A DNA stretch of 64,000 nucleotides, from contig NZ_CP046444.1 of assembly GCF_014083945.1 (NCBI RefSeq), positions 2,294,001 to 2,358,000 on the forward strand. Reading direction: 5' to 3'. Of the stretch, positions 1 to 64,000 are shown in pieces. A program made the translations under genes and the position numbers. The notes below the pieces were generated by a model. It searched no databases and was not told where the DNA came from. It was given only the letters and a program-made list of their open reading frames with translations. The stretch's first letter is position 1; each line of letters opens with the position of its first letter. The stretch is from Granulicella sp. 5B5. Its GTDB lineage: Bacteria; Acidobacteriota; Terriglobia; Terriglobales; Acidobacteriaceae.

Positions 1-497
1 TGGATTCGGGTTTCAGCATTGCCTTTGCGACATCCACGATGGAGGCCCTGTTGGGAAGCACTGCTGCTGCACGGCGAGGAAGAACCCAGTGGTTCGACCT
101 ACGAGCCAGAGCAACCAACGCGCTTGTGAAACATCGTGACTGTGGTGCGCGGTGGAAGAGGATGGTGCGGTGATGGGCGCTCGCGGTCTCTGGCCAGACT
201 CGAATCCATTGGGAGTCATCTGCCCGCGGTGCCTCGTGTATTTCTCATACACACGGTAAGGATACCACAGATATGCCAGCGGGCGCGTGGTTCGCGGGTT
301 TTCGTGTGCAGGGTGGGGGTGTCCCCCCGTATACTTTTCGATTCAAAGGCCTGACAAGACTGTGGTTGAAGGCGGACTTGTGAAGGTCTATGAAGGGAAG
401 GAGCTTCCTGCAAAGTCCTGGTAGCGAACGGGTAGGGCGCGCAGGGGTGGCGGACGAGATGGATCGCTTTGGCCGCTGTCCTACACTCAAGGAGGTC
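1..497. other. Left-edge stretch without a convincing gene
   Basis: No frame here reads like a protein: the short open frames on both strands are low-complexity and have no recognisable domain. A small inverted repeat (GTGTA, seven bases, TACAC) sits at 236-252. The right part probably carries the promoter and leader of the following pabB-pabC gene, but I see no clear -35/-10 pair. Confidence 0.5.
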
Positions 498-2345
498 ATG
501 AAGCGATCAGAGTCAGCTATTTCCATGGGGGACTGCCGGAGGCAAGTGGCGCGGGAGTCAAGAGCGATGCTCTTCGAGAGCGCGCAGAACGCCGGAGCGG
601 AACCCGCCTGCTCGTATTTCTTCGAGCACCCAGTTCAGTGGATTGAGATTCGGAGGCTGGAGGAGATTCCCGAGGCCTTCGCGGCGATCGAGCAGGCCGT
701 TGCCGATGGCTTCTGGGTTGCCGGATATCTCGGCTATGAGTGCGGCTATCACTGGGAACCCTCGGCGGCGGCGGACTTTGAGGCGCCGGAGGGCCTTCCG
801 CTCGCCGCCTTTGGTGTGTATCGCGCGCCGGTCTCGCCTGTGCCGTCTGCTGCAGAAGAGAGTGCGTGTGGCCTGACGGATGTGGCGTTGTCGTTGTCTC
901 CGGAGCGGTTCACGGAGCAGTTCAAGCGGATACAACAGTGGATCGCGGAGGGAGACACCTACCAGGTCAATCTGACCTGCCGCGTCGAAGCTGCATATTC
1001 ACAAGGCGCGGAGGTGCTGTTCGCGCACATGATGCAGAGGCAGCCGGTGGAGTTTGGCGCGATGCTGAATGTCGCTGGCCGGGTCGTGCTCTCCGCATCG
1101 CCGGAGCTGTTCTTTCAACGCAAAGGCCGCGAGCTGCGCGTACGTCCGATGAAGGGGACGTCCCGGCGAGGGCTGGATGCGGCTGAAGATGACCGGTTGG
1201 CGGCTGCGCTTGCTCTGGACGAGAAGAACCGCGCCGAGAACGTGATGATTGTGGACCTGCTGCGCAGCGACATAGGCCGCATCGCGGAGATGGGCTCGGT
1301 GCGCGTCGAGGACCTGTTCAAGGTGGAGCGTCATCCGTCTCTGCTGCAGATGACTTCGACGGTTGTGGGGGAGTTGCGAGAGGAGATGAGCTTCTATGAG
1401 CTGTTTCGCGCCCTGTTTCCCTGCGGCTCTATCGTGGGAGCGCCGAAGGTCCGGACGATGCAGATCATTCGTGAGCTGGAGGGCAGAGATCGCGGTGTGT
1501 ACACGGGGGCGATCGGATACATCAGGCCTGGTGGGGATGCTGTCTTCAGTGTAGGGATTCGAACGGCTGTGCTGGAACAGGGGCGCCTTTCGATGGGAGT
1601 GGGGGCGGGAGTGACTGCGGGGTCGGATGCGGATGCGGAGTTTGAGGAGTGCCTGCTGAAGGCGGAGTTTCTGCGTGACCGCTCGTTCGAGCTGATTGAG
1701 AGCCTGCGCTGGGAGGCAGGGGAGTGCGCGCTGCTGGAGCTGCATTTGAGGCGCATGGAGCGTTCGGCGAAGTTCTTCGGCTTTTCGTTCGAGCGCCAGT
1801 CGGCGCAGCGGGCGATTGCAGAGTGTGCGGACGGGCTGACAACGGACAGAGCGTGGAAGCTACGGATGACGATGAATGCCGCGGGTGTTTGCCGGGTGAG
1901 TGCGATGCCGTTGGAGGAGGAGACTTCAGCAGTGTTGCATGCGCGGCTGTGGCCTGAGCCGATGCGGGCCTCCGACGCATGGCTGCAACACAAGACCACA
2001 CGGAGAGCCCACTATGAATGGGCGCTCCGCGTGGCGCAGAAGGTTGGTTGTGTGGATGCCGTTTTTTTGAACGAGCATGGAATGGTTACGGAAGGATCGA
2101 TCCATAACGTTCTCGTTCGTCATGGGAGTCTGTGGCGCACGCCGCCGCTTTCCGCGGGGATATTGCCGGGGGTCTATCGGGAGCACCTGCTGGCAACGCA
2201 GTCGGAGGTTCTGGAACAGGACATCCATGTGGATGAGCTGTGGGGCGCTGACGAAATCTATCTGATGAATGCGGTACGGGGTTTGCGCCGAGTGGAGCTG
2301 CAGCGAGAATGGCTGGCTGCAGCTCCACGAATCGCCGGAGCCTGA
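498..2345 (+). CDS. pabB-pabC: Fused aminodeoxychorismate synthase component I / aminodeoxychorismate lyase
   Basis: Makes p-aminobenzoate for folate: the N-terminal two thirds is the chorismate-binding PabB part and the C-terminal third is the PLP-dependent PabC lyase. The PabB signature RPMKGTSRRG carries the lysine (KGT) that separates PabB from TrpE, where alanine is usual; the later GSIVGAPKVRTMQII block is the conserved chorismate-enzyme motif. The lyase part begins near FELIESLRWEAGE and contains HKTTRR, the probable PLP-lysine region, and NEHGMVTEGSIHNV. The start is uncertain. ATG 498 follows AAGGAGGT very closely (2 bases from GGAGG), ATG 567 follows GGGAG by nine bases, and an upstream ATG lies at 390. 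No glutamine amidotransferase (pabA) is visible nearby. Confidence 0.9.
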   Translation: MKRSESAISMGDCRRQVARESRAMLFESAQNAGAEPACSYFFEHPVQWIEIRRLEEIPEAFAAIEQAVADGFWVAGYLGYECGYHWEPSAAADFEAPEGLPLAAFGVYRAPVSPVPSAAEESACGLTDVALSLSPERFTEQFKRIQQWIAEGDTYQVNLTCRVEAAYSQGAEVLFAHMMQRQPVEFGAMLNVAGRVVLSASPELFFQRKGRELRVRPMKGTSRRGLDAAEDDRLAAALALDEKNRAENVMIVDLLRSDIGRIAEMGSVRVEDLFKVERHPSLLQMTSTVVGELREEMSFYELFRALFPCGSIVGAPKVRTMQIIRELEGRDRGVYTGAIGYIRPGGDAVFSVGIRTAVLEQGRLSMGVGAGVTAGSDADAEFEECLLKAEFLRDRSFELIESLRWEAGECALLELHLRRMERSAKFFGFSFERQSAQRAIAECADGLTTDRAWKLRMTMNAAGVCRVSAMPLEEETSAVLHARLWPEPMRASDAWLQHKTTRRAHYEWALRVAQKVGCVDAVFLNEHGMVTEGSIHNVLVRHGSLWRTPPLSAGILPGVYREHLLATQSEVLEQDIHVDELWGADEIYLMNAVRGLRRVELQREWLAAAPRIAGA

Positions 2346-2419
2346 GAGGTTGCAACAAGGGCACCCGCGAAATTTTTACTATTCGCTAAAATAGCGCCGC
2401 GTCGCTAGTGACGGTCGAT

Positions 2420-2869
2420 TTAGTGACCGTGACCGCCGCCGCCGCGGGCACCGCGGTCGTTGGCGGTGCCATGGGTGTGGTCGTCGGCGCGGTAGTTGCC
2501 GCGGGGGTCGGCACGGTGCGTGGCGTGGAAGCTCTGAAAGTGGTCTGCAGGCTCATGGTAGCCGCCGTGCGCAGGGTAGCCGCCATGGTAGCCGTAACGG
2601 GGATCGAAGGAGCGGTTGACGTGTCCGTAGAAGTGCGCCGGACCGTGGTACCAGCGGCCAGCGCCGATGAAGACGCCGTTGTCGAACCAGTCGTCGCTGT
2701 AGTAGCCGTAGGGTGCGCAGTTGTAGGGTGCGTAGCCGTAGTAGCCGTATGGGCAGACCGGCGGCTCGCCGATGTTGATACCGAATGAGACCTGCGCATC
2801 CGCTTTGGGCGCAGGGAGGATGAACGTCAGCGCGAAGGCTGCGGTCAGCGCGAATAGGAACTTTTTCAT
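2420..2869 (-). CDS. Small secreted Tyr/Gly/His-rich protein, paralog 1 of 3
   Basis: Function unknown. The 149-residue product has a clear Sec signal peptide (MKKFLFALTAAFALTF..., cleavage probably after KADA). It then shares a body with its two neighbours: VSFGINIGEPP, a CPYGYYGYAPYNCAPYGYY block, a GVFIGAGRWYHGP block and DPRYGYHGGYP. The C-terminus is rich in His, Gly and Asp and ends GGGGHGH. Two cysteines in the Tyr-rich block are kept in all three copies and could pair in the periplasm. GAGG lies six bases before the ATG. Metal binding by the His-rich tail is only a guess from composition. Confidence 0.8.
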   Translation of the reverse strand: MKKFLFALTAAFALTFILPAPKADAQVSFGINIGEPPVCPYGYYGYAPYNCAPYGYYSDDWFDNGVFIGAGRWYHGPAHFYGHVNRSFDPRYGYHGGYPAHGGYHEPADHFQSFHATHRADPRGNYRADDHTHGTANDRGARGGGGHGH

Positions 2870-2987
2870 GACGGGCCTCAGAGTAGTAAGAGTAAGTTGT
2901 CAGTTTGACACAGGAAGTTGTGCCAGCGGTGACTATATTCCTGAAAGGCCATGTGTTGCGTGGAAATTCATGCAGGCGGATACAGAA

Positions 2988-3011
2988 AGGCGAGGCCCGA
3001 AGGCCCCGCCT
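2988..3011 (-). terminator. Hairpin terminator after secreted paralog 2
   Basis: Read on the minus strand this is a ten-pair stem (one G-U) closed by a TTCG tetraloop and followed by TTTCTGT. It lies just downstream of the paralog-2 stop codon, so each of these small genes is probably its own transcription unit. Confidence 0.7.
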
Positions 3012-3034
3012 GAGTTGAGAACGATAGTTGGCGT

Positions 3035-3439
3035 TTAGCGACCGTGGCCATGGTAGCCGCCGTGCTCGTCGGCGCGGTTGTTGCCGTGGAAGCTGTGCCA
3101 GTGGTCGGCGGGCTCCCGGTAGTGACCTCCGCGGGCCGGGAAGCCGCCGCGATAGCCGTAACGGGGATCGAAGGCGCGGTTGACGTGGCCATAGAAGTGG
3201 CCATGACCGTGCCACCAGGGACCAGCACCGACGAAGATGCCGTTCGAGAACCACTCGGGGCCGTAGTAGCCGTAGGGCGCGCAGTTGTAAGGCGCATAGC
3301 CGTAGTAGCCGTAGGGACAAATGGGCGCTGGGCCACCAATGTTGACGCCGAAGGTGACCTGGGCTTCGGCCTTGTGGGCAGGAAGCACGAAGAGAGCCGC
3401 GGCGATGATGGCGGCGAAGAGGTACTTGATTCCACGCAT
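3035..3439 (-). CDS. Small secreted Tyr/Gly/His-rich protein, paralog 2 of 3
   Basis: Function unknown. Signal peptide MRGIKYLFAAIIAAALF... with probable cleavage after KAEA, then the shared body: VTFGVNIGGPAPICPYGYYG, APYNCAPYGYYGPEWF, GIFVGAGPWWHGHGHFYG and DPRYGYRGGFP. The C-terminus is His/Gly rich (GGYHGHGR). I chose the ATG at 3439 because GGAGG sits five bases before it; an upstream ATG at 3451 overlaps that ribosome site. About 135 residues, close to paralogs 1 and 3. Confidence 0.8.
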   Translation of the reverse strand: MRGIKYLFAAIIAAALFVLPAHKAEAQVTFGVNIGGPAPICPYGYYGYAPYNCAPYGYYGPEWFSNGIFVGAGPWWHGHGHFYGHVNRAFDPRYGYRGGFPARGGHYREPADHWHSFHGNNRADEHGGYHGHGR

Positions 3440-3517
3440 GGGAACCTCCAATCAAGCCTTTAAGAGGCGGAATTGTTGCCAGAGGTTGCTGGCGAAGGTG
3501 TAAATGAAAGTAAAGAG

Positions 3518-3546
3518 CCCTTGCGGCAGGGGGGCTGCCGCAAGGG
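3518..3546. terminator. Perfect 12-bp stem hairpin after secreted paralog 3
   Basis: CCCTTGCGGCAG pairs perfectly with CTGCCGCAAGGG around a five-G loop. T-rich runs lie on both sides (TTTT on the plus side, CTCTTTACTTTC on the minus side). It is downstream of the minus-strand paralog-3 gene. Confidence 0.75.
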
Positions 3547-3572
3547 TTTTCGATCAGGGTGAGAACGGGTTT

Positions 3573-3989
3573 TTAGTGGCCGTGACCGTGGTCGTTGACG
3601 ACGTGGCCGGCGTTGTCGTGGGTCTCATTGCCGTGGAAGTTTTTCGGAGGGCCAGAGCGGCCCGGCTCGGGTCTGGCGCCGCGTGAGGGCATGGCGCCGT
3701 GGTAGCCGTGGCGGGGGTCGTAACGGTTATTGACGGAGCCGTGGAAGTTCTTAGGGCCGTGGAACCAGCGGCCGGCACCGATGAAGACGCCGCCGTTGAA
3801 CCACTCGGGACCGTAGTAGCCGTAGGGCGCGCAGTTATAAGGGGCGTAGTCGTAGTAGCCGTAGGGGCAGGACGGCGGATTGCCGATGTTGATGCCGACG
3901 GAGATCTGAGCGGGAGCGGCGGCAGGAGCCGCAAGGACGCCAAGGCCGAGGATGGCGATGGCGCTGAAGATAGATTTCGAAAGTCGCAT
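3573..3989 (-). CDS. Small secreted Tyr/Gly/His-rich protein, paralog 3 of 3
   Basis: Function unknown. 138 residues with signal peptide MRLSKSIFSAIAILGLGVLA... and probable cleavage near APAQ. The shared body follows (ISVGINIGNPPSCPYGYYD, APYNCAPYGYYGPEWF, GVFIGAGRWFHGPKNFHG, DPRHGYHGAMP). The tail is distinct, with a PEPGRSGPPKNF stretch, and ends VNDHGHGH. GAGGTG is seven bases before the ATG. The leaders and tails differ more between copies than the Tyr-rich core, which suggests an old tandem duplication with the core under selection. Confidence 0.8.
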   Translation of the reverse strand: MRLSKSIFSAIAILGLGVLAAPAAAPAQISVGINIGNPPSCPYGYYDYAPYNCAPYGYYGPEWFNGGVFIGAGRWFHGPKNFHGSVNNRYDPRHGYHGAMPSRGARPEPGRSGPPKNFHGNETHDNAGHVVNDHGHGH

Positions 3990-4100
3990 TCTGTTTCACC
4001 TCAAAGTTCGGGTTCGGGACAATGTAAAGGTGTCGCTTGAAGTAAGAGGCGTTCGCGAGGCGATATGTTGTCTGCGCGAACGCCGATTTTCGATGAAAAT

Positions 4101-5030
4101 TCAGCGCGGACGACGCGTGGGAGCGGTGCGCTTGCGGCGGGGCGGGACAGGTTTCTTGAGCTGGGCGGCCTCGGGGAGGACTTTTTTGCGCTCGACTTTC
4201 TTGCCGGCGGCGGCGCGGTTGAGGGCCTGGACCTCGCCCTGGGTGAGCTCGCGGAAGGCGCCGGGCGGGACGTCGAGGGTGAGTGCGCCGTAGCCGATGC
4301 GGCGGATCTTTTCGACGTGGTGGCCGATCTCTTCGAACATCTTGCGGAGCTGGCGGTTGCGGCCTTCGGTGAGCGTGACCTCGTACCAGGGGTTCTCGCC
4401 GGAGCGGACCTGTTCGATCTTGGCGGGCTGCGTGAGGACGCGGTCGCGCCGGCCTGAACTGCGTGTGTCGGCGAGGCGGCCACGGTCGATCATGATGCCG
4501 TGGCGGAGCTGCTCGATGGCTTGCGCGGTGGGCGCGCCGCTGACCTTGACGAGGTAGGTCTTGAGCACGCCGGTTGCGGCCTTGGAGAGCTTGTTGGCGA
4601 GGTCGCCGTCGTTGGTCATCAGCAGGAGGCCTTCGCTGAGGTAGTCGAGGCGGCCGACGGGGTAGAGGCGCGGGAGTTTGGAGTGCTCGCCGATCTGCTT
4701 TTTCTGGCGGTCTTCGCCGAGCAGCTGCATGACGGTGGGGCGGTGCTCGGGGTCGTCGAGTGTGGTGACGTAGCCGCGGGGCTTGTTGACCATGTAGTAC
4801 TTGGTGGGTTCGGGGCCGTGGAGAAGCTTGCCGTCGACACGGACGTGGTCGCGGGAGAGGTCGGCGCGGGTACCGAGGGTTGTTACCGTCGTTCCGTTGA
4901 GTTGGACGCGGCCTTCGAGGATGATCTGCTCGGCGGCGCGGCGGGAGGCGATGCCTGCCTGGGCGAGGATCTTTTGCAGGCGGTCGCCGCGGGGGGCGTC
5001 TTCAGCCTGCTTGAGGGGCTTGGGGGTCAT
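4101..5030 (-). CDS. rluB: 23S rRNA pseudouridine synthase of the RsuA/RluB family
   Basis: Isomerises a specific uridine in rRNA. The N-terminal S4 RNA-binding domain (about residues 15-75, LQKILAQAGIASRRAAEQII) is followed by the synthase domain starting at YYMVNKPRGYVTT. The catalytic aspartate is in VGRLDYLSEGLLLMTNDGDL, and EGRNRQLRKMFEEIGHHVEKIRRIGYG is the conserved family end. A basic Lys/Arg/Pro-rich tail of about 45 residues follows. The family match is strong; RluB versus RluE or RsuA specificity is not proven by the sequence. It stands alone, ending just short of the secreted-paralog cluster. Confidence 0.88.
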   Translation of the reverse strand: MTPKPLKQAEDAPRGDRLQKILAQAGIASRRAAEQIILEGRVQLNGTTVTTLGTRADLSRDHVRVDGKLLHGPEPTKYYMVNKPRGYVTTLDDPEHRPTVMQLLGEDRQKKQIGEHSKLPRLYPVGRLDYLSEGLLLMTNDGDLANKLSKAATGVLKTYLVKVSGAPTAQAIEQLRHGIMIDRGRLADTRSSGRRDRVLTQPAKIEQVRSGENPWYEVTLTEGRNRQLRKMFEEIGHHVEKIRRIGYGALTLDVPPGAFRELTQGEVQALNRAAAGKKVERKKVLPEAAQLKKPVPPRRKRTAPTRRPR

Positions 5031-5155
5031 GATGGATGGCTTTCTGACTGCGGAGGTGCTCGTCGCGGTCGTGCGGCGCCGTGGAGGCGCGCAGTTATCA
5101 GTGTAGCTGGCGCGCGGGGATGCGTCCTATCGGTGTGCGGGAGAATCTATTGGGT

Positions 5156-5566
5156 ATGAGCGATGCGAAGGCGGGTTCGATTCAGGTAGTGCGTCCCGAA
5201 GAACAGAGCGCGGGGACGGCGCAGACGTCGGGGTCGCAGCGGATGGCGGCGGTTTCGAGGGCGCAAGGTATCGAGACTGGGATGTGGGCGGGGACGTTTC
5301 TCGTTGAACCGGGCGCGAAGACGGGCATCCATCACCACGGAGAGCAGGAGACGGTGGTGTATGTGCTGGAGGGCGAGGCGCTGGTGAAGTGGGGTGAGCG
5401 CGGCGGGGAGTCCGCGACGGTGCGCGCGGGGGACTTTGTGCATGTGCCGGCGTGGGTGGTGCACCAGGAGATCAATCCGTCGGCAACGGAGGCATTCCGG
5501 TGGGTGGTGGTGCGGAGCACTCCGGAGCCGATTGTGGTGAACCTGCCGGATGCGGTGTGGGAGTAA
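5156..5566 (+). CDS. Small single-domain cupin protein
   Basis: A 136-residue protein with a beta-barrel cupin fold. The first motif is readable as VEPGAKTGIHHHGEQETVVYVLEGEA and the second as AGDFVHVPAWVVHQEIN. The His cluster HHH, the Glu two residues on and the later His are the usual metal ligands. The substrate cannot be told; it could be an enzyme or a small-molecule sensor. ATG 5156 is chosen because residues upstream in the same frame do not look like cupin sequence. It converges on the Uma2 gene with a palindrome between them. Confidence 0.75.
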   Translation: MSDAKAGSIQVVRPEEQSAGTAQTSGSQRMAAVSRAQGIETGMWAGTFLVEPGAKTGIHHHGEQETVVYVLEGEALVKWGERGGESATVRAGDFVHVPAWVVHQEINPSATEAFRWVVVRSTPEPIVVNLPDAVWE

Positions 5567-5569
5567 AGA

Positions 5570-5589
5570 CCCGAGGCTGAAGCCTCGGG
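5570..5589. repeat. Short palindromic repeat (CCCGAGGCT-GA-AGCCTCGGG)
   Basis: A perfect nine-bp stem with a GA loop, followed by GGTACC-like sequence. A closely similar palindrome with the same GA loop is at 11036-11055 after msrA. It sits between convergent genes and could also act as a terminator, although there is no T run. Confidence 0.6.
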
Positions 5590-5621
5590 GTACCTGGTTT
5601 GTGGGAGCGACGCGGAGAAGA

Positions 5622-6140
5622 TTAGTCCAGGGCGGCGAAGGCCTCAGTGAGGTCGAGGTGGATGGGGGTGTTGGGGACAGTGAGCCGGGTGGCGTCGGCG
5701 AGGTGCAGGCCGTTGGCGTCGAAGGTGTAGGCGACGCGGCGCATAGGATCGACCAGCCAGATGTTCTCGACGCCCATGGAGCGGTAGTCGGCCAGAACGA
5801 GCTCGGCGCGGGGGAGACGGTCTTCGGGGGAGAGGACCTCGATGCAGATGAGCGGTGGGGTGAGGGTGACGGATTCGCGCGGGGCGTCGGCGCGGAGGAC
5901 GGCGATGTCGGCGATGCGGACGCGGGCGCCTGCGACACGGATGCGCTGCTCGACGATGGCGTTGGTGTGCCACTGCTTCTGGTTGAGGGTGAAGATGACC
6001 GCGATGAGAGTCTGGATCTTTGCGTGCTCGTACTCGCCCAAGTTGCGTTCCTCGATTTCGCCGTCCACGTAATCGGCGTCGGGATGGTAGCTGGTGCGGA
6101 GGTATTGCTCGATGGTGAGCAGCGAGGGTGTCGTCGCCAT
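5622..6140 (-). CDS. Uma2 family (DUF820) nuclease-fold protein
   Basis: 172 residues with the PD-(D/E)XK-like Uma2/DUF820 pattern: LTIEQYLRTSYHPDADYVDGEIEERN at the N-terminus, then VRIADIAVLRADAP and LICIEVLSPEDR, ending in GVENIWLVDPMRRVAYTFD. The Asp in IADI, the Glu in CIEV and the preceding Glu are the likely metal-binding residues. In cyanobacteria and acidobacteria the family occurs in many copies and its role is unsettled; mobile-element-like nuclease and host gene have both been proposed. There is no partner gene beside it. Confidence 0.85.
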   Translation of the reverse strand: MATTPSLLTIEQYLRTSYHPDADYVDGEIEERNLGEYEHAKIQTLIAVIFTLNQKQWHTNAIVEQRIRVAGARVRIADIAVLRADAPRESVTLTPPLICIEVLSPEDRLPRAELVLADYRSMGVENIWLVDPMRRVAYTFDANGLHLADATRLTVPNTPIHLDLTEAFAALD

Positions 6141-6205
6141 GGAGGTGCCTCCTATGCAGCGATTATGCGCCCGGAGCGGATGGTTGCCAAGACGAATCGC
6201 AGCGC

Positions 6206-6874
6206 TTAGCGACGACGGCTGCCGCCGGAGAAGATCTCGGTGAGGGCGATGAAGATGTTGAGGCCGTCGAGGTAGATGCTGAGAGCGAGCTCGACGGCGG
6301 TGGCGCCGTCACCGCCGTTGCGGATGCGCATGAAGTCGACTACGAGCAGAACGGAGAAGATGGCCAGCGTGGCCCAGGCGTAGAGGCCGGGCGAGACGAA
6401 GTGGAAGAACATGCCGAGGACGCCGATGATGATGAGTCCCAGCAGAGCGGCGAAGGCGTAACTGCCGACCTTGCGGTAGTCGAAGCTGAAGATTTGTGCG
6501 CCGAGGCCGAGCACGCCCATGCCGACGGCCGTGGTGAGTGCGGCGTTGAAGACGACGTCGATGTGGCCGGTGTGGAGCAGCGTCATGATCCACGGGGCGA
6601 TCTCAAAACCCATGACCAGCGCGAGCAGAAGGAAGAGGCCGAGTGCGACGGGCGGGTTCTTGCGGGTGGCGCGGACGGCGAAGATGAGCAGGAAGCTGGC
6701 GATGACGCAGAGCCAGAAGACTCCGGTGGAGTAAAACGCCGGGGCGAGGAAGATGCCGACGCCGGAGACGAAGAAGCCGAGTGAGGAGATGAGCAGAACC
6801 TTACCCAGCAGCGAGGTGGTGGCCTGGGTGCGGCCTTCGATGATGATGGGATTGGAACGGGTTCCGGGATACAT
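6206..6874 (-). CDS. Bax inhibitor-1 / YccA family membrane protein
   Basis: 222 residues with about seven hydrophobic spans and a short charged C-terminal end (SGGSRRR). The conserved BI-1 end IYLDGLNIFIALTEIFSG and the ALTTAVGMGVLGL and FDYRKVGSYAF blocks identify the family. Members are thought to be pH-sensitive calcium leak channels in the inner membrane. The physiological role in this organism cannot be read from the sequence, and the gene has no obvious functional neighbours. Confidence 0.88.
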   Translation of the reverse strand: MYPGTRSNPIIIEGRTQATTSLLGKVLLISSLGFFVSGVGIFLAPAFYSTGVFWLCVIASFLLIFAVRATRKNPPVALGLFLLLALVMGFEIAPWIMTLLHTGHIDVVFNAALTTAVGMGVLGLGAQIFSFDYRKVGSYAFAALLGLIIIGVLGMFFHFVSPGLYAWATLAIFSVLLVVDFMRIRNGGDGATAVELALSIYLDGLNIFIALTEIFSGGSRRR

Positions 6875-6950
6875 GGCGTCTTACCTCTCTGTGTCTATGA
6901 TACGCCGGGGAGGTTGAAACGTGAGCGAGAGTGGCTCAAGGGGCGGTAGA

Positions 6951-6998
6951 GCAAAGACCTCCCGCGAAGGGCGCAGAGTGAGCGGAGTTTCGCCACGG
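6951..6998. repeat. Dispersed repeat 'CTCCCGCGAAGGGCGCAGAG' type, copy 1
   Basis: About 48 bp that match 36836-36883 at roughly 39 of 48 positions by eye. Both copies are intergenic: this one is just downstream of scpB, the other just upstream of the frameshifted DUF885 gene. Confidence 0.6.
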
Positions 6999-7008
6999 GA
7001 GTGGGTGG

Positions 7009-8172
7009 CTACTCGGTTTCCTGCTTGGTGCCTTCGGGGTGGGTGGACTTGTCGGAGATGAGGTCTTCGGGGGTTTCGTGGAGCGTGTGGGTGGGCTCGG
7101 GGACGGCGTTGAGCTCGTCGAGGGCGGGGGAGCCGCCGGACTCCGGGGCGGGTTCATCTGCAGGTCTCTCCACTCCGTCCGCAGAAGGCGCGGACTCCGA
7201 TTGAGATGACAGTTCTATATCCGAAGCCTGGTGCTCTTCCATCTGGATCTCCTCCTGGACAGCCTCGTTGAGCTCGCCGGCCATGCGCTCGAACTCTTCG
7301 ATGCTGGGAAGCTCGTTGATGTCTTTGAGCCCGAAGCGAAGGAGGAAGTCCTTGGTGGTCTTATACAGGATGGGGCGGCCGATGACCTGCTTGCGGCCGG
7401 CGGTGGCGATGAGCTTGCGGGTGAGCAGCGAGCCGAGGGTGCCGGCGGACTCGACGCCGCGGATCTCGGAGACCTCGGGTGCGGTGATGGGCTGCTTGTA
7501 GGCGACGACGGCGAGAGTTTCGAGCGCCTGGAGGGAGAGCTTTAGCGGCGGCTTGAGGGACTTGACGAAGCCGCGGACGGCGTCGTGGTACTCGGGCTTG
7601 GTGGCGAAGCGGAAGCCGGAGGCGACTTCCTTGATCTCAAAGCCGCGGTCAGCGACGGCGTAGTCGGCGATGAGTTGGTCGAGGAGCGAACGGAAGTAGT
7701 CGCGGAGCTTGCGGGCGCGGAGTTTTTCGGCGGCGGCGAGGGACTTAGCGTCGGGGGCCGGGGTGTCAGTCGCGGAGGCTTCGTCGCCGGGTTCAACTGC
7801 AGGTCTCTCCGCTGCGTCCGCAGAAGGCGCGGACTCCGGTCGAGATGACACATCTGTGGTGGACTCAGGGGAAGTTTCGGTGGTGTCTGGAGAGTCTTCG
7901 GTAGTGTCGAGGATCTCGGCGTTCAAGGCGTCGGGATCGGCGGGGCCTTCGTCTTCGGCGGCGGTCTCTTCGTCAGACTCCGCGGCGGTCTCCTCTTCGA
8001 TCTCCGCGGCTTCGTTTTGCGCGAAGGACTCGGTGTCGAGCGAGAGCTGGTTGGAGGCGAGCGTGTCCAGCTCGGCCTGGCCCTCTTCACCGAGCAGGCC
8101 GATGAGTTGCGCAAGCGTGACAGGTTCTTCGGAGGCGTAGATGACGGCTTCTATTTTGGCTTTGAGGCTCAT
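7009..8172 (-). CDS. scpB: Segregation and condensation protein B with acidic insertions
   Basis: ScpB binds ScpA and SMC in the chromosome condensin. The conserved winged-helix parts are present: MSLKAKIEAVIYASEEPVTLAQL at the start, then LIADYAVADRGFEIKEVASGFRF, LSLQALETLAVVAYKQPIT and EIRGVESAGTLGSLLTRKLI, ending at DFLLRFGLKDINELPSIEEFE. At 387 residues it is about twice the usual length of roughly 200. The extra sequence is an acidic, Ser/Glu/Asp-rich block at about residues 40-145 between the first and second parts, plus an acidic tail after about 300. Two 62-bp palindromic repeats lie inside these blocks (residues 108-128 and 321-341). No scpA is next to it. Confidence 0.88.
   Translation of the reverse strand: MSLKAKIEAVIYASEEPVTLAQLIGLLGEEGQAELDTLASNQLSLDTESFAQNEAAEIEEETAAESDEETAAEDEGPADPDALNAEILDTTEDSPDTTETSPESTTDVSSRPESAPSADAAERPAVEPGDEASATDTPAPDAKSLAAAEKLRARKLRDYFRSLLDQLIADYAVADRGFEIKEVASGFRFATKPEYHDAVRGFVKSLKPPLKLSLQALETLAVVAYKQPITAPEVSEIRGVESAGTLGSLLTRKLIATAGRKQVIGRPILYKTTKDFLLRFGLKDINELPSIEEFERMAGELNEAVQEEIQMEEHQASDIELSSQSESAPSADGVERPADEPAPESGGSPALDELNAVPEPTHTLHETPEDLISDKSTHPEGTKQETE
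7150..7211 (-). repeat. 62-bp palindromic repeat R1 inside scpB (C-terminal copy)
   Basis: Runs from GGGTTCATCTGCAGG to GAGATGACA on the plus strand and matches 7789-7850 at 57 of 62 positions. It contains the inverted pair GTCCGC-GCGGAC. In scpB it is read as SSQSESAPSADGVERPADEP, in frame with no stop. Confidence 0.85.
7789..7850 (-). repeat. 62-bp palindromic repeat R1 inside scpB (central copy)
   Basis: Second scpB copy, in the same orientation and reading frame as 7150-7211 and read as SSRPESAPSADAAERPAVEP. Related right-end sequence (GGTCGAGATGAC) recurs between genes at about 10275-10287, and a diverged copy lies in the nucleotide-sugar dehydrogenase gene at about 20895-20957. Confidence 0.85.
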
Positions 8173-8249
8173 GCGATGGCTTAAAGAGAAAACGGTGCAG
8201 GGTTGAGTGTATCAACCCGGGGCGCTGGCGGGGCGAGTGTGGATAACGG

Positions 8250-8300
8250 GGAGGAAATAGGGGGAAGCAGGGAGTAGGGAATAGGGAGTAGGGAGTAGTA
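8250..8300. repeat. GGGAATAGGGAGTAG low-complexity repeat, copy 1
   Basis: Iterated GGGAATAGGGAGTAG-type units between scpB and the phosphate transporter gene. The same sequence type recurs at 14901-14932, where it supplies the stop codon of the BaiN-like gene. Confidence 0.65.
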
Positions 8301-8307
8301 AAAACGG

Positions 8308-8337
8308 AAAAGCCCGGACGGAGTGTCCGGGCTTTTT
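8308..8337. terminator. Strong hairpin terminator after the phosphate transporter
   Basis: AAAAGCCCGGAC pairs with GTCCGGGCTTTT around a GGAGT loop, with A and T runs on either side so it works in both directions. It lies downstream of the minus-strand pit gene. Confidence 0.85.
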
Positions 8338-8362
8338 GGGGGGGAGGTGAGACGGTGATCGT

Positions 8363-9982
8363 TTAATGGCCGGCCAGTTTGTTGAAGAGGAAGAAGAGGC
8401 CGCCGGAGAGCAGGGCTGCGGCCGGGAGGGTGAAGATCCAGGCCAGGGCGATGTCGCGGACGGTGGAGAGCTGGAGGCCGCTGCGGTTGGCGGCCATAGT
8501 GCCCGCCACGCCGGAGTTCAGGATGTGCGTGGTACTGACAGGGACTCCGATGCGGTCGGCGCCGAGGATGGTGGCCATGGTGACGAGCTCGGCCGAGGCG
8601 CCCTGGGCGTAGGTCATGTGGGTTTTGCCGATCTTTTCGCCGACGGTAACGACGATGCGCTTCCAGCCGACCATGGTGCCGAGGCCGAGAGCCAGCGCGA
8701 CGGCGACCTTGACCCAGGTGGGGATGAACTTGGTCGAGGTGTCGAGGAACTTCCTGTAGTTGGCGAGGACGGCGTTGTCGGCGTCGGAGAACTTAGGAGC
8801 GCCCTTGGCTTTGGGCAGCAGGCGGAGCGTCTCGCTGGTGAGGTACATCTGGTTGCGGACATTGGCCTGCTGGTTGGTGGGTACACCCTTGAGCGTGTGG
8901 TAGAGCGTGACTTCGTTGCGGATGTCGGTGACCTCCTGCTGGAGGGCGGTGACGACGGCGGGCTCGAAGGTCTTGGTGGAGACGAAGTGCTCGAGTTCGG
9001 GTTCCGCGTCGCCGACGGTGGCGGTGGGGGTGACGTAGTTGTTGAGCATGTCCGCGGTCTGCGTGGAGACGGCGACGAAGGTCTGGGTGTCCTTGGGGGT
9101 GACGGCGTGGTTGAGCGCGTAGGCGGTGGGGACGGTGCCGACGAGGATGAGCATGATGAGGCCCATGCCCTTCTGTCCGTCGTTGGAGCCGTGCGCGTAG
9201 CTGACTCCGCCGCAGGTGAGGATGAGCAGGATGCGGATGTAGAACGGCGGCGGCGCTGTACCTTCGGGCGCCTTGTAGAGGCGGGGGTCGCGGGCGAGGA
9301 GCTTGAAGAGCAGGAAGAGCACGAAGGCCGCACCGAAGCCGATGACCGGCGACCAGAAGAGTGCGGAGAAGACCTTCTGTACCTGCGACCAGTCGACACC
9401 AGCGGTGCCGCTGTTGCCCTGCATGATCTGGTTGGCGATGCCGACGCCGATGATGGAGCCGATCATGGTGTGCGAGCTGGAGGCGGGCAGGCCCTTGTAC
9501 CAGGTAGCGAGGTTCCAGAGGATGGCCGCGATCAGCAGCGCGAAGACCATGGCGAAGCCGGCGCCGGAGCTGACCTTGAGGATGAGCTCGACGGGCAGAA
9601 GGACGATGACCGAGTAGGCGACCGCACCGGAGCTGAGGAGTACGCCGATGAAGTTCATGATGCCGGAGTAGACGACGGCGATGTGAGGCTCAAGCGAGTG
9701 CGTGTAGATGACAGTGGCGACGGCGTTGGCGGTGTCGTGGAAGCCGTTGACGAACTCAAAACCAAGCGCGATGAGGAGGGCGACGCCGAGCAGAAGGAAC
9801 GGGAAAATCGAAGAGTAGTGGACGACGGAGAGATCGCCGAAGAGCTGCGTGGCAATGTAACCGATGCCGATGACGAGCATCCCGACAAAGACGAGGACAC
9901 CCCATTTGCCGACGGAGGATTTTTCGAGCTTTTCGTCGAGGATGGACTTGGGAGCAGGAGGAGTTACCGCAGGTGTGGACAT
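8363..9982 (-). CDS. pit: Inorganic phosphate transporter, PiT family
   Basis: Low-affinity, ion-coupled phosphate uptake through the inner membrane. 539 residues with about ten hydrophobic spans. Both PiT signature repeats are present: GFEFVNGFHDTANAVATVIYT followed by GLPASSSHTMIGSIIG near the N-terminal half, and GVSYAHGSNDGQKGMG with GVPVSTTHILNSGVAG in the C-terminal half. Between the halves is a long hydrophilic segment of roughly 130 residues (about residues 290-420), typical of longer PiT proteins. No phoU-like gene is adjacent. The RBS before the ATG is weak. Confidence 0.93.
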   Translation of the reverse strand: MSTPAVTPPAPKSILDEKLEKSSVGKWGVLVFVGMLVIGIGYIATQLFGDLSVVHYSSIFPFLLLGVALLIALGFEFVNGFHDTANAVATVIYTHSLEPHIAVVYSGIMNFIGVLLSSGAVAYSVIVLLPVELILKVSSGAGFAMVFALLIAAILWNLATWYKGLPASSSHTMIGSIIGVGIANQIMQGNSGTAGVDWSQVQKVFSALFWSPVIGFGAAFVLFLLFKLLARDPRLYKAPEGTAPPPFYIRILLILTCGGVSYAHGSNDGQKGMGLIMLILVGTVPTAYALNHAVTPKDTQTFVAVSTQTADMLNNYVTPTATVGDAEPELEHFVSTKTFEPAVVTALQQEVTDIRNEVTLYHTLKGVPTNQQANVRNQMYLTSETLRLLPKAKGAPKFSDADNAVLANYRKFLDTSTKFIPTWVKVAVALALGLGTMVGWKRIVVTVGEKIGKTHMTYAQGASAELVTMATILGADRIGVPVSTTHILNSGVAGTMAANRSGLQLSTVRDIALAWIFTLPAAALLSGGLFFLFNKLAGH

Positions 9983-10433
9983 AGCTGACGATTCGCCTTC
10001 GAAACACTAGGGGGATTGAAGTGCTGAACGCGACCAGAGTAGAGCGGCAGTTGTTGCTGCTGTGTGAATGGGCTGTAATTTTTGGGGAGGAAGGGCCGAG
10101 AGAGGGCAAAGTGGATGCGGGTGCGGAGGTCGGCGAGGTATTAGTCGCGGGTGAGTGCGGGGGTGCGGGAGACGAGGCGCGCCTCAAGCGGAAGCTGGCG
10201 GCTGTCGGTGAGGGTGACGAGTGCGCCGGGCGGGAGGTCGGCGGGAGTGCCTTCGCGATGAAGCTGTCATGCTTCGGTCGAGATGACGGGTTTTGTGGGT
10301 GGGCGGTGAAACATATCTCCTGTTCTACCTCGCTCCGGGGAATGACAAACTGAAAGGCAACAGCAACAGCAAACGCAGATTCCCTTCGGGAATGACAAAA
10401 CCAAGAGGGCCAAAACAAGATGCGAGGTGATGG
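9983..10433. other. Repeat-rich intergenic stretch with a possible gene remnant
   Basis: No intact gene is visible. It holds a partial R1 repeat (GGTCGAGATGAC at about 10276-10287), a GAAGC-TGTCAT-GCTTC hairpin at 10260-10275, and two GGGAATGACAAA-type units (about 10337-10350 and 10377-10400). On the minus strand at about 10138-10255 a short open stretch reads LPPGALVTLTDSRQLPLEAR and ends RTPALTRD-stop. It looks like the C-terminal end of a real protein cut off upstream by the repeat. Confidence 0.5.
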
Positions 10434-10952
10434 TTAGAGCAGTGTTGGTGCGTCGATGTGGAGGAGTTCGGCGATGGCGGCTACGACTAGCCCGTGGTCG
10501 TCGCGCTGGGGGAGGCCGCTGAGGATGATGCTGCCGACGAGGCCGGAGGCTGGTTCGGAGGGGTTGAGGGCTCTGAGGACGAGGGGGAAGCCGCCGCCGT
10601 GGGTGGCGTAGTCGGTGAGGGCGAGGCCGTGGCGGGCTTCGAGGGTTTGGCCGTCGTGCTCGAGCTGGCGGCCGATGGCGTAGCTGCTGCGGGCGAAGCG
10701 GCGGACGACGTTGCGCTTGCGGCGAATCCAGTCGGCCTGGCCGGGGGTGGCGCCGGGGGTGGTACAGCTAAAGAGGATGTGGCCGGCGAGGTCGATCTCG
10801 ATGGAGCCGCCGGCCTTGCGCTCGATGAGTTTGGAGCGGAGGAGTGAGCCGAGCTGCCAGGCGGTGTCCGCGTTGAAGCTGGGGAATTGTAGGAGGGCTT
10901 CCTGTTGTGCGATGAGGGCGAGGTCGTTGGCGAGGGCTGCGGTGTCCGACAT
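10434..10952 (-). CDS. UPF0303 / heme-degrading domain family protein
   Basis: 172 residues matching the UPF0303 (HbpS/GlcG-like 'heme-degrading') family: FNADTAWQLGSLLRSKL, GSIEIDLAGHILFSCTTPG, WIRRKRNVVRRFARSSY, TDYATHGGGFPLVLR and GLVGSIILSGLPQRDDHGLV. The last block is the family hallmark. Proteins of this fold have been tied to heme or small-molecule binding, but the role is not defined. It is monocistronic as far as can be seen, with msrA upstream and palindromic repeats between them. Confidence 0.8.
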   Translation of the reverse strand: MSDTAALANDLALIAQQEALLQFPSFNADTAWQLGSLLRSKLIERKAGGSIEIDLAGHILFSCTTPGATPGQADWIRRKRNVVRRFARSSYAIGRQLEHDGQTLEARHGLALTDYATHGGGFPLVLRALNPSEPASGLVGSIILSGLPQRDDHGLVVAAIAELLHIDAPTLL

Positions 10953-11035
10953 GGTGTGAGTAGTGTAGCTGGTGGGGTAAAACGAGAAGCAAACCCCGGG
11001 GCTAAAGCCACTTCTTCGTAGGGAGAGTTATGAGA

Positions 11036-11055
11036 CCCGGCCCTGAAGGGCCGGG
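11036..11055. repeat. Short palindromic repeat (CCCGGCCCT-GA-AGGGCCGGG)
   Basis: Nine-bp perfect stem with the same GA loop and the same CTACC-like right flank as the palindrome at 5570-5589. It is preceded at about 10991-11020 by a related CCCCGGGGCTAAAGCC unit. It lies between msrA and the UPF0303 gene. Confidence 0.6.
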
Positions 11056-11085
11056 CTACCGGGTCGTGGCGCGGATGCTTGGGGG

Positions 11086-11784
11086 TTAGTCGCGGGAGCC
11101 TTTGTAGTTGACGAAGAGGTCGGGGAACTCGGCTTTGAGGTCGTCGATCTTGGGGCGGTCGCAGACCTGGATGTAGGGGTTGCCGGGGTTCTTGAGGGCG
11201 TAGTCCTGGTGGTACTCTTCGGCGCGGTAGAAGGCTTTGAGCGGGGTGACCTGGGTGACGATTCTGCCGTGGAAGACGTGGGCGGCGTCGAGCTGCGCGA
11301 TGTAGGCGGTGGCGAGGCGGTGCTGGTCGTCGTTGGCGTAGAAGATGACGGAGCGGTAGCTGGTGCCGACGTCGTTGCCCTGGCGGTTGAGCTGGGTGGG
11401 GTCGTGCGCGACGGAGAAGAAGATGCGGAGGAGCGTGCCGTAGGTGATGACGGCGGGGTCGTAGGTGACTTCGACGGACTCAGCGTGGCCGGTGGTTTCG
11501 GTGGTGACCGCGTCGTAGGTGGCGGTGTTGGCGGTGCCTCCGGAGTAGCCTACGACGGTTTTGGTGACGCCTTTGACGCGCTCGAAGACAGCCTGCGTTC
11601 CCCAGAAGCAGCCGCCGGCGAAGACCGCTGTCTGCGTGCCGTGCGCTGTGGCGAGTGGGACGTCGGTGGTGGGCGCGGGGATGGGAGCCTTGGGCTTGGC
11701 GCTGGCGGCTGTGGTGATGACAGCCGCGGCAGTGAGCACGATGGCGGCGAAGGCGAAGAGTGGGAGGACACGGCGAAGTTGCAT
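11086..11784 (-). CDS. msrA: Exported peptide-methionine (S)-S-oxide reductase
   Basis: Reduces methionine-S-sulfoxide in oxidised proteins. The 232-residue product starts with a signal peptide (MQLRRVLPLFAFAAIVLTAA...) and so should act in the periplasm. The catalytic motif AVFAGGCFWGTQAVFERVKG carries the active Cys at residue 59. YSGGTANTATYDAVTTETTGHAESVEVTYDP, VAHDPTQLNRQGNDVGTSYRS and AEEYHQDY are the conserved substrate-binding blocks. GAGG lies six bases before ATG 11784, which settles the start; the same frame stays open far upstream only because it is opposite the malic enzyme gene. Confidence 0.93.
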   Translation of the reverse strand: MQLRRVLPLFAFAAIVLTAAAVITTAASAKPKAPIPAPTTDVPLATAHGTQTAVFAGGCFWGTQAVFERVKGVTKTVVGYSGGTANTATYDAVTTETTGHAESVEVTYDPAVITYGTLLRIFFSVAHDPTQLNRQGNDVGTSYRSVIFYANDDQHRLATAYIAQLDAAHVFHGRIVTQVTPLKAFYRAEEYHQDYALKNPGNPYIQVCDRPKIDDLKAEFPDLFVNYKGSRD

Positions 11785-11913
11785 GGGAGACCTCGGGTGG
11801 GCGCGGTGGATGGCGCTCTCTGTTATGAGACACCAAAACTGCTGGGAAGATACAGGGTTGCTGTAGAGGGCGCCAGGGGTGAATGTTGCAGATGAGGTAG
11901 ATAGAATGGTGCG

Positions 11914-13632
11914 ATGGCTCGGCAACGTGCGAATCCGGAGTTTGTGGAGACCTCGCTGACAGGGCTGGGGCTGTTGGGGACGCCGATCTTCAATAAAGGC
12001 ACGGCGTTTCCTGAGAGCGAGCGCGATGAGTTCAGCCTGCATGGGCTGCTGCCGCCGCAGGTGGGGACGCTGGACCAACAAGTTGCCCGGCGGATGAAGG
12101 CGTTCCGTGCGATCGCGCCTGCCGACGATCAGAGCCATGATGCGCAGTTTGCGCGCTACACGTTCATGCGCGATCTGCAGGATGTGAATGAGACGCTGTT
12201 CTATGCGCTGATCACAAGGAACATCGCGGAGATGCTGCCGGTGGTTTATACGCCGTCGGTGGGTGTGGGGTGCGAGCGGTTCAGCGAGATCTGGCGGAAG
12301 CCGCGCGGCGTGTTTTTGAGCTATCCAAACATGGAGCGGATTGGGCAGATACTGGGGCATCCGCGGTATGACGGCGTGCGCTGCATTGTGGTGTCGGATG
12401 GTGAGCGGATACTGGGGCTCGGCGATCAGGGTGCGGGTGGGATGGGGATTCCGATTGGGAAGCTGGCGCTTTATACGGCGCTGGCCGGGATCCATCCGCT
12501 GCAGTGTCTGCCGGTGTTTCTGGATGTGGGGACGGACAATGCGGAGCGGATCAATGACCCGCTGTATCTGGGGTGGAAAGAGCCGCGCGTGCGTGGGGCG
12601 AAGTACGACGAGTTCGTTGACCGCTTTGTGCAGGTGGTGAAGAAGCGCTGGCCGCATGTGCTGCTGCAGTGGGAAGATTTTGCAGGGACGAATGCGGCGA
12701 AGCTGCTGGGGCGGTATCGCGATGTGCTGCCTAGTTTTAATGACGATATTCAGGGGACGGCCGCGGTGGCGGTGGCGACGGTGCTGGCTGCGGTGAATGC
12801 GACCGGCGTGCCGCTGACCGAGCAACGGTTTGCGGTGCTCGGTTTCGGGTCGGCGGGGTTGGGGATTGCGGGGCTGCTGACGCAGGCGCTGGTGAAGGCC
12901 GGGTTGAGTGAGGTCGAGGCGCGGCGGCGGTTCTGGGCTGTCGATAAAGATGGCCTGCTGGTGGAGTGGATGCCGAGTGTGCGGCTGGAGCAGGGTGGGT
13001 ATACGCGGACGCATGTGGAGGTTGAAGGCTGGCAGCGAGACGGCGAAGGACGGATTGGGCTGCTGGAGGTGGTGGAGCGGGTGAAGCCGACGGTGCTGAT
13101 TGGAGTTTCGGGGCAGCCGGGGGCGTTCAGTGAAGAGATTGTGCGGGCGATGGCTCGTGGCGTGGTGCGGCCAGTGGTGCTGCCGCTGTCGAATCCGACG
13201 AGCCGTTGCGAGGCGACGCCCGCGGATGTGATTGCGTGGAGCGAAGGCCGGGCGATTGTGGGTACGGGCAGTCCGTTTGCGCCGGTGGAGTATGAGGGGC
13301 GAACGATTGCGATTGCGCAGACGAACAACTCGTATATCTTTCCGGGGCTGGCGCTGGGGATTGTGCATGCTCGGACGAAGCGTGTGAGCGATGGGATGGT
13401 TATGGCCGCGGCGGAGGCGCTGGCGCGGCTGTCGCCGACGCGCGAGGATGCGAGTGGTGCGCTGCTGCCGCCGTTGGAGAGCCTGCGGAAGGTGTCGATG
13501 AGTGTGGCCGTGGCGGTGGGGCGGCAGGCGGCGCTGGAAGGGCTCGCGGCGGTTAAGGGCGAGGCGTTTGTGGAGTCGCTGCGCGCGGGGGTTTGGGAGC
13601 CGGTGTATCTGCCGTACAAGCGGCGGCGGTAG
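11914..13632 (+). CDS. maeA: NAD-dependent malic enzyme
   Basis: Oxidative decarboxylation of malate to pyruvate. At 572 residues it is the large SfcA/MaeA type. Visible features: the N-terminal NPEFVETSLTGLGLLGTPIFNKG; FARYTFMRDLQDVNETLFYALI; the malic enzyme signature LQWEDFAGTNAAKLLGRYRDVLPSFNDDIQGTA with metal-ligand acidic residues; and the dinucleotide fold FAVLGFGSAGLGIAGLL at about residue 305. LPLSNPTSRCEATPADVIAWSEG and FPGLALGIVHARTKRVSDGM close the domain. Divergent from msrA. A good Shine-Dalgarno is not evident before ATG 11914. Confidence 0.93.
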   Translation: MARQRANPEFVETSLTGLGLLGTPIFNKGTAFPESERDEFSLHGLLPPQVGTLDQQVARRMKAFRAIAPADDQSHDAQFARYTFMRDLQDVNETLFYALITRNIAEMLPVVYTPSVGVGCERFSEIWRKPRGVFLSYPNMERIGQILGHPRYDGVRCIVVSDGERILGLGDQGAGGMGIPIGKLALYTALAGIHPLQCLPVFLDVGTDNAERINDPLYLGWKEPRVRGAKYDEFVDRFVQVVKKRWPHVLLQWEDFAGTNAAKLLGRYRDVLPSFNDDIQGTAAVAVATVLAAVNATGVPLTEQRFAVLGFGSAGLGIAGLLTQALVKAGLSEVEARRRFWAVDKDGLLVEWMPSVRLEQGGYTRTHVEVEGWQRDGEGRIGLLEVVERVKPTVLIGVSGQPGAFSEEIVRAMARGVVRPVVLPLSNPTSRCEATPADVIAWSEGRAIVGTGSPFAPVEYEGRTIAIAQTNNSYIFPGLALGIVHARTKRVSDGMVMAAAEALARLSPTREDASGALLPPLESLRKVSMSVAVAVGRQAALEGLAAVKGEAFVESLRAGVWEPVYLPYKRRR

Positions 13633-13669
13633 CGCAGTTAGACTTGGTGGACAACGGGCGGAGTTAACG

Positions 13670-14911
13670 ATGCAGGTTTATGACGTGGTGGTGCTGGGCG
13701 CGGGCGCTGCGGGGATGATGTGTGCTTTCGAGGCCGGACGGCGCGGCAAGCGCGTGCTGCTGCTGGACCATGGCGATCGCGTGGGACGGAAGATATTGAT
13801 CTCCGGTGGGGGGCGGTGCAACTTTACGAACATCCATGCGAAGGCGGAGAACTTTTTGAGTGAGAACCCGCACTTTGCGAAGTCCGCGCTGGCGGGGTTT
13901 ACTCCTGCGGAGTTTGTGGCGCTGGTGGAGAAGCATGGGATCAAGTATCACGAGAAGACGCTGGGGCAGCTATTTTGTGATGACAGCGCACGGCAGATTG
14001 TGGCGATGCTGGAGAAGGAGTGCGCGGAGGCTGGGGTGGTGACGCGGTGCGGGGTGAGTGTGGGGGCGGTTCGAACCCATGTCTCGGAAGCGAGACATGG
14101 GGCACCCACGTTTGTGGTGGAGACCAGCACGGGGAGCTTTGAGTGCGGCGCGGTGGTGGTGGCGACGGGTGGGTTGTCGATTCCGAAGATGGGCGCGACG
14201 GCGTTTGGGTATGAGCTGGCGAAGCAGTTTGGGCATAACGTGATTGAGCCGCGCGCGGGGCTGGTTCCGCTGGTGTTTGGTGTGAAAGACCATGAGCGCT
14301 GGTGCGACCTGGCGGGAGTGGCGTTCGATGTGGTGGCCAGGGCGGAGATGCAAACGCAAAGGATGCTACGAGGCGCGAAGGTGCCGAACTTCAAAGAGCG
14401 GTTGTTGATTACACATCGTGGGGTGAGTGGGCCGGCGGTGCTGCAGGCGTCGTCGTACTGGAGGCCGGGAGGGACGGTGGTGTTTGATGTTGCGCCGGGT
14501 CAGGAAGTGCTGCGGCCGCTGCAGGCGCGGTCTTCGGGGCGTGATTGGGATGCTCTTTATGCGGCGCTGCGTGGTGTGCTGCCGCAGCGCATGGCGGAGC
14601 GATGGGTCCGTGCGCGCGCGGACGCGGGTGCGGGGGACTGGACGAATGCGGGGCTCGAACAGATGGAGCGCGAGCTGCATGCGTGGGCGGTGAAGCCGGA
14701 TGGCAGTGAGGGGTTTGTGAAGGCGGAGGTGACGGTGGGTGGCGTTGATACGAATGAATTGGACGCGCGCACGATGGAGAGCAAGCGCGTGCCGGGGCTG
14801 TACTTTATCGGCGAGGTGGTGGATGTGACCGGGTGGCTGGGTGGGTACAACTTTCAGTGGGCGTGGGCGAGTGGGGTGGCGGCGGGGAGAGCTTTAGGAC
14901 ATGGGGAATAG
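13670..14911 (+). CDS. HI0933/BaiN-like NAD(P)/FAD-dependent oxidoreductase
   Basis: A 413-residue flavoprotein. The N-terminus has the FAD Rossmann motif VVLGAGAAGMMCAFEAGRRGKRVLLLD, followed by the family signature GRKILISGGGRCNFTNIHA. GAVVVATGGLSIPKMGATAFGYELAKQFGH, LLITHRGVSGPAVLQASSYW and the C-terminal GLYFIGEVVDVTGWLGGYNFQWAWASG are typical. Substrate unknown; such proteins have been studied mainly as BaiN bile-acid or uncharacterised enzymes. GGAG is six bases before ATG 13670, and the gene follows the malic enzyme gene by 37 bases. Residues about 136-147 (RTHVSEARHGAP) are encoded by a palindromic repeat, and the stop codon lies in another repeat. Confidence 0.87.
   Translation: MQVYDVVVLGAGAAGMMCAFEAGRRGKRVLLLDHGDRVGRKILISGGGRCNFTNIHAKAENFLSENPHFAKSALAGFTPAEFVALVEKHGIKYHEKTLGQLFCDDSARQIVAMLEKECAEAGVVTRCGVSVGAVRTHVSEARHGAPTFVVETSTGSFECGAVVVATGGLSIPKMGATAFGYELAKQFGHNVIEPRAGLVPLVFGVKDHERWCDLAGVAFDVVARAEMQTQRMLRGAKVPNFKERLLITHRGVSGPAVLQASSYWRPGGTVVFDVAPGQEVLRPLQARSSGRDWDALYAALRGVLPQRMAERWVRARADAGAGDWTNAGLEQMERELHAWAVKPDGSEGFVKAEVTVGGVDTNELDARTMESKRVPGLYFIGEVVDVTGWLGGYNFQWAWASGVAAGRALGHGE
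14076..14101 (+). repeat. Palindromic repeat R2 inside the BaiN-like gene
   Basis: CCCATGTCTCG and CGAGACATGGG form a perfect 11-bp stem with a GAAG loop, followed by GCACCC. It is read in frame as THVSEARHGAP. A stem this perfect is unusual in coding sequence, and the residues fall in a segment where the family is variable. Confidence 0.8.
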
Positions 14912-14932
14912 GGAATGGGGAATAGGGAGTAG
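14901..14932. repeat. GGGAATAGGGAGTAG low-complexity repeat, copy 2
   Basis: Same unit type as 8250-8300. The TAG stop of the BaiN-like gene (14909-14911) falls inside this repeat, so the last residues (GHGE) are repeat-derived. Confidence 0.65.
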
Positions 14933-14933
14933 A

Positions 14934-14950
14934 AAGGCGGTTGACCGCCT
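14934..14950. terminator. Small hairpin between convergent genes
   Basis: AAGGCGGT-TG-ACCGCCT is a palindrome between the stops of two convergent genes. On the minus strand it is followed by TTTCTACT, so it may terminate the BNR-protein transcript. Confidence 0.45.
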
Positions 14951-14955
14951 GCTAC

Positions 14956-17900
14956 TTACTGCACGGTGAGGGTTAATGGGACGGTGTGGGTGAGGCCGTC
15001 GACGGAGCCGCTGACGATGAGGGCGTAGGTGCCGGGTGGTGTGGGGTTGGATGAGCCGGGACCGCCACTGCCGCCTGTGGGGGGGATGATGCGGTTGGCG
15101 CCGCAGCCCGTCAGCGCGGTCAGTGATGCGAGAGTGAGTGCAGCGCAGAGGGTGAGTGTGTGCCGTGTGCGGCTGCGCAGGAAGAGCGGCAGAGCTAGTG
15201 GAAGCAGCAGCGCGAGGTAGATATCGTTGGAGTGGGCTTGCGGTGCGAGTGCGGCGACTGCGATGTCGGTGACGACGGTGACGGTGAAAGGTATCGTTGT
15301 GCCGAGCTGCGCGTTGGGTGGTGCGACCGTGCAGGTGCTGTTGGTGGGGGCTCCGGTGCAGCTGAGTGCGACGCTGCCGGTGAGCGAGGCGATTGAGCTG
15401 AGCTGCATCGTGTATACGTTGGAGGAGCCCGCGGTAATGGTGGCTGAGGTTGCATTGGTGGGCGTGATGGCGAAGTCGATACCGGTGCCGGTGAGCGCGA
15501 CGGACCGCGTGGCCGGGGTGGCGTTTGTGGTGAGCGTGAGAGCGCCTGTAACCGCTCCTGCTGTGGTGGGCGCGAAGAGGACGGTGTAGGTGCAGGCTCC
15601 GGCGGGTGCGAGTGTTGTGGTGCAGGAGGTCTTTGCGATGGTGAAGCCGGGGGAGATGGAGGTGTTCGCGATGGAGAGTGGCTGACCGCCGTTGTTGGTG
15701 AGGGTGACGGTCTGCGGTTGCGAGACGAGCGAGACGCCGATGTTTGAGAAAGCGAGGGTGACAGGGGTGAGTGAGACTCCCGGTGGTGCGATGCCGGTGC
15801 CGTTGAGGGTGACGGTCTGGGAGTGGAACTGGTCCGCGATGGTGAGCGTGGCGGTGCGTGGGCCGGTGGCGGTCGGTGTGAAGGTGACGCTGATGGCGCA
15901 GGTGGAGCTGGCGGCGAGGGAGTTGCCGCAGCTGTTGACGATGGCGAAGTCTCCTGCGGAAACCGAAGGAGAGATGAGGGTGAGGGCTACTCCGCCAGAG
16001 TTTGTGAGCGTGACCTGCTGCGCGGGGCTGGTGGTGTTGAGCTGCTGCTGCGCGAAGGTGAGCGCGTTGGTGGAGAGGGTGTCGGTGGCGGGGGCGTTGC
16101 CGATGCCGGTGAGCGAGGCGGTCTGCGTTCCGGCGGAGTCGGTGAGCGAGAGCGTTGCGGTGCGGGTGCCGGATGTGGTGGGAGTGAAGGTGATGGCGAC
16201 GGCGCAGGCGGTGCCCGGTTGCAGCGTGGTGGTGCAGCTGTTGCCGGTGATGGTGAAGTCGGCTGCATCTGCGCCTGTGATGATGGGAGTTTGCAGGGTT
16301 GCGGTGGTGCCGCCGGTGTTGGCGATGTTGATGAACTGTGCGGGGTCGGACTGGTTGACGACGATGGCGGCGAAGGTGAGCGCCGTGGGCGTGAAGAGGA
16401 CAGTGGGTGCTGTCGTGCCCGTTCCGGTGAGAGCGACGGTGGCCTGGCCGGTGGGGATGTTGGCGTAGATCGTAAGCTGGCCGGTGCGCGTGCCGGTGGT
16501 GCTGGGAGCGAAGGTGAGGGTGACGGTGCATTGAGAGCCGACGGCAAGTGTTTGCCCGGCGCAGGTGTCGGTTTCGGTGAAGTCGCCGGTGATGGCGAGT
16601 GTGGTGAGGATGGCTGGGGCGTTGCCACTGCTGGTGACGGTGAGTGTCTGTGATGCGGACTGTGTGGAGACCTGGGTTGCGGGGAAGGTGAAGCTGGTGG
16701 CTGAGAGTGTGAGCGCAGGCACGAGTGGCGAGGTTGCGGTGAGCAGCGGTGTCTGCCAGATGCCTCGGCCGTAGGTGGCGGCGCGCAACATGCCGAGTTG
16801 GCCAGTGCTAGTGGGCAGGTTGGCGGCGGCTTCGAGAGAGATCACGGGTGCGTTGGGCAGACCGGTGCCGAGGAGGCTCCAACAGTTGGTGGTGGGGCCG
16901 CAGGTTGTGATGGCCTGCGTGACGTAGACGCCGGTGTCGAGTGCGATGTAGACCGTGTTGGCGTCGTTGGGATCGACGGCGAGGCTGTTGGCGGGTGCGT
17001 CGGGCAGGTTGGCAGAGAGGTTGAGCCAGTGTGCGCCGAAGTCGGTGGAGCGGTAGAGGTGCGGGTAGCCGAAGCCCATGACGGTGGCGTAGACGGTGGC
17101 GCCGGTGGGGTCGTGCGGATCGACGGCGAGAGAGGAGATGTCGAAGCCGCCCGGGTTGAAGAGGTTGGTGTCGGAGGTGTCGTTGGTGACGGGTGAGAGT
17201 GCGGCGTCTGTCCACGTGGGCGTGGTGTTGGCATTGGCGGTGACGAAGATGTGGCCGGCGAGGGTGCTGCCGCCGTCGAGTGAGCCGCTTAGGCCTGCGT
17301 AGAGGACTGCGGAGCCGGAGAGTTGGGTGGCGCTGCTGGAGTTGCTGGGCCCACCGGCCGCGAGCGAGCGGATGAGGGGGCTGGAAGCGGTGCAGGGTGT
17401 CGCATTGTTATTGGGCGCGTCGCTGCCGTTGAGTGCGGTGCTGATGGCGTTGGTGGTGGACCAGGTTGCGCCGGAGGCTGCGGGGCCTCGCCAGACGCGG
17501 CAGGTGGCGGTGATGAGGTTGCTGGTGAGGGCGGGGTCGAGCAGCGAGGGCGGGTCGAGCAGGCTGGCGTCGTAGGCTACTTGCGCGGGACCTATTGTGG
17601 CGGGCGGGACGAAGTTGGCGGCGGTGCAGTCGCTGCCGAGCGTGCATTGTGCGAGGTTGACACCTGCGCCGATGGTGAGCGTCCAGTTGGTGGGCGTTGC
17701 GGGATCGAGGAGCGCGGTACCGCCTTCGCCAGCGGAGAGTTGCGGCCAGCCAGCCTGTGAGCTGACGGTGCTCGTTGCGGCGGAGCCGTTGGCGCCGAGG
17801 CCGGCGAGCAGGGTGTTGGGGTCGGTGGGGTGCTGGGCGAAGGAGACGACCTGGGCGAGTGAGCCGCTGAAGGTTTGGTTGAGGTTGTCGAAGTGGGTGC

Positions 17901-19476
17901 TGTCGGTGGCGGAGCAGACGGAGCCGGTTTCGGCGACGCCGTCGAGTGAGCGCCAGAGGCCGCCGTCGTTGCCGAGGTAGAGGATGGGTGTGCCGGTGGC
18001 GAGGGCGACTGCCGCGAGTGCGTGTTGCGCTGGCGCGACGGCGGCGGGCGCGTTGCAGCCATCGAGCGCGTTCGTGGTGTTGTGCAGCGTGCAGGTGCTG
18101 GCGTCCGCGGCCATGGAGCAACGGTATAGGTCGGTGGTGCCGACGAATAGCAGCGTGCCATTGGCGGCGGCGGGTGCGGCGCTGAGTGCCAGGTCGTAGC
18201 TGCCCTGTGCGATCTGCGTGGTGCCGGTCATGTCGAGTGCGCCGTTGTCGATGCGTGTGGCGAAGGTGGGTGCGGGCGTGGAGCAGGTGCCGGAAGCGGC
18301 GAGGCAGAGGTCCTGCCAGAGGCCCAGGTCGTTGTTGCTGGCATCGACGGTGAGGGCGTAGAGGTCGCCGGTGGCCGGCTGTGCTGTGATAACTCCGCGA
18401 AAGATAGGGCAGGATGCGCTGCCGAGTCCGTTGGTGCCGACGGGACAGTTGGCGGTGGTGAGCGCGATGCCGGGCTGGGCGAGCAGGCGCGTCCAGGTGG
18501 CGCCGTCGGGCGAGCTGTAGTAGCCGTGATTGCGGACGGCGGCGTAGAAGCGCTGGCGGAGCGCGTCCCATACGACGGAGGTGGCGGGGTTGCCGACCTG
18601 GCCGGTGCCGAGCGGTTGTGGCTGTTGCACGATGGTTGCGCCGTCGTAGATCGTGGCCATCTGCCAGGTCGCACCGGCGTCGGTGGAGTAGTAGAGGCCG
18701 GGGATGGAGGTGGTGTTGGTGGCGGCGACGATGGTTGATTGCGGCGAGGTGCTGAAGGCGGCGACGGCGAGGGTGGGCGTCGTGGTGGAGAAGGCCAGGC
18801 CCGCGGTGGCGAGGCCCGCGAAGGAGTGGTTGCCGTTGACGCCGTCGTGCGAGCCGGGGATGAGCGTCCAGGTTGCGCCGTTGTTGGTGGAGCGGAGGAT
18901 GCCGAGGCCGTAGTAGGAGTCGGTGGCGTCGTTGGGGTCGCCTGTGCCTGCGAGGAGGACGGGGTTGGATTGTGGCTGCACGGCGAGAGCGCCGATGGAG
19001 AGCGTCGCTGCTGTGTCCGTGAGTGGTGCGAAGGTTGCGGCGCTGAGTGAGCCGGCGGCGTTGGTGGAGCGCCAGACGCCTCCGCCGGTGGTGCCGACGT
19101 AGAGTGTGTTGCCGGTGGTGTCGTTGGGGTCGGCGGCGAGCGCGGTGATGCGGCCGGTGAGATTGCCGAAGGTGAGCGAGTCGATCGACGACGGGCCGAG
19201 CGGCTGCCAGGCGGCGGTGAGGCTTACGGGCTGGCTGGCTGCTTGCGGCATCGCGGTGCTCTGTTTACGCGCGTTGAGAAGCGCGGCGGCTGCGCTGACA
19301 TTGGGACTGGCTGTGGTGCGCTGGGCGAGGAAGCGTTCGGCGCGCTGCTGCTGCGCGAGTGAGAGCGGTGCTGTCGCGAGCAGCGAGAGCAGGGTGAAGG
19401 CACGGAGTTGGGGGCTCGCGAAACGGCTCTGCGGCAAGCTGGGTCCTGATAATTCAACGGCAAGTTCCGCACCCAT
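14956..19476 (-). CDS. Giant secreted BNR-repeat protein with choice-of-anchor D repeats
   Basis: 1506 residues. A signal-like segment (LRAFTLLSLLATAPLSLAQQ) starts near residue 24. Residues about 80-880 form a sialidase/sortilin-like beta-propeller of BNR type: NTLYVGTTGGGVWRSTN, GLGILRSTNNGATWTLIPGS, LYYSTDAGATWQ and HLYRSTDFGAHW. Residues about 895-1300 hold four choice-of-anchor D/HYDIN-type Ig-like repeats, each with a Cys pair about nine to ten residues apart and an LTFAPSTTGTRTG-like strand. A further beta domain and a hydrophobic span (LALLLPLALPLFL) follow near 1410-1430, then a lipobox-like LTALTGCG and a Gly/Pro-rich linker. Probably surface-exposed or secreted; the function is unknown, and glycan binding or hydrolysis is only an analogy. 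Confidence 0.82.
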   Translation of the reverse strand: MGAELAVELSGPSLPQSRFASPQLRAFTLLSLLATAPLSLAQQQRAERFLAQRTTASPNVSAAAALLNARKQSTAMPQAASQPVSLTAAWQPLGPSSIDSLTFGNLTGRITALAADPNDTTGNTLYVGTTGGGVWRSTNAAGSLSAATFAPLTDTAATLSIGALAVQPQSNPVLLAGTGDPNDATDSYYGLGILRSTNNGATWTLIPGSHDGVNGNHSFAGLATAGLAFSTTTPTLAVAAFSTSPQSTIVAATNTTSIPGLYYSTDAGATWQMATIYDGATIVQQPQPLGTGQVGNPATSVVWDALRQRFYAAVRNHGYYSSPDGATWTRLLAQPGIALTTANCPVGTNGLGSASCPIFRGVITAQPATGDLYALTVDASNNDLGLWQDLCLAASGTCSTPAPTFATRIDNGALDMTGTTQIAQGSYDLALSAAPAAANGTLLFVGTTDLYRCSMAADASTCTLHNTTNALDGCNAPAAVAPAQHALAAVALATGTPILYLGNDGGLWRSLDGVAETGSVCSATDSTHFDNLNQTFSGSLAQVVSFAQHPTDPNTLLAGLGANGSAATSTVSSQAGWPQLSAGEGGTALLDPATPTNWTLTIGAGVNLAQCTLGSDCTAANFVPPATIGPAQVAYDASLLDPPSLLDPALTSNLITATCRVWRGPAASGATWSTTNAISTALNGSDAPNNNATPCTASSPLIRSLAAGGPSNSSSATQLSGSAVLYAGLSGSLDGGSTLAGHIFVTANANTTPTWTDAALSPVTNDTSDTNLFNPGGFDISSLAVDPHDPTGATVYATVMGFGYPHLYRSTDFGAHWLNLSANLPDAPANSLAVDPNDANTVYIALDTGVYVTQAITTCGPTTNCWSLLGTGLPNAPVISLEAAANLPTSTGQLGMLRAATYGRGIWQTPLLTATSPLVPALTLSATSFTFPATQVSTQSASQTLTVTSSGNAPAILTTLAITGDFTETDTCAGQTLAVGSQCTVTLTFAPSTTGTRTGQLTIYANIPTGQATVALTGTGTTAPTVLFTPTALTFAAIVVNQSDPAQFINIANTGGTTATLQTPIITGADAADFTITGNSCTTTLQPGTACAVAITFTPTTSGTRTATLSLTDSAGTQTASLTGIGNAPATDTLSTNALTFAQQQLNTTSPAQQVTLTNSGGVALTLISPSVSAGDFAIVNSCGNSLAASSTCAISVTFTPTATGPRTATLTIADQFHSQTVTLNGTGIAPPGVSLTPVTLAFSNIGVSLVSQPQTVTLTNNGGQPLSIANTSISPGFTIAKTSCTTTLAPAGACTYTVLFAPTTAGAVTGALTLTTNATPATRSVALTGTGIDFAITPTNATSATITAGSSNVYTMQLSSIASLTGSVALSCTGAPTNSTCTVAPPNAQLGTTIPFTVTVVTDIAVAALAPQAHSNDIYLALLLPLALPLFLRSRTRHTLTLCAALTLASLTALTGCGANRIIPPTGGSGGPGSSNPTPPGTYALIVSGSVDGLTHTVPLTLTVQ

Positions 19477-19562
19477 AGTAGGGTTTATCGGATCCAGCCG
19501 GCGTAGAGATGAGGGTTCCTGCGCTGGATTCTATAAGAATGCGCCGCGGTGTGGAAGCAGCA

Positions 19563-20006
19563 CTACATTCCTATGGCGATGAAGGCGCAGATGGCGGCGG
19601 CGGCGAGAGCGACGACGCGGAGACGGTGGAGCGTGTCCCACTTGCCGTGGTCGCGCTTGGACTGCTCGGAGATAGCGCCTTCGAGCTGCATCATGCGGTT
19701 GTTGATGGGCACGAGGATGAGGACGGTCATCAGGATGGTGAGAGCCCAGAGTGTTACGGCGGTGTAAAGCAGTGCGGCGTTTGGTTGTTGACGGCGGAAG
19801 ACGCTTTCCGTGATGAGCAGCAGCAGGTTGAAGCCGTACCAGAACGGCATGGCGCCGCCGAGGCGCTTTGCGAAGTCACGCATGAGATGCGCCTGCGTGA
19901 GCGGGTCGAGACGGTCGAGGATGGGGTTGATGAAGACGGAGACGCAGAACTCAACGCCGATGAGCATGCCGATGGAGAGTGTGGTGATGAGGTCGAGGAT
20001 GAACAT
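19563..20006 (-). CDS. DUF1772-like four-helix membrane protein
   Basis: 147 residues with four hydrophobic spans: LDLITTLSIGMLIGVEFCVS, FWYGFNLLLLITES, AVTLWALTILMTVLILVPI and VALAAAAICAFIAIGM. This pattern, with INPILDRLD after helix 1 and VPINNRMMQLE after helix 3, fits the DUF1772 (anthrone-oxygenase-like) family. No catalytic role can be assigned. It lies between the BNR protein and the polysaccharide genes and is unlikely to be linked to either. Confidence 0.65.
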   Translation of the reverse strand: MFILDLITTLSIGMLIGVEFCVSVFINPILDRLDPLTQAHLMRDFAKRLGGAMPFWYGFNLLLLITESVFRRQQPNAALLYTAVTLWALTILMTVLILVPINNRMMQLEGAISEQSKRDHGKWDTLHRLRVVALAAAAICAFIAIGM

Positions 20007-20072
20007 GCGCGCTCCTTCTTCTGCGGTTAGATACGCGGAGAAGCGCCGCCGGTTCCCTTGATGGACCGGATT

Positions 20073-21455
20073 TCAGCAGCGGATGATGTTGGGGGCGGTG
20101 AGGCCGCGGGTGGCGTTGCGGGTGTCGATGAAGAGCTTGCTGGCGGCGACAAGAGCGGGGATGTCGTAGGCGCTGTGGTCGGTGGCGAGCAGGACACAGT
20201 CGAAGGTGGGGACTTCGGTGAGCGGCGTGGAGGCGGTCTGCAAGGCGTAGTGGCGCCCGATGCCGACCTGCGGGAAGTAGGGGTCGTTGTAGGCGACGTG
20301 CGCGCCAGCGTGCTGCAGCAGGCCGAAGAGCGTGAGCGCGGGGGACTCGCGCAGGTCGTCGACGTCGCGCTTGTAGGCGATGCCGAGGATGAGGACGCGT
20401 TTGCCTTCGAGGGAGCCTAGTGCCTTGCGGATGGTTTCGACGACGAAGGCGGGCATGGACTCGTTCACTTCGCCGGCGAGCTCGATAAAGCGCGTGGGCT
20501 GATTGAACTGCTTGGCGCGCCAACTGAGGTAGAAAGGGTCGACGGGGATGCAGTGGCCGCCGATGCCGGGGCCGGGATAGAAGGGTTGAAAGCCGAAGGG
20601 CTTGGTGGAGGCCGCGTCGATGACCTCCCAGATGTCGATGCCCATGGCGAGGCAGAGCTGCTTGAGCTCATTGACGAGGGCGATGTTGACGCTGCGGTAG
20701 ATGTTCTCGAGCAGCTTGGTCATCTCGGCTGCGTCGGGTGAGGACATGGAGACGGTGCGGTCGAAGATGGCGCCGTAGAGCGCAGCGGCGGCTGCGGTGG
20801 CGGTGGGGCTGGTGCCGCCGACTACCTTGGGAATGGCGTGGCGTGGCGTTGTGGTGTTGCCGGGGTCTTCGCGCTCGGGGCTGAAGGCGAGAAGGCAGTG
20901 GGTAGACAGTGGTGCGGAGACACTAGAGTCTCCGGCCGAGATGACAGCTTCTTTTGCCGTCTCGCGGTGCACCGGTGTTGGGCCGAGACGTTCGAGGATG
21001 GGTAGGACGAGCTCGGTGGTGGTGCCGGGATAGGTGGTGGATTCGAGGACGATGAGCTGGCCGGGATGCGTGTGCGGTGCGACGGCTTCGACGGTGCTCT
21101 GCACGTAGCTGAGGTCGGGCTCATGCTCGTGCTCCGTGCCCACGCCGAGCGGTGTGGGCACGCAGATGAGGACTGCGTCGCAGTCCTGGAGGAGAGCGAA
21201 GTCCGTGGTGGCGGTGAAGCCTGCGGCGCGCGCGGCAGCGATGTCGGCTGATGGGATACGGTGGATGTAGCTGATGCCGTCGTTGAGGCTGCCGACCTTC
21301 TTCTGGTCGATGTCGAAGCCGGTGACGTGGAAGCCGGCTTCGCTGAAGAGCAGCGTGAGCGGCAGGCCCACATAGCCGAGGCCGATGATGGCGATGTGTG
21401 TCTGGCGCGATTCGACGCGCTCGATCCATTCAGCCAGAGTATGTAGACGTGCCAT
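20073..21455 (-). CDS. Nucleotide-sugar (UDP-hexosamine/hexose) 6-dehydrogenase
   Basis: Two-step NAD-dependent oxidation of a UDP-sugar to the uronic acid, for surface polysaccharide. N-terminal Rossmann motif IAIIGLGYVGLPLTLLFSEAGF; ICVPTPLG; FSPEREDPGN; KLLENIYRSVNIALVNELKQL; the catalytic-cysteine block PGPGIGGHCIPVDPFYLSWRAK; and the C-terminal domain from RVLILGIAYKRDVDDLRESPAL. The pattern fits the WecC/WbpA/TviB group better than Ugd. ATG 21455 is chosen over a TTG four codons upstream that is too close to GGAG. Residues about 167-187 (AKEAVISAGDSSVSAPLSTH) are encoded by an R1-like repeat just before the conserved LAFSPERED. It is followed upstream by an epimerase gene. Confidence 0.9.
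   Translation of the reverse strand: MARLHTLAEWIERVESRQTHIAIIGLGYVGLPLTLLFSEAGFHVTGFDIDQKKVGSLNDGISYIHRIPSADIAAARAAGFTATTDFALLQDCDAVLICVPTPLGVGTEHEHEPDLSYVQSTVEAVAPHTHPGQLIVLESTTYPGTTTELVLPILERLGPTPVHRETAKEAVISAGDSSVSAPLSTHCLLAFSPEREDPGNTTTPRHAIPKVVGGTSPTATAAAAALYGAIFDRTVSMSSPDAAEMTKLLENIYRSVNIALVNELKQLCLAMGIDIWEVIDAASTKPFGFQPFYPGPGIGGHCIPVDPFYLSWRAKQFNQPTRFIELAGEVNESMPAFVVETIRKALGSLEGKRVLILGIAYKRDVDDLRESPALTLFGLLQHAGAHVAYNDPYFPQVGIGRHYALQTASTPLTEVPTFDCVLLATDHSAYDIPALVAASKLFIDTRNATRGLTAPNIIRC
20895..20957 (-). repeat. R1-like palindromic repeat inside the nucleotide-sugar dehydrogenase gene
   Basis: On the minus strand it starts GCTGTCATCTCGGCCGGAGA, matching the left end of the scpB repeats, then has a near-palindromic GGAGAC-TCTAGT-GTCTCC core. 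It is in frame with the dehydrogenase, but in a different frame of the repeat than in scpB (VISAG here, SSRP there). Confidence 0.7.
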
Positions 21456-21545
21456 GCTTCGTGCCAATCTCCTGCGATGACGATACGTGCGCAGGGCCTC
21501 TAACCGGGCTGTCTGCGATGAGTGCGTCTCTTCAGATGCGTGTCG

Positions 21546-22514
21546 TTAGCGTTGCGATGCGGTGAGAAGGGGAGAGAGCAGGGTGCGATAGTAGTCGACG
21601 GTGTGGGCGAGGCCTTCGCGCACGGTAATACGCGGAGAGTAGCCGAAGGCCTCGCGCGCGGCGGTGACGTCGGCGAGGGACATGCGGATGTCTCCGGGGC
21701 GCGGATCGGTGTAGGTGGGTTGCCGGGTGTAGCCGGTGAGCTCGGCGAGGATGCGATAGATGGAGTTGAGGGTGATGTGGTCGCCGCAGGCCACGTTGAA
21801 GACGCGGCCAAAGATTCGATTGCCGCGCTCGGAGGGGGCTTCGAGTGCTAGCAGGTTCGCGCTGACGGCGTTGTCGATGTAGGTGAAGTCGCGTGACTGC
21901 TCGCCATCGCCCTGGATGCTGCAGGGCTCGTTGCGGAGCATGCTGAGTGCGAACTTGGCGATGACGCCGGAGTACTGCGAGTCGGGCACCTGGCGTGGGC
22001 CGAAGATGTTGAAGTAGCGCAGGCAGACGGTCTCCATGCCGTAGATCTGCGCGTAGGACTGCATGTAGAGCTCGCCGGCGAGTTTTTGCACGGGGTAGGG
22101 GGCGATGGGGGCGGGCTTCATCGTCTCCACGCGCGGGAAGCCGGGTTGGTTGCCGTAGGCGGAGCTGCTGGCCGCGTAGAGCACGCGCTTGATGCCAGCG
22201 GCGCGCGCGCCTTCGAGCAGGTTGAAGGTGCCGTCGAGGTTGGCGTTGTGGCTGGGCCGGGGCTCCTTGACGCTGCGCGGTACGCTGGGCAGCGCGCCCT
22301 GGTGCAGGATGGCGTCGACGCCGCGGCAGGCGCTGGCGATGGCGGCTGCGTCGGCGAGGTCGGCTTCGATGAAGTCGACGCCCTGGGGGATATTGGCGAG
22401 CTTGCCGGTGCTCAGGTTGTCGTAACCGCGCACGCTATGGCCGCGCGCGAGGAGGGCCTCCGCGAGGTGCGAGCCGATGAAGCCTGCGACTCCGGTGATG
22501 AGATAGGTTGCCAA
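21546..22514 (-). CDS. NAD-dependent sugar epimerase/dehydratase (SDR, GalE-like)
   Basis: Extended short-chain dehydrogenase acting on a nucleotide sugar. TYLITGVAGFIGSHLAEALL is the NAD-binding motif; SSSAYGNQPG and YPVQKLAGELYMQSYA give the Ser and the catalytic Tyr-x-x-x-Lys (YPVQK). CLRYFNIFGPRQ and GDGEQSRDFTYIDNAV are family blocks. It resembles the UDP-GlcNAc/UDP-glucuronate 4-epimerase group, which matches the neighbouring dehydrogenase. The start is uncertain: TTG 22514 gives MATYLITG, exactly where the family begins, but has no RBS; ATG 22553 would add a glycine-rich leader encoded by the CCCCCTCCCCC tract. It precedes the dehydrogenase gene by 90 bases, probably as an operon. Confidence 0.87.
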   Translation of the reverse strand: MATYLITGVAGFIGSHLAEALLARGHSVRGYDNLSTGKLANIPQGVDFIEADLADAAAIASACRGVDAILHQGALPSVPRSVKEPRPSHNANLDGTFNLLEGARAAGIKRVLYAASSSAYGNQPGFPRVETMKPAPIAPYPVQKLAGELYMQSYAQIYGMETVCLRYFNIFGPRQVPDSQYSGVIAKFALSMLRNEPCSIQGDGEQSRDFTYIDNAVSANLLALEAPSERGNRIFGRVFNVACGDHITLNSIYRILAELTGYTRQPTYTDPRPGDIRMSLADVTAAREAFGYSPRITVREGLAHTVDYYRTLLSPLLTASQR

Positions 22515-22949
22515 GTGTTCAGTGTAGCGCGGGTACCCACCCCCTCCCCCCATACTTTTCCGGGGTTTGATCTTTGAAATCAATGAGTTGGTGCTTTGCT
22601 AACGGGCAAGATATTGATTTCAAGTGGGTTGCGGTCAAGATCTTCAAACGAAGCAGGTTATGGACTACCGGCGAAGCTCCTGTTGCGTGAAAATCAGTGG
22701 GCTATCTTCAGTATAGACTTGCGAAACCTGGGAATGTGTATGTTTATTGCTTTTGGAATGAGGTGGTTAGAGCGAGAAGGCCTTGACAGTAGCGCAGGTG
22801 CCGGGGGGCGGCTGCCGATGTATTTTGGCCGTGTACCGACGACGAAGCTGGCACCTGCGATGGAACTAGCGGAGAAGAGCGGGGTCCATTCTCCGAATGA
22901 GAGCGCGAGCGTGTGGCAGAGAGAGTGATCCAATAACCGCGCCGAGACG
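22515..22949. other. AT-richer intergenic region with repeats, no convincing gene
   Basis: Short open frames on both strands have no recognisable domain. The left part has a CCACCCCCTCCCCC tract (22538-22551) followed by three GATmTT-N10-rGTT units. The right part holds an inverted pair GCAGGTGCC (about 22795-22803) and GGCACCTGC (about 22850-22858) flanking a G-rich run. It forms the 5' side of the epimerase gene. Confidence 0.5.
22569..22661. repeat. Three degenerate 22-bp direct repeat units
   Basis: Units start at 22569, 22610 and 22639; each reads GATCTT or GATATT, ten variable bases, then GAGTTG, GGGTTG or AGGTTA. They lie next to the CCCCCTCCCCC tract, upstream of the minus-strand epimerase gene. 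Confidence 0.55.
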
Positions 22950-23300
22950 TTAGAAGGTCTCCATCGTGAAGTCGATGACCTTGTTCATCTGTTCATCGAA
23001 TTTACTGATGGACTTGGACTTGGAGGTGCGCTCGCGGAAGGTGACCCAGACGCGGTAGTCGGTGTTGCCGTTGAGGCGGCGGAAGCGGTAGCGGCCGTCC
23101 TGGCCGGTGATGTAGGAGACGATGTTGGGGGTGTCGCCCTCCTGCAGCTTGACCACGGCACCGCGCAGAGGCTCGTGCTGGTGGTCGGTGACGGTGCCGG
23201 AGAGTTCGCGAGTGCGTGGATTGACGCCGATCTGCGCGAAGAGCGCGGGGGCGCAGAGCAAAGCGGCGAAAAGTGCTAGCTTCGGTACGGCTTGCGGCAT
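22950..23300 (-). CDS. Small secreted CnaB / carboxypeptidase-regulatory-like protein
   Basis: 116 residues. Signal peptide MPQAVPKLALFAALLCAPALFAQ, then a single beta-sandwich repeat: RELSGTVTDHQHEPLRGAVVKLQEGD, GQDGRYRFRRLNGNTDYRVWVTF and a Ser/Lys-rich end. This is the carboxypeptidase regulatory-like (CnaB) fold common in secreted acidobacterial proteins. It lacks the rest of a TonB-dependent transporter, so it is a free-standing domain. GAGGG is five bases before ATG 23300. Role unknown, perhaps envelope adhesion or chaperoning. Confidence 0.78.
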   Translation of the reverse strand: MPQAVPKLALFAALLCAPALFAQIGVNPRTRELSGTVTDHQHEPLRGAVVKLQEGDTPNIVSYITGQDGRYRFRRLNGNTDYRVWVTFRERTSKSKSISKFDEQMNKVIDFTMETF

Positions 23301-23419
23301 GGGAGCCCTCTGAGGTGCCTTATGGAAGTATGACGCACACTCCCCCCAAACGATTGTGACCGAGGTCATGGAATCTTCGGGAAGATGTGATGATTCAGGC
23401 TGCCGCTGATATGTACCGA

Positions 23420-24448
23420 TCAGTATATGTGGCCGAGGATGGGGTGTGGCTCGTAGGGCTCTTCGAGGCGCTTGATCTCGTCCGGGGTGAGCTTGAGCTC
23501 GAGTGCGGTTAGGGCGTCCTCCAACTGATAGAGCTTGCTGGCGCCGATAATGGGCGCGGAGACGACGGGCTTGGCGAGCATCCAGGCGAGGGCGACCTGC
23601 GCGGGCTTGGCGTGGCGCTCGGCGGCGATCTCGATGAGGCGGTCGACGACGGTGAAGTCGGAGTCGCGGTAGTAGAGGCTGTGGGCGAAGTCGTCGGTCT
23701 TGGCGCGCACGGTCTCGGATTTGCCGTCGCTGCGTTTGCGCGAACCGGTGAGGAAGCCGCGGGCGAGCGGCGACCATGGGATGCAGCCGACTTTCTGGTC
23801 GAGGCAGAGCGGGATCATCTCTCGCTCTTCTTCGCGGTAGACGAGGTTGTAATGGTTCTGCATCGTCACAAAGCGAGACAGCCGGTTTGTTGCCTGAAAG
23901 TTGAGGAGCTTGAGGAACTGCCAGGCGTACATACTGCTGGCGCCGAGGTAGAGGGCCTTGCCGGCCTTGACGACGTCGTGAAGAGCCTCGCAGGTTTCCT
24001 CGATGGGGGTGTTGGGGTCGAAGCGGTGGATCTGGTAGAGGTCGACGTAGTCGACGCCGAGGCGCTTGAGCGAGGCGTCGATGGAGGCCATGATGTGCTT
24101 GCGCGAGAGGCCTTGGTCGTTGGGCGCGGACGACATGGGGTTGAAGACCTTGGTCGCAATGACGAGCTCTTCGCGGCGTGGCTGGAACTCGCGGAGGAGC
24201 TTGCCGGTGAGGACCTCGCTCTCGCCGACGGAGTACATGTCAGCGGTGTCGAAGAAGTTGATGCCGGCTTCGATGGCGCGCTGGATGATGGGGCGGGTCT
24301 CGTCCTCTTCGAGGACCCACTCGCGCCATTTTTTGCTGCCGTAGGTCATCATGCCGAGGCAGATAGGCGAGACCTTCATGCCGGTGTGGCCGAGGCGGAC
24401 GGTGTGTATGGGGGCGGGGACGACGGGCGCAGTCGGTGCAGAGCTCAT
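23420..24448 (-). CDS. Aldo/keto reductase
   Basis: 342-residue NADP-dependent oxidoreductase with a TIM barrel. RLGHTGMKVSPICLGMMTYG begins the fold. The tetrad is visible: Asp in FFDTADMYSVGESE (with the Tyr of MYS), Lys in VIATKVF and His in DLYQIHRFDPNTPIEET. SPLARGFLTGS and the NADP-binding PIIGASKLYQLEDAL follow. It resembles the YajO/tas-like group acting on sugars or small aldehydes; the substrate is not determinable. It lies just beyond the GH3 gene, separated by a terminator-like hairpin. Confidence 0.9.
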   Translation of the reverse strand: MSSAPTAPVVPAPIHTVRLGHTGMKVSPICLGMMTYGSKKWREWVLEEDETRPIIQRAIEAGINFFDTADMYSVGESEVLTGKLLREFQPRREELVIATKVFNPMSSAPNDQGLSRKHIMASIDASLKRLGVDYVDLYQIHRFDPNTPIEETCEALHDVVKAGKALYLGASSMYAWQFLKLLNFQATNRLSRFVTMQNHYNLVYREEEREMIPLCLDQKVGCIPWSPLARGFLTGSRKRSDGKSETVRAKTDDFAHSLYYRDSDFTVVDRLIEIAAERHAKPAQVALAWMLAKPVVSAPIIGASKLYQLEDALTALELKLTPDEIKRLEEPYEPHPILGHIY

Positions 24449-24533
24449 AGATTAGATTGGACGCGCGCGGGGCGGTTGAGGTTCAGGATAGAGGATGCAC
24501 GCCTGGAGCTGGCCGCAATGCGGCACACGCAGG

Positions 24534-24571
24534 AAGGCCCCGCTCCCGGTAAAGCGGAGGGACGGGGCCTT
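24534..24571. terminator. Hairpin downstream of the GH3 gene
   Basis: AAGGCCCCG pairs with CGGGGCCTT, with an inner CTCC/GGAG pairing. It lies just after the stop of the minus-strand GH3 gene. No long T run, so termination strength is uncertain. Confidence 0.6.
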
Positions 24572-24577
24572 CGTAGG

Positions 24578-27277
24578 TTACTGTTGCGGTCCGGCGGAGA
24601 GACGGAGGTCGCGCGAGGAGGAGCCGACGCTGACCTTGGCCGTGCCGGCGCGCTGCCAGGAGCTCGTGGCGGTGGACCAGTACTCGAGTGAGCGGGCGGC
24701 GACGTGCAGGATGACGGTCTTCGATTCGCCGGGCGCGAGCGAGACGCGGACGAAGGCGGCGAGTTTACGAGGAGCGAACTGCGCACCTGCGGGCGGTTTT
24801 TGGGGGGCGCCGAGGTAGACCTGTGGGACTTCGTCGCCGGCAACCTTGCCGGTGTTGCGCAGGGTGACGGTGACGTCGAGGCCGTGGCTGGCGCTGGGCT
24901 CAACCTTCAGGCCGGAGTAGGCGAAGGTGGTGTAGGAGAGGCCGTAGCCGAAGGGAAAGAGCGGCTGGATGTGTTGCGCGTCGAACCAGCGGTAGCCGAT
25001 GTCGACGCCTTCGGAGAAGGTGGTCTTGCCGTCGACGCCTTTGGCGGAGCGCTCAGGGTGAGCTGGGTCGGTGGCAGGGTAGTCTTCGAGGCGCGTGGCC
25101 CAGGTGACGGGTAGGCGACCTGCGGGGTCTGCTTTACCGAGCAGTACATTTGCCGTGGACCAGCCGCCTTCGTCTCCGGGCCACCACATTTCGAGCACGG
25201 CTTTGACCTTGTAGAGCCAGGGCATCGCGACGGGCTGGCTGGTGTTGAGGACGACGATAGTGTTGGGATTGACGGCGGCGACCTCCTCGACGAGCTTGTC
25301 CTGATCGCCGGGGAGGTGGAAGGCGGGCTTGCCGCGCGTCCAGACGAAGACGACGGCGGTGTGCGCGTGGCGGGCGGCGTCGATGGCTTGCTGGTGCGCG
25401 GCGGTGCGGGCTTCGGGAGTCATCCAGTTCAGGCGGATCTGTTCGGGATGGTTGGAGGTGTCGCCGGTGGAGGTGACCTCGATGGTGTGCGGGCCGGCGG
25501 TGAGCTGGATGGCGCGGCGGACGTTGTCGAGGCCGTCGGTGGTGGGGAGGACGTTGTCCTGGGTAGGGTGCTGGATATCGCCGTGGACCGCGCCCTTGGT
25601 GGCGCCGGTGCGCCCGAGTTCCTTGCCGTCGACCGAGAGCACGCCGCGTGCGCCGAGGACCTGTAGATAGAGCCAGTAGTCACCCGCGGTGGGTACGGTG
25701 AGCGTGCCGTGCCACGTCGCTTCTGTATTGGGCGAAAGAGACTTGCCGTTCTTTGCGGTGAAGTCGAGCGTGGCGTCGGTGGTGGTCTTGCTGCCGACGG
25801 TACGCGCGAGGCCGGGCTTGCCGCCGTGCGAGAGCATGGCGGCGGGGATGGGGGCGCCCGTCATGTCGTCATTGACGGCAAAGGCGATTTTGGCTGTGGG
25901 GTCGAGTTTGCGGAGGGCTTCGAGCGGGCCAACCTGGCGGGAGGTGAGGCCGCCGGAGCGCTCGCCGAAGGTGCCGATGGCGTCGACCTGGCCGGCGGTG
26001 GGGCCGATGAGTGCGAGCGAGTCGAGGTCCGCGTGGCGAAGGGGGAGCGTTGCGTCGTCGTTTTTGAGCAATACGGCGGCGTCTTCGGCGGTCTTGCGGA
26101 TGACGGCGGCGTTCTCTTCGATGTCCTGCGGGGTGATGTTGTGTTTCTGCTTGCCATCGAGGTAGCCGAAGCGGTCCATTTCGTAGAGCACGCGGCGGGC
26201 GGCGGCGTTGACGGTGGCTTCGGTGACGGTGCCGTTTTTAATGGCTTCGCCGAGCGAGGTGTGGTCGTTGTCGCGGGGGAAGGCGTTCAGGTCCATAGTG
26301 GCTTGATTGGGTTCTTCAGGGATGGTGCCGCCCAACATGCCGGCGAGGGCGGCCACATTGGGCTTGGTGATCTCGCTATTGAGGGGCTTGGTGGCGTAGA
26401 AGGTGTTCATCATGCCGGCAAAGGGGCTGTCGGGCGGCGGCAGGCCGGGCATCTCCATGTCGAGGCCCTGGTTGATGAAGAGTGCGCTGTGCACGGCGCC
26501 CCAGTCGGAGGTGACGAAGCCCTTGAAGCCGAGCTGGCCTTTGAGGATGGTCTTGAGGGTGTCCGGGTTGCCGCAGGCGAAGGGGCCGTTGAGGCGGTTG
26601 TAGGAGCACATGATGGACGAGACGCCGGCGCGGACGGCCTCGTCGAAGGGCGCAGCGTAGACCTCATGCAGGGTCTGCGGGTCGATGAAGACGTTGTAGG
26701 CGTCGGTGTCGTAACCGACGTAGTGTTTGGCCTGGGCCATGACGTCCTGCGCCTGCGCGCCACGGATCTCGGCGGCGCCCATCTGGCCGGTGAGGTAGGG
26801 GTCTTCGCCGAAGGTGTTGTAACCGCGCGCGAAGGTGATGTCGCGGTCAATGTTGATGAAGGGTTGAAGAACGACGTCGATGCCGAGCGAGCGGGCTTCG
26901 CGGCCGATCACTTCGCCATTGGCCTGCGCGTCCTTGACGGAGAAGGTGGCGGCGACGCCCATGGTGGCGGTCTCGGCCTGCGCGGGCACGCGGGTGAGCA
27001 GGCCCGGAGGCCCGTCGGCGAAGCGCAGCGATGGAACATGCAGGCGCGGGACGCCGGGCAGATAGCCGGCCTGGCCCTGGTAAACGCTGGGGTCTTCGAC
27101 GCCTCCGCGGATGAGATTGACCTTCTCTTCGAGGGTCATCTGCTGCAAGAGCTTATCGATGCGGGCTTCGTTGGCGTGTTCGGGCGGCACGGCCTGCGCG
27201 TGGGCAAGACCGGCAGCAAGCGTGAGAGACAGGCCGCAGAGGCTGGCGGCAAGGAAGCGGGGCGATAACAAGGACAT
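24578..27277 (-). CDS. GH3 beta-glucosidase with PA14 domain
   Basis: Secreted hydrolase of beta-linked glucosides, 899 residues. Signal peptide MSLLSPRFLAASLCGLSLTLA... ends near AHA. The GH3 N-domain shows EEKVNLIRGG, RFADGPPGLL, ARGYNTFGEDPYLTGQMG and AKHYVGYDTD; the nucleophile Asp is in GFVTSDWGAVHS. The C-domain begins after RRVLYEMDRFGYLDG. A PA14 insert (about residues 500-660) contains YWLYLQVLGARGVLSVDGKELG, and the fibronectin-III-like end has HPLFPFGYGLSYTTFAYSG-type sequence. GGAG sits seven bases before ATG 27277. This domain order is typical of plant-polymer degraders among acidobacteria. Confidence 0.92.
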   Translation of the reverse strand: MSLLSPRFLAASLCGLSLTLAAGLAHAQAVPPEHANEARIDKLLQQMTLEEKVNLIRGGVEDPSVYQGQAGYLPGVPRLHVPSLRFADGPPGLLTRVPAQAETATMGVAATFSVKDAQANGEVIGREARSLGIDVVLQPFINIDRDITFARGYNTFGEDPYLTGQMGAAEIRGAQAQDVMAQAKHYVGYDTDAYNVFIDPQTLHEVYAAPFDEAVRAGVSSIMCSYNRLNGPFACGNPDTLKTILKGQLGFKGFVTSDWGAVHSALFINQGLDMEMPGLPPPDSPFAGMMNTFYATKPLNSEITKPNVAALAGMLGGTIPEEPNQATMDLNAFPRDNDHTSLGEAIKNGTVTEATVNAAARRVLYEMDRFGYLDGKQKHNITPQDIEENAAVIRKTAEDAAVLLKNDDATLPLRHADLDSLALIGPTAGQVDAIGTFGERSGGLTSRQVGPLEALRKLDPTAKIAFAVNDDMTGAPIPAAMLSHGGKPGLARTVGSKTTTDATLDFTAKNGKSLSPNTEATWHGTLTVPTAGDYWLYLQVLGARGVLSVDGKELGRTGATKGAVHGDIQHPTQDNVLPTTDGLDNVRRAIQLTAGPHTIEVTSTGDTSNHPEQIRLNWMTPEARTAAHQQAIDAARHAHTAVVFVWTRGKPAFHLPGDQDKLVEEVAAVNPNTIVVLNTSQPVAMPWLYKVKAVLEMWWPGDEGGWSTANVLLGKADPAGRLPVTWATRLEDYPATDPAHPERSAKGVDGKTTFSEGVDIGYRWFDAQHIQPLFPFGYGLSYTTFAYSGLKVEPSASHGLDVTVTLRNTGKVAGDEVPQVYLGAPQKPPAGAQFAPRKLAAFVRVSLAPGESKTVILHVAARSLEYWSTATSSWQRAGTAKVSVGSSSRDLRLSAGPQQ

Positions 27278-27556
27278 GAAAGCTCTCCTATTGTCCTGAA
27301 CGGGGCGCGTTGGTGCGCTGTTCGTTTGACGACACGTCATGCTAGAGCATGAAGGCAAACGTTGTCTTGAAGAAGAGGAGAATGGGCGCAAGAGAGCTGA
27401 CTAGGCCGTTTGTGCGGGGCTGGGTTGTGGTGGTTTAACTTGCCTGACCGGAGAAACTATTTGATCCGTCACGCCAGAGGCATTTTCCCTGTACACTCGG
27501 ACTCTTCCACCAAAACGGTAATTTTACTGTTGCAGGTGGCTGCACTACGAGGTCTT

Positions 27557-27742
27557 ATGCGCTCTGAGGTTATTTTTCGTGCAAGCGAAGCTATCGGCAA
27601 TCGCTACAAACTCTGTCAAACGGTCGCCAAGGCCACACGCCGTCTGCATATCGGGACGCAGGAGATGACCCACACCATCAATAACGCTTTCGTGAGAATC
27701 GCTGCTGGCGCAAACCAGCCGCCGGTGCCCGAAGCTGTCTAG
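27557..27742 (+). CDS. Small basic protein resembling RNA polymerase omega
   Basis: 61 residues: MRSEVIFRASEAIGNRYKLC, then QTVAKATRRLHIGTQEMTHT and a short NNAFVRIAAG end. The order 'nRYkLCqtvakatRrlH' followed by a helix resembles the core of the omega subunit (NRFeLvlvAakRArql). The usual ValThrValGluAsp start and acidic tail of RpoZ are missing. It could be an omega paralog or an unrelated small protein. GAGG lies four bases before ATG 27557; the frame is open further upstream to 27410 but that part looks non-coding. Recognition is tentative. Confidence 0.5.
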   Translation: MRSEVIFRASEAIGNRYKLCQTVAKATRRLHIGTQEMTHTINNAFVRIAAGANQPPVPEAV

Positions 27743-27831
27743 TGGTGTGCGGGAGGCAAACGATCTTCTGAAATACATGAGGAGCTTGAGTAATAGAAGT
27801 AGCCAGGCCTTTTGTGGAAACGGATCGCGAG

Positions 27832-28266
27832 CTACTTCTGCCGGAGTCCGGACCAGCTCTCGCTGACGAGAATGCTGTTGCCGGGGTTCCGGGGGTCGTA
27901 GCGGACCTGGATAGGCTGATCGATGCGGAAGCCGAGGACGCGGTCGGCGAGGTGGGAGACGTCCTGCGCACAGTTGTAGGTGACGCCGGCAAGGCGGTAG
28001 CTGTAGACCAGCACCTCCGGCGTGGGTGAGAAGGAGTCCTCGCCATTAAGGGTGCGGGCGTCTACGATGACACCGTCACAGATGCGTCCCATGATGGCGA
28101 CCCGCTCGCGGCGATAGTGCTCGATCTCTTCGGCCGTGGGTCTGCGCCAGCGGATGAACAGCCACACCAGCAGACCCAGCACAAGGACGCTCAGTAGAAC
28201 CGCGGCGATGAGGCGTGGGTCTCGGTCGTGCAATAGCTGCTTAAGATGGTCTACGGTCGAGGTCAC
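27832..28266 (-). CDS. DUF3592-like single-span membrane protein
   Basis: 144 residues if started at GTG 28266. One transmembrane segment (LIAAVLLSVLVLGLLVWLFI) is followed by a soluble part: DGVIVDARTLNGEDSFSPTPEVLVYSYRLAGVTYNCAQDV and IQVRYDPRNPGNSILVSESW. The last block is the DUF3592 pattern ('v.YdP.nP..s'). Function unknown. The same frame runs on upstream opposite hslV, but that part has no protein-like character. Divergent from hslV. Confidence 0.65.
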   Translation of the reverse strand: MTSTVDHLKQLLHDRDPRLIAAVLLSVLVLGLLVWLFIRWRRPTAEEIEHYRRERVAIMGRICDGVIVDARTLNGEDSFSPTPEVLVYSYRLAGVTYNCAQDVSHLADRVLGFRIDQPIQVRYDPRNPGNSILVSESWSGLRQK

Positions 28267-28384
28267 GGAGATGGTGCCCCTAGAATAGCGCAGAGTGCGT
28301 AACGGTCTATGAAACGGGGGTGAGGGTGAGCCTCGCGTGGTTCCGGGCCGGCTGCGAAGGCTATACTGCGCTTTGCGAGGAAAG

Positions 28385-28987
28385 ATGAAAGCAACCGAAC
28401 ACAAGGGCGGACACCCGCTCGATTTAGGCGAAGGCCGCCGGGTGCGGTCGACGACGGTGATCTGCGTGCGCCGCGGCAATAGCGTGGTGATGGCGGCGGA
28501 CGGGCAGGTGACGCTGGGGTCGACGGTGATGAAGCACTCCGCCAAGAAGCTGCGGCGGCTGTACAACGAGAAGATTCTGGCGGGGTTTGCGGGGTCTACA
28601 GCGGATGCGTTCAGTTTGTTCACGCGGTTCGAAGCCAAGCTGGAGCAGTATGGTGGCAATCTCGGGCGCAGCGCGGTGGAACTGGCGAAAGAGTGGCGGA
28701 CGGACAAGCTGCTGCGGCAGCTGCAGGCGCTGCTGATCGTGGCCGATACGAAGCAGATGTTTCTGCTGTCGGGCGACGGCGACGTGATCGAGCCGGACCC
28801 GGTGGCGGACGGTATTATCGCGACAATCGGCTCGGGCGGCAGCTTTGCGCAGGCCGCCGCGACCGCGCTGATGGAGAACACGCAGATGACCGCGCGCGAG
28901 ATCGTGGAGAAGAGCATGAAGATCGCCGCGGAGATCTGTATCTATTCGAATGAGAGTGTCACGATTGAAGAGTTGAGGGCGGAGTAG
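28385..28987 (+). CDS. hslV: ATP-dependent protease peptidase subunit HslV
   Basis: Threonine protease of the HslUV (ClpQY) cytosolic protease. [72 protein letters not shown] and the conserved IGSGG motif identify it. The catalytic threonine should be Thr23: about 22 residues precede the point where E. coli HslV starts (MTT...). A propeptide must be removed, unless translation starts at the GTG three codons before Thr23. GAGGAAAG lies directly before ATG 28385. The stop abuts the hslU start, so the two are co-expressed. Confidence 0.95.
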
Positions 28988-30619
28988 ATGGCGATTTATC
29001 TGCCGGGAACGGCTGAGGATCAGGCGCTGGCGTTGGAGGAGATGACGCCGCGCCAGATTGTGGCGGAGCTCGATAAATATGTCGTGGGGCAGGCTGCTGC
29101 GAAGCGGGCCGTGGCCATTGCGCTGCGCAACCGCACGCGGCGGCAACGGCTGCCGCCGGAGATGGCCGAAGAGATCATGCCGAAGAACATCCTGATGATC
29201 GGATCGACCGGCGTGGGCAAAACGGAGATCGCGCGCAGGCTGGCGAAGCTGACGAACTCGCCGTTCCTGAAGGTGGAGGCGTCGAAGTTTACCGAGGTCG
29301 GCTACGTGGGGCGCGATGTCGAGAGCATGGTGCGCGACCTGGTGGAGATCGCCATCGACATGGTGCGCGAGGAGAAGCTCGAAGAGGTGGAGGACCGCGC
29401 GGAGTTTGCAGCCGAAGAGAAGCTGATTGAGCTGCTGTTGCAGGGTGGAGGTGCGCAGGTCGCCTTAGCCGACGAACAAGCTGTCAGCGAAGATGGAGTG
29501 CCGCAGGTTATAGATGCTGCGAAGGTCCTAGAGCTCGTGCCGGAGGCGGAGAAGGTGGTGTCGATTGATGCCGCTCCGAAGGCGGCGAGCGAGGCGGAAC
29601 GGCAGCGTGAGCGCGAGCGGCTGCTACAGCAGTTTCGCGAAGGCAAGCTGGACGACCGCATGGTGGAGCTGGAGATGCGCGACCGCAGCCAGCCGCAGGT
29701 GGAGATCATCAGCAATATACCCGAGGACCTGGATGCTGGCGGACCGAAAGACACTGGCGGGGCTCGGGAGCCGGGCAGTGGCAAGGATGTTGAGGGCATC
29801 CGGGAGATGCTGGCCGGGATGTTCGGGCAGCGCACGCGGCGCAGGACGATGAAGGTCGCCGATGCGTTCGACTACCTAGTGCAGGAGGAAGAGGGCCGCC
29901 TGCTGGACATGGAACAGGTGACGCGCGTGGCGGTGGAGCGCGTGGAGGAGTCTGGGATTGTGTTTCTCGACGAGATCGACAAGATCGCCGGCCGCGAGGG
30001 TGGGCATGGGCCGGACATCAGCCGCGAGGGCGTGCAGCGCGATATCCTGCCGATCGTGGAAGGCACGACGGTCAGCACAAAGTATGGTTTTGTGGCGACC
30101 GATCACATTCTGTTTATCGCGGCGGGCGCGTTCCATGTGTCGAAGCCGAGCGACCTGATCCCCGAGCTGCAGGGGCGGTTCCCGATCCGCGTGGAGCTGA
30201 AGGCGTTGACGGTGGAGGACTTTCTGCGCATCCTGACGGAGCCGCGCGCGAGCCTGATGAAGCAGTCGGTGGCGCTGCTGGAGACGGAAGGGCTGACGCT
30301 GGAGTTTGCTCCGGAGGCTCTGGAAGAGATGGCGCGGTTTGCGTTTGAGGTGAACGAGTCGACGGAGAACATCGGCGCGCGGCGGCTGCACACCATCATG
30401 GAGCGCGTGCTGGATGAGATCAGCTTCGAGGCACCGGACATCGCGAAGGCCGCCGATGAAGGGCGTTTTCCGCCGGAGCTGCCACCGGTGGTGATGCGCG
30501 ACGTGGATAAGGCCGGCGAGCGCGTGGTGCAGAAAGTTATTGTGGTTGACCGCGCGTATGTACAGAAGCAGGTCGCCAGCATCGTGAAGAACCAGGACCT
30601 GAGCCGGTACATTTTGTAG
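28988..30619 (+). CDS. hslU: ATP-dependent protease ATPase subunit HslU
   Basis: AAA+ unfoldase that feeds HslV. MTPRQIVAELDKYVVGQAAAKRAVAIALRNR is the family start. Walker A is ILMIGSTGVGKTEIARRLA (about residue 73) and Walker B VFLDEIDKIAGR (about residue 323). SDLIPELQGRFPIRVELKAL and NESTENIGARRLHTIMERVLDEISFEAPD are sensor-2 and C-terminal motifs, and YVQKQVASIVKNQDLSRYIL is the C-terminal tail that docks into HslV. At 543 residues it is about 100 longer than E. coli HslU; the extra sequence lies in the intermediate domain (roughly residues 150-290). It starts on the base after the hslV stop. Confidence 0.95.
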   Translation: MAIYLPGTAEDQALALEEMTPRQIVAELDKYVVGQAAAKRAVAIALRNRTRRQRLPPEMAEEIMPKNILMIGSTGVGKTEIARRLAKLTNSPFLKVEASKFTEVGYVGRDVESMVRDLVEIAIDMVREEKLEEVEDRAEFAAEEKLIELLLQGGGAQVALADEQAVSEDGVPQVIDAAKVLELVPEAEKVVSIDAAPKAASEAERQRERERLLQQFREGKLDDRMVELEMRDRSQPQVEIISNIPEDLDAGGPKDTGGAREPGSGKDVEGIREMLAGMFGQRTRRRTMKVADAFDYLVQEEEGRLLDMEQVTRVAVERVEESGIVFLDEIDKIAGREGGHGPDISREGVQRDILPIVEGTTVSTKYGFVATDHILFIAAGAFHVSKPSDLIPELQGRFPIRVELKALTVEDFLRILTEPRASLMKQSVALLETEGLTLEFAPEALEEMARFAFEVNESTENIGARRLHTIMERVLDEISFEAPDIAKAADEGRFPPELPPVVMRDVDKAGERVVQKVIVVDRAYVQKQVASIVKNQDLSRYIL

Positions 30620-30637
30620 CAGTGTGTTGAGGTGCGG

Positions 30638-32218
30638 GTGAGCGAGAGCATCGAGCGGGTGCAGGAGCGCGTGTGGGAGTGGCTGGGGTCGCCGCGGGCG
30701 CTGCGCTGGGCGCGGTGGCTGGTGGTGGCGCTGAGTGCGCTGTTTGTGGGGCTGTTTCTGTGGGCCGCGGTGAAGCGGATGCTGTATCCGTTTGAGGTGG
30801 AGTGGATCGAGAGCGGAATGCTCGTGTCGGTGCTGCGGATTGTGCATGGGCAGGGGCTGTATGTCGCGCCGACGCTGGGCTATGTGCCGTACCTCTACAC
30901 GCCGCTGTATCTGTATGTGGCCGCTGGCGTGACGAAGGTCGTTGGCGTGGCGGGGCATGGGGCTTTGTACGGTTATGGTGCGCTGAGGCTGGTGTCGACC
31001 GTGGCGTCGCTGGCGAGCGCGGTGGTGATCTATGCGCTGGTGAAGCTGGAGACCGAGCGGCGTGTGGCCGCGATCGCAGCCGCAGGCTTGTACATGGCCT
31101 GCTATGCGGTGGTGGGTGGGTTTTATGACATCGGTCGCGTGGACGCATTGTTTGTGCTGCTGCTGCTTGTAGCGCTGTGGTTGCAGCGCAAGGGGTATCC
31201 GGTTGTAGCCGCGCTGGTGTGGGTGTTGGCGTTCCAGACAAAGCAGACGGTGCTGCCGCTGGCGGTGCTGATCCTGCTGGCAGAGTGGCGCAGGCCGCGG
31301 CGGATGATTGTGGCGATTGCGACGTTTCTGTTCGTTACGGCCGCCAGTGTGGTGTGGCTGAACCATGCGACTGGCGGCTGGTATGGCTTCTACATCTTTG
31401 GTGTGGCGCGTGGGCTGCCGCTGGTGCTGCGGCAGGCGGTGCTGTATGTGCCGTTGATGGTGCTGGGGCCGATGGCTGCTGCATGGGCGACGATTGCCAC
31501 CGCGCTGGTGATGACGCGCGCGTGGCGGCAGCAGGCGATGTTTTATCTGTTCGTGTCGGTCGCGCTGCTGGGCGGAGTTTGGTTTGTGGAGGCGCACAAG
31601 GGGGCGTCGGGCAATTCGCTGATGCCGGTGTATGCGTGGACGGCTGTGCTGTTTGGCGTTGCGCTGGCGCGGCTGCTGGAGTTCGCCGAAGAGCGCAGCA
31701 CACCACGGCTGGCTCTGGCTGTGCTGCTGGCTGCAGCAGTGCAGCTCGGGGCGATGATTTATAACCCGGGCAGGTTTGTGCCGCCGCAGGATGCGGTGGA
31801 GCGCTCGCAGCAGTTTGTGGAGCGGCTCCGCGCGCTGCCGGGCGATGTGTATGTGCTGAACCACAGCTACGATGCCGTGCTCGCGGGCAAGGAGCCGCAC
31901 GCTGAGGGCGAGGCGCTGGGTGCGGTGCTCGATGCGAAGCTTGGGAAGACGAGCGAAGACCTGCGGGCGCAGCTGGATGCGGCGATGGCGCAGCACCGCT
32001 ACTCCGTAGTGGTGGTGGACGCGCTGGAGACGAAGGACACGGGCTGGGGATTTGAGCGCGAGTATCCGCTGGAAATCTCGGTGGGGCTGTCGAACTACCG
32101 GTATTTGACGTCGCAGCCGCAGTGGTTTCTGCTACCGTGCGATGCGAACGCCAGGACGATAAAGCTTGTGACGCGCGAGGACAGTGTGGAGTCGCGCACG
32201 GGGTGTGTAGTCCCGTAG
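30638..32218 (+). CDS. Polytopic membrane protein, probable ArnT/GT39-like glycosyltransferase
   Basis: About 526 residues. Around ten to twelve hydrophobic spans fill residues 25-400, followed by a soluble C-terminal part. The first periplasmic loop has PFEVEWIESGMLVSVLRIVHGQGLY, with acidic residues after helix 1 as in lipid-linked-sugar GT-C enzymes, and YVPYLYTPLYLYVAAGV. FYDIGRVDALFVLLLL and FQTKQTVLPLAVLILLAEW are family-like. The role is inferred from topology; no motif proves the donor. I chose GTG 30638 because GAGG ends five bases before it. It follows hslU closely and may be read through from that operon. Confidence 0.65.
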   Translation: MSESIERVQERVWEWLGSPRALRWARWLVVALSALFVGLFLWAAVKRMLYPFEVEWIESGMLVSVLRIVHGQGLYVAPTLGYVPYLYTPLYLYVAAGVTKVVGVAGHGALYGYGALRLVSTVASLASAVVIYALVKLETERRVAAIAAAGLYMACYAVVGGFYDIGRVDALFVLLLLVALWLQRKGYPVVAALVWVLAFQTKQTVLPLAVLILLAEWRRPRRMIVAIATFLFVTAASVVWLNHATGGWYGFYIFGVARGLPLVLRQAVLYVPLMVLGPMAAAWATIATALVMTRAWRQQAMFYLFVSVALLGGVWFVEAHKGASGNSLMPVYAWTAVLFGVALARLLEFAEERSTPRLALAVLLAAAVQLGAMIYNPGRFVPPQDAVERSQQFVERLRALPGDVYVLNHSYDAVLAGKEPHAEGEALGAVLDAKLGKTSEDLRAQLDAAMAQHRYSVVVVDALETKDTGWGFEREYPLEISVGLSNYRYLTSQPQWFLLPCDANARTIKLVTREDSVESRTGCVVP

Positions 32219-32227
32219 GGAGAGGCC

Positions 32228-32261
32228 TTGAATACTTTAGGCTGTGGCACTTTAGTATTCA
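32228..32261 (+). promoter_or_regulatory. Promoter/operator of the restriction-modification controller operon
   Basis: TTGAAT (32228-32233) and TTTAGT (32251-32256), 17 bases apart, make a plausible sigma-70 promoter. Overlaid on it is an inverted pair, TGAATACT (32229-32236) and AGTATTCA (32254-32261), 17 bases apart. The same AGTATTCA precedes the methylase gene. This layout fits autoregulation by the XRE controller, but binding is not shown. Confidence 0.6.
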
Positions 32262-32279
32262 GGCGGTGAAGATGGTCGT

Positions 32280-32513
32280 GTGAGACCAAAGAAAAAATCG
32301 CTGGGCCTCGTGATTGTCTCGCTAAGGGAGCATGCCAAGCTATCTCAGGAGTTGTTGGCTGAGCGCGCAGGCGTACATCGAACATATATCAGTCAACTAG
32401 AACGTAATCTGAAATCGCCAACCGTAGAAACGCTAACAAAGATAGCTTTTGCTCTTGGCCACAAGGCGAGTCGTCTCCTTCAGCTTATGGAGGGAGATTT
32501 CGATGAGCTATAA
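32280..32513 (+). CDS. XRE-family regulator, probable restriction-modification controller (C protein)
   Basis: 77 residues, essentially one helix-turn-helix domain: VIVSLREHAKLSQELLAERA, then GVHRTYISQLERNLKSPTVE and TLTKIAFALGHKASRLLQLM. The size and the 'RTYISQLER..KSPT' pattern match C proteins of type II systems, which time restriction after methylation. GTG start, weak RBS. It overlaps the endonuclease start by 11 bases, so the two are translationally coupled, as is usual for C-R pairs. Base composition is visibly less GC-rich than the flanking genes. Confidence 0.8.
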   Translation: MRPKKKSLGLVIVSLREHAKLSQELLAERAGVHRTYISQLERNLKSPTVETLTKIAFALGHKASRLLQLMEGDFDEL

Positions 32514-33168
32514 AGTCAACGATTCGTTCGCTGCGTACTGCGGTTTCTCGATATGTGCCGCTGACGTCTTGCATGCAGCGACGATAACAAACGCCATACT
32601 CGGCGATCTTCCAGCTTCTCTGTTTAGGAGCATCGACTTCAAGACCAGCAGTGCGGTCGTGGGGGCTATCTTCTGCGAGCATATTGCGGAGCGTGTTGGC
32701 GCAATCGTCAACCCCATCGAAAAGGGACACCCGGATGTCGTACCTCCATCAGCGGCCACCGCGTCGGAGGAATCGTTGCGTAATTATGCGAGCGGACTTG
32801 AAGTGAAGAGTACGATCGGCAATATTACCCAGGGAGCCAATCTGCGTGCAGGAGTGAGGCGCGTGGAACACATAACAGGAATTACCTGGCAGGCCCATCA
32901 TCGTGACGTCACATCGCTCATGGGTATCACATGGGATTTTGTTCAAAAGAGTAGTTCGTTTGAATATCCAGGAATTACCGGCATTTTCTTTGCGGATGGA
33001 CTGGATCAAACTGATTGGGGAGAGATCAGCGGTACCACCGGACGGAATACAAAGGTCAGCGGCATGCTAACCAGTGGTAAAGCTAAGATGGGTACTGGAT
33101 GGGTGATTGCCTGGAATGAGGCTGAATATCTCCAGGTCTTCAGGAAGCACCTAAAGGTATTCCTTTGA
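32503..33168 (+). CDS. Type II restriction endonuclease (PD-(D/E)XK), possibly ScaI-like
   Basis: 221 residues. A PD-(D/E)XK active site can be read: IEKGHPDVVPP with Asp78, then SGLEVKST with Glu100 and Lys102. GITWQAHHRDVTSLMGITWDF and GTGWVIAWNEAEYLQVFRKHL follow. Length and layout suggest the ScaI-type family, but I cannot verify that here and the recognition site is unknown. ATG 32503 has GGAGGG eight bases upstream, inside the end of the controller gene. Its 3' end overlaps the convergent methylase gene by 29 bases. A DNA-binding cassette context makes the nuclease call firm; the family name is tentative. Confidence 0.75.
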   Translation: MSYKVNDSFAAYCGFSICAADVLHAATITNAILGDLPASLFRSIDFKTSSAVVGAIFCEHIAERVGAIVNPIEKGHPDVVPPSAATASEESLRNYASGLEVKSTIGNITQGANLRAGVRRVEHITGITWQAHHRDVTSLMGITWDFVQKSSSFEYPGITGIFFADGLDQTDWGEISGTTGRNTKVSGMLTSGKAKMGTGWVIAWNEAEYLQVFRKHLKVFL

Positions 33169-33862
33169 AAGAGGGAGATGCAAAGCAGTTTAGCTGTGTC
33201 TCTAACTGCTCACCTCCGTAGTAGACCAACTCTTTGCTTCGCTTCCCAGCGACTCCAGGCATATCCAAAAGAGGAACAAACGGCAGATAATCACCGCATT
33301 TTCCTTCACAGCAGATTACCTGGCCTTTGCGTTGGAGAACCCACAGCGCAAGAGCAGAATAGTCCAATTGTGAACTACCATGCGCATAGCCCTCACCAGG
33401 ATCGTCTTTGTATGGCGGGTCAATGAACCAGGAAGCATCAATATCTGGAGCGGATGTGTAGTCACCCTCGATGAGCCTCCAGTGTTTGACTTTATGCACG
33501 GAAGCGGCCATGACTCGTTTGCTAATCTCCCAATTGCGCTCAAGGACGGGTGTTACTTTGATCCGTTTGTACTTGAACGCCATCTTGGTAGCAGCATGCA
33601 CGATGTGCAGAAACTCCGTGCTGCGTTCGCCGACCTTTAGATCTGGCAGTGAGAGTATCGACTCGGGCGTGGCCGATTCGATGAGCCATCGCCATATTTC
33701 GGCAACGCGATGATCACGCTCTACGAGAATCACCTGACGCGTCCAGTTCGACCCGTGCAGCCCATAGGAAGCAGCTCCCGCAAACGGCTCGATAATGACA
33801 TCGCGCGTAGGTGCAGCGTAGTGCCGTACGATCTGCTTCTTACGACCGTAGTAGTAGAACAT
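33140..33862 (-). CDS. D12-class DNA adenine methyltransferase of the R-M system
   Basis: 240 residues. YYGRKKQIVRHYAAP is the N-terminal motif X-like part, IIEPFAGAASYGLHG is motif I (AdoMet binding), and WFIDPPYKDDPGEGY is motif IV with the catalytic DPPY. This is the Dam/D12 alpha-class order for N6-adenine methylation. It should protect the host from the convergent endonuclease. ATG 33862 follows GAGGG by nine bases; a GTG at 33895 would extend it but overlaps the AGTATTCA element. AT-richer than its surroundings. Confidence 0.85.
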   Translation of the reverse strand: MFYYYGRKKQIVRHYAAPTRDVIIEPFAGAASYGLHGSNWTRQVILVERDHRVAEIWRWLIESATPESILSLPDLKVGERSTEFLHIVHAATKMAFKYKRIKVTPVLERNWEISKRVMAASVHKVKHWRLIEGDYTSAPDIDASWFIDPPYKDDPGEGYAHGSSQLDYSALALWVLQRKGQVICCEGKCGDYLPFVPLLDMPGVAGKRSKELVYYGGEQLETQLNCFASPSFKGIPLGAS

Positions 33863-33876
33863 CCACGTGTGCCCTC

Positions 33877-33884
33877 TGAATACT
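33877..33884 (-). promoter_or_regulatory. AGTATTCA element before the methylase gene
   Basis: On the minus strand, TATAGT (a good -10) runs into AGTATTCA, ending 14 bases before the methylase ATG. The same octamer lies 18 bases before the controller GTG. It may be a controller-protein operator half-site, a -10 promoter element, or both. Confidence 0.5.
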
Positions 33885-33905
33885 ATAGCCTGCACGGCTC
33901 ATCTA

Positions 33906-33951
33906 AAAACCCCTCTTCATACCGGGTGAGGCTGACACGAAGAGGGGTTTT
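33906..33951 (-). terminator. Terminator after the transaldolase gene
   Basis: AAAACCCCTCTTC and GAAGAGGGGTTTT form a perfect 13-bp stem with a 20-base loop, followed on the minus strand by TTTTT. It separates the transaldolase gene from the methylase promoter and marks the right border of the restriction-modification cassette. Confidence 0.85.
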
Positions 33952-33970
33952 ATAGCATGTCTGCTTGGGC

Positions 33971-34957
33971 TTACACGGCAACGTTAAGTTCCGCGACGCG
34001 CTTGGCGAGCAGTGCTTCGAGGTCGACGAGCGCCTTGGAGAAGCCGTCGATGCCCTCCTGCAGCTTGTCCTTGGCCATGCGGTTCTTCTCGTGCATGGCA
34101 TCGAAGGTGGCCTTGTCCATGGGGATCTTGTCGATGTTCATGGCGGCGGCCTTGCTGGCGTCGAGCTTCAGCGGAAGCGTGCCTTCGGTGGTCTGGAGCT
34201 CTTCAAGCAGCTTGGGCGCGATGGTGAGCAGGTCGCACCCGGCCAGCTCGGTGATCTCGCCGGTGTTGCGGAAGCTGGCGCCCATTACCTGCGTCTTGTA
34301 GCCGAAGTGCTTGTAGTAGTAGAAGATCTCGGTGACGGACTCAACGCCGGGGTCTTCGGCGCCATGGTAGTCCTTGCCCGTGTCCTTCTTGTACCAGTCG
34401 AGGATGCGGCCGACGAAGGGCGAGATGAGCGTGACCTTGGCTTCGGCACAGGCGATGGCCTGGTGCAGGCCGAAGAGCAGGGTGAGGTTGCAGTGGATGC
34501 CTTCCTTCTCCAGGATCTCGGCGGCCTTGATGCCCTCCCAGGTGGAGGCGACCTTGACCAGAACGTGGTCGTTGGTAATGCCGGCGGCGTTGTACTGCGC
34601 GATGATGTCGCGGGCGGCGGCGAGCGTGCCCTCGGTGTCGAAGCTCAGGCGGGCGTCAACCTCGGTGGAGACGCGGCCGGGGACGATCTCGAGGATCTTC
34701 TTGCCGAAGGCGACGGCGAGGGACTTGAAGGCGGCGGCGGCGACCTGCTCGTCGGTGGCGGCGGTGCCGAGCTGCTTGCGCGCGGCGAGGAGGCAGTCGT
34801 CGACGATGGACTGGTACTCGGGCATCTGGGCAGCGGCGGCGATCAGCGAGGGGTTCGTAGTCGCGTCGGTCGGCTTGTACTTCTTGATGGAGTTGATGTC
34901 GCCGGTATCGGAGACGACGGTCGTATAGGACTTGAGCTGATCGAGTAGATTCGCCAT
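33971..34957 (-). CDS. tal: Transaldolase
   Basis: Pentose-phosphate enzyme exchanging a dihydroxyacetone unit. 328 residues, close to the TalA/B length. [19 protein letters not shown] is the N-terminal signature, and [42 protein letters not shown] carries the Schiff-base lysine (VLVKVAST). [10 protein letters not shown] and [23 protein letters not shown] follow. AGGAG sits seven bases before ATG 34957, which fixes the start; the open frame upstream is not coding. Glycogen synthase lies nearby, so this is a carbon-metabolism neighbourhood. Confidence 0.95.
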
Positions 34958-35154
34958 GGGAAGGCTCCTGTGGGTTGAACGATGCGGGCCCGGCGCGGAT
35001 GCGACGGAATACTTCGCGACATCACGATTATAGTCGCGTTCGCGGCTGCCGGTCAGTGGGGCTTTCTGACGGCTGCGGGTGCGGGGGTGGATTTGTGCAT
35101 CCAAGGTTAAAGCAATGCGAATCTAATGGATTGCGAAGGAACGAGGAACGGCGA

Positions 35155-35349
35155 ATGTCCGAAGATAAGCACCCCGACCATCACCACGCCCAGACCGGGC
35201 CGGTGATGCCCCATGAACAACAGCAACCCTACTGGAAGCGAGCGCACAAGGATTGGAAGTTCTGGGTGGGTGTGGTGTTCATCGCCGTCGCGATTGCCAT
35301 CTATGTGCTGAGTCTGGACCTTTCGACTGTGCCGCATCCTCACACCTAG
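35155..35349 (+). CDS. Small His-rich single-span membrane protein
   Basis: 64 residues: a hydrophilic, His-rich start (MSEDKHPDHHHAQTGPVMPH), a linker YWKRAHKDWKFW, then one membrane span (VGVVFIAVAIAIYVLSL) and a short VPHPHT end. GAGG is eight bases before ATG 35155. It is too well formed (RBS, charge-span-charge) to ignore, but I do not recognise the family. It diverges from transaldolase and converges on the glycogen synthase gene. Confidence 0.6.
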   Translation: MSEDKHPDHHHAQTGPVMPHEQQQPYWKRAHKDWKFWVGVVFIAVAIAIYVLSLDLSTVPHPHT

Positions 35350-35367
35350 ATCCGCGTTTAGCGGGCG

Positions 35368-36756
35368 CTACTTCCTGATGAGCGATTGGTAGAGGTCGAT
35401 GGTCTGCTGGGCGATGGCTGTCCAGGAGAAGTGCTCTTCCACGCGCTTGCGGCCGGCTTCGCCCATGGCTTTGGCCTTGGCGGGGTCGGCGAGCAACTCG
35501 GTGATGCGGGTGGCGAGGTCTTTTGAGAATTTCTGCGGATTGGTGGGGAAGCTTGTCGCCGGGTCGGTTTCGAAGTGAATCAGGTGGCCGGTGGGGGTCT
35601 TGTCGCCGGAGTTGGACTCGTCGATGACGACCTCGAGGATGCCTCCGGTGGCCGAGGCGACGACGGGAGCCTTGCAGGCCATGGCCTCCAGGTTGATGAT
35701 GCCGAAGGGCTCGTAGACCGAAGGGCAGCAGAAGACGGCGCAGTGGCTGTAGAGCTGGATCGCCTCTTCCTTGCTGACCATCTGCTCGATCCAGACGATG
35801 TTGTGGCCGCGACCGGTGGCGTCGCCGGTTGCTGCGGCGTGGCCTGGCGGGTTGTGCACGTTGTCGGAGTCGACGGTGGTGGCCGGCGGCTTGGTGCCGG
35901 GGTCGGGGGTCTCGTCGTGCAGTGCAGCAGAGACGTCGACGTTGGTGAGCGCCTGCACCTTGTTGCGCATCTCGGCGGCGATCTCCGGGGTGTCGGGTGC
36001 TCCGGCGCAGAGGACAACTTGCGTCCCGGGCGGTAGATGGGGGATGGCATCTACCAGGTGCGTGACGCCCTTCTGCCGCGTGATGCGTCCGACAAAGAGC
36101 ACGTAGGGCTTCGTCTTGTCGACGCCGTATTTGTCGAGCGCGTCGGTGGAGGGGTTGTACTGGTACTGGTTCAGGTCGATGCCGTTGTAGATGACGTGGA
36201 TGCGGGCGGGGTCGACGTCGGGGTAGGCCTTCTGGATGTCGGCCTTGGTGCCGTTGGAGACAGCGATGATCGCGTCGGCTTCGAGGATCGCGGTGCGCTC
36301 CATCCACGACGACAGCGCGTAGCCGGAGCCGAGCTGCTCGGCCTTCCACGCGCGCAGCGGCTCCAGCGAGTGCGTGGTGAGCACGAAGGGGATGTTGTAG
36401 AGCTTCTTGGCGAGGAAGCCCGCCATCGAGACGTACCAGGTGTGCGTGTGGATGACGTCGAGCTTTTCAAGATGCAGTTGCTGCAGCAGATTGAGCGAGA
36501 GCGCCTCCAGCGCACCCTTGAACTTGGCCTGCGTGCCATTGGAGATCATGGGCCACGGCTGGTTGAAGTAGACGTGCAGGTTGGGATTGTGCGGCAGCTC
36601 GGCATCGTGTAGGGAGTCGGCGGGCGGGACTTCGCCCCAGGCGTGGACTTCGACCTCGATGAACTTGGCCAGCTCGCGGGAGAGGTACTCGACATGCACG
36701 CCGGCGCCGCCGTAGACGTAAGGGGGATACTCGCGGGTCATCAGGCCTACACGCAT
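35368..36756 (-). CDS. glgA: Glycogen synthase (GT4-type, ADP-glucose)
   Basis: 462 residues. MRVGLMTREYPPYVYGGAGVHVEYLSREL is the start of the actinobacterial/acidobacterial GlgA (GT4) group. DVIHTHTWYVSMAGFLAKKL, VLTTHSLEPLRAWKAEQLG and VLFVGRITRQKGVTHLVDAI follow, and CCPSVYEPFGIINLEAMACKAPVVAS carries the conserved E-x7-E donor site. An extra stretch of about 45 residues (about 290-335, Pro/Thr/Asp-rich) sits before GHNIVWIEQMVSKEE. GGAG lies eight bases before ATG 36756. The family could also make maltose-1-phosphate (GlgM); sequence alone does not decide. Confidence 0.88.
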   Translation of the reverse strand: MRVGLMTREYPPYVYGGAGVHVEYLSRELAKFIEVEVHAWGEVPPADSLHDAELPHNPNLHVYFNQPWPMISNGTQAKFKGALEALSLNLLQQLHLEKLDVIHTHTWYVSMAGFLAKKLYNIPFVLTTHSLEPLRAWKAEQLGSGYALSSWMERTAILEADAIIAVSNGTKADIQKAYPDVDPARIHVIYNGIDLNQYQYNPSTDALDKYGVDKTKPYVLFVGRITRQKGVTHLVDAIPHLPPGTQVVLCAGAPDTPEIAAEMRNKVQALTNVDVSAALHDETPDPGTKPPATTVDSDNVHNPPGHAAATGDATGRGHNIVWIEQMVSKEEAIQLYSHCAVFCCPSVYEPFGIINLEAMACKAPVVASATGGILEVVIDESNSGDKTPTGHLIHFETDPATSFPTNPQKFSKDLATRITELLADPAKAKAMGEAGRKRVEEHFSWTAIAQQTIDLYQSLIRK

Positions 36757-36835
36757 GGTTGGAACTCCTTCTCTTGGTTGGATGCAGCGCACGGATGAGG
36801 ATAAATGAGTGTCTTGCAGTTGTGGTGAGCGAGGC

Positions 36836-36883
36836 GAAAAGCTCTCCCGCCAAGTGCGCGGAGTTAGCGAAGTTGCGCCACGG
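36836..36883. repeat. Dispersed repeat 'CTCCCGCCAAGTGCGCGGAG' type, copy 2
   Basis: Matches 6951-6998 at roughly 39 of 48 positions by eye, in the same orientation. It lies just upstream of the frameshifted DUF885 gene. Confidence 0.6.
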
Positions 36884-36911
36884 CGTTTGTGGCTCAGGTA
36901 CAACTGTTGGC

Positions 36912-38710
36912 ATGGTCAATTTGAAGTCTGGCATGATGGCGCTGGCGCTGGGAGCGGTGTGTGCCGCGGCACAGCAGGGAACGGTGAAGGTACAACCCGT
37001 GGCAAAGCTGACTGCCACGGACGCGAAGTTCGAGGCAATCTATAAGGCCGATGAGGTGTGGCGGCGCGCGCAAGTCGGCGCGGAGTCGGCTGAAGATGAA
37101 AAGCTGCATCTGGGCCCGGCGCACCTGGAGCGCGTGGACCCGGCGACCGAGGCAAAGCAGACAGCGCACTGGCAGAGCGTGCTGGCGCAGCTTGGCAAGA
37201 TCAACGCGACGGGGCTGTCGAAAGACGAGAAGCTGAACTACGAGGTCTATAAGGCTCAGATTGTTGTCGCTGCCAACGCGCAGAAGTTCAAGGAGTACGA
37301 ACGGCCGGTGAACTCGGACTCGCAGTTCTGGGGTTTCATTGCACCGCTCGATGCGCGTGGGTTTCGCAATGCGGGGCAGTACAAGCGATACCTGTCGCGG
37401 CTGCATGATGTGCCGAAGTACTTCGCCGAGCAGGAGACAGAGATGCGCGCAGGCATGGCGCGCGGGTTCACGCCGCCGCGCGTCACCCTCGAAGGCCGCG
37501 ACCGGGCTTGAAGGACGTTGCAGAGGCGAAGGACGCGCAGGCGACGAGCTTCTGGAAGCCATTCGCGCAGATGCCTGCGTCGATCCCGGCGGAAGATCAG
37601 GCCAAGCTGCGCAACGAGGCGGAGGACGTGATTACGCACAGCGTGATGCCTACCTACGCGAAGATGTTGAAGTTCTTCGACGGCGAGTATGTGCCGCATG
37701 CGATGACGTCGCTCGCCGCCGAGGACCTGCCCGATGGCAAGGCTTACTACCAGTCGAAGATCCTGGAGTACGCGACAGTGACGATGACGCCGGAGCAGAT
37801 TCACGCCATCGGGTTGAGCGAGATGGCGAAGATCCACGCGGAGATGCTGGAGCAGATGCAGGCCAGCGGCTTCAAAGGGACGTTTCCGGAGTTCCTGACG
37901 TTTCTGCGCACCGATCCGCAGTTTTATGTGAAGACGCCGCAGGAGCTGCTGGACCACGCGGCGTGGATCGCCAAGGAGTTCGATGGCGTAGCCAGCCGCT
38001 ACTTTGGCTATGAGCCGCGCGAGCGCTTCGGCATTGTGCCGGTGCCGCCGGCGATGGCGCCGTTCTATACGGCTGGGCGCGGCGGCATGAGCTCGTATCT
38101 GCTGAACACGTACGATCTGCCGTCGCGGCCGCTGTACTCGCTGCCTGCGCTGACGCTGCATGAGAGTGCGCCGGGGCATAGCTGGCAGCAGGCCATCGCG
38201 ATGGAGCTGGAGCGCGACCAGAAGCGTCCGGAGTTTCGCAAGGAGTACATCTCGGCCTATGGCGAAGGCTGGGCGCTGTACTGCGAGCGGCTCGGCGTGG
38301 AGATGGGCATCTATCACACACCGTATGAGAAGTTCGGCATGTTGAGCTACCAGGCGTGGCGAGCAGCGCGGCTGGTGGTGGATACCGGCATCCACTCCGA
38401 AGGCTGGACGCGCGCGCAGGCACAGCAGTACCTGCGCGAGAACACAGCACTGAGCGACCACGAGATCGAGACGGAGGTCGATCGCTACATCAGCTGGCCG
38501 GGGCAGGCGCTGAGCTACTATCTCGGTGAGATGGAGATCCTGAAAGAACGCCGCAAGGCCGAAGCAACGCTGGGAGCTAAGTTCAACATCCGCGCCTTTC
38601 ATGATGCCGTGCTGGAGACAGGCAGCATTCCGCTGCCTGTGTTGGAAGAGCACCTGGATGCGTGGATCGCAGGCGGCGGTGTGGGGCCATTTCCAGAGAT
38701 GGAGCGGTAG
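36912..38710 (+). pseudogene. DUF885 metalloprotease-like gene with a frameshift
   Basis: Two frames together make one DUF885 protein of about 600 residues. The first part (36912 to about 37509) has a signal-like start and runs to RGFTPPRVTLEGRDRA, then hits a stop. The second (from about 37508 to 38710) carries on one frame back with KDVAEAKDAQATSFWKPFAQ and holds the core TLHESAPGHSWQQAIAMEL, YGEGWALYCERLGVEMG and YHDAV-type end. One missing base in the CCGGGC run near 37499-37505 explains it. The HExxxGH-like motif and EGWALY resemble zinc metalloproteases. It may be a real pseudogene or a sequencing error. An intact DUF885 gene lies at 55016-56815. Confidence 0.8.
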
Positions 38711-38725
38711 GCATGCGGCAACAGA

Positions 38726-38751
38726 AAAGCCCCCGGAATGCCGGGGGCTTT
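38726..38751. terminator. Bidirectional terminator between convergent genes
   Basis: AAAGCCCCCGG, loop AATG, CCGGGGGCTTT. It lies between the stop of the DUF885 gene and the stop of the DsbA-like gene, serving both. Confidence 0.88.
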
Positions 38752-38768
38752 GTCGTTTCGCTGCGTTG

Positions 38769-39779
38769 TTACTTGCCGGGCTTCGCCGGGCTGCTGGCAC
38801 CGGGTGTTGCGGCCGGAGCTGGTGTCGCGTTGGGGTCGACATACGGCGGCGGCGGAGCCACGTTCTGCGCGCGCAGGGCGTCGTCGATGACGTTGAAGAT
38901 AAAGCCGATCGGCACCGCGCCGTCGATCTTGTCGCCGTTGATGAAGAGTGCCGGCGTCGAATCTACACCGAGTTTGACGCCGAGCTTCTTGCTCTCCTCG
39001 ATCGTGGCGGTGTCCTGCTTCTTCAGGCAGGCATCGAGCGCGGTTGCGTCCAGGTGCTGCGACGTGGCCTGTTCCCTGGCGATCGTATCCAGCTGCTCGG
39101 CCGCGCGGGGCAGCGTCTTGTCGGCCTTGGGGTCCTTGGGGTCGGCGCCAATGTCGGAAGAGTGGCCGTGCACGTAGTCCACCATGTCCCAGTAGGCTTT
39201 GGGTGACTGCGTTGCGAGGCAGTTCACGTCCACCGCAGCGTGCATGGCCCAGGGATGCTGCTCCAGCGGGAAGTCCTTGTAGACGATGTGGACCTTGTCG
39301 CCGTAACGCTGGGTGATGGCCGGAAAGATGGACTCATGCAGCCGCGCGCAGTAGGGGCATTCGAGGTCGTCAAAGCCGACGATGAGTACCGGCGCGGTCA
39401 GCGGGCCGCCGCGTGAGGGGCGGCCTTCCGCCGAGACCAGCGAGCGCGGGTCGGCGGAGATGTCGAACTTGTTGAACTGCGCCATCGTTTTGCCGTCAGC
39501 GGAGATCAGGAAGTGGATGGGGTGCGAGGTCTGGCCTTCGTTGGAGAAGGTGACGGTGATGGACTCGTAGCCGGGCAGCTCGGAGGCCGTGGGCACGCCG
39601 ACGTTGATGGTGGAGTCGGGCGGTAGGTTGGCCTTCTGGCGGAGCAGCACCTCAACGCGCCGTGCGGTCGCGAGCGGCAAGGGCTGGCCGGAGACAACGG
39701 CGGGCGTCTGCGCATGGCAGCCAAGGCTGGCGAGCGCTGCGGTGAGGACAAGAGGGGCGAGATTGCGTGGGTTCAACAC
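38769..39779 (-). CDS. DsbA-family thioredoxin-fold protein, exported
   Basis: Disulfide oxidoreductase/isomerase-like protein of about 336 residues. The first 24 residues (LAPLVLTAALASLGCHAQ) look like an export or lipoprotein signal. A domain of about 100 residues precedes the thioredoxin fold, which opens with VLIVGFDDLECPYCARLHES; the active CPYC is at residues 141-144. STPALFINGDKIDGAVP gives the cis-proline region. It ends in a Pro/Ala-rich tail (VAPPPPYVDPNATPAPAA). GTG 39779 is chosen because the open frame upstream runs through non-coding sequence beside lptD; the RBS is weak. It may fold LptD, whose gene is immediately upstream. Confidence 0.82.
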   Translation of the reverse strand: MLNPRNLAPLVLTAALASLGCHAQTPAVVSGQPLPLATARRVEVLLRQKANLPPDSTINVGVPTASELPGYESITVTFSNEGQTSHPIHFLISADGKTMAQFNKFDISADPRSLVSAEGRPSRGGPLTAPVLIVGFDDLECPYCARLHESIFPAITQRYGDKVHIVYKDFPLEQHPWAMHAAVDVNCLATQSPKAYWDMVDYVHGHSSDIGADPKDPKADKTLPRAAEQLDTIAREQATSQHLDATALDACLKKQDTATIEESKKLGVKLGVDSTPALFINGDKIDGAVPIGFIFNVIDDALRAQNVAPPPPYVDPNATPAPAATPGASSPAKPGK

Positions 39780-39888
39780 AGTAGTTTGATTATCGCAGAG
39801 GGGAAAGGTAAGCAGAGGGGACAGAGGACAGGAGATAGAGGATAGTGAAAGGGTGGGAACACGCTCCTCTACTCGCTTATCCTCACCT

Positions 39889-42723
39889 TTAGAAAAGTGC
39901 CTCGTTGCGGCGCAGGTTGCCGGCTGAGCCGATGTTGGCAAGCGTGAAGTTGAAGCGATAGGCGCCTTCGTCGCGCACCGGGCCCAGGTTGTACTGGCGA
40001 TACTCGATGGAGATGCCGCAGCAGTTCCAGTTATAGCCGGCCTGCAGGGTGGTGTACTGCGCGTCTCCCGCGTTGAGGTCGATGCCCGCGCCGCCCGCGA
40101 GAGCGAGCCCCGGTCGCGTGGGCGAGCCGTAGCCCAGCAGCACGCGCATCTGCGAGAAGTCGGCCGTGGCCGAGCTGGTAAGTCCTGTGACGGTGTTTGT
40201 GACCGAACTGATGTTCTCTGTGTAGGAGCGGCCCGGCGCGTTCAGCTTCGCGTAGGAGAAGCCGCCGAACCAGTTGCCCTCATGCGCGTCCAGAAAGATG
40301 TTGGAGCTGTTGAACTTCTTTGCGCCGGTATCGTAGTCGAAGTCCCACTCCACGTCGGCGTGGCTGGAGGTGCGGAAGCGCATGCGCGAGATCAGCGGCG
40401 AGATCGCGCGCGGCTCGGTCAGGAAGGCGATGCCGGAGAAGTTGAGTGTGGACTCGAAGATGTTGCGGCGGGTGTCGATGACCGCGCCGCCGAAGTTCCG
40501 GTCGAAGAAGGTCTTCTGCGCGAGCTCCCAGCTGAACCACTCCTGCTGCGGAGCGGGGCCACGGCGGGCGCAGGGGTCGAAGCGCTTAACGTGCGTGCGG
40601 GTGGGCGAGTCGGGCGCGGTGGTCTCGGCCTCGGGAATGCCGTTGGCGTCGGTGGTGGCGTGCGGCGTCTCCTCTTCAGGCTCCGATGCAGACGTGGTCG
40701 CAGGGCAGCCGGGTAGCGGCTTCTGCTTCTTCGGCCGGAAGTAGAGGTGCTGCACCACGCCGTAGCGCAGCTCGTTCGTGTCGCTCACCAGATCCACATC
40801 GTCAAAGCGCAACACGTTCAGGAAGTTGCCCGCGCCGCGCACGTCGCGGTAGGTGATCTCCGGCTCGATGGTGTGCCGCACCTGGTCGCCAAGCAGCCAG
40901 TGCCAGCGCGCAGGCACAGTAAACGTGCGCTCGATGGCCGGCGGACGGATGTCGAAGTTGAACTCGAAGTCGGCGCGGTTGAGCCCTGCGTCCGCATCGA
41001 TGGGGGTTGCGTTCGGCCCATAGGGTGCCTTGCGCGAGTCGGTGTAAGCGGTCTCGCGCACGGCGGCGCTGGCCATCAGGTGCCAGCCGCCGAAGGCCGC
41101 CGGCAGCGAGATCTCCGGTCGGACGTCGATGCGCCCCGTGATGGGGGAGACGAAGTTCGGCTGCACGCGCTTCATCGCCGCGGCCGAGGCCTGGACGTTG
41201 TAGAAGAACGGCGTGCCGGGGATGCCGCGGTCGATACCGGTGAAGTCCAGCGAGGGTGCATGGAAGATCTTCACCTCTTCGCCGGTGTGGTCGGCGACGG
41301 GCACCACCTTTTGCCCCTCGTAACGGTCGATGCGGATGTCCATGGCGTGGCCATTGCTCTGGTGCGCCAGAAAGACGGTGGAGGTGATGTCCGAGCTGAC
41401 TGCCTGGTTGAAGTTTTCGGTAAAGGCCTCGCGGTAGATGTAGGAGCTGAGATACTCGCCATCGGCGACTACGCGCGTGGCGGGGTCCAGGCGATAGCGA
41501 AAGGCAACCGTTACGTCCTGGCCACCCTGGTTGGTGTAGACGTTCTGGATGATCGGCGTGCCGGAGACCGGGTCGACGCCAGTCTGTGTCGGCTGGTAGA
41601 AGCCGCGGTCCTGCAGCGCGGTAAAGTGGCCGGTCAGATAGTCGTCGCCGGGGCCCTTATAGCGCACGGTGCCGTTCTCCGACCATCCGCGCAGCGAGTA
41701 AAAGATGGTGCCCACCGTGAAGTCGACAGAGCGGCTGACCACCACATACACCTGCTCGCCGATGGTAATGCCCTTGGAGCCGGTGTGGTTGCTCGCGCTG
41801 GAGTAGCCGAAGACCGGGATCAGGATGCCGGACTGGCGCTGCGTGGTGTCCGTGGGGTGCGAGACATAGGGCAGAAAGAGCAGCGGCAGGCCCAGTAGCT
41901 TGAACGTCGTGCGGCCCGCGTGCGCCTTGCCGTCGGAGAGCGTGAACCGGCTGCTGAACAGCTGCCAGTCCGGGTGCGGCAGCAGGCAGCTGGTCACGGA
42001 ACCGTTGTAGATGGTGTAGTCGTCCGGGCCGGTCTTGGCGACCTCTCGGCCCCAGAAGAGAAACGGGTTCGCGTTGGTGTAGGGCGTGCGGTCCGGTGGT
42101 GCGGAGGCCCCCACAACGGTTGTCTTCGCGTTGGTTGGGCCAGCCGTGGCGACGCGCGGCTGGATGGAGCCGTTCACATCGTAGAAATGCCCGGTGCCGT
42201 TGTGCAGGTTGTAGTCTCCGTGCGAGGCCTGGAGGTACTCGTTGTTCTCGCCGCCCACCAGCTTCACATGGCCTTCGAGCGTTAGCTGCGCGTTGGCTTT
42301 GTTGTAGGTGATGGTGTCGGCGTAGAGCGTGTGGTCGCCGTAGTGGACCTCCACGTTCCCTTTCAGTGTGTAGAGATCGCCGTCCTGCGACTGCGTATCG
42401 CTGTCGAGCGTCAGCGTTTCGGGTGGCTTTGCCGGCGGCAGCGGTGTGGCGCGCGGCACGTCGGCGAAGTCCGTCTGCTGCGGCAGCGGCGCGTCCGGCG
42501 TCGTCGAAGAGGCGGAAGAAGACGAGTAGGTTGCCTGCGCCGCAGCGGTGGAGGGTACCTGCGGCGGCACTGCCTGCGCATGCAGATGTGGATGACCTGA
42601 GATCAGTGCAATGGTAAGTATGAAGAGAGACAGTGGAGCCTGGCATCGCTGCGGCGCAGGCGTGGAACGTCGAAGGGCGAACACGCGCAGGCGACGGGCG
42701 TTGAATTGGAGAAGCAAATCCAC
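39889..42723 (-). CDS. lptD: LPS-assembly protein LptD
   Basis: Outer-membrane barrel that inserts lipopolysaccharide. 944 residues. After an N-terminal signal region comes a Pro/Ala/Ser linker and the OstA domain (about residues 90-200): LKGNVEVHYGDHTLYADTITYNKANAQLTLEGHVKLVGG. The LptD barrel domain follows (LLFLPYVSHPTDTTQRQSGILIPVFGYSS, VDFTVGTIFYSLRGWSENG) with strands to the end (CCGISIEYRQYNLGPVRDEGAYRFNFTLANIGS). A low-complexity Pro/Thr/Glu insert lies near residues 665-710. Starts with GTG 42723; the exact start is uncertain. Its neighbour encodes a periplasmic thiol protein. Confidence 0.92.
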   Translation of the reverse strand: MDLLLQFNARRLRVFALRRSTPAPQRCQAPLSLFILTIALISGHPHLHAQAVPPQVPSTAAAQATYSSSSASSTTPDAPLPQQTDFADVPRATPLPPAKPPETLTLDSDTQSQDGDLYTLKGNVEVHYGDHTLYADTITYNKANAQLTLEGHVKLVGGENNEYLQASHGDYNLHNGTGHFYDVNGSIQPRVATAGPTNAKTTVVGASAPPDRTPYTNANPFLFWGREVAKTGPDDYTIYNGSVTSCLLPHPDWQLFSSRFTLSDGKAHAGRTTFKLLGLPLLFLPYVSHPTDTTQRQSGILIPVFGYSSASNHTGSKGITIGEQVYVVVSRSVDFTVGTIFYSLRGWSENGTVRYKGPGDDYLTGHFTALQDRGFYQPTQTGVDPVSGTPIIQNVYTNQGGQDVTVAFRYRLDPATRVVADGEYLSSYIYREAFTENFNQAVSSDITSTVFLAHQSNGHAMDIRIDRYEGQKVVPVADHTGEEVKIFHAPSLDFTGIDRGIPGTPFFYNVQASAAAMKRVQPNFVSPITGRIDVRPEISLPAAFGGWHLMASAAVRETAYTDSRKAPYGPNATPIDADAGLNRADFEFNFDIRPPAIERTFTVPARWHWLLGDQVRHTIEPEITYRDVRGAGNFLNVLRFDDVDLVSDTNELRYGVVQHLYFRPKKQKPLPGCPATTSASEPEEETPHATTDANGIPEAETTAPDSPTRTHVKRFDPCARRGPAPQQEWFSWELAQKTFFDRNFGGAVIDTRRNIFESTLNFSGIAFLTEPRAISPLISRMRFRTSSHADVEWDFDYDTGAKKFNSSNIFLDAHEGNWFGGFSYAKLNAPGRSYTENISSVTNTVTGLTSSATADFSQMRVLLGYGSPTRPGLALAGGAGIDLNAGDAQYTTLQAGYNWNCCGISIEYRQYNLGPVRDEGAYRFNFTLANIGSAGNLRRNEALF

Positions 42724-42871
42724 TGACTTGAGCTTAGACGATTCGCAGGCCCGGCTGGCTTGCGAGCGTGATCAAAATCGCCACGGCCACCGCGGAACGG
42801 CGATCTGCATCGAAACGACAAGGAACCAGCAGAGCCCCGAGTGGGACGAACACCTTTTACCGGGAACCACC

Positions 42872-44368
42872 ATGAGCAGCAGCGCACAGCGCGATCTGTA
42901 CGAAGACGCGGCAGAAATACAGCAACGACTCGGGGCTACTGGCACAGACGGTGCCGCAACGCTACGCCGTCTGGCAGCGGAGCGGCTCGCCGCGCACCGC
43001 AGCAAGCGGCCTGCGCTGGACCCTGGGGCAACGCCCGCACAGCGCCCGATGCCCAAGATCTCCGAATCCGCGAAGCGCGCCCGCGAAGCAGTCGTCGCGC
43101 GGTACAGCGCCACCCCGACCTATCGCGAAGCGTTAGCCACAGAGACACACGCCGCAGCCGCGACCCCGGTCACTGAGCCACCCACACCTCGCTGGATCGA
43201 AGAGCCCGTCCGCGCCGCGCGGCCAGTGGCCGTTCCGGAAGCCATCATCGCCGAGCCGGTACCCGCAGAGCCGATCGTCGCAGCCCCCCTCATGGCCGTG
43301 CCCGCTCCGATCGTTGCGGCAGCAACTGCTCCCGCCGTGGAAGAGGACTTCGCCTGGCTCGATGCAAAGACCGAGCCGATCGCTCTACCCACCTTCGCCA
43401 TGCCCGAGCCGGCCGCACCCACACTGCCAACCAGGCCGGTGGGCGAGTGGCAGGTGCGTCCGTTTGAAGAGTTGTCCCAGCTGGTAGCCCCCCCCGCGCC
43501 GCTGCGCATCACCGAAGAGGTGCGTCATGAGGAGATCGCGGACCTTGACGAGGAGATCGCCTTCCGCCTCGCGCCAGAGTTTCAGGAGCATCTGATCGAG
43601 CCGCTGCCCATCCAGGCGAACATCATCGAATTCCCGCGGCAGCTTGTGGCTGCGCGCAAGGCACGTCCGCGGCTTGCCGAAGGCCCGTTCCGCACCGACG
43701 AAGCCGCCGAGTACCACGATCCGTTCCCGCCCGCCGCACCCGCAGAACCTGAGTTCCAGATGCGGATCTTCGAGGTCGAACCGCTGCCGCCGATGCCTGC
43801 CTCGCAGGTAGCCGAGGTTGAGACTCCGCTTGAGCCGGAGTGGCAGCATATGGTGCTGGATGCCGCCGAAGAAGAGGACGAAGCGCCCTCATGGCGGCCG
43901 CTGCCCGAGCCTGAGATGTCGCCCGCTCCCACGCATGATCTAGGAGGCCCGCTACCGGTTGCGTCCTTTGAGCTTCGCCTGATGTCGGCTGCCGTGGATG
44001 CCATTTGCGTTGGCGTGGCCTTTGTAGCGTTCGCTGCCGTCGCCGGTTGGATCGGCGGCCACCAGTTGCGTGCTGTCCCGGTGCGAACGCTCGGCATCAT
44101 CTCGGCGGGTCTGCTGGGGTTGCTGGCAATCTTCTACCAGGCGCTCTTTCTCACGCTCAGCCGCTCCACGCCAGGCATGTACTACGCCAACCTTGTATTC
44201 AGGACGCTGGCCGGCCGGGAGCCCTCGCGGCGGATGATGCGCCGGCGCGTCGGTGCCAACGTTCTGGCTGCCCTGCCACTGGGGCTGGGCCTCCTTTGGA
44301 GCCTGGTCGATAGGCGCAATCTGGGCTGGAACGACCGCATCTCCGGCATCTTCCTCCGCGAGTACTAG
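42872..44368 (+). CDS. RDD-family membrane protein with long Pro/Ala/Glu-rich N-terminal region
   Basis: 498 residues. The first 350 or so are hydrophilic and rich in Pro, Ala and Glu, with no fold recognised. The C-terminal part is the RDD domain: SFELRLMSAAVDAICVGVAFVAF (Arg and Asp of the name), a second span around LGIISAGLLGLLAIFYQALFLTL, SRSTPGMYYANLVFRTLAGREPS, and the DRISGIFLRE end. RDD proteins may be Na+/H+ antiporters or protein-handling membrane proteins; no role can be assigned. Divergent from lptD with a poor RBS (GGGA) before ATG 42872. Confidence 0.75.
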   Translation: MSSSAQRDLYEDAAEIQQRLGATGTDGAATLRRLAAERLAAHRSKRPALDPGATPAQRPMPKISESAKRAREAVVARYSATPTYREALATETHAAAATPVTEPPTPRWIEEPVRAARPVAVPEAIIAEPVPAEPIVAAPLMAVPAPIVAAATAPAVEEDFAWLDAKTEPIALPTFAMPEPAAPTLPTRPVGEWQVRPFEELSQLVAPPAPLRITEEVRHEEIADLDEEIAFRLAPEFQEHLIEPLPIQANIIEFPRQLVAARKARPRLAEGPFRTDEAAEYHDPFPPAAPAEPEFQMRIFEVEPLPPMPASQVAEVETPLEPEWQHMVLDAAEEEDEAPSWRPLPEPEMSPAPTHDLGGPLPVASFELRLMSAAVDAICVGVAFVAFAAVAGWIGGHQLRAVPVRTLGIISAGLLGLLAIFYQALFLTLSRSTPGMYYANLVFRTLAGREPSRRMMRRRVGANVLAALPLGLGLLWSLVDRRNLGWNDRISGIFLREY

Positions 44369-44521
44369 CTACACCCACATTTCTCAGAATGACGGCACGG
44401 TCATCCTTTCTGTGCTCCATTGAAATTTCTTATTCACTTCATAGGCCAGACGAAACTCCAGCCCGATCCGGGGCGTCTTTCGCGATAGAGTCAAAGAAAG
44501 TCTCTCTGGAGGACGGGTTGC

Positions 44522-44983
44522 ATGGTGTGGAAGTCTGAGCGCGGAACGGCGATGGTGCCGGTCTGGAAGCGGGTAGCAGTAGCAATCGGGGCAGTTTCGC
44601 TGGCAGCGGTGGCGGTGTTGTGGCAGCCGCATGTGGTGGCGGCCTACTCGGCCCCGAACCCCGACCCCGGCTCGGCGGAGTTCTACACCCAGAAGGTCAA
44701 GCCGATCTTTGAGTCCAACTGCTTCCGTTGCCACGGCGGCGTGAACCACCGTGGCGGCCTCACCTTCGACACCCAGGCTGGCCTGCTGAAGGGCGGTCAC
44801 GACGGTGCAGTGGTGGTCGTCGGACATCCTGAGCAGTCGCTGCTGGTCAAGCTGATCCGCCACGAAGGCCCGGCGGACGACCCCATGCCCATGCCGCCCA
44901 AGGGCGATAAGCTCTCTGACGCCGACATCGCCACGGTTTCTGCCTGGATCAAGGCCGGGGCCAAGATGCCTGACGCGCAGTAA
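44522..44983 (+). CDS. Exported monoheme c-type cytochrome (PSCyt1-like)
   Basis: 153 residues. An N-terminal membrane/signal segment (AVAIGAVSLAAVAVLW) is followed by a single heme-binding site in PIFESNCFRCHGGVNHRGGL (CFRCH). The pattern 'GGLTFDTQAGLLKGG' and 'SLLVKLIRHEGPADDPMPMPPKG', ending with LSDADIATVSAWIKAGA, is the planctomycete-type cytochrome C domain common in acidobacteria. GGAGG lies nine bases before the ATG. It may be periplasmic and membrane-tethered; redox partner unknown. Confidence 0.85.
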   Translation: MVWKSERGTAMVPVWKRVAVAIGAVSLAAVAVLWQPHVVAAYSAPNPDPGSAEFYTQKVKPIFESNCFRCHGGVNHRGGLTFDTQAGLLKGGHDGAVVVVGHPEQSLLVKLIRHEGPADDPMPMPPKGDKLSDADIATVSAWIKAGAKMPDAQ

Positions 44984-45107
44984 AATAGAAACAGACATTT
45001 TTAGAAGCGAGTTTTTGGGCCTGTATCACTCTAGCCACTATCGCAAGCCGCCAAGCCGGGATACTCTGATAAGGCTCTGGCGGCTTCGCGGCCTCCTTGA
45101 AAAACTG

Positions 45108-46190
45108 ATGATGACCAGGACGCTGCTGGGGGAGCTCTTCCCGCGCCGCCGTACTTGTTTGGGACTGGGTGCCGCACTCGCCGTCATGGTGACTCTGGTG
45201 CTCACGCTTGCCGTTGCGCCCGCCGCGCGGGCCGAGGGTATAAACGCGACCCGGACGCGCCCGCTTCGCCTGCGCCGCAGTGCCGCTATGCAGAACGTCG
45301 CGCCGAGGGGCGGTACGGCAAAGTCCGGCACCGCGCATTCGCGGCCAAAGTCCAGCATGCGCATGGACGCGAAGCGCTCCGGCACCAGCCAGCCCAAGGC
45401 CAAGGGAACGGACACCAAGGCCGGCAAAATCACGCCGCACCACAGGGCCCGCCGTCGCGCCAAAGACGCTGACGATGCTGACATGCCGATGCTGGAGCAG
45501 GTCCGTGGGCGTCGGGGACGCCGCCGCACCCGCGCTACCCTGCGCCGAGTCTCCGCGCGCCGCAGCGAGAGCTTCCGTGTGCGCGAGAACGTCCGTGAGG
45601 CAGTCGTAGTAGGCCCAACCACCTCGCTACGCGGCACACGCGAGGTGCTGGTCCACCAGAACCTGATGGCCGCTGACGAAGGCCTTGAGCGCATCCAGAC
45701 CGATGCTCAGTTGGAGCAGATGCGGGAGGACAAAGATCTCGTTGACTTCCCCGAAAGCCGCAGCCTGCGGGTGAATCCGGACCTGCCCTTCGACCGCCGC
45801 TGCGCGCGTCCCTGGACCGTGCGCTTTGCCGAAGACCTCTCTCGCGACTTCTACGACCACTTTGGCGTGCCGCTGCAGGTCAACTCGGCCGCGCGCTCGG
45901 TGGAGTACCAGTTGCACCTCGCGCACTTCAACGGCAACGCCGCCGGTGTGGAGGGCGACACGTCCTCGCCGCACCTCACCGGCCAGGCCATCGACTTCGG
46001 CAAGAAGGGCATGAGCCGCGCCGAACTGGCGTGGATGCGCGCTCGCCTGCTGCCGCTGATGCAGGCCGGCAAGATCGACGTGGAAGAGGAGTTCCGCCAA
46101 GCATGCTTCCACATCAGCGTCTACCGCACCTACCTGCCGCCGCAGCATGAGGTGGCTACGGTACCGGCAACCATCGTCGCAGTGCCCTAA
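45108..46190 (+). CDS. DUF5715 family exported protein (M15 peptidase-like)
   Basis: Starting at ATG 45108, about 360 residues. A signal/anchor segment (LGLGAALAVMVTLVLTLAVAPAARA) leads into a basic, low-complexity region (about 45-150) and then the DUF5715 core. The core contains LRVNPDLPFDRRCARPWTVRF, VNSAARSVEYQLHLAHFNGNA, SSPHLTGQAIDFGKKGMSRAE and EEFRQACFHISVYRTYLP. The 'H-x3-AID' and 'CFHISV' blocks resemble D-Ala-D-Ala-type peptidase folds with zinc ligands (His, Asp, His). A cell-wall role is likely but not shown. The start could also be a TTG at 45015. Confidence 0.72.
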   Translation: MMTRTLLGELFPRRRTCLGLGAALAVMVTLVLTLAVAPAARAEGINATRTRPLRLRRSAAMQNVAPRGGTAKSGTAHSRPKSSMRMDAKRSGTSQPKAKGTDTKAGKITPHHRARRRAKDADDADMPMLEQVRGRRGRRRTRATLRRVSARRSESFRVRENVREAVVVGPTTSLRGTREVLVHQNLMAADEGLERIQTDAQLEQMREDKDLVDFPESRSLRVNPDLPFDRRCARPWTVRFAEDLSRDFYDHFGVPLQVNSAARSVEYQLHLAHFNGNAAGVEGDTSSPHLTGQAIDFGKKGMSRAELAWMRARLLPLMQAGKIDVEEEFRQACFHISVYRTYLPPQHEVATVPATIVAVP

Positions 46191-46212
46191 ACGAGACACT
46201 CCGCAATAAAAT

Positions 46213-46242
46213 GAGGCTGGACGCCGCCTGGCATCCAGCCTC
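46213..46242. terminator. Hairpin between convergent genes
   Basis: GAGGCTGGA pairs with TCCAGCCTC. Its right edge overlaps the stop codon of the DUF6496 gene and its left side follows the DUF5715 stop. Confidence 0.6.
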
Positions 46243-46481
46243 TACTTGTTTGGATTCGGCGGCACCTTGGCGCCCTTCTTGCGCGCCTCTGAAAGTCCGA
46301 TGGCGATGGCCTGCTTCGGGTTCGTGACCTTCTTGCCGCTGCGTCCGCTTTTCAGCTTGCCCTCGCGCATCTCGTGCATTTCCGTCTTCACCTGCTTGCC
46401 CGCGGCGGAGCTGTACTTGCGTGTCGACTTCTTCGCTGGTGCCTTCTTGGTGGACTTTTTTGCTGCCTTCTTCGTTGCCAT
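46242..46481 (-). CDS. Small Lys-rich DUF6496-like protein
   Basis: 79 residues, very basic and Lys/Ala/Ser rich: MATKKAAKKSTKKAPAKKST, then KTEMHEMREGKLKSGRSGKK and VTNPKQAIAIGLSEARKKGA. The C-terminal half matches the DUF6496 pattern; the N-terminal half resembles histone H1-like tails. It may bind DNA or RNA, but this is inferred from composition only. GGAGG lies nine bases before the ATG. The stop falls within a hairpin. Confidence 0.75.
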   Translation of the reverse strand: MATKKAAKKSTKKAPAKKSTRKYSSAAGKQVKTEMHEMREGKLKSGRSGKKVTNPKQAIAIGLSEARKKGAKVPPNPNK

Positions 46482-46533
46482 GGAGCATATCCTCCCGTGA
46501 CGGTTTGAGCAGGTTTCTACGCGCCGCGTTGCA

Positions 46534-48189
46534 TCAGGTGGGAATACGATCGCGGCGATATACCGAAAACACGGTGATGGAGACGATCAGGATAAGGAGT
46601 GTCGCTCCCGCGAAGACATACGTGCGCCAGCTATGCGGGCCATCCACCGGATTGGGTGCCGCACCGCTGTATACGGCGTTCAGGTCGGCAGCGAGCCCCG
46701 GAATCGTGATTGCATCGAACGCATGGCGCGAGTCGTCAGCAGGCGCCACCGGCAGCGAGCCGAAGATGCGCTCGCGCGAAGGCGCATTGCCGTCGCGGTC
46801 ATGCGGTATGACCTTGAACAGCGCGTTGATCTCGGCATCGCGCGGGTCGTTGAAGAGCGTGATATCGGCCGTGTTCGGGAAGAGTGTGACCGCGCCGGTC
46901 ATCTTCTTCTCAACTGCGGAGACACCATCCTGGCAGACGCCCAGCGCGTAGTAGCCGCCAAAGGGCATTGCCGGATGCGCCGCATGCAGGTGCATGTAAG
47001 CCACCGTCATCAGCCCGGCCAACCGCGTTACCTCCAGCGTCTGGTCGCCTGTGTAGGTGTGCGCAGCACGCCGCAGCACCCAGGCCTGGTCGAGCGTGTC
47101 CATCGTGCGCCACTCGGCTTTGCCGTCCACGCCGAAGTAGTAGCTCACGTCGGCGTTCACATGTGGCCCGCGGATGTGCCACTCCAGCTCCGCATGCGAT
47201 ACCGGCACCAGCAGCGGTCGGGCCCTGCCGGTGCTCTCGCGGCTTCCCGGTACCGTCATCCCGGTGTCGATCCAGAACGGCGCCATTACGTCCATGCCCT
47301 TGTAGTGCAGGTGCGCGAAGTTGGCGAAGTAGCGCGCGTCGTCCACCGTAACGGTGTGCCCGGTCTCCTGCAGAATCTGCATCAGGCCCTCGGGCGTGGT
47401 CGCGGTGGTGTGGTCCACGCGCTGCTCTTCAAACGCAACCTCGCTGCTGGGCTTTCGATGCCCGGCCCGCGTGGGATGCAGACCGGCGCTCACTGTCGCC
47501 GCACCGTCCAGCTTATTCGCGGCCAGCCGGTTCAGCAGGTCGGCCAGCCGCTGCGAGGCAGCGTGCACCGGTGCGAACTGGTTCGGCCCATCGCCGCGCA
47601 CAAAGCCATCGCCCAACGGCGTCACCAGGCCTTCAGTCGTAAACGGCGGCAGCGGCGAGGGATCATCTAGTGCAACGGTTCCTCCCTGGCCGAGCGCATA
47701 GGGGCCGAGATCGAGATACGCTCGCTGCTGCTCGGCGCTCAGTTGTGGTTTAGTGTCTTGCTGCGTGCCATCGGAAACTTTGACCTGCGCGCCCGGATGC
47801 ACCGCCGAAGCCGCCTCAAGCGTAGCGTCCTTGCCCGCGATGTGCCCCACCACACGTACGGTCGGATTGATCGCGCGCATCGTCCAGCCGGGGAAGCGGT
47901 CGAGCCCCTGCCAGTCCTTGCCGAGCACGCGCTTGCGCAGCTCATCGAGCAGCTTGGGCGTCAGCAGCGCAGGCCCGCGCTTGCCGCCATTGTCGAGTTT
48001 GTCGATCAGCTTTAGTGGAAAGTCAGGATGCTGCGCGGTCAGCTCGCGCAGGCTCTGCGATAGCAGCACAGTATTCGGCGGCATAGGCGCCTCGGGCACA
48101 ACATAGCTCTGCCTGCGGCAGGCGACCAGCGTCAGCAACGGAAGCAGCGTGATTCCAAGAGAACGAGCGAGCTTGCGTGGATGGCGCAT
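46534..48189 (-). CDS. Exported/lipoprotein, conserved acidobacterial hypothetical
   Basis: About 551 residues from ATG 48189. The start SLGITLLPLLTLVACRRQ is a lipoprotein-type signal (LVAC). A large middle domain has no fold I recognise, with GHRKPSSEVAFEEQRVDHTT, ADVSYYFGVDGKAEWRTMDT and MPFGGYYALGVCQDGVSAVEKKMTGAVTLF. One membrane span near the C-terminus (FAGATLLILIVSITVFSVYRRDRIPT) anchors it. Both a lipid and a TM anchor would be odd, so one is probably cosmetic. Function unknown. A GTG 12 codons upstream is an alternative start. Confidence 0.65.
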   Translation of the reverse strand: MRHPRKLARSLGITLLPLLTLVACRRQSYVVPEAPMPPNTVLLSQSLRELTAQHPDFPLKLIDKLDNGGKRGPALLTPKLLDELRKRVLGKDWQGLDRFPGWTMRAINPTVRVVGHIAGKDATLEAASAVHPGAQVKVSDGTQQDTKPQLSAEQQRAYLDLGPYALGQGGTVALDDPSPLPPFTTEGLVTPLGDGFVRGDGPNQFAPVHAASQRLADLLNRLAANKLDGAATVSAGLHPTRAGHRKPSSEVAFEEQRVDHTTATTPEGLMQILQETGHTVTVDDARYFANFAHLHYKGMDVMAPFWIDTGMTVPGSRESTGRARPLLVPVSHAELEWHIRGPHVNADVSYYFGVDGKAEWRTMDTLDQAWVLRRAAHTYTGDQTLEVTRLAGLMTVAYMHLHAAHPAMPFGGYYALGVCQDGVSAVEKKMTGAVTLFPNTADITLFNDPRDAEINALFKVIPHDRDGNAPSRERIFGSLPVAPADDSRHAFDAITIPGLAADLNAVYSGAAPNPVDGPHSWRTYVFAGATLLILIVSITVFSVYRRDRIPT

Positions 48190-48247
48190 CAGTGAGTTGG
48201 ATGCGCATTTTGACACCGTTGTCACGCCACTTTCGTTGGAGGAAGTT

Positions 48248-49726
48248 CTACGCGTCCAGCTTCTTGATCACCAGCTCATTCAGCAGCGCGGGGTTCGCCT
48301 GCCCCTTGCTGGCCTTCATCACCTGGCCCACAAAGAACGCGGCCACAGTGCGCTTGCCACCCTTGAACTGCGCCACCTGCGCGGGGTTCGCGGCGATCGC
48401 CTCGTCGATCATCGTTTCCAGTGCGGACGAGTCCGAAATCTGCTGTGGCTTGTCGCGATCGTAGATGTAGGCGAAGTCCCTGCCCTCGGCAAAGCAGTTG
48501 TCCAATAGTTGTTTGAGCTGCTTCGAGCTGATCTCGCCGGCCTCAGCCAGGTCTGCCGCCAGTACCAGCCCATCCAGCGTCACCGGCGAACCGCCAATCT
48601 CCAGCTCACCAGCACGCAGCCGCATGGTGATCTCGCTCAACAGAATCGACGCGACGCGCTTCGGACTCTTCGCGCGGTCGGCGGCGAGTTGAAACAGGTC
48701 ACCCAGCTCGCGGTCGGTCGTCAGCGTTGCAGCATCCTGCGCGGAGAGACCATACTCTGCCGTGAGCCGCGCGCGGCGCGCTTCGGGCAACTCCGGCATG
48801 TCGCTCAGAATCTGCTTCTGCCACTCCGCACCGACCACCAGCGCGGGCAGATCAGGCTCCGGGAAGTAGCGATAGTCGTGCGCCTGCTCCTTGCTGCGCA
48901 TCGAGTAGGTGCGGCCCTCGGCGCTGTTCCACAGCCGCGACTCCTGCACCACGCGCCCGCCGTCTTCCAGCACACCAATCTGTCGCTCGATCTCGTACTC
49001 AACAGCCGCGCGAATGTAGCGGAAGCTGTTGACGTTCTTCACCTCGGCCTTGGTGCCAAACTCCTTCGCACCCTTCAGCATCACGCTCACGTTGGCGTCG
49101 CAGCGCAGCGAACCCTCTTCCATGTTGCAGTCGCTCACGCCGGTGTACAGCAGAATTTCCTTCAGCTTGGTCAGGTACTCGAAGACCTCGTCGGCGCTGC
49201 GCAGATCGGGCTCGCTCACAATCTCCACCAGTGGCGTTCCGCAGCGGTTCAGGTCAATGTAGGTACGCGTGGCGGAGTCGGCAAAGCCGTCATGCAGGCT
49301 CTTACCCGCGTCCTCTTCCATGTGCAGTCGCGTCACGCCAATCTTCTTCGAGTTGCCTTCTGCATCTGGCACATAAATCGCGCCATGCTCCGCAATTGGT
49401 TTGTCGAACTGCGAGATCTGGTAGCCCTTCGGCGAGTCTGGATAGAAGTAGTTCTTGCGCGCGAAGATGCTCGTCTCACGAATCTCGCAGCCGATCGCCT
49501 TCGCTGCCAGCACGGCATACTCCACAGCCTGCCTGTTCAGCACGGGCAGAGCGCCGGGGAGGCCCAGGCAAACGGGGCAAACATGTGTGTTCGGCTCGCC
49601 GCCGTACTCGTTCTTGCAGCCGCAGAAGGCCTTGGTCTTGGTAAGCAGCTGAACATGGACCTCCAACCCGATCACGGGCTGGTACTTGGCGAGAACTTCG
49701 GGCGAAAGTGCGAGCGCTGCAGACAT
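48248..49726 (-). CDS. gatB: Asp-tRNA(Asn)/Glu-tRNA(Gln) amidotransferase subunit B
   Basis: Part of GatCAB, which makes Gln-tRNA and Asn-tRNA by transamidation. 492 residues. YQPVIGLEVHVQLLTKTKAFCGCKNEYGGEPNTHVCPVCLGLPGALPVLN is the signature, with CxC and CxxC zinc ligands. GVTRLHMEEDAGKSLHDG, EIVSEPDLRSADEVFEYL, CDANVSVMLKGAKEFGTKAEVKNVNSF and YFPEPDLPAL are further GatB motifs. The YqeY/GatB_Yqey tail ends in a GGKRTVAAFFVGQVMKASKGQANPALLN block. gatA and gatC are not in this window. Confidence 0.95.
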   Translation of the reverse strand: MSAALALSPEVLAKYQPVIGLEVHVQLLTKTKAFCGCKNEYGGEPNTHVCPVCLGLPGALPVLNRQAVEYAVLAAKAIGCEIRETSIFARKNYFYPDSPKGYQISQFDKPIAEHGAIYVPDAEGNSKKIGVTRLHMEEDAGKSLHDGFADSATRTYIDLNRCGTPLVEIVSEPDLRSADEVFEYLTKLKEILLYTGVSDCNMEEGSLRCDANVSVMLKGAKEFGTKAEVKNVNSFRYIRAAVEYEIERQIGVLEDGGRVVQESRLWNSAEGRTYSMRSKEQAHDYRYFPEPDLPALVVGAEWQKQILSDMPELPEARRARLTAEYGLSAQDAATLTTDRELGDLFQLAADRAKSPKRVASILLSEITMRLRAGELEIGGSPVTLDGLVLAADLAEAGEISSKQLKQLLDNCFAEGRDFAYIYDRDKPQQISDSSALETMIDEAIAANPAQVAQFKGGKRTVAAFFVGQVMKASKGQANPALLNELVIKKLDA

Positions 49727-49812
49727 TACGTTGATTTTATCAACCCGAATCCCAATTCTGCGCCGCAGGCTGCATCTCAGCTAGGAAGCCAATTGACGGG
49801 AGAACGGCAACC

Positions 49813-50736
49813 ATGGCGGAAGAGAACAAGAGCGCGGCAGCGGAAGAGCGGGTCGAGAGCGGTTGGGCTGCGCCTGAGGAGCCCGTAGCCACGCCCACCG
49901 GTGGCGAAGCTGACGGGTCCGCGTCCCACCAGAAGAACCTATCCCGCCCCAGTGCCCGCGAGATCTATAACCAGGTCGCCAAAAACGCCCGCGAGGAGCT
50001 CAAGCGTACCACCTTTGCGCTCGCCATCTCCGGCTTTACCGGCGGCATCTTCATGGGGCTCTCGGCGTTGGGAGTGGGCCTCGCGCTGGCGCACCTCGGC
50101 AGCGCGGGCGGCGCGTTCATCCTCTCGCGGATGTTCTACCCGCTCGGCTTCATCGTGGTCATCCTCGGGCGCTCACAGCTATTTACGGAGAACACTCTCT
50201 ACCCGGTCGCCCTGGTCCTCACCGAACCGCGCCAGATCTGGAACACGCTGCGACTGTGGGCTACTGTCTTGCCCAGCAACATGCTTGGAGCGCTGGCGTT
50301 TGCGATGCTCGCCGCGCTCACGCATGCCATGCCAGCAGATGCCGTGCAGGCGATGGCCGGTCTCGGCTTGAATGCCGTGCATAATCCCGCCTCCACGATC
50401 TTCTGGAGCGGCGTAGTCGGCGGCTGGATCATCGCCACAGCAGCGTGGCTGGTCTCCGGCTCGCACTCCATCACCGGCTCGGTCATGATCATCTGGTCGC
50501 TCACGTTTATCGTCGGCCTCGGCAACTTCGCTCACTGCATTGCCACCAGCGGCGAGGTACTCATCGCCGTGCTCCTGCACCAGTTGCCGCAGCAGGCTTA
50601 TCTGCAATGGTTCGGCCCAGCCGTGGCAGGCAACATCTGCGGGGGCGTCTTCATGGTCACGCTGCTGGAGTATGGCCAGGCGGTGCTCACCAAGGCGGAC
50701 ACAAGCGATAAGGCAAGCGACGAACTCGCGGCTTAG
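49813..50736 (+). CDS. Formate/nitrite transporter (FNT) family channel
   Basis: 307 residues, about six spans after a hydrophilic N-terminus of about 50 residues. Motifs: REELKRTTFALAISGFTGGIFMGLSALGVGLALAHLG, FYPLGFIVVILGRSQLFTENTLYPVALVL (FNT 'LF T..T' motif), LPSNMLGALAFAMLAAL and SVMIIWSLTFIVGLGNFAHCIATSGEVLI. FNT channels move formate, nitrite or hydrosulfide. Which one is not decided here. The N-terminal Glu/Pro-rich extension is longer than in FocA. It precedes mfd by 35 bases. Confidence 0.88.
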   Translation: MAEENKSAAAEERVESGWAAPEEPVATPTGGEADGSASHQKNLSRPSAREIYNQVAKNAREELKRTTFALAISGFTGGIFMGLSALGVGLALAHLGSAGGAFILSRMFYPLGFIVVILGRSQLFTENTLYPVALVLTEPRQIWNTLRLWATVLPSNMLGALAFAMLAALTHAMPADAVQAMAGLGLNAVHNPASTIFWSGVVGGWIIATAAWLVSGSHSITGSVMIIWSLTFIVGLGNFAHCIATSGEVLIAVLLHQLPQQAYLQWFGPAVAGNICGGVFMVTLLEYGQAVLTKADTSDKASDELAA

Positions 50737-50771
50737 GCGCAAATCACCTCAGCAGCTAAAATGAACTCTGC

Positions 50772-53700
50772 ATGATTCTTCCCTTCGTCCGCGAACTGAT
50801 GGCGGACCTGGAGTCCTCCGCTTCCTTTGAGCGTGTGCGTCGCCACCTGGCGGGCGGCACGGGGCGGCGACGTGTGTCTGGACTCACCGCAACGGCCCGC
50901 GCGCTCTATCTACCCTACTTCGTCCGCGCCGCGCAAGCTCCAGCGTTAGTTATTGTTGCGGACAACAAGGCCGCCGAAGCGTTGCACACCACGTTGCTCG
51001 CGGCCTGCGAGCTCACCGCCGCGCTCAAGCCCGACGAGGTGCTCCGCCTGCCTGCGCACGATGTGCTGCCGTTTGAAAACCTCTCGCCGCACGGAGAGAT
51101 TCAAGAGCAGCGTGCCGCCGCGTTGTGGAAGCTCGCCAGCGGCTCCGCGAAGGTCGTCATCGCGCCCGTCGAAGCCGCCTGCATGCGCCTCTTCGGCCGC
51201 GACTACTACGCGGCGCTCGCGCTACACCTGCGCGTCGGCGAAGAGCATATGCCCGACATGCTCGTCGAGCACCTGATCCAGGTCGGCTACACCCGCGTCG
51301 ACGTCGTCGAGATGCCCGGCCAGGTCACCATTCGCGGCGGCATCCTCGACATCTATGGCCCGGAGATGGAGCGTCCCGTCCGCATCGACTTCTTCGGCGA
51401 CGAGATCGAATCCATCCGCCGCTTCGACCCCGAAACGCAGCGCTCCAGCAGCAGTATCGACGAGGTCCTGCTGCTGCCGCTCACTGAAACGCCCGCGACC
51501 GAGGCCACACTGCGCGCCATCCACGCACGCCTCACCAAGAAGACTGTCGAAGAGATCGCCGACGTTGAAACCGCTGCCACCATCTTCCCTGGCTGGGAGT
51601 TTTATGCCGCCGTCGCCGGCGCGAAATCCTCACTGCTGGAGCTGATGGGCAAACACACACGCGTCTTCGTCGAAGAGCCTGCGATGGTCGCGAACCAGGG
51701 CGAGCGCTGGTGGAACAAGGTCGAGCAGCGCCACGAGCGCGCGGGCATCGGCTCACTAGTCGGCCCCGGCGACCTCTATCTTTCGCCGTGGGAGCTGCAG
51801 GACCAAGTCCGCTTCTACAGCGGCTGCGACCTCGACCAGATCGGTGCAGTGGACGTGCTCGACGGCGACCGCAGCGACGCCAGCGAGATCGAGTTCGCCA
51901 CGCGCCCTACCATGCGCTTCCACGGCTCCATCCCCGCGCTCATCGACCAGTTGAAGCTATGGATCGAAAGCGAAGCGCGTGTGCTCATCGTCGCGCCCAA
52001 CCAGGGCGAAGTCGAGCGACTCGCAGGGCTCATGCAGGAGTACGGCGTGCCCTACCGCATCGGCTCGCGCGTGGAGCAGGGCACATCGGCGAGCGTGTAC
52101 TCGGAGTCCAGCTATCTTGCAGGTGACCTGCGCACGCCGGTTATCGTGCGTGCTGCCGTTGCCAACGGCGTACAGGTGCTCGATATCGACCGCCGTACCG
52201 CGCGGCAGGTCATCATCGTCGGTGCGAATGACATCAGTGATGACGCCGATGTCAACGCTCGCCCCGCGCGCCGCAAGTCCAAGACCTCAGCTTTCGTCTC
52301 CGACTTCCGCGACCTCGCCATCGGTGACTACGTCGTCCACGTCGAGCACGGCATCGCGCGCTACGACGGCCTTCGGACGATTGATCAGCCTGATGGATCA
52401 TCACTCGAGTTGATGATCCTCACCTTCGCCGAGGATGCCAAACTCTACGTCCCGCTCACGCGCCTCGATCTCATCCAGAAGTACCGCAGCACGGAGACCG
52501 GCCCCGCGCCGCAGCTCAACCGGCTCGGCAATCCCGCGTGGGCCAAGACCAAGGCACGCGTCAAGAAGGCCATGCAGGACATGGCCGAAGAGCTCCTGAA
52601 GCTCTACGCGCAGCGCAAGGCCGCACAGGGCTACGCCTTTTCGCCTGACAACAACATGATGCGCGAGTTCGAAGATGCCTTCGACTTCAACGAGACCGAA
52701 GACCAGCTCAACGCAATTAAAGACATCAAGGCCGACATGGAGACCACGCAGCCCATGGACCGCCTGCTCTGCGGCGATGTGGGCTACGGCAAGACCGAGG
52801 TCGCCATGCGCGCCGCCTTCAAGGCCGTGCAGGACGGCAAGCAGGTCGCGGTTCTCACGCCGACGACGGTCCTCTGCTTCCAGCACTTCGAAAGCTTCAA
52901 ACGCCGCATGTCCAAGTTCCCCATCGTGGTCGAGATGCTCTCCCGCTTCCGCACCGCGAAGGAGAAGAAGGACGTGATGGAGCGCTGCGAACAGGGCAAG
53001 GTCGACATCCTCATTGGCACACACGCGCTGCTCGGTCAGGGGCTCAAGTTTCAGGACCTCGGCCTGCTCGTGGTGGATGAAGAGCAGCGCTTCGGCGTGC
53101 GCCATAAGGAGCGCCTCAAGCAGATGCGCGCGGCCATTGATGTGTTGAGCATGTCCGCGACTCCGATCCCACGCACACTGAACATGTCGCTCGTCGGCCT
53201 GCGTGACATGAGTGTCATCGAGACGCCGCCCAAGGACCGCATGGCGATCCAGACCATCGTCGCCAAGTTCGATGAGAAGCTCATCCGCACAGCCGTCGAG
53301 GTAGAACTCGAACGCGGCGGGCAGGTCTACTTCGTCCACAACCGCGTCGAGACCATCTACGAGCTGGCCTCAAAGATCCGCGAGCTCGTCCCGCAGGCGC
53401 GCGTCGTCGTCGCACACGGTCAGATGCCCGAAGCCGAGCTCGAGCGCACCATGCTCGCCTTCATGGATGGCGAGTACGACGTGCTCTGCGCCACCAGCAT
53501 CATCGAAAACGGCCTCGACATTCCGCGCGCGAACACCATCATCATCAACCGCGCCGACCGCCACGGCCTTTCGGAGCTGTACCAACTCCGTGGCCGCGTG
53601 GGCCGCAGCAACCGCCGTGCGTATGCCTATCTGCTTATCCCACCGGAGCAGCAGCTCACCGACATCGCCCGCCGTCGCCTCGCTGCGCTCAAAGAGTTCT

Positions 53701-54629
53701 CCGACCTCGGCGCCGGCTTCAAGATCGCCGCACTCGACCTCGAGCTGCGCGGCGCGGGCAACATGCTCGGTGGCGAGCAGTCCGGCCACATCGAAGCCAT
53801 CGGTTTTGAGATGTACACGACGATGCTTGAAGAGGCGGTCGGTAAGCTCAAGGGTGAGGGCCGCGAAGAGCGCCCGCAGGTCACCGTCAACCTCGGCATC
53901 AGCCTCCGCATCGACGGCGACTACATTCCCGAGGAGGGCCAGCGCCTGCGCATGTACAAGCGCATCGCCGGGGCAGAGAACTCCGCCGTCCTCACCGAGG
54001 TCCGCGCCGAGCTCGAAGACCGCTACGGCAAGCCGCCAGAGAGCGTCCTGCACCTGCTCTCCGCCGCCGAGATTCGCCTCACCTGCGAGCGCCTAGGCAT
54101 CGCGCAGATCGAGCGCAAGCGTACTGCCATCGAAGATCCAAAAAAGGCCGCGCCGCAGAAGCCTGTGCCACCTAAACCTGCCGCCGCACCCTACGTGCGC
54201 CAGTGGCAGGCGGGTACCGCGCCCAAACCTCCCGCGCCGCTCTGGGGACGCCACGGCCAGGCTCCGCAGACCGCCAACCTCCAGTTCTCCAGCCGAGCCG
54301 CGCTCAACCGGCCGGAGTCCAACGCCACCCGCGCCCTCCGCGAGACCGCCGCAGTCCGTCCGGCCAACGCTCCGCTCGGCAAGCCCGTCGTCATTAAGCC
54401 CATGCGCGAGATGCTCTACGTCACCTTCAGCGAAAAACTGCACGCCGCCCCCGCCGAGGAAGGCAAGGGCATCAACGCTGGTATGTTGATGAAAATAGTA
54501 GCCAAAAATGCGAAGAACGGTGCGCAGTTCACTCCTCAGGGAGTGCTCAAATGGCCACTCTCCAGCGCTCAGGCCGACGTCGTCCTCACCGAGACCCGCG
54601 AGCTGCTTGAACTGCTAAGTGTGCATTAA
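50772..54629 (+). CDS. mfd: Transcription-repair coupling factor
   Basis: DNA translocase that removes stalled RNA polymerase and recruits UvrA. 1285 residues. UvrB-homology part from about residue 1 to 330 (LPAHDVLPFENLSPHGEIQEQRAAAL); RNA polymerase-interaction domain near residue 510 (DFRDLAIGDYVVHVEHGIARYDGL); helicase Walker A DRLLCGDVGYGKTEVAMRAAF near 670 and DEEQ box LLVVDEEQRFGVRHKERLK near 767. RGRVGRSNRRAYAYLL and the TRCF C-terminal domain follow. An unusual Pro/Ala-rich insert of about 90 residues splits the TRCF region (about 1120-1210). Follows the FNT gene closely. Confidence 0.95.
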   Translation: MILPFVRELMADLESSASFERVRRHLAGGTGRRRVSGLTATARALYLPYFVRAAQAPALVIVADNKAAEALHTTLLAACELTAALKPDEVLRLPAHDVLPFENLSPHGEIQEQRAAALWKLASGSAKVVIAPVEAACMRLFGRDYYAALALHLRVGEEHMPDMLVEHLIQVGYTRVDVVEMPGQVTIRGGILDIYGPEMERPVRIDFFGDEIESIRRFDPETQRSSSSIDEVLLLPLTETPATEATLRAIHARLTKKTVEEIADVETAATIFPGWEFYAAVAGAKSSLLELMGKHTRVFVEEPAMVANQGERWWNKVEQRHERAGIGSLVGPGDLYLSPWELQDQVRFYSGCDLDQIGAVDVLDGDRSDASEIEFATRPTMRFHGSIPALIDQLKLWIESEARVLIVAPNQGEVERLAGLMQEYGVPYRIGSRVEQGTSASVYSESSYLAGDLRTPVIVRAAVANGVQVLDIDRRTARQVIIVGANDISDDADVNARPARRKSKTSAFVSDFRDLAIGDYVVHVEHGIARYDGLRTIDQPDGSSLELMILTFAEDAKLYVPLTRLDLIQKYRSTETGPAPQLNRLGNPAWAKTKARVKKAMQDMAEELLKLYAQRKAAQGYAFSPDNNMMREFEDAFDFNETEDQLNAIKDIKADMETTQPMDRLLCGDVGYGKTEVAMRAAFKAVQDGKQVAVLTPTTVLCFQHFESFKRRMSKFPIVVEMLSRFRTAKEKKDVMERCEQGKVDILIGTHALLGQGLKFQDLGLLVVDEEQRFGVRHKERLKQMRAAIDVLSMSATPIPRTLNMSLVGLRDMSVIETPPKDRMAIQTIVAKFDEKLIRTAVEVELERGGQVYFVHNRVETIYELASKIRELVPQARVVVAHGQMPEAELERTMLAFMDGEYDVLCATSIIENGLDIPRANTIIINRADRHGLSELYQLRGRVGRSNRRAYAYLLIPPEQQLTDIARRRLAALKEFSDLGAGFKIAALDLELRGAGNMLGGEQSGHIEAIGFEMYTTMLEEAVGKLKGEGREERPQVTVNLGISLRIDGDYIPEEGQRLRMYKRIAGAENSAVLTEVRAELEDRYGKPPESVLHLLSAAEIRLTCERLGIAQIERKRTAIEDPKKAAPQKPVPPKPAAAPYVRQWQAGTAPKPPAPLWGRHGQAPQTANLQFSSRAALNRPESNATRALRETAAVRPANAPLGKPVVIKPMREMLYVTFSEKLHAAPAEEGKGINAGMLMKIVAKNAKNGAQFTPQGVLKWPLSSAQADVVLTETRELLELLSVH

Positions 54630-55015
54630 AGCATCGTTCTCGTAAGTAATTTCCGCGATACCTTGCCCGATACGAAAGATAACTCTTGTGTAAACAAAAT
54701 CACGTGACTACCACTCACGTGCATGAAGACAGTTCTGGCATATGCGCTGCTCCTGCTGCCCCTTTGCCAGGCTTCGTCCCAAGAGCTGGCCAAAGTGAGC
54801 CAGCCCAAGATGAAGTCGCTGGTCACCTTTCCCATTGCGCTTTGGTTCTGGATTACGCGACCGCAAGGCCTACGGTGTCCTCTAGGTAGGCTGGTCGGGG
54901 CTGGTCATCCTCATCACCTTCAGGCTGCCGCATAGTCAGGCTATGGCCGACACTCCCACAAGTTCCCCAGCACCATAGCTGGCTACAATGGAACTCAGCA
55001 TCGGAGGGAACGGGC
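54630..55015. other. Intergenic stretch with possible small gene remnant
   Basis: A minus-strand or plus-strand gene is not convincing here. A signal-like open frame begins at 54723 (MKTVLAYALLLLPLCQASSQ) but soon loses protein character. In the next frame a hydrophobic stretch with an internal stop (LRDRKAYGVL-stop-VGWSGLVILITFRLPHSQ) looks like a decayed membrane protein. A perfect CACGTGA / TCACGTG inverted repeat lies at 54701-54721, just before the ATG. Confidence 0.4.
54701..54721. repeat. CACGTGA-N7-TCACGTG inverted repeat
   Basis: Two seven-base arms in perfect inversion seven bases apart, ending one base before the ATG at 54723. It is in an AT-rich stretch between mfd and a DUF885 gene. 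It could be an operator; no binding protein can be named. Confidence 0.5.
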
Positions 55016-56815
55016 TTGCTTGAACTGAAGTTGTTGAGGTCGCGGATCGGTATCGCGGGGTTTGGGATCATGATGATGGCAGGCACTGCTGCCGTGCGGG
55101 CGCAGCATCTCTCGGCCGATGGCGCCGGACAGACCTTCAACTTCCTTGTCGACCAGTACTTCGACAACATCTACTTCAAGTACTCACCCACCTCCGGCAC
55201 CTCCGCCGGCCTGCACCAGTACGACACCCAGCTTGAGGACTACTCCGCTGCCGGTGTGGAGCATGAGGTTGCGGCACTGCATGAGATGGAGAAGAAGCTC
55301 GAGCAGATCGACCCCTCCGCGCTCGACGCCACGCCCGCCGGCGACTACGAGATGCTGCTCGGCCACATCCGCGGCCAGTTGCTCGAGCTTGAGACGATTC
55401 GCAGCTGGGAGAAGAACCCCGACAGCTACTCCAGCGGCGTCACCAACTCCATCTTCGTGCTCATGGAGCGCCCCTATGCGCCGGTGAACATCCGCCTGCG
55501 CGCGGCCGTCGAGCGCGAGCGGCTCATCCCGCAGGCGCTGCTTGAGGCCCGCAAGAACCTCAAAAACCCACCCCACATTTACACCGAGATCGCCCTCGAA
55601 CAGATCGACGGCGACGTCAGCTTCTTCCAGAACGACGTCCCCGAAGCCTTCAAGGACGCCACCGACGCCGAGGCCAAAGCCGACTTCGCCAAGACCAACG
55701 CCGCAGTCGTCGATGCCCTCAAGAGCTACGGCGCCTGGATGAAATCCGACCTGCTCGCGCGCTCCAACGGCGACTTCCGCTACGGCGCCGACACCTTCCA
55801 GAAGGCGCTGCTCTACGACGAGGACGTCGACATCCCGCTCGACCATCTGCTGCAGATCGGCCTGAACGACCTGCACAAGAACCAGGCCGAGTTCGCTCGC
55901 GTCGCCAAAGAGATCGACCCCAGCAAGACGCCGCAGCAGGAGCTCGCCGAGTTGGCCACCATCCACCCCGCGCCGGACAAGCTTCTCCAGGCCTTCCACG
56001 ACCGCTTCGACTCCGAGATCGCCTTCATCCGCGCAAAGCACATCATCACCATCCCCAGCGACGTGCAGCCCGTGCTCGAAGAGACGCCGCCGTTCATGCG
56101 CGCCACCACGCAGGCCTCCATGGACCCGCCGGGTCCCTTTGAGACGCACTCCAAGCGCGCCTACTTCAACGTCACGCTGCCGGAGAAGGACTGGTCAGCC
56201 GAGCGTATCGCCGAGCACATGGCCGCCTTCAATGTTGGCACCATCGTCTCCACCAGCGTGCATGAGGCCTATCCCGGCCACTACGTGCAGTTCCTCTGGC
56301 AGGACCAGTTTCCCTCCAAGGTGCGTCAGATGCTCGGCGTCAACTCCGCCATTGAAGGCTGGGCGCACTACTGCGAGCAGATGATGCTCGACGAAGGCTA
56401 CGCGCAGCCCGCCTCACCGGACGACAAGGAGGGTGTGCGCCAGGCCCGGCTCATCCGCCTCGGCCAGCTGCAGGATGCCCTGTTGCGTGACGCGCGCTTC
56501 ATTGTCGGCATCAGACTGCATACAGGTGTTGGTGGCGCCTTGACCACGGAGCAGGCCATCGACTTCTTCGTCAACCAGGGCTATCAGTCACGCGCCATCG
56601 GCGAGATGGAGACCAAGCGCGGCACCAGCGACGCGCTGTACCTGTACTACACGCTGGGCAAGTTGGAGATCATGAAGCTGCGCGCTGACATGATGAAGAA
56701 GGAGGGCGCGGCGTTCAACCTGCAGCGCTTCCACGACGAATATATGCGGCAGGGCCCGGCACCGATGAAGATCGTGCGTAAAGCCATGCTGCACGATAAC
56801 AGCCCCGTGTTGTAA
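55016..56815 (+). CDS. DUF885 family metalloprotease-like protein (intact)
   Basis: 599 residues, exported (start includes a hydrophobic segment GIAGFGIMMMAGTAAVRAQ). The zinc-like core is STSVHEAYPGHYVQFLWQDQ, with EGWAHYCEQMMLDEGY about 45 residues on; in the family this pair forms HExxxGH with a downstream Glu. The rest (KRAYFNVTLPEKDWSAERIA, YTLGKLEIMKLRADM) matches the DUF885 pattern. It starts at TTG 55016, seven bases after GGAGGG. A frameshifted paralog lies at 36912-38710. Peptidase activity is inferred from the motif. Confidence 0.87.
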   Translation: MLELKLLRSRIGIAGFGIMMMAGTAAVRAQHLSADGAGQTFNFLVDQYFDNIYFKYSPTSGTSAGLHQYDTQLEDYSAAGVEHEVAALHEMEKKLEQIDPSALDATPAGDYEMLLGHIRGQLLELETIRSWEKNPDSYSSGVTNSIFVLMERPYAPVNIRLRAAVERERLIPQALLEARKNLKNPPHIYTEIALEQIDGDVSFFQNDVPEAFKDATDAEAKADFAKTNAAVVDALKSYGAWMKSDLLARSNGDFRYGADTFQKALLYDEDVDIPLDHLLQIGLNDLHKNQAEFARVAKEIDPSKTPQQELAELATIHPAPDKLLQAFHDRFDSEIAFIRAKHIITIPSDVQPVLEETPPFMRATTQASMDPPGPFETHSKRAYFNVTLPEKDWSAERIAEHMAAFNVGTIVSTSVHEAYPGHYVQFLWQDQFPSKVRQMLGVNSAIEGWAHYCEQMMLDEGYAQPASPDDKEGVRQARLIRLGQLQDALLRDARFIVGIRLHTGVGGALTTEQAIDFFVNQGYQSRAIGEMETKRGTSDALYLYYTLGKLEIMKLRADMMKKEGAAFNLQRFHDEYMRQGPAPMKIVRKAMLHDNSPVL

Positions 56816-56937
56816 AGAGCCGTCGGCATACGGGGTTTGACGGTGCACGCTGCGATGCGTTCCAATCGACCTCGCTGCGATGCATAAAGAGAGATGTTCC
56901 GCACATGCGGAACAGGATGTGAGAGACAGGCAGACCG

Positions 56938-57816
56938 ATGGCAGGAATGAAGATCCGCAAAGCAGTCATACCCGCAGCGGGCATGGGCACTCGTTTTCTG
57001 CCCGCAACCAAAGTGATGCCCAAGGAGATGTTGCCCCTGGTCGACAAGCCGCTGCTGCAGTATGGCGTCGAAGAGGCCGTCGCCGCCGGCTGCGACGAGG
57101 TCATCCTCATCACCGGCCGCGGCAAGGTCACCATGGAGGACCACTTCGACCGCGCCCCTGAGCTCGAGGCCTCGTTAGAGCGCCGCGGGAAGCTCGAGCT
57201 GCTCGAAGCCGTGCGTGAGGTCACCCGCCTCGCACGCATCGTCGTCACGCGCCAGTCCGAGCCTCTCGGTCTCGGCCACGCCGTCCTCCAGGCAAAGGAG
57301 ATCGTCGGCGACGAGCCCTTCTGCGTCATCCTGCCCGACGACGTCGTCACCCACGGCGAGCCCTGCATGAAGCAGATGGTCTGCGCGTTCGAGAAGACGC
57401 AGTCCTCCATCCTCGGCTCGGAGATCGTCGAAGGCGACGCCATCCAGAACTACGGCTGCCTCGAATGCACCGTCGACGCTGACGACCCGCGCCTGCTGCG
57501 CGTCACCGACATGGTCGAAAAGCCCAAGCCGCAGGACGCACCCAGCCAGAACGCCATCATCGGCCGCTACATCCTCACCCCGCGCATCTTTCAGTTGCTT
57601 GAGGAGCTCAAGCCAGGCGCTGGCGGCGAGCTGCAGCTCACTGACGCGATCAAGGCCCTCATTCAGTATGAGAAGGTGTACGGTTACCGCTTCAAGGGCA
57701 CACGTCACGACGCCGGTGACAAGTTCGGCTTCCTCAAAGCCACGGTCGATTTCGCCCTCGAGCGCGACGACCTCGGCCCGGCGTTCCGCGAGTGGCTCAG
57801 GACCAGGAACTTCTAG
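56938..57816 (+). CDS. galU: UTP-glucose-1-phosphate uridylyltransferase
   Basis: Makes UDP-glucose for envelope sugars. 292 residues. RKAVIPAAGMGTRFLPATKVMPKEMLPLVDKPLLQYGVEEAV is the nucleotide-binding signature; LGLGHAVLQAKEIVGDEPFCVILPDD and VEKPKPQDAPSQNAIIGRYILTP follow, and FKGTRHDAGDKFGFLKATVDFAL is the C-terminal block. The product would feed the dehydrogenase/epimerase pair at 20-22 kb if UDP-glucose is their substrate. It stands at the head of a short co-directional pair with the following hypothetical gene. Confidence 0.95.
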   Translation: MAGMKIRKAVIPAAGMGTRFLPATKVMPKEMLPLVDKPLLQYGVEEAVAAGCDEVILITGRGKVTMEDHFDRAPELEASLERRGKLELLEAVREVTRLARIVVTRQSEPLGLGHAVLQAKEIVGDEPFCVILPDDVVTHGEPCMKQMVCAFEKTQSSILGSEIVEGDAIQNYGCLECTVDADDPRLLRVTDMVEKPKPQDAPSQNAIIGRYILTPRIFQLLEELKPGAGGELQLTDAIKALIQYEKVYGYRFKGTRHDAGDKFGFLKATVDFALERDDLGPAFREWLRTRNF

Positions 57817-57837
57817 CCGCAGCCAGGCAAGGAGCAG

Positions 57838-58911
57838 ATGTTGGAACAGGACCCCTCTTCCGGTGGGTGGTGGATGCGATACCGTGGCCTCACTCTAGGC
57901 ATCATGCTGAGCGTTGCGTTGGCGATCCCCACGCAGCTTGACGCCCAGCGCAGGCCCCTTGACGCGCAGGACCCCGCCGCCACCGTCGACCACCAGCGCA
58001 CGCGCCTCATCCTCAGGAACGGCACCTATCAGCTGGTCCTCAGCTATAAGGTCAACGGCAACGTCGTCGAATACCGCAGCGCGGAACGCAACGGCGAGCT
58101 CGAAGAGGTGCCGCTCAAGCTCGTCGACATGCCCGCCACGCTCGCCTGGTACCACCAGCAAGTCGAAGGCGTCCCTGCACCTCAGCAGGACGACCGCCCC
58201 GTTCTCAGCCCCGAGCTTGCAAAAGAAGAGGCCGATCGTGCCGCCTACTCGCCGGAGGTTGCGCCCAACCTGGAGCTCCCGCAGGAGCTCAGCGTCGTCG
58301 TCATGGACACCTTCGAGGGCACGCCTGAGCTCGTCCCCGTCCCGCAATACAACACCGATCTCAACCCCGAAACAGCGCACGCCGTGCTCAAGCAGGTGAT
58401 CAACCCGCACTCCTCGCCACACCAGATATTGGAGCTCCAGCGCCCGCAGGCCGACGTCCAGCTGCACGTACCTGATCCTGTTTTCTTCGTCCGTGTCGGC
58501 AACGACCTGCCCGACACCGGCGGCGGTTTCACCGTCGACACCCACGGCGCAACCGGGCGCGAAACCCCGTCCGGCGGCGACGCTGGCAGCGCCTACGTCA
58601 TCGAGCGTCTCGACGCCATGCAATACTCCCGCATCCTCGACAGCTTCAAGATCGACTGGCTCAACTCCGGCCGTCGGCAGCCGGACATCATCGAGACCCG
58701 CGAGCAGGACCTCCCCGGCGGCCACTGGCTCAAGCTCACTCCCACGCGCCCACTCGACTTCGGCGAGTACGCGCTCGTCGAGGTCGTCAGCGGCCATGAG
58801 CTCAACCTGAACGTGTGGGACTTCGGCGTCCACTCCGGCGCGAAAGAGAACGTCGAGGCCATCCGCCCGGAGACCCGCCGCCCCGCGACACTCACCCGCC
58901 GCAAGCCTTAG
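57838..58911 (+). CDS. Conserved hypothetical exported protein
   Basis: 357 residues with a hydrophobic start (LTLGIMLSVALAIPTQLDAQ) that should direct export. The body includes RTRLILRNGTYQLVLSYKVNGNVVEYRSAERNGELEEVPL, PETAHAVLKQVINPHSSPHQILEL and LPGGHWLKLTPTRPLDFGEYALVE. The last block resembles an Ig-like/beta-sandwich end. I do not recognise the family; function unknown. AGGAG precedes the ATG by a few bases. It starts 21 bases after galU, so co-transcription is likely. Its stop overlaps the convergent cyclase stop by four bases. Confidence 0.65.
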   Translation: MLEQDPSSGGWWMRYRGLTLGIMLSVALAIPTQLDAQRRPLDAQDPAATVDHQRTRLILRNGTYQLVLSYKVNGNVVEYRSAERNGELEEVPLKLVDMPATLAWYHQQVEGVPAPQQDDRPVLSPELAKEEADRAAYSPEVAPNLELPQELSVVVMDTFEGTPELVPVPQYNTDLNPETAHAVLKQVINPHSSPHQILELQRPQADVQLHVPDPVFFVRVGNDLPDTGGGFTVDTHGATGRETPSGGDAGSAYVIERLDAMQYSRILDSFKIDWLNSGRRQPDIIETREQDLPGGHWLKLTPTRPLDFGEYALVEVVSGHELNLNVWDFGVHSGAKENVEAIRPETRRPATLTRRKP

Positions 58912-60086
58912 GTGTGTCTCGACCCCTTGATCGGAGCGATGTCCGTGATCGGCTTCGACGAATCGGCCACCGAGATGCGGTTTCGCCCCTCGGCCTTGGC
59001 CTTGTACATCATCGTGTCCGCGCTACGCACAATATCCTGCAGCGTGCCGCCGTCCTGCGGAAACGTCGCCAGCCCAAAGCTGCCGGTGATCGCGATGTTC
59101 ATGCCCGACGATGCAAGGAAGGGCGTCGTTGCCAGCGCAGTGTGCAGCGCCTTGGCGAGTTCCAAAGCAGCAGGCTTGTCCAGCTCCCGCAGCAGACACA
59201 CGAACTCGTCGCCACCATAGCGGAACGCCACATGCTCCGGACCGATTGTGCGCTTGATCACGCCGCCAATCTCCGCCAGCAGCCGCGACCCGATCAGGTG
59301 CCCATGCGTATCGTTGATGCTCTTGAAGTGGTCCAGGTCCAGAAACAGCAGCGAGAAGTGCTGCAGGTTGATCGGCACCACGCGCTTGCCGCCGTTCGTG
59401 CTTGCCTTGATCTCCGCTTCCAGCATGTCATAGAGGCAGCGTGCGTTGAACAGTCCTGTGCAGTCGTCCGTGATGGTCAGGTGGTGGATCAGCTTCACAT
59501 GCCGCGCATTCTCCAGCGCAATCGCCGTGTAGTCGCACAGCACACGCAGAAACGAGATCGACGAGTCTGGCAGAAGGTCAAGCTTCGAATTATGTAGCTG
59601 CAGCACGGCCAGCGTGCGGTTGCCGTGCAAGATCGGCAGGCATGCAATCGACTGCAGGTGCAGCTCCGGGTGCGCCGCCGCATACTGGCTCCAGTCCGGG
59701 TCAACGGACACGTCCGGCACCACCAGCGGGTCGCCCGACTCCGCCACATACCCCGCAATGCCTTCGCCCAGCGGCAGCCGCACATCCTTCAGCAGCTCTT
59801 CGTCAATCCCCGCTGACAGCGCATAGCGCAGCTCCTTTGCGTCCTCGTCCAGCAGCAGCAGCGACCACTGCTCCGGCCCGAAGAAGTCTTCCATCTGCGC
59901 CATGATCGTGCGCAGCAGGTCTTCCAGTTTCAGGCTGGAGGTCAGCGCGCTCGCAACCTCGTGAAACACACGCAGACTCTCCAGCTGGCGGGAGTCGATG
60001 GACTCGATCTGGCGCTTCTCTCTCACGGCACGTCCAGGAGAAATGGGGGTGCGAGTGTCCCGGGACCTCACGGTCAACGCAGACAA
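58908..60086 (-). CDS. GAF-GGDEF diguanylate cyclase
   Basis: Makes cyclic di-GMP. 392 residues. A GAF domain (about residues 40-195: LESLRVFHEVASALTSSLKLEDLL, LGEGIAGYVAESGDPLVVPDVS) is followed by the GGDEF domain from about 205. LTITDDCTGLFNARCLYDML opens it, DLDHFKSINDTHGHLIGSRLL is the metal/GTP loop, and FRYGGDEFVCLL carries the intact GGDEF at 291-295. The RxxD inhibitory site that normally sits just before it is absent (GPEH instead), so product inhibition may be lost. The start is unclear: TTG 60086 is used, with GTGs at 60071 and 60026 possible. It overlaps the stop of the opposite gene. Confidence 0.9.
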   Translation of the reverse strand: MSALTVRSRDTRTPISPGRAVREKRQIESIDSRQLESLRVFHEVASALTSSLKLEDLLRTIMAQMEDFFGPEQWSLLLLDEDAKELRYALSAGIDEELLKDVRLPLGEGIAGYVAESGDPLVVPDVSVDPDWSQYAAAHPELHLQSIACLPILHGNRTLAVLQLHNSKLDLLPDSSISFLRVLCDYTAIALENARHVKLIHHLTITDDCTGLFNARCLYDMLEAEIKASTNGGKRVVPINLQHFSLLFLDLDHFKSINDTHGHLIGSRLLAEIGGVIKRTIGPEHVAFRYGGDEFVCLLRELDKPAALELAKALHTALATTPFLASSGMNIAITGSFGLATFPQDGGTLQDIVRSADTMMYKAKAEGRNRISVADSSKPITDIAPIKGSRHT

Positions 60087-60172
60087 ACAGCTAAACCGTA
60101 CCGGTGAAATGCAGCGCAGGCGTACAGGGTTTCATGCTGTGGAGCTGGGTCGTACGGGAGGTCGCGCAGTGC

Positions 60173-61225
60173 TCAGCCGCCGATATGTACCATGCTGCGC
60201 GAAGGTTTCAGGAACTCCGGCTCGCCGATGTGATGGCGCGCCTCCTTGCGTTCGATCATACTGCGTATCCGTGAACGCAATTCCACATCGTTCGCACCTC
60301 GCCGCATGGGACCAATCAGGTCGTGGTCGAATTGGGAAAACAGGCACGTCCGCACCTTGCCATCGCTCGTCAGTCGCACGCGGCTGCAATGCCCGCAGAA
60401 CGGCTGCGATACCGGCGCGATGATGCCGATCTCTCCCAGCCCGTCATCGAACGTAAATCGCCGCGCCGTCTCTGAAGGATTGTTCGGCGGCAGCGCCACC
60501 AGCGGCCGCACGTTGTTCAATCGCGCAACAATCTCCGCCATCGGCACCACGGTCTCGGGTGTCCAGGTACGGTCTTCCTCCAGCGGCATAAACTCGATAA
60601 ACCGCACGATCACGCCCTCGCGTCGGCTGAACTCCGCAAAGGCTTCAATCTGCCCCTCGTTGAATCCCCGTAGAAGTACGCAGTTGATCTTGATCGGCCC
60701 CAGCCCGGCCTTCTGCGCCGCGCGGATGCCCGCCTGCACGCGCTCAAAGCTTCCCGGCACCCGCGTAATCCGCGCAAACGTCTCCGCATCCACGGCATCC
60801 ATGCTGATCGTGATCCGCGACAGCCCGGCATCCTTCAGGTCCTGCGCCATCGGAGCCAGCAGGTGCCCGTTCGTCGTCAGCGCGATGTCCAGGGGCTCCG
60901 TTGTAAATGGGCTGCGCAGTGTCGCCGTCTCGCGGATCAGGTCCAGCAGCCCGGCACGCAGCAGTGGCTCGCCGCCTGTCAGGCGTATCTTCTCAATGCC
61001 CAGCGAAACGAAGATCCTCAGCAGCCGCGCATACTCTTCCAGCGGCAGCTCGCTGTACTGCGCGCCATCGTTACCCGTCCGGCAGTACACGCACCGGTAG
61101 TTGCACCGGTCGGTCACGGAAAGCCGCAGGTCGGTAATGTATCGCCCATGGCTGTCGCGTAGCCGCTCCTCGCCTGCTATCTCTGTCGGCGGTGCGGTCT
61201 CGAGGATGGGAAGTGTAAGGCCCAT
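60173..61225 (-). CDS. moaA: GTP 3',8-cyclase MoaA
   Basis: First step of molybdenum cofactor synthesis, a radical SAM enzyme. 350 residues. LRLSVTDRCNYRCVYCRTGND carries the CxxxCxxC [4Fe-4S] motif (Cys41, Cys45, Cys48). IEKIRLTGGEPLLRAGL and FIEFMPLEEDRTW are conserved. The second cluster site is FCGHCSRVRLTSDGKVRTCLF. The usual C-terminal GG (MVHIGG) is present. No other moa genes are adjacent, and I see no Moco riboswitch in its short upstream region. A terminator for the preceding gene lies just before it. Confidence 0.95.
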   Translation of the reverse strand: MGLTLPILETAPPTEIAGEERLRDSHGRYITDLRLSVTDRCNYRCVYCRTGNDGAQYSELPLEEYARLLRIFVSLGIEKIRLTGGEPLLRAGLLDLIRETATLRSPFTTEPLDIALTTNGHLLAPMAQDLKDAGLSRITISMDAVDAETFARITRVPGSFERVQAGIRAAQKAGLGPIKINCVLLRGFNEGQIEAFAEFSRREGVIVRFIEFMPLEEDRTWTPETVVPMAEIVARLNNVRPLVALPPNNPSETARRFTFDDGLGEIGIIAPVSQPFCGHCSRVRLTSDGKVRTCLFSQFDHDLIGPMRRGANDVELRSRIRSMIERKEARHHIGEPEFLKPSRSMVHIGG

Positions 61226-61273
61226 AGTTCAAGGGTACGACGATTGGATGCAGCTCGCTGCTCTACAGAACTC

Positions 61274-61324
61274 AAAAAGCAGGAGCAGTGCGGACACACC
61301 TACGTGCCGTCACCATCTCCTGCT
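61274..61324 (-). terminator. Terminator between the small TM gene and moaA
   Basis: On the minus strand, AGCAGGAG pairs with CTCCTGCT over a loop of about 31 bases, followed at once by TTTTT. It should end the transcript of the gene at 61345-61599. Confidence 0.6.
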
Positions 61325-61344
61325 CGCTGTTTGTGGGTTGTGGC

Positions 61345-61599
61345 CTAAATCCCTACGCCGAAGTCGACGTCCTGGATCTGGTCGCCGGAGTGCGCATAGA
61401 AGTCATACGGCGTGCGGCGGTTGAACTTATACCGTTGGCGAATCTCACGGCCAACGATCACGCCCAGGGCAAGGGCCGTCAGGCCGGCCGAGACCCAGCC
61501 CACCGTGCGCAACACGTGGCTCTCCCGGCTTTCCGTCAGGTCGCCAATCTGGTCACCGAGTTTGCGGAGCGAACGTGACACCTTCATAGCCGAAATCAT
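61345..61599 (-). CDS. Small single-span membrane protein
   Basis: 84 residues: a charged start (KVSRSLRKLGDQIGDLTESR), one span (GWVSAGLTALALGVIVG) and a basic/aromatic C-terminus (YKFNRRTPYDFYAHSGDQIQ). No family recognised. ATG 61599 has a GGTGAG-type RBS two bases upstream; ATG 61587 is the alternative. Lies between the FmdB gene and moaA. Confidence 0.55.
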   Translation of the reverse strand: MISAMKVSRSLRKLGDQIGDLTESRESHVLRTVGWVSAGLTALALGVIVGREIRQRYKFNRRTPYDFYAHSGDQIQDVDFGVGI

Positions 61600-61693
61600 A
61601 TCTCACCCGCAATCGAGTTGGGTATCGGCAGCAATGCCTCGAAAGTTGAAGCAGCCCATTACCACTTCGGCAACAGGTCTCAGGCCGATACGA

Positions 61694-62029
61694 TTAAGGC
61701 TTAGACGCACCCGAACTGGAAGCGGTTGGTGCGCTCGCCGGAGCTGCCGCCGGTGCCGCTGCCGGCGCTGTCGTTGCAGGCGCGGACGAGCCGCTGTCGC
61801 CGGAAGCGGCAGGCTTGCTATCGGACTTGCCCTCGCCCCCCGCAGGCTTTGCGGAGGAGTAAAGGTCCTTGTACCACCCGCCACCCGCGAACTGGAACGA
61901 CGGCGCCGTGATCGTGCGCTCCAGTTTGCCCCCGCAGTGCGGACACTCTGTCAGCTCAGGGTCGGAAAACTTCTGGATCTTCTCAAGCCGGCGATGGCAC
62001 GCCGTGCACTCATACTCATAAAGCGGCAT
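61694..62029 (-). CDS. FmdB-type zinc ribbon protein
   Basis: 111 residues. The N-terminal zinc ribbon MPLYEYECTACHRRLEKIQKFSDPELTECPHCGGKLERTI has four cysteines (C8, C11, C29, C32). An Ala/Pro/Ser-rich tail (from about residue 60) follows the ITAPSFQFAGGGWYKDLY block. FmdB proteins are putative regulators or zinc chaperones; the role is not defined here. Divergent from the redoxin gene. Confidence 0.88.
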   Translation of the reverse strand: MPLYEYECTACHRRLEKIQKFSDPELTECPHCGGKLERTITAPSFQFAGGGWYKDLYSSAKPAGGEGKSDSKPAASGDSGSSAPATTAPAAAPAAAPASAPTASSSGASKP

Positions 62030-62110
62030 GTCTCTAGAATACAGCTACCCGCCACAGCCACCCACCCCTGCTTCTGTACAGCCATTTCCGCCCCGGCCTA
62101 CAATCGCGCC

Positions 62111-62737
62111 ATGCGATCCCGCATCCTTCTCGCGGCGTGCCTTCTCGGCGGTGCACTCAGCGCCCCCGCCCAGTCCTACGGCACGCGCCTCGACGGCCAT
62201 CCCCTCGCAACGCTCGCCCCCGCGGGCAGCAAAGCGGTCGTCCTCTACTTCATAGCCACCGACTGCCCCGTCTCTAACCGCACCCTGCCGGAGATGCTGC
62301 GCGTTCGCAACGAGTTCCGCTCCCGAGGCGTTGCCTTCTGGTTCGTCTACCCCAACACCACAGAGACCCTCGCCGGCGTCCGCAACCACGCACTCTCCTA
62401 CAACACCGGCTCCAACACCATCCTCGACCCCACCGGCTCGCTCGTCGCGCTCACCCACGCCCGCGTCACACCGGAGGCAGTAGTGCTCATCCCCCGCGGC
62501 TCCGCCTGGAAGACCGTCTACGCCGGCCGTATTGACGACCGTTACGTCCGTCTCGGCCTCGCCCGCCCGCAAGCCACGCAACACTTCGCGGAGCAGGCTG
62601 TTTCTGAACTCCTCAGCGGCAAACCCGTCCAGCCTGCCGTCGGCACACCCGTCGGCTGCGCCATCATCAACCCCAAGGCCCCACTCATGAACTCTGAGAG
62701 CATGGGCCGCACGCAGATGGGTGGCAGCCAGCAGTGA
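62111..62737 (+). CDS. Exported redoxin (AhpC/TSA-thioredoxin fold)
   Basis: 208 residues. Signal peptide MRSRILLAACLLGGALSAPAQ, then a thioredoxin-like fold: VVLYFIATDCPVSNRTLPEM with one active Cys, FWFVYPNTTETLAGVRNHAL, TPEAVVLIPRGSAWKTVYAG and DDRYVRLG. Only one Cys is in the CPVS position, so it is unlike a two-Cys TlpA. The long C-terminal end (GTPVGCAIINPKAP) has a second Cys. The TGA overlaps the GTG of the next gene (GTGA), so the two are translated together. Confidence 0.82.
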   Translation: MRSRILLAACLLGGALSAPAQSYGTRLDGHPLATLAPAGSKAVVLYFIATDCPVSNRTLPEMLRVRNEFRSRGVAFWFVYPNTTETLAGVRNHALSYNTGSNTILDPTGSLVALTHARVTPEAVVLIPRGSAWKTVYAGRIDDRYVRLGLARPQATQHFAEQAVSELLSGKPVQPAVGTPVGCAIINPKAPLMNSESMGRTQMGGSQQ

Positions 62738-64000
62738 ACGCGCGTCTCCTCCTTGCGCTGCTTCTCGCGGCCCCACTCGCCGCCCAGCAGCCTGCGACCA
62801 CCCTCACCCCACGCGAGCACGATCTCATCACTTGGCGCGGCCAGATCGCACCCATCGTCTACAAAAACTGCACCGCCTGCCACCACACCGGCGGCTCTGC
62901 GCCGTTTGACCTCACCACCTACGCGCAAGCCAAACGCTGGGCCCCGCAGATGCTCGACGTCACGCAAAGCCGCTACATGCCGCCCTGGCTCCCCGCACCC
63001 GGCCACGGCAACTTCGCCGACAACCGCCGCATGTCCGACGCAGAAGTCGCCGCCATCAAGCAGTGGGTCCTCGCCGGCTCGCCCGAAGGCTCCGGCCACG
63101 CCCCCGCAGCGCCCGTCTACTCCAGCGAGTGGACGCTCGGCCCGCCCGATCTCGTCCTCACCATGTCCACGCCGCTACACGTTCCCGCCTCCGGGCAGGA
63201 CCTCTACATGAACGTCATCCTCCCCACCGGCATCACACAGCGCCGCTGGGTCCGCGCCATGGAGATCAAGCCCGGCGACACCAATGTCGTCCACCACGCC
63301 AACCTCATCCTCGACCGCACCGAATCCCTCCGCCGCCAGCACCCCGCCACCTGGCAGCAGGGCATCCCCGGCATGGACATCATGGTCGACTCCGGTGACG
63401 ACTTCGACCCCGACTCCCACTTCCTCTTCTGGAAGCCCGACTCCACCGCCCTCGTCGAGCCGCCCACCATGCCCTGGCGCCTCGATCCCGGCGACGACCT
63501 CGTCCTCAACCTGCACCTCAAGCCCACCGGCAAGCCGGAGACCGTCCGCGCCCGCATTGCGCTTTACTTCACGGACAAACCCGCCACGCAGCACCCGATG
63601 CTCCTCCAACTCGAAGACGACGCCGATCTCAACATCCCACCCAACGACCCCGACTTCGTCGTGCAGGACTACCTCAAGCTCCCCGTAGCCGTCTCGGTCC
63701 TCGGCATCTACCCGCATGCGCACTACCTCGGCAAGCGCCTCGAAGGCTGGGCAGAGCTGCCTGACGGCACCCGTCGCGACCTCATCCTCATCCCCAGCTG
63801 GGACATTGACCGCCAGAGCGTCTACCGCCTCGCCGCCCCACTGCACCTGCCCGCCGGCACCGTGCTGCACATGCGCTACACCTACGACAACACCGCCGCC
63901 AACATTCACAACCCCAACTCGCCCCCCATCCGCGTCAAGGCAGGCAACCGCAGTGTCGACGAGATGGCCCACCTCTGGCTGCAGGTCCTCCCTGACCCAC
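62734..64000 (+). CDS. Cytochrome c / copper type II monooxygenase-like protein, 3' truncated by the window edge
   Basis: Runs off the right edge after about 422 residues. Signal peptide MNARLLLALLLAAPLAAQQP, a heme site CTACHH (Cys46, Cys49, His50), then a linker and a PHM/DBH-like copper fold: VHHANLILD (His187, His188), and later GIYPHAHYLGKRL (His328, His330). In this family His pairs of that kind ligate the two copper sites. A single heme on the same chain could pass electrons. The GTG start overlaps the redoxin stop. It has no stop here, so the C-terminal end cannot be judged. Confidence 0.82.
   Translation, partial: MNARLLLALLLAAPLAAQQPATTLTPREHDLITWRGQIAPIVYKNCTACHHTGGSAPFDLTTYAQAKRWAPQMLDVTQSRYMPPWLPAPGHGNFADNRRMSDAEVAAIKQWVLAGSPEGSGHAPAAPVYSSEWTLGPPDLVLTMSTPLHVPASGQDLYMNVILPTGITQRRWVRAMEIKPGDTNVVHHANLILDRTESLRRQHPATWQQGIPGMDIMVDSGDDFDPDSHFLFWKPDSTALVEPPTMPWRLDPGDDLVLNLHLKPTGKPETVRARIALYFTDKPATQHPMLLQLEDDADLNIPPNDPDFVVQDYLKLPVAVSVLGIYPHAHYLGKRLEGWAELPDGTRRDLILIPSWDIDRQSVYRLAAPLHLPAGTVLHMRYTYDNTAANIHNPNSPPIRVKAGNRSVDEMAHLWLQVLPDP

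Follow-up and report, generated by a model that had tools for sequence, protein, structure and literature searches.

The window, that is, the whole stretch of 64,000 nucleotides from Granulicella sp. 5B5 that was analysed, carries on its minus strand an open reading frame of 387 amino acids, in which residues 166-297 are covered by the ScpB model TIGR00281 (NCBIfam). This gene contains, in frame, two copies of a palindromic 62-bp unit (for whose family the name ‘fam1’ is used throughout), and additional palindromes are found elsewhere in the window:

7009..8172, minus strand: scpB, host of two in-frame fam1 copies (from the open reading frame list and the TIGR00281 match)
7789..7866, minus strand: acidic-linker copy of fam1 in ScpB; its sense sequence is TGTCATCTCGACC...GGAGAGACCTGC with inner stem GTCCGC/GCGGAC, read as VSSRPESAPSADAAERPA; the end at 7866 is set by a weak upstream consensus
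7150..7227, minus strand: C-terminal-tail copy of fam1 in ScpB; its left end is altered (TCAATC for TCGACC), and it is read as LSSQSESAPSADGVERPA; the end at 7227 is likewise set by a weak upstream consensus
10256..10289, minus strand: truncated fam1 copy, comprising the left end, the first half of the inner stem and the loop (GTCATCTCGACCGAAGCATGACAGCTTCATCG); the right half is missing
10338..10398, minus strand: pair of short TTGTCATTCCC palindromes that belong to a further family (fam5), on the same strand as the fam1 copies
5565..5594, minus strand: palindrome GGTACCCCGAGGCTTCAGCCTCGGGTCTTT of T33 type; palindromes of this type flank a Y1 transposase gene at genome position 643350
20913..20946, minus strand: possible degenerate fam1 copy (TGTCATCTCGGCCGGAGAC...GTCTCCGC)

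A recount of the bases, together with a reading of the open reading frame, bears out what the initial annotation had described at this locus. The segments 7150-7211 and 7789-7850 are identical at 57 of 62 bases (the ungapped pair 7149-7216/7788-7855 shows 90% identity across 68 bases), they share one orientation, and their offset of 639 bases is divisible by 3, such that the minus-strand scpB frame runs through both, giving LSSQSESAPSADGVERPADEP and VSSRPESAPSADAAERPAVEP. The inverted GTCCGC/GCGGAC core that had been pointed out is indeed the inner stem of both copies, and the related end that had been noticed near 10276 belongs to the truncated minus-strand copy listed above. The two inserts (approximately residues 108-125 and 321-338, one in the acidic linker and the other in the C-terminal tail) both fall outside the TIGR00281 match, which agrees with their earlier placement in acidic insertions and not in the winged-helix core. 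In a low-confidence AlphaFold model of the protein (32 aligned sequences, mean pLDDT 58.6), residues 64-141 and 307-369 are predicted to be without secondary structure.

A dispersed palindrome family and its in-frame copies

A search of the entire genome (a single contig of 3.93 Mb) with the pattern TCATCTCGACC-N(8-38)-GAGAGACC returned 111 exact copies, as compared to none for the same pattern read backwards, and thus the repeat cannot be attributed to chance; the half pattern GGTCTCTCCRCTNC occurs 120 times (versus 0 for its control), and a BLAST search with the 62-bp unit gave 45 rows. The prospect that the unit might prove unique to scpB, which had been raised together with the initial annotation, is thereby removed. 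Detailed examination was carried out on 119 copies, identified with a looser pattern in 366.8 kb of DNA from this genome (the window together with 86 stretches that were picked to surround copies). The choice followed the first 100 places listed, with the genome beyond approximately 3.11 Mb under-sampled.

When the scpB reading direction is taken as sense, the consensus is approximately CCCACCAAAGATG-TGTCATCTCGACCGRAG-[stem and loop]-GYAGYGGAGAGACC-TGCGTCT, with ends that are partly imposed by the search pattern. The ends are fixed; the inner stem is variable in sequence yet self-complementary. An anchored stem search found an inner stem of at least 5 pairs in 76 of the 119 copies (shuffled mean 8.3, maximum 15), the commonest length being 7 pairs (48/119), and those copies with at least 4 pairs represent 22 stem types, among them GTCCGC/GCGGAC, GCATCG/GATGC, GCCAAA/TTGGC and GCAGGA/CCTGC. 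Predicted folds vary between single copies, and the fold energies of six of these were unremarkable (z from -1.5 to 0.4); the structural case rests on complementarity across stem types in the anchored stem search, and a MAFFT alignment of the copies misplaces some of the stems. With its dispersed copies and complementary inner stems fam1 is a palindromic repeat spread through the genome, and its sites share nothing in their flanks beyond roughly 16 bases on one side and 7 on the other.

Gene calls at these loci, made with a codon-usage caller that was written for this analysis and uses a three-class model, place 34 of the 119 copies inside 28 predicted proteins. A family match (in some cases below the curated cut-off) was obtained for 26 of the 28, accounting for 32 copies; the two in-gene copies without such a match (genome positions 1049822 and 3053165) are excluded from the counts of 32/119 and 27/29 and included in the length test described below. 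The hosts of a single copy are DnaX, UvrA, MetG, a RecB/AddA-like helicase, RlmN, UbiE, AlaRS, RimO, a tricorn-like S41 protein, a B12-dependent ribonucleotide reductase, a DNA polymerase IV-like protein, a lipase maturation factor, an asparaginase-2 family protein, RNase HI, EutC, EutB, TrpE, TrmFO, Der and YoaA/DinG, and two copies each are found in a 23S rRNA methyltransferase, ScpB, PEP carboxylase, PolA, an Lhr-type helicase and a LamG-domain protein. By our own count, approximately 10 of the 26 have roles in DNA replication or repair, in nucleotide reduction or in segregation; several others modify tRNA or rRNA.

The in-frame count that the initial annotation had called for thus amounts to 32 of 119 copies in 26 family-matched genes, of which 29 lie in sense and three in antisense orientation. 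The sense copies are read overwhelmingly in one frame: 27 of the 29 encode VSSRPE or a near variant (most of these peptides finishing in VERPA or AERPA), two encode VIST, and the third frame is not used (binomial probability against one third, 2.5e-11). All three antisense copies begin with GLS and finish with SGRDD. The length between the matched ends is divisible by 3 in 28 of 34 in-gene copies versus 22 of 85 intergenic copies (Fisher 2.1e-8). Because approximately 85% of the window is coding according to the gene calls, the proportion found in genes (32/119) is far below that expected of random insertion, and presumably most fam1 insertions into genes have been lost.

Three inserts were placed on a structure or an alignment: that in TrmFO (residues 225-258) separates residues 217 and 218 of chain 3g5q, which are adjacent there, that in AlaRS lies between residues 273 and 278 of chain 3hxu, and that in EutB (residues 292-314) between two well-aligned halves. 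The sites in TrmFO, AlaRS, EutB and ScpB are all loops, linkers or tails, and the favoured reading frame yields a polar peptide.

Orthologous loops and the distribution of palindromes in relatives

None of 101 other ScpB open reading frames (75 from named contigs and 26 from genomes of the genus, with overlapping species) carries fam1, the loose pattern matches in eight of them being judged by eye to be due to chance, and to that extent orthologs with the same peptides by ordinary codon divergence, which would have spoken against the initial reading, were not seen. This is qualified by one species, whose scpB (loci L117 and L035, the latter named Granulicella paludicola) contains, in the same linker and the same frame, a segment without the hairpin that matches fam1 at 34 of 52 positions, against a median of 26 and a next best value of 31 among the 31 ScpB open reading frames compared. 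This may be the eroded remnant of an older copy, or a chance resemblance within a linker rich in S, P and E; if the former, the insertion in ScpB is perhaps older than the lineage of the present strain. Taken with the 111 copies and the 26 host genes, the absence of fam1 from those orthologs supports the original reading of the repeat as a mobile-like palindrome that adds peptide in frame, its movement being an inference.

The same loops hold other palindromes in other species. In the nearest relative (G025) and in a second genome of the genus (G009), the ScpB linker contains a different palindrome, TGTCATCCTGAGCGAAG...GAAGGACC (‘fam2’), which is read in frame as VILSE...KDPD. Among the aligned TrmFO loci of the genus, the loop that harbors fam1 in the present strain contains a third palindrome, GAPSSPTASSSAKVGS (‘fam4’), in G025 (L256) and fam2 in G011 (L258); it is longer, with no palindrome family assigned, in L262, L267 and L271, and short in the remainder. 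On these alignments the ScpB linker (L115, L120) and the TrmFO loop (L256, L258) look as if they had been hit repeatedly by different palindromes.

The fam1 pattern occurs in 17 of 28 genomes of the genus (0 to 111 copies each). At the level of the class it is present in 35 of 399 genomes, which represent eight genera and without exception belong to the family of the present strain. The fam2 family is likewise found in 17 of the 28 genus genomes, with 182 copies in G003. Many of the listed fam2 copies in that genome form inverted pairs approximately 165 bases apart, and many listed fam1 copies in G003 and G004 are also arranged in inverted pairs, such that both orientations are present there by construction. 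These fam1 and fam2 pairs show two different inner stems at a fixed spacing, unlike the single copies of the present genome.

Orientation relative to GC skew, and the Y1 transposases

The sense strand of fam1 is the locally C-rich strand at all 119 of the examined copies, as measured on flanks of up to 1.4 kb on each side with the element itself excluded. The 82 plus-strand copies all lie in negative skew (mean -0.281) and the 37 minus-strand copies all in positive skew (mean 0.265); the addition of three copies from other samples brings the agreement to 122 of 122. The same holds in relatives, without exception among 15 copies in G009 and 16 distinct ones in G025 (20 rows), a test that covers 31 of the 74 exact-pattern copies listed. 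As a control, the majority orientation was averaged over 112 nine-letter words that contain as many G as C and occur at least 15 times; the mean was 0.73, and those words that reach 1.0 look like pieces of palindrome families.

The direction of transcription was considered as the cause and rejected: copies that are antisense to both neighbours (11) or that lie between divergent (9) or convergent (17) genes all follow the skew, as do the four antisense copies inside predicted genes. The skew at third codon positions tracks that of the remaining segment, with r = 0.81 for placed samples and 0.91 for element loci, and therefore the skew belongs to the physical strand. Mean absolute skew was 0.26 versus 0.12 in the 40 six-kb samples used for comparison (L215-L254), a biased contrast in that those samples were placed in the gaps between known copies and not at random. 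In this genome, local GC skew is very strong, at approximately 0.25-0.35 for element loci, its sign changes many times along the chromosome, and it is near 0 in stretches of low GC content; a typical skew is given as approximately 2.5% in the accessible part of one published account (PMC8941118).

The only DnaA match in the genome (2,139,838-2,140,323) lies between two stretches, at 2,134,597 and 2,159,453, across which the skew passes from minus to plus. Such a switch is what is expected at an origin, and the orientation of fam1 thus probably follows replication. Since the sign of the skew changes so often, the position of dnaA at a single switch is weak when taken on its own. The orientation relative to the nominal replication arms agrees for 91 of 119 copies (Fisher 2e-9, with copies treated as independent) and disagrees for 28. 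A fixed orientation relative to the replicating strand, which is a feature of Y1-type elements, is accordingly seen for all copies by skew and for most by arm, with the link from skew to replication drawn from dnaA; the patchwork of skew along the chromosome is assumed to reflect inversions that carried elements and skew together.

Three genes for Y1 transposases are present in this genome (at 643350, 1095740 and 1955409), two of which are flanked by palindromes of families other than fam1. Palindromes of further families also lie in frame in proteins that host fam1. The first family, T32 (GGAGGGAGCAG-NGGCCTTCAGGCC ... GGGGCTTTAGCCCC), matches the palindromes that flank the Y1 gene at 1,955,409 and is found in frame in MetG, Lhr and the LamG protein, and partly so in the asparaginase-2 protein; the second, T33 (GGTACCCCGA...TCGGGTCTCA), matches those that flank the Y1 gene at 643,350 and occurs in frame in the LamG protein. 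Copies of fam4 are in frame in the DinB-like protein and TrpE (the loci with in-frame T32, T33 or fam4 palindromes being L153, L200, L207, L186, L178 and L197). These families nearly share the orientation rule: the sense strand is C-rich for 18 of 20 copies of T33 (the two that deviate adjoin the transposase gene, in DNA with a skew close to 0), 17 of 23 of T32 under a loose pattern (of those that deviate, one adjoins the transposase gene and five look chance-like by eye), 9 of 9 of fam4, 22 of 23 of fam5, and 6 of 6 of fam2, for which the loose pattern includes non-palindromic matches. A rule common to families that have a resident Y1 gene and to families that lack one suggests a single kind of insertion linked to the replication fork.

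A transposase gene beside fam1 was sought as a rule and rejected. Across the present genome and 27 others of the genus, 84 Y1 matches were found in 26 of the 28 genomes, and among the 32 of these loci that were read, only one has a fam1 copy within 400 bp (L319, G003:C1:1507467-1507808, 213 bp from a Y1 transposase gene). The lack of a Y1 gene regularly flanked by fam1 implies that the enzyme, if there is one, acts in trans or has been lost.

Known palindromic systems and a proposed route of insertion

The closest parallels to fam1 are found among the Rickettsia palindromic elements (RPEs) and the REP sequences. The RPEs, as described in the available portions of PMC10969869 and PMC3733652, are dispersed palindromes that lie in frame in unrelated genes, encode a conserved peptide and have no known transposase, all of which is also seen for fam1 (32 copies in 26 unrelated genes, with 27 of the 29 sense copies in one frame). 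The likeness is one of features. In contrast to the RPEs, fam1 has a seemingly different sequence, a host from a free-living acidobacterial group and roughly 36-54 bases between its matched ends (as opposed to approximately 150 bp in the accessible descriptions of RPEs). What is recorded here for fam1 also includes an orientation that follows GC skew and several families that hit the same loops across species.

With the CGTC-tagged REPs treated in the accessible part of PMC3733652, fam1 shares a high copy number, intragenic copies and the usual lack of a flanking transposase; it may also share their tag, in that one of its ends carries TGTC, a CGTC variant, with AT next to it. The base that precedes GTC in the 119 copies is T in 108 and C in seven, with the GTC itself forming part of the search pattern, and this GTC is paired in some predicted folds and not in others. 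The stems differ: the same source describes 8-9 bp with a loop of 4-5 for CGTC-tagged REPs, whereas fam1 consists of an outer arm plus a variable inner stem. According to that portion of the source, the CGTC-tagged REPs, which are reported without a transposase, include RPE-4 and RPE-6, coding palindromes and intragenic REPs were already known, including in replication and repair genes, and the spread of REP-like palindromes that lack a dedicated transposase is left open; Acidobacteria are not among the five phyla that it lists for CGTC repeats. The REP/REPIN elements mobilised by RAYT enzymes, with their GTAG motif, are further removed, since fam1 has no GTAG at its consensus ends and does not as a rule flank a RAYT-type gene. 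The TIRYT/TIR systems and RAYT-linked REPs do have a likeness in this genome, in the Y1 genes flanked by T32 and T33, which are also dispersed and in frame; TIRYT-type transposases have been named in Acidobacteria, including G. mallensis, in the part of the literature available. In the open-licence literature that we searched, neither acidobacterial coding palindromes nor a skew lock of REPs was the subject of any paper listed, and nothing relevant was found on the fam1 repeat sequences.

The explanation that we favour, with a probability of roughly 0.6, is that fam1 is a non-autonomous REP/RPE-like element. It would move as a single-stranded hairpin, which a Y1 (HUH, RAYT-like) transposase acting in trans would join into the single-stranded lagging-strand template at the replication fork; transposases of the IS200/IS605 group are described, in the available part of PMC6006769, as excising from and inserting into that template as single strands. 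The insertion step, and not later selection, would then fix the orientation of the element relative to replication, and later inversions would move element and skew as one. Should the C-rich strand be the lagging strand, as the position of dnaA suggests, fam1 on the lagging-strand template would read GCAGGTCTCTCC...GGTCGAGATGACA. Those insertions that fell inside genes would survive if the frame was kept and if the added peptide, polar and unstructured, came to lie in a loop, linker or tail.

An alternative that retains this mobility places the origin of the orientation in selection: reverse copies would have been lost, either because the hairpin harms replication in that direction or because the element serves as a polar signal on the chromosome. 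The in-gene copies have clearly been filtered by selection, the lock is total in the genome studied, and the stretches that bear elements are strongly skewed, all of which would fit. However, selection would need to act equally on unrelated families and on those that flank Y1 genes, which nearly share the rule, and would have to leave no exception even among copies that look recent; we consider it unlikely, though the next most probable reading.

Distinctly less probable is a transposase-free spread of fam1, in which hairpins would prompt template switching, repair or gene conversion as the DNA is replicated. Such an account would explain why no dedicated enzyme was found beside fam1, a strand lock would suit any fork-linked process, and the two copies in scpB do possess the same hairpin; nevertheless, the copies lie at many unrelated sites with only the short shared flanks described above, and resident Y1 genes have palindromes that behave similarly. 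A simple internal duplication in scpB, unrelated to mobile DNA, is very improbable as the full explanation given the 111 exact copies, the other in-frame hosts, the absence from orthologs and the fact that the copy at 7799-7850 resembles its scpB partner less (0.917) than it does four copies outside scpB (0.938), although the inner hairpin common to both scpB copies is absent from the other 117 of the 119, such that one of the two is perhaps a local duplicate of the other.

Within the literature searched, and as far as those searches show, three aspects of these observations are new: the scale of the phenomenon in an acidobacterium, the occurrence of different families in the same loops across species, and the exceptionless orientation lock of fam1. 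Peptide insertion in frame, for which Rickettsia is the best-known example, is here encountered in a member of a free-living group of soil bacteria, and it affects core enzymes, among them alanyl-tRNA synthetase, PEP carboxylase and DNA polymerase I. The orientation rule, which none of the 119 fam1 copies breaks and to which the families beside Y1 genes come close, points to insertion of single strands at the fork. More tentatively, and with a confidence that falls a little short of even, we propose that several unrelated palindrome families, with or without a resident Y1 gene, are inserted into the chromosomes of Granulicella and its family by one shared single-strand machinery, which would be linked to the fork and would fix their orientation, and which would, as a side effect, repeatedly thread new polar peptides into the same surface loops of core proteins in different species. 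If so, that machinery would be a recurrent generator of protein insertions in the core proteins of free-living bacteria.
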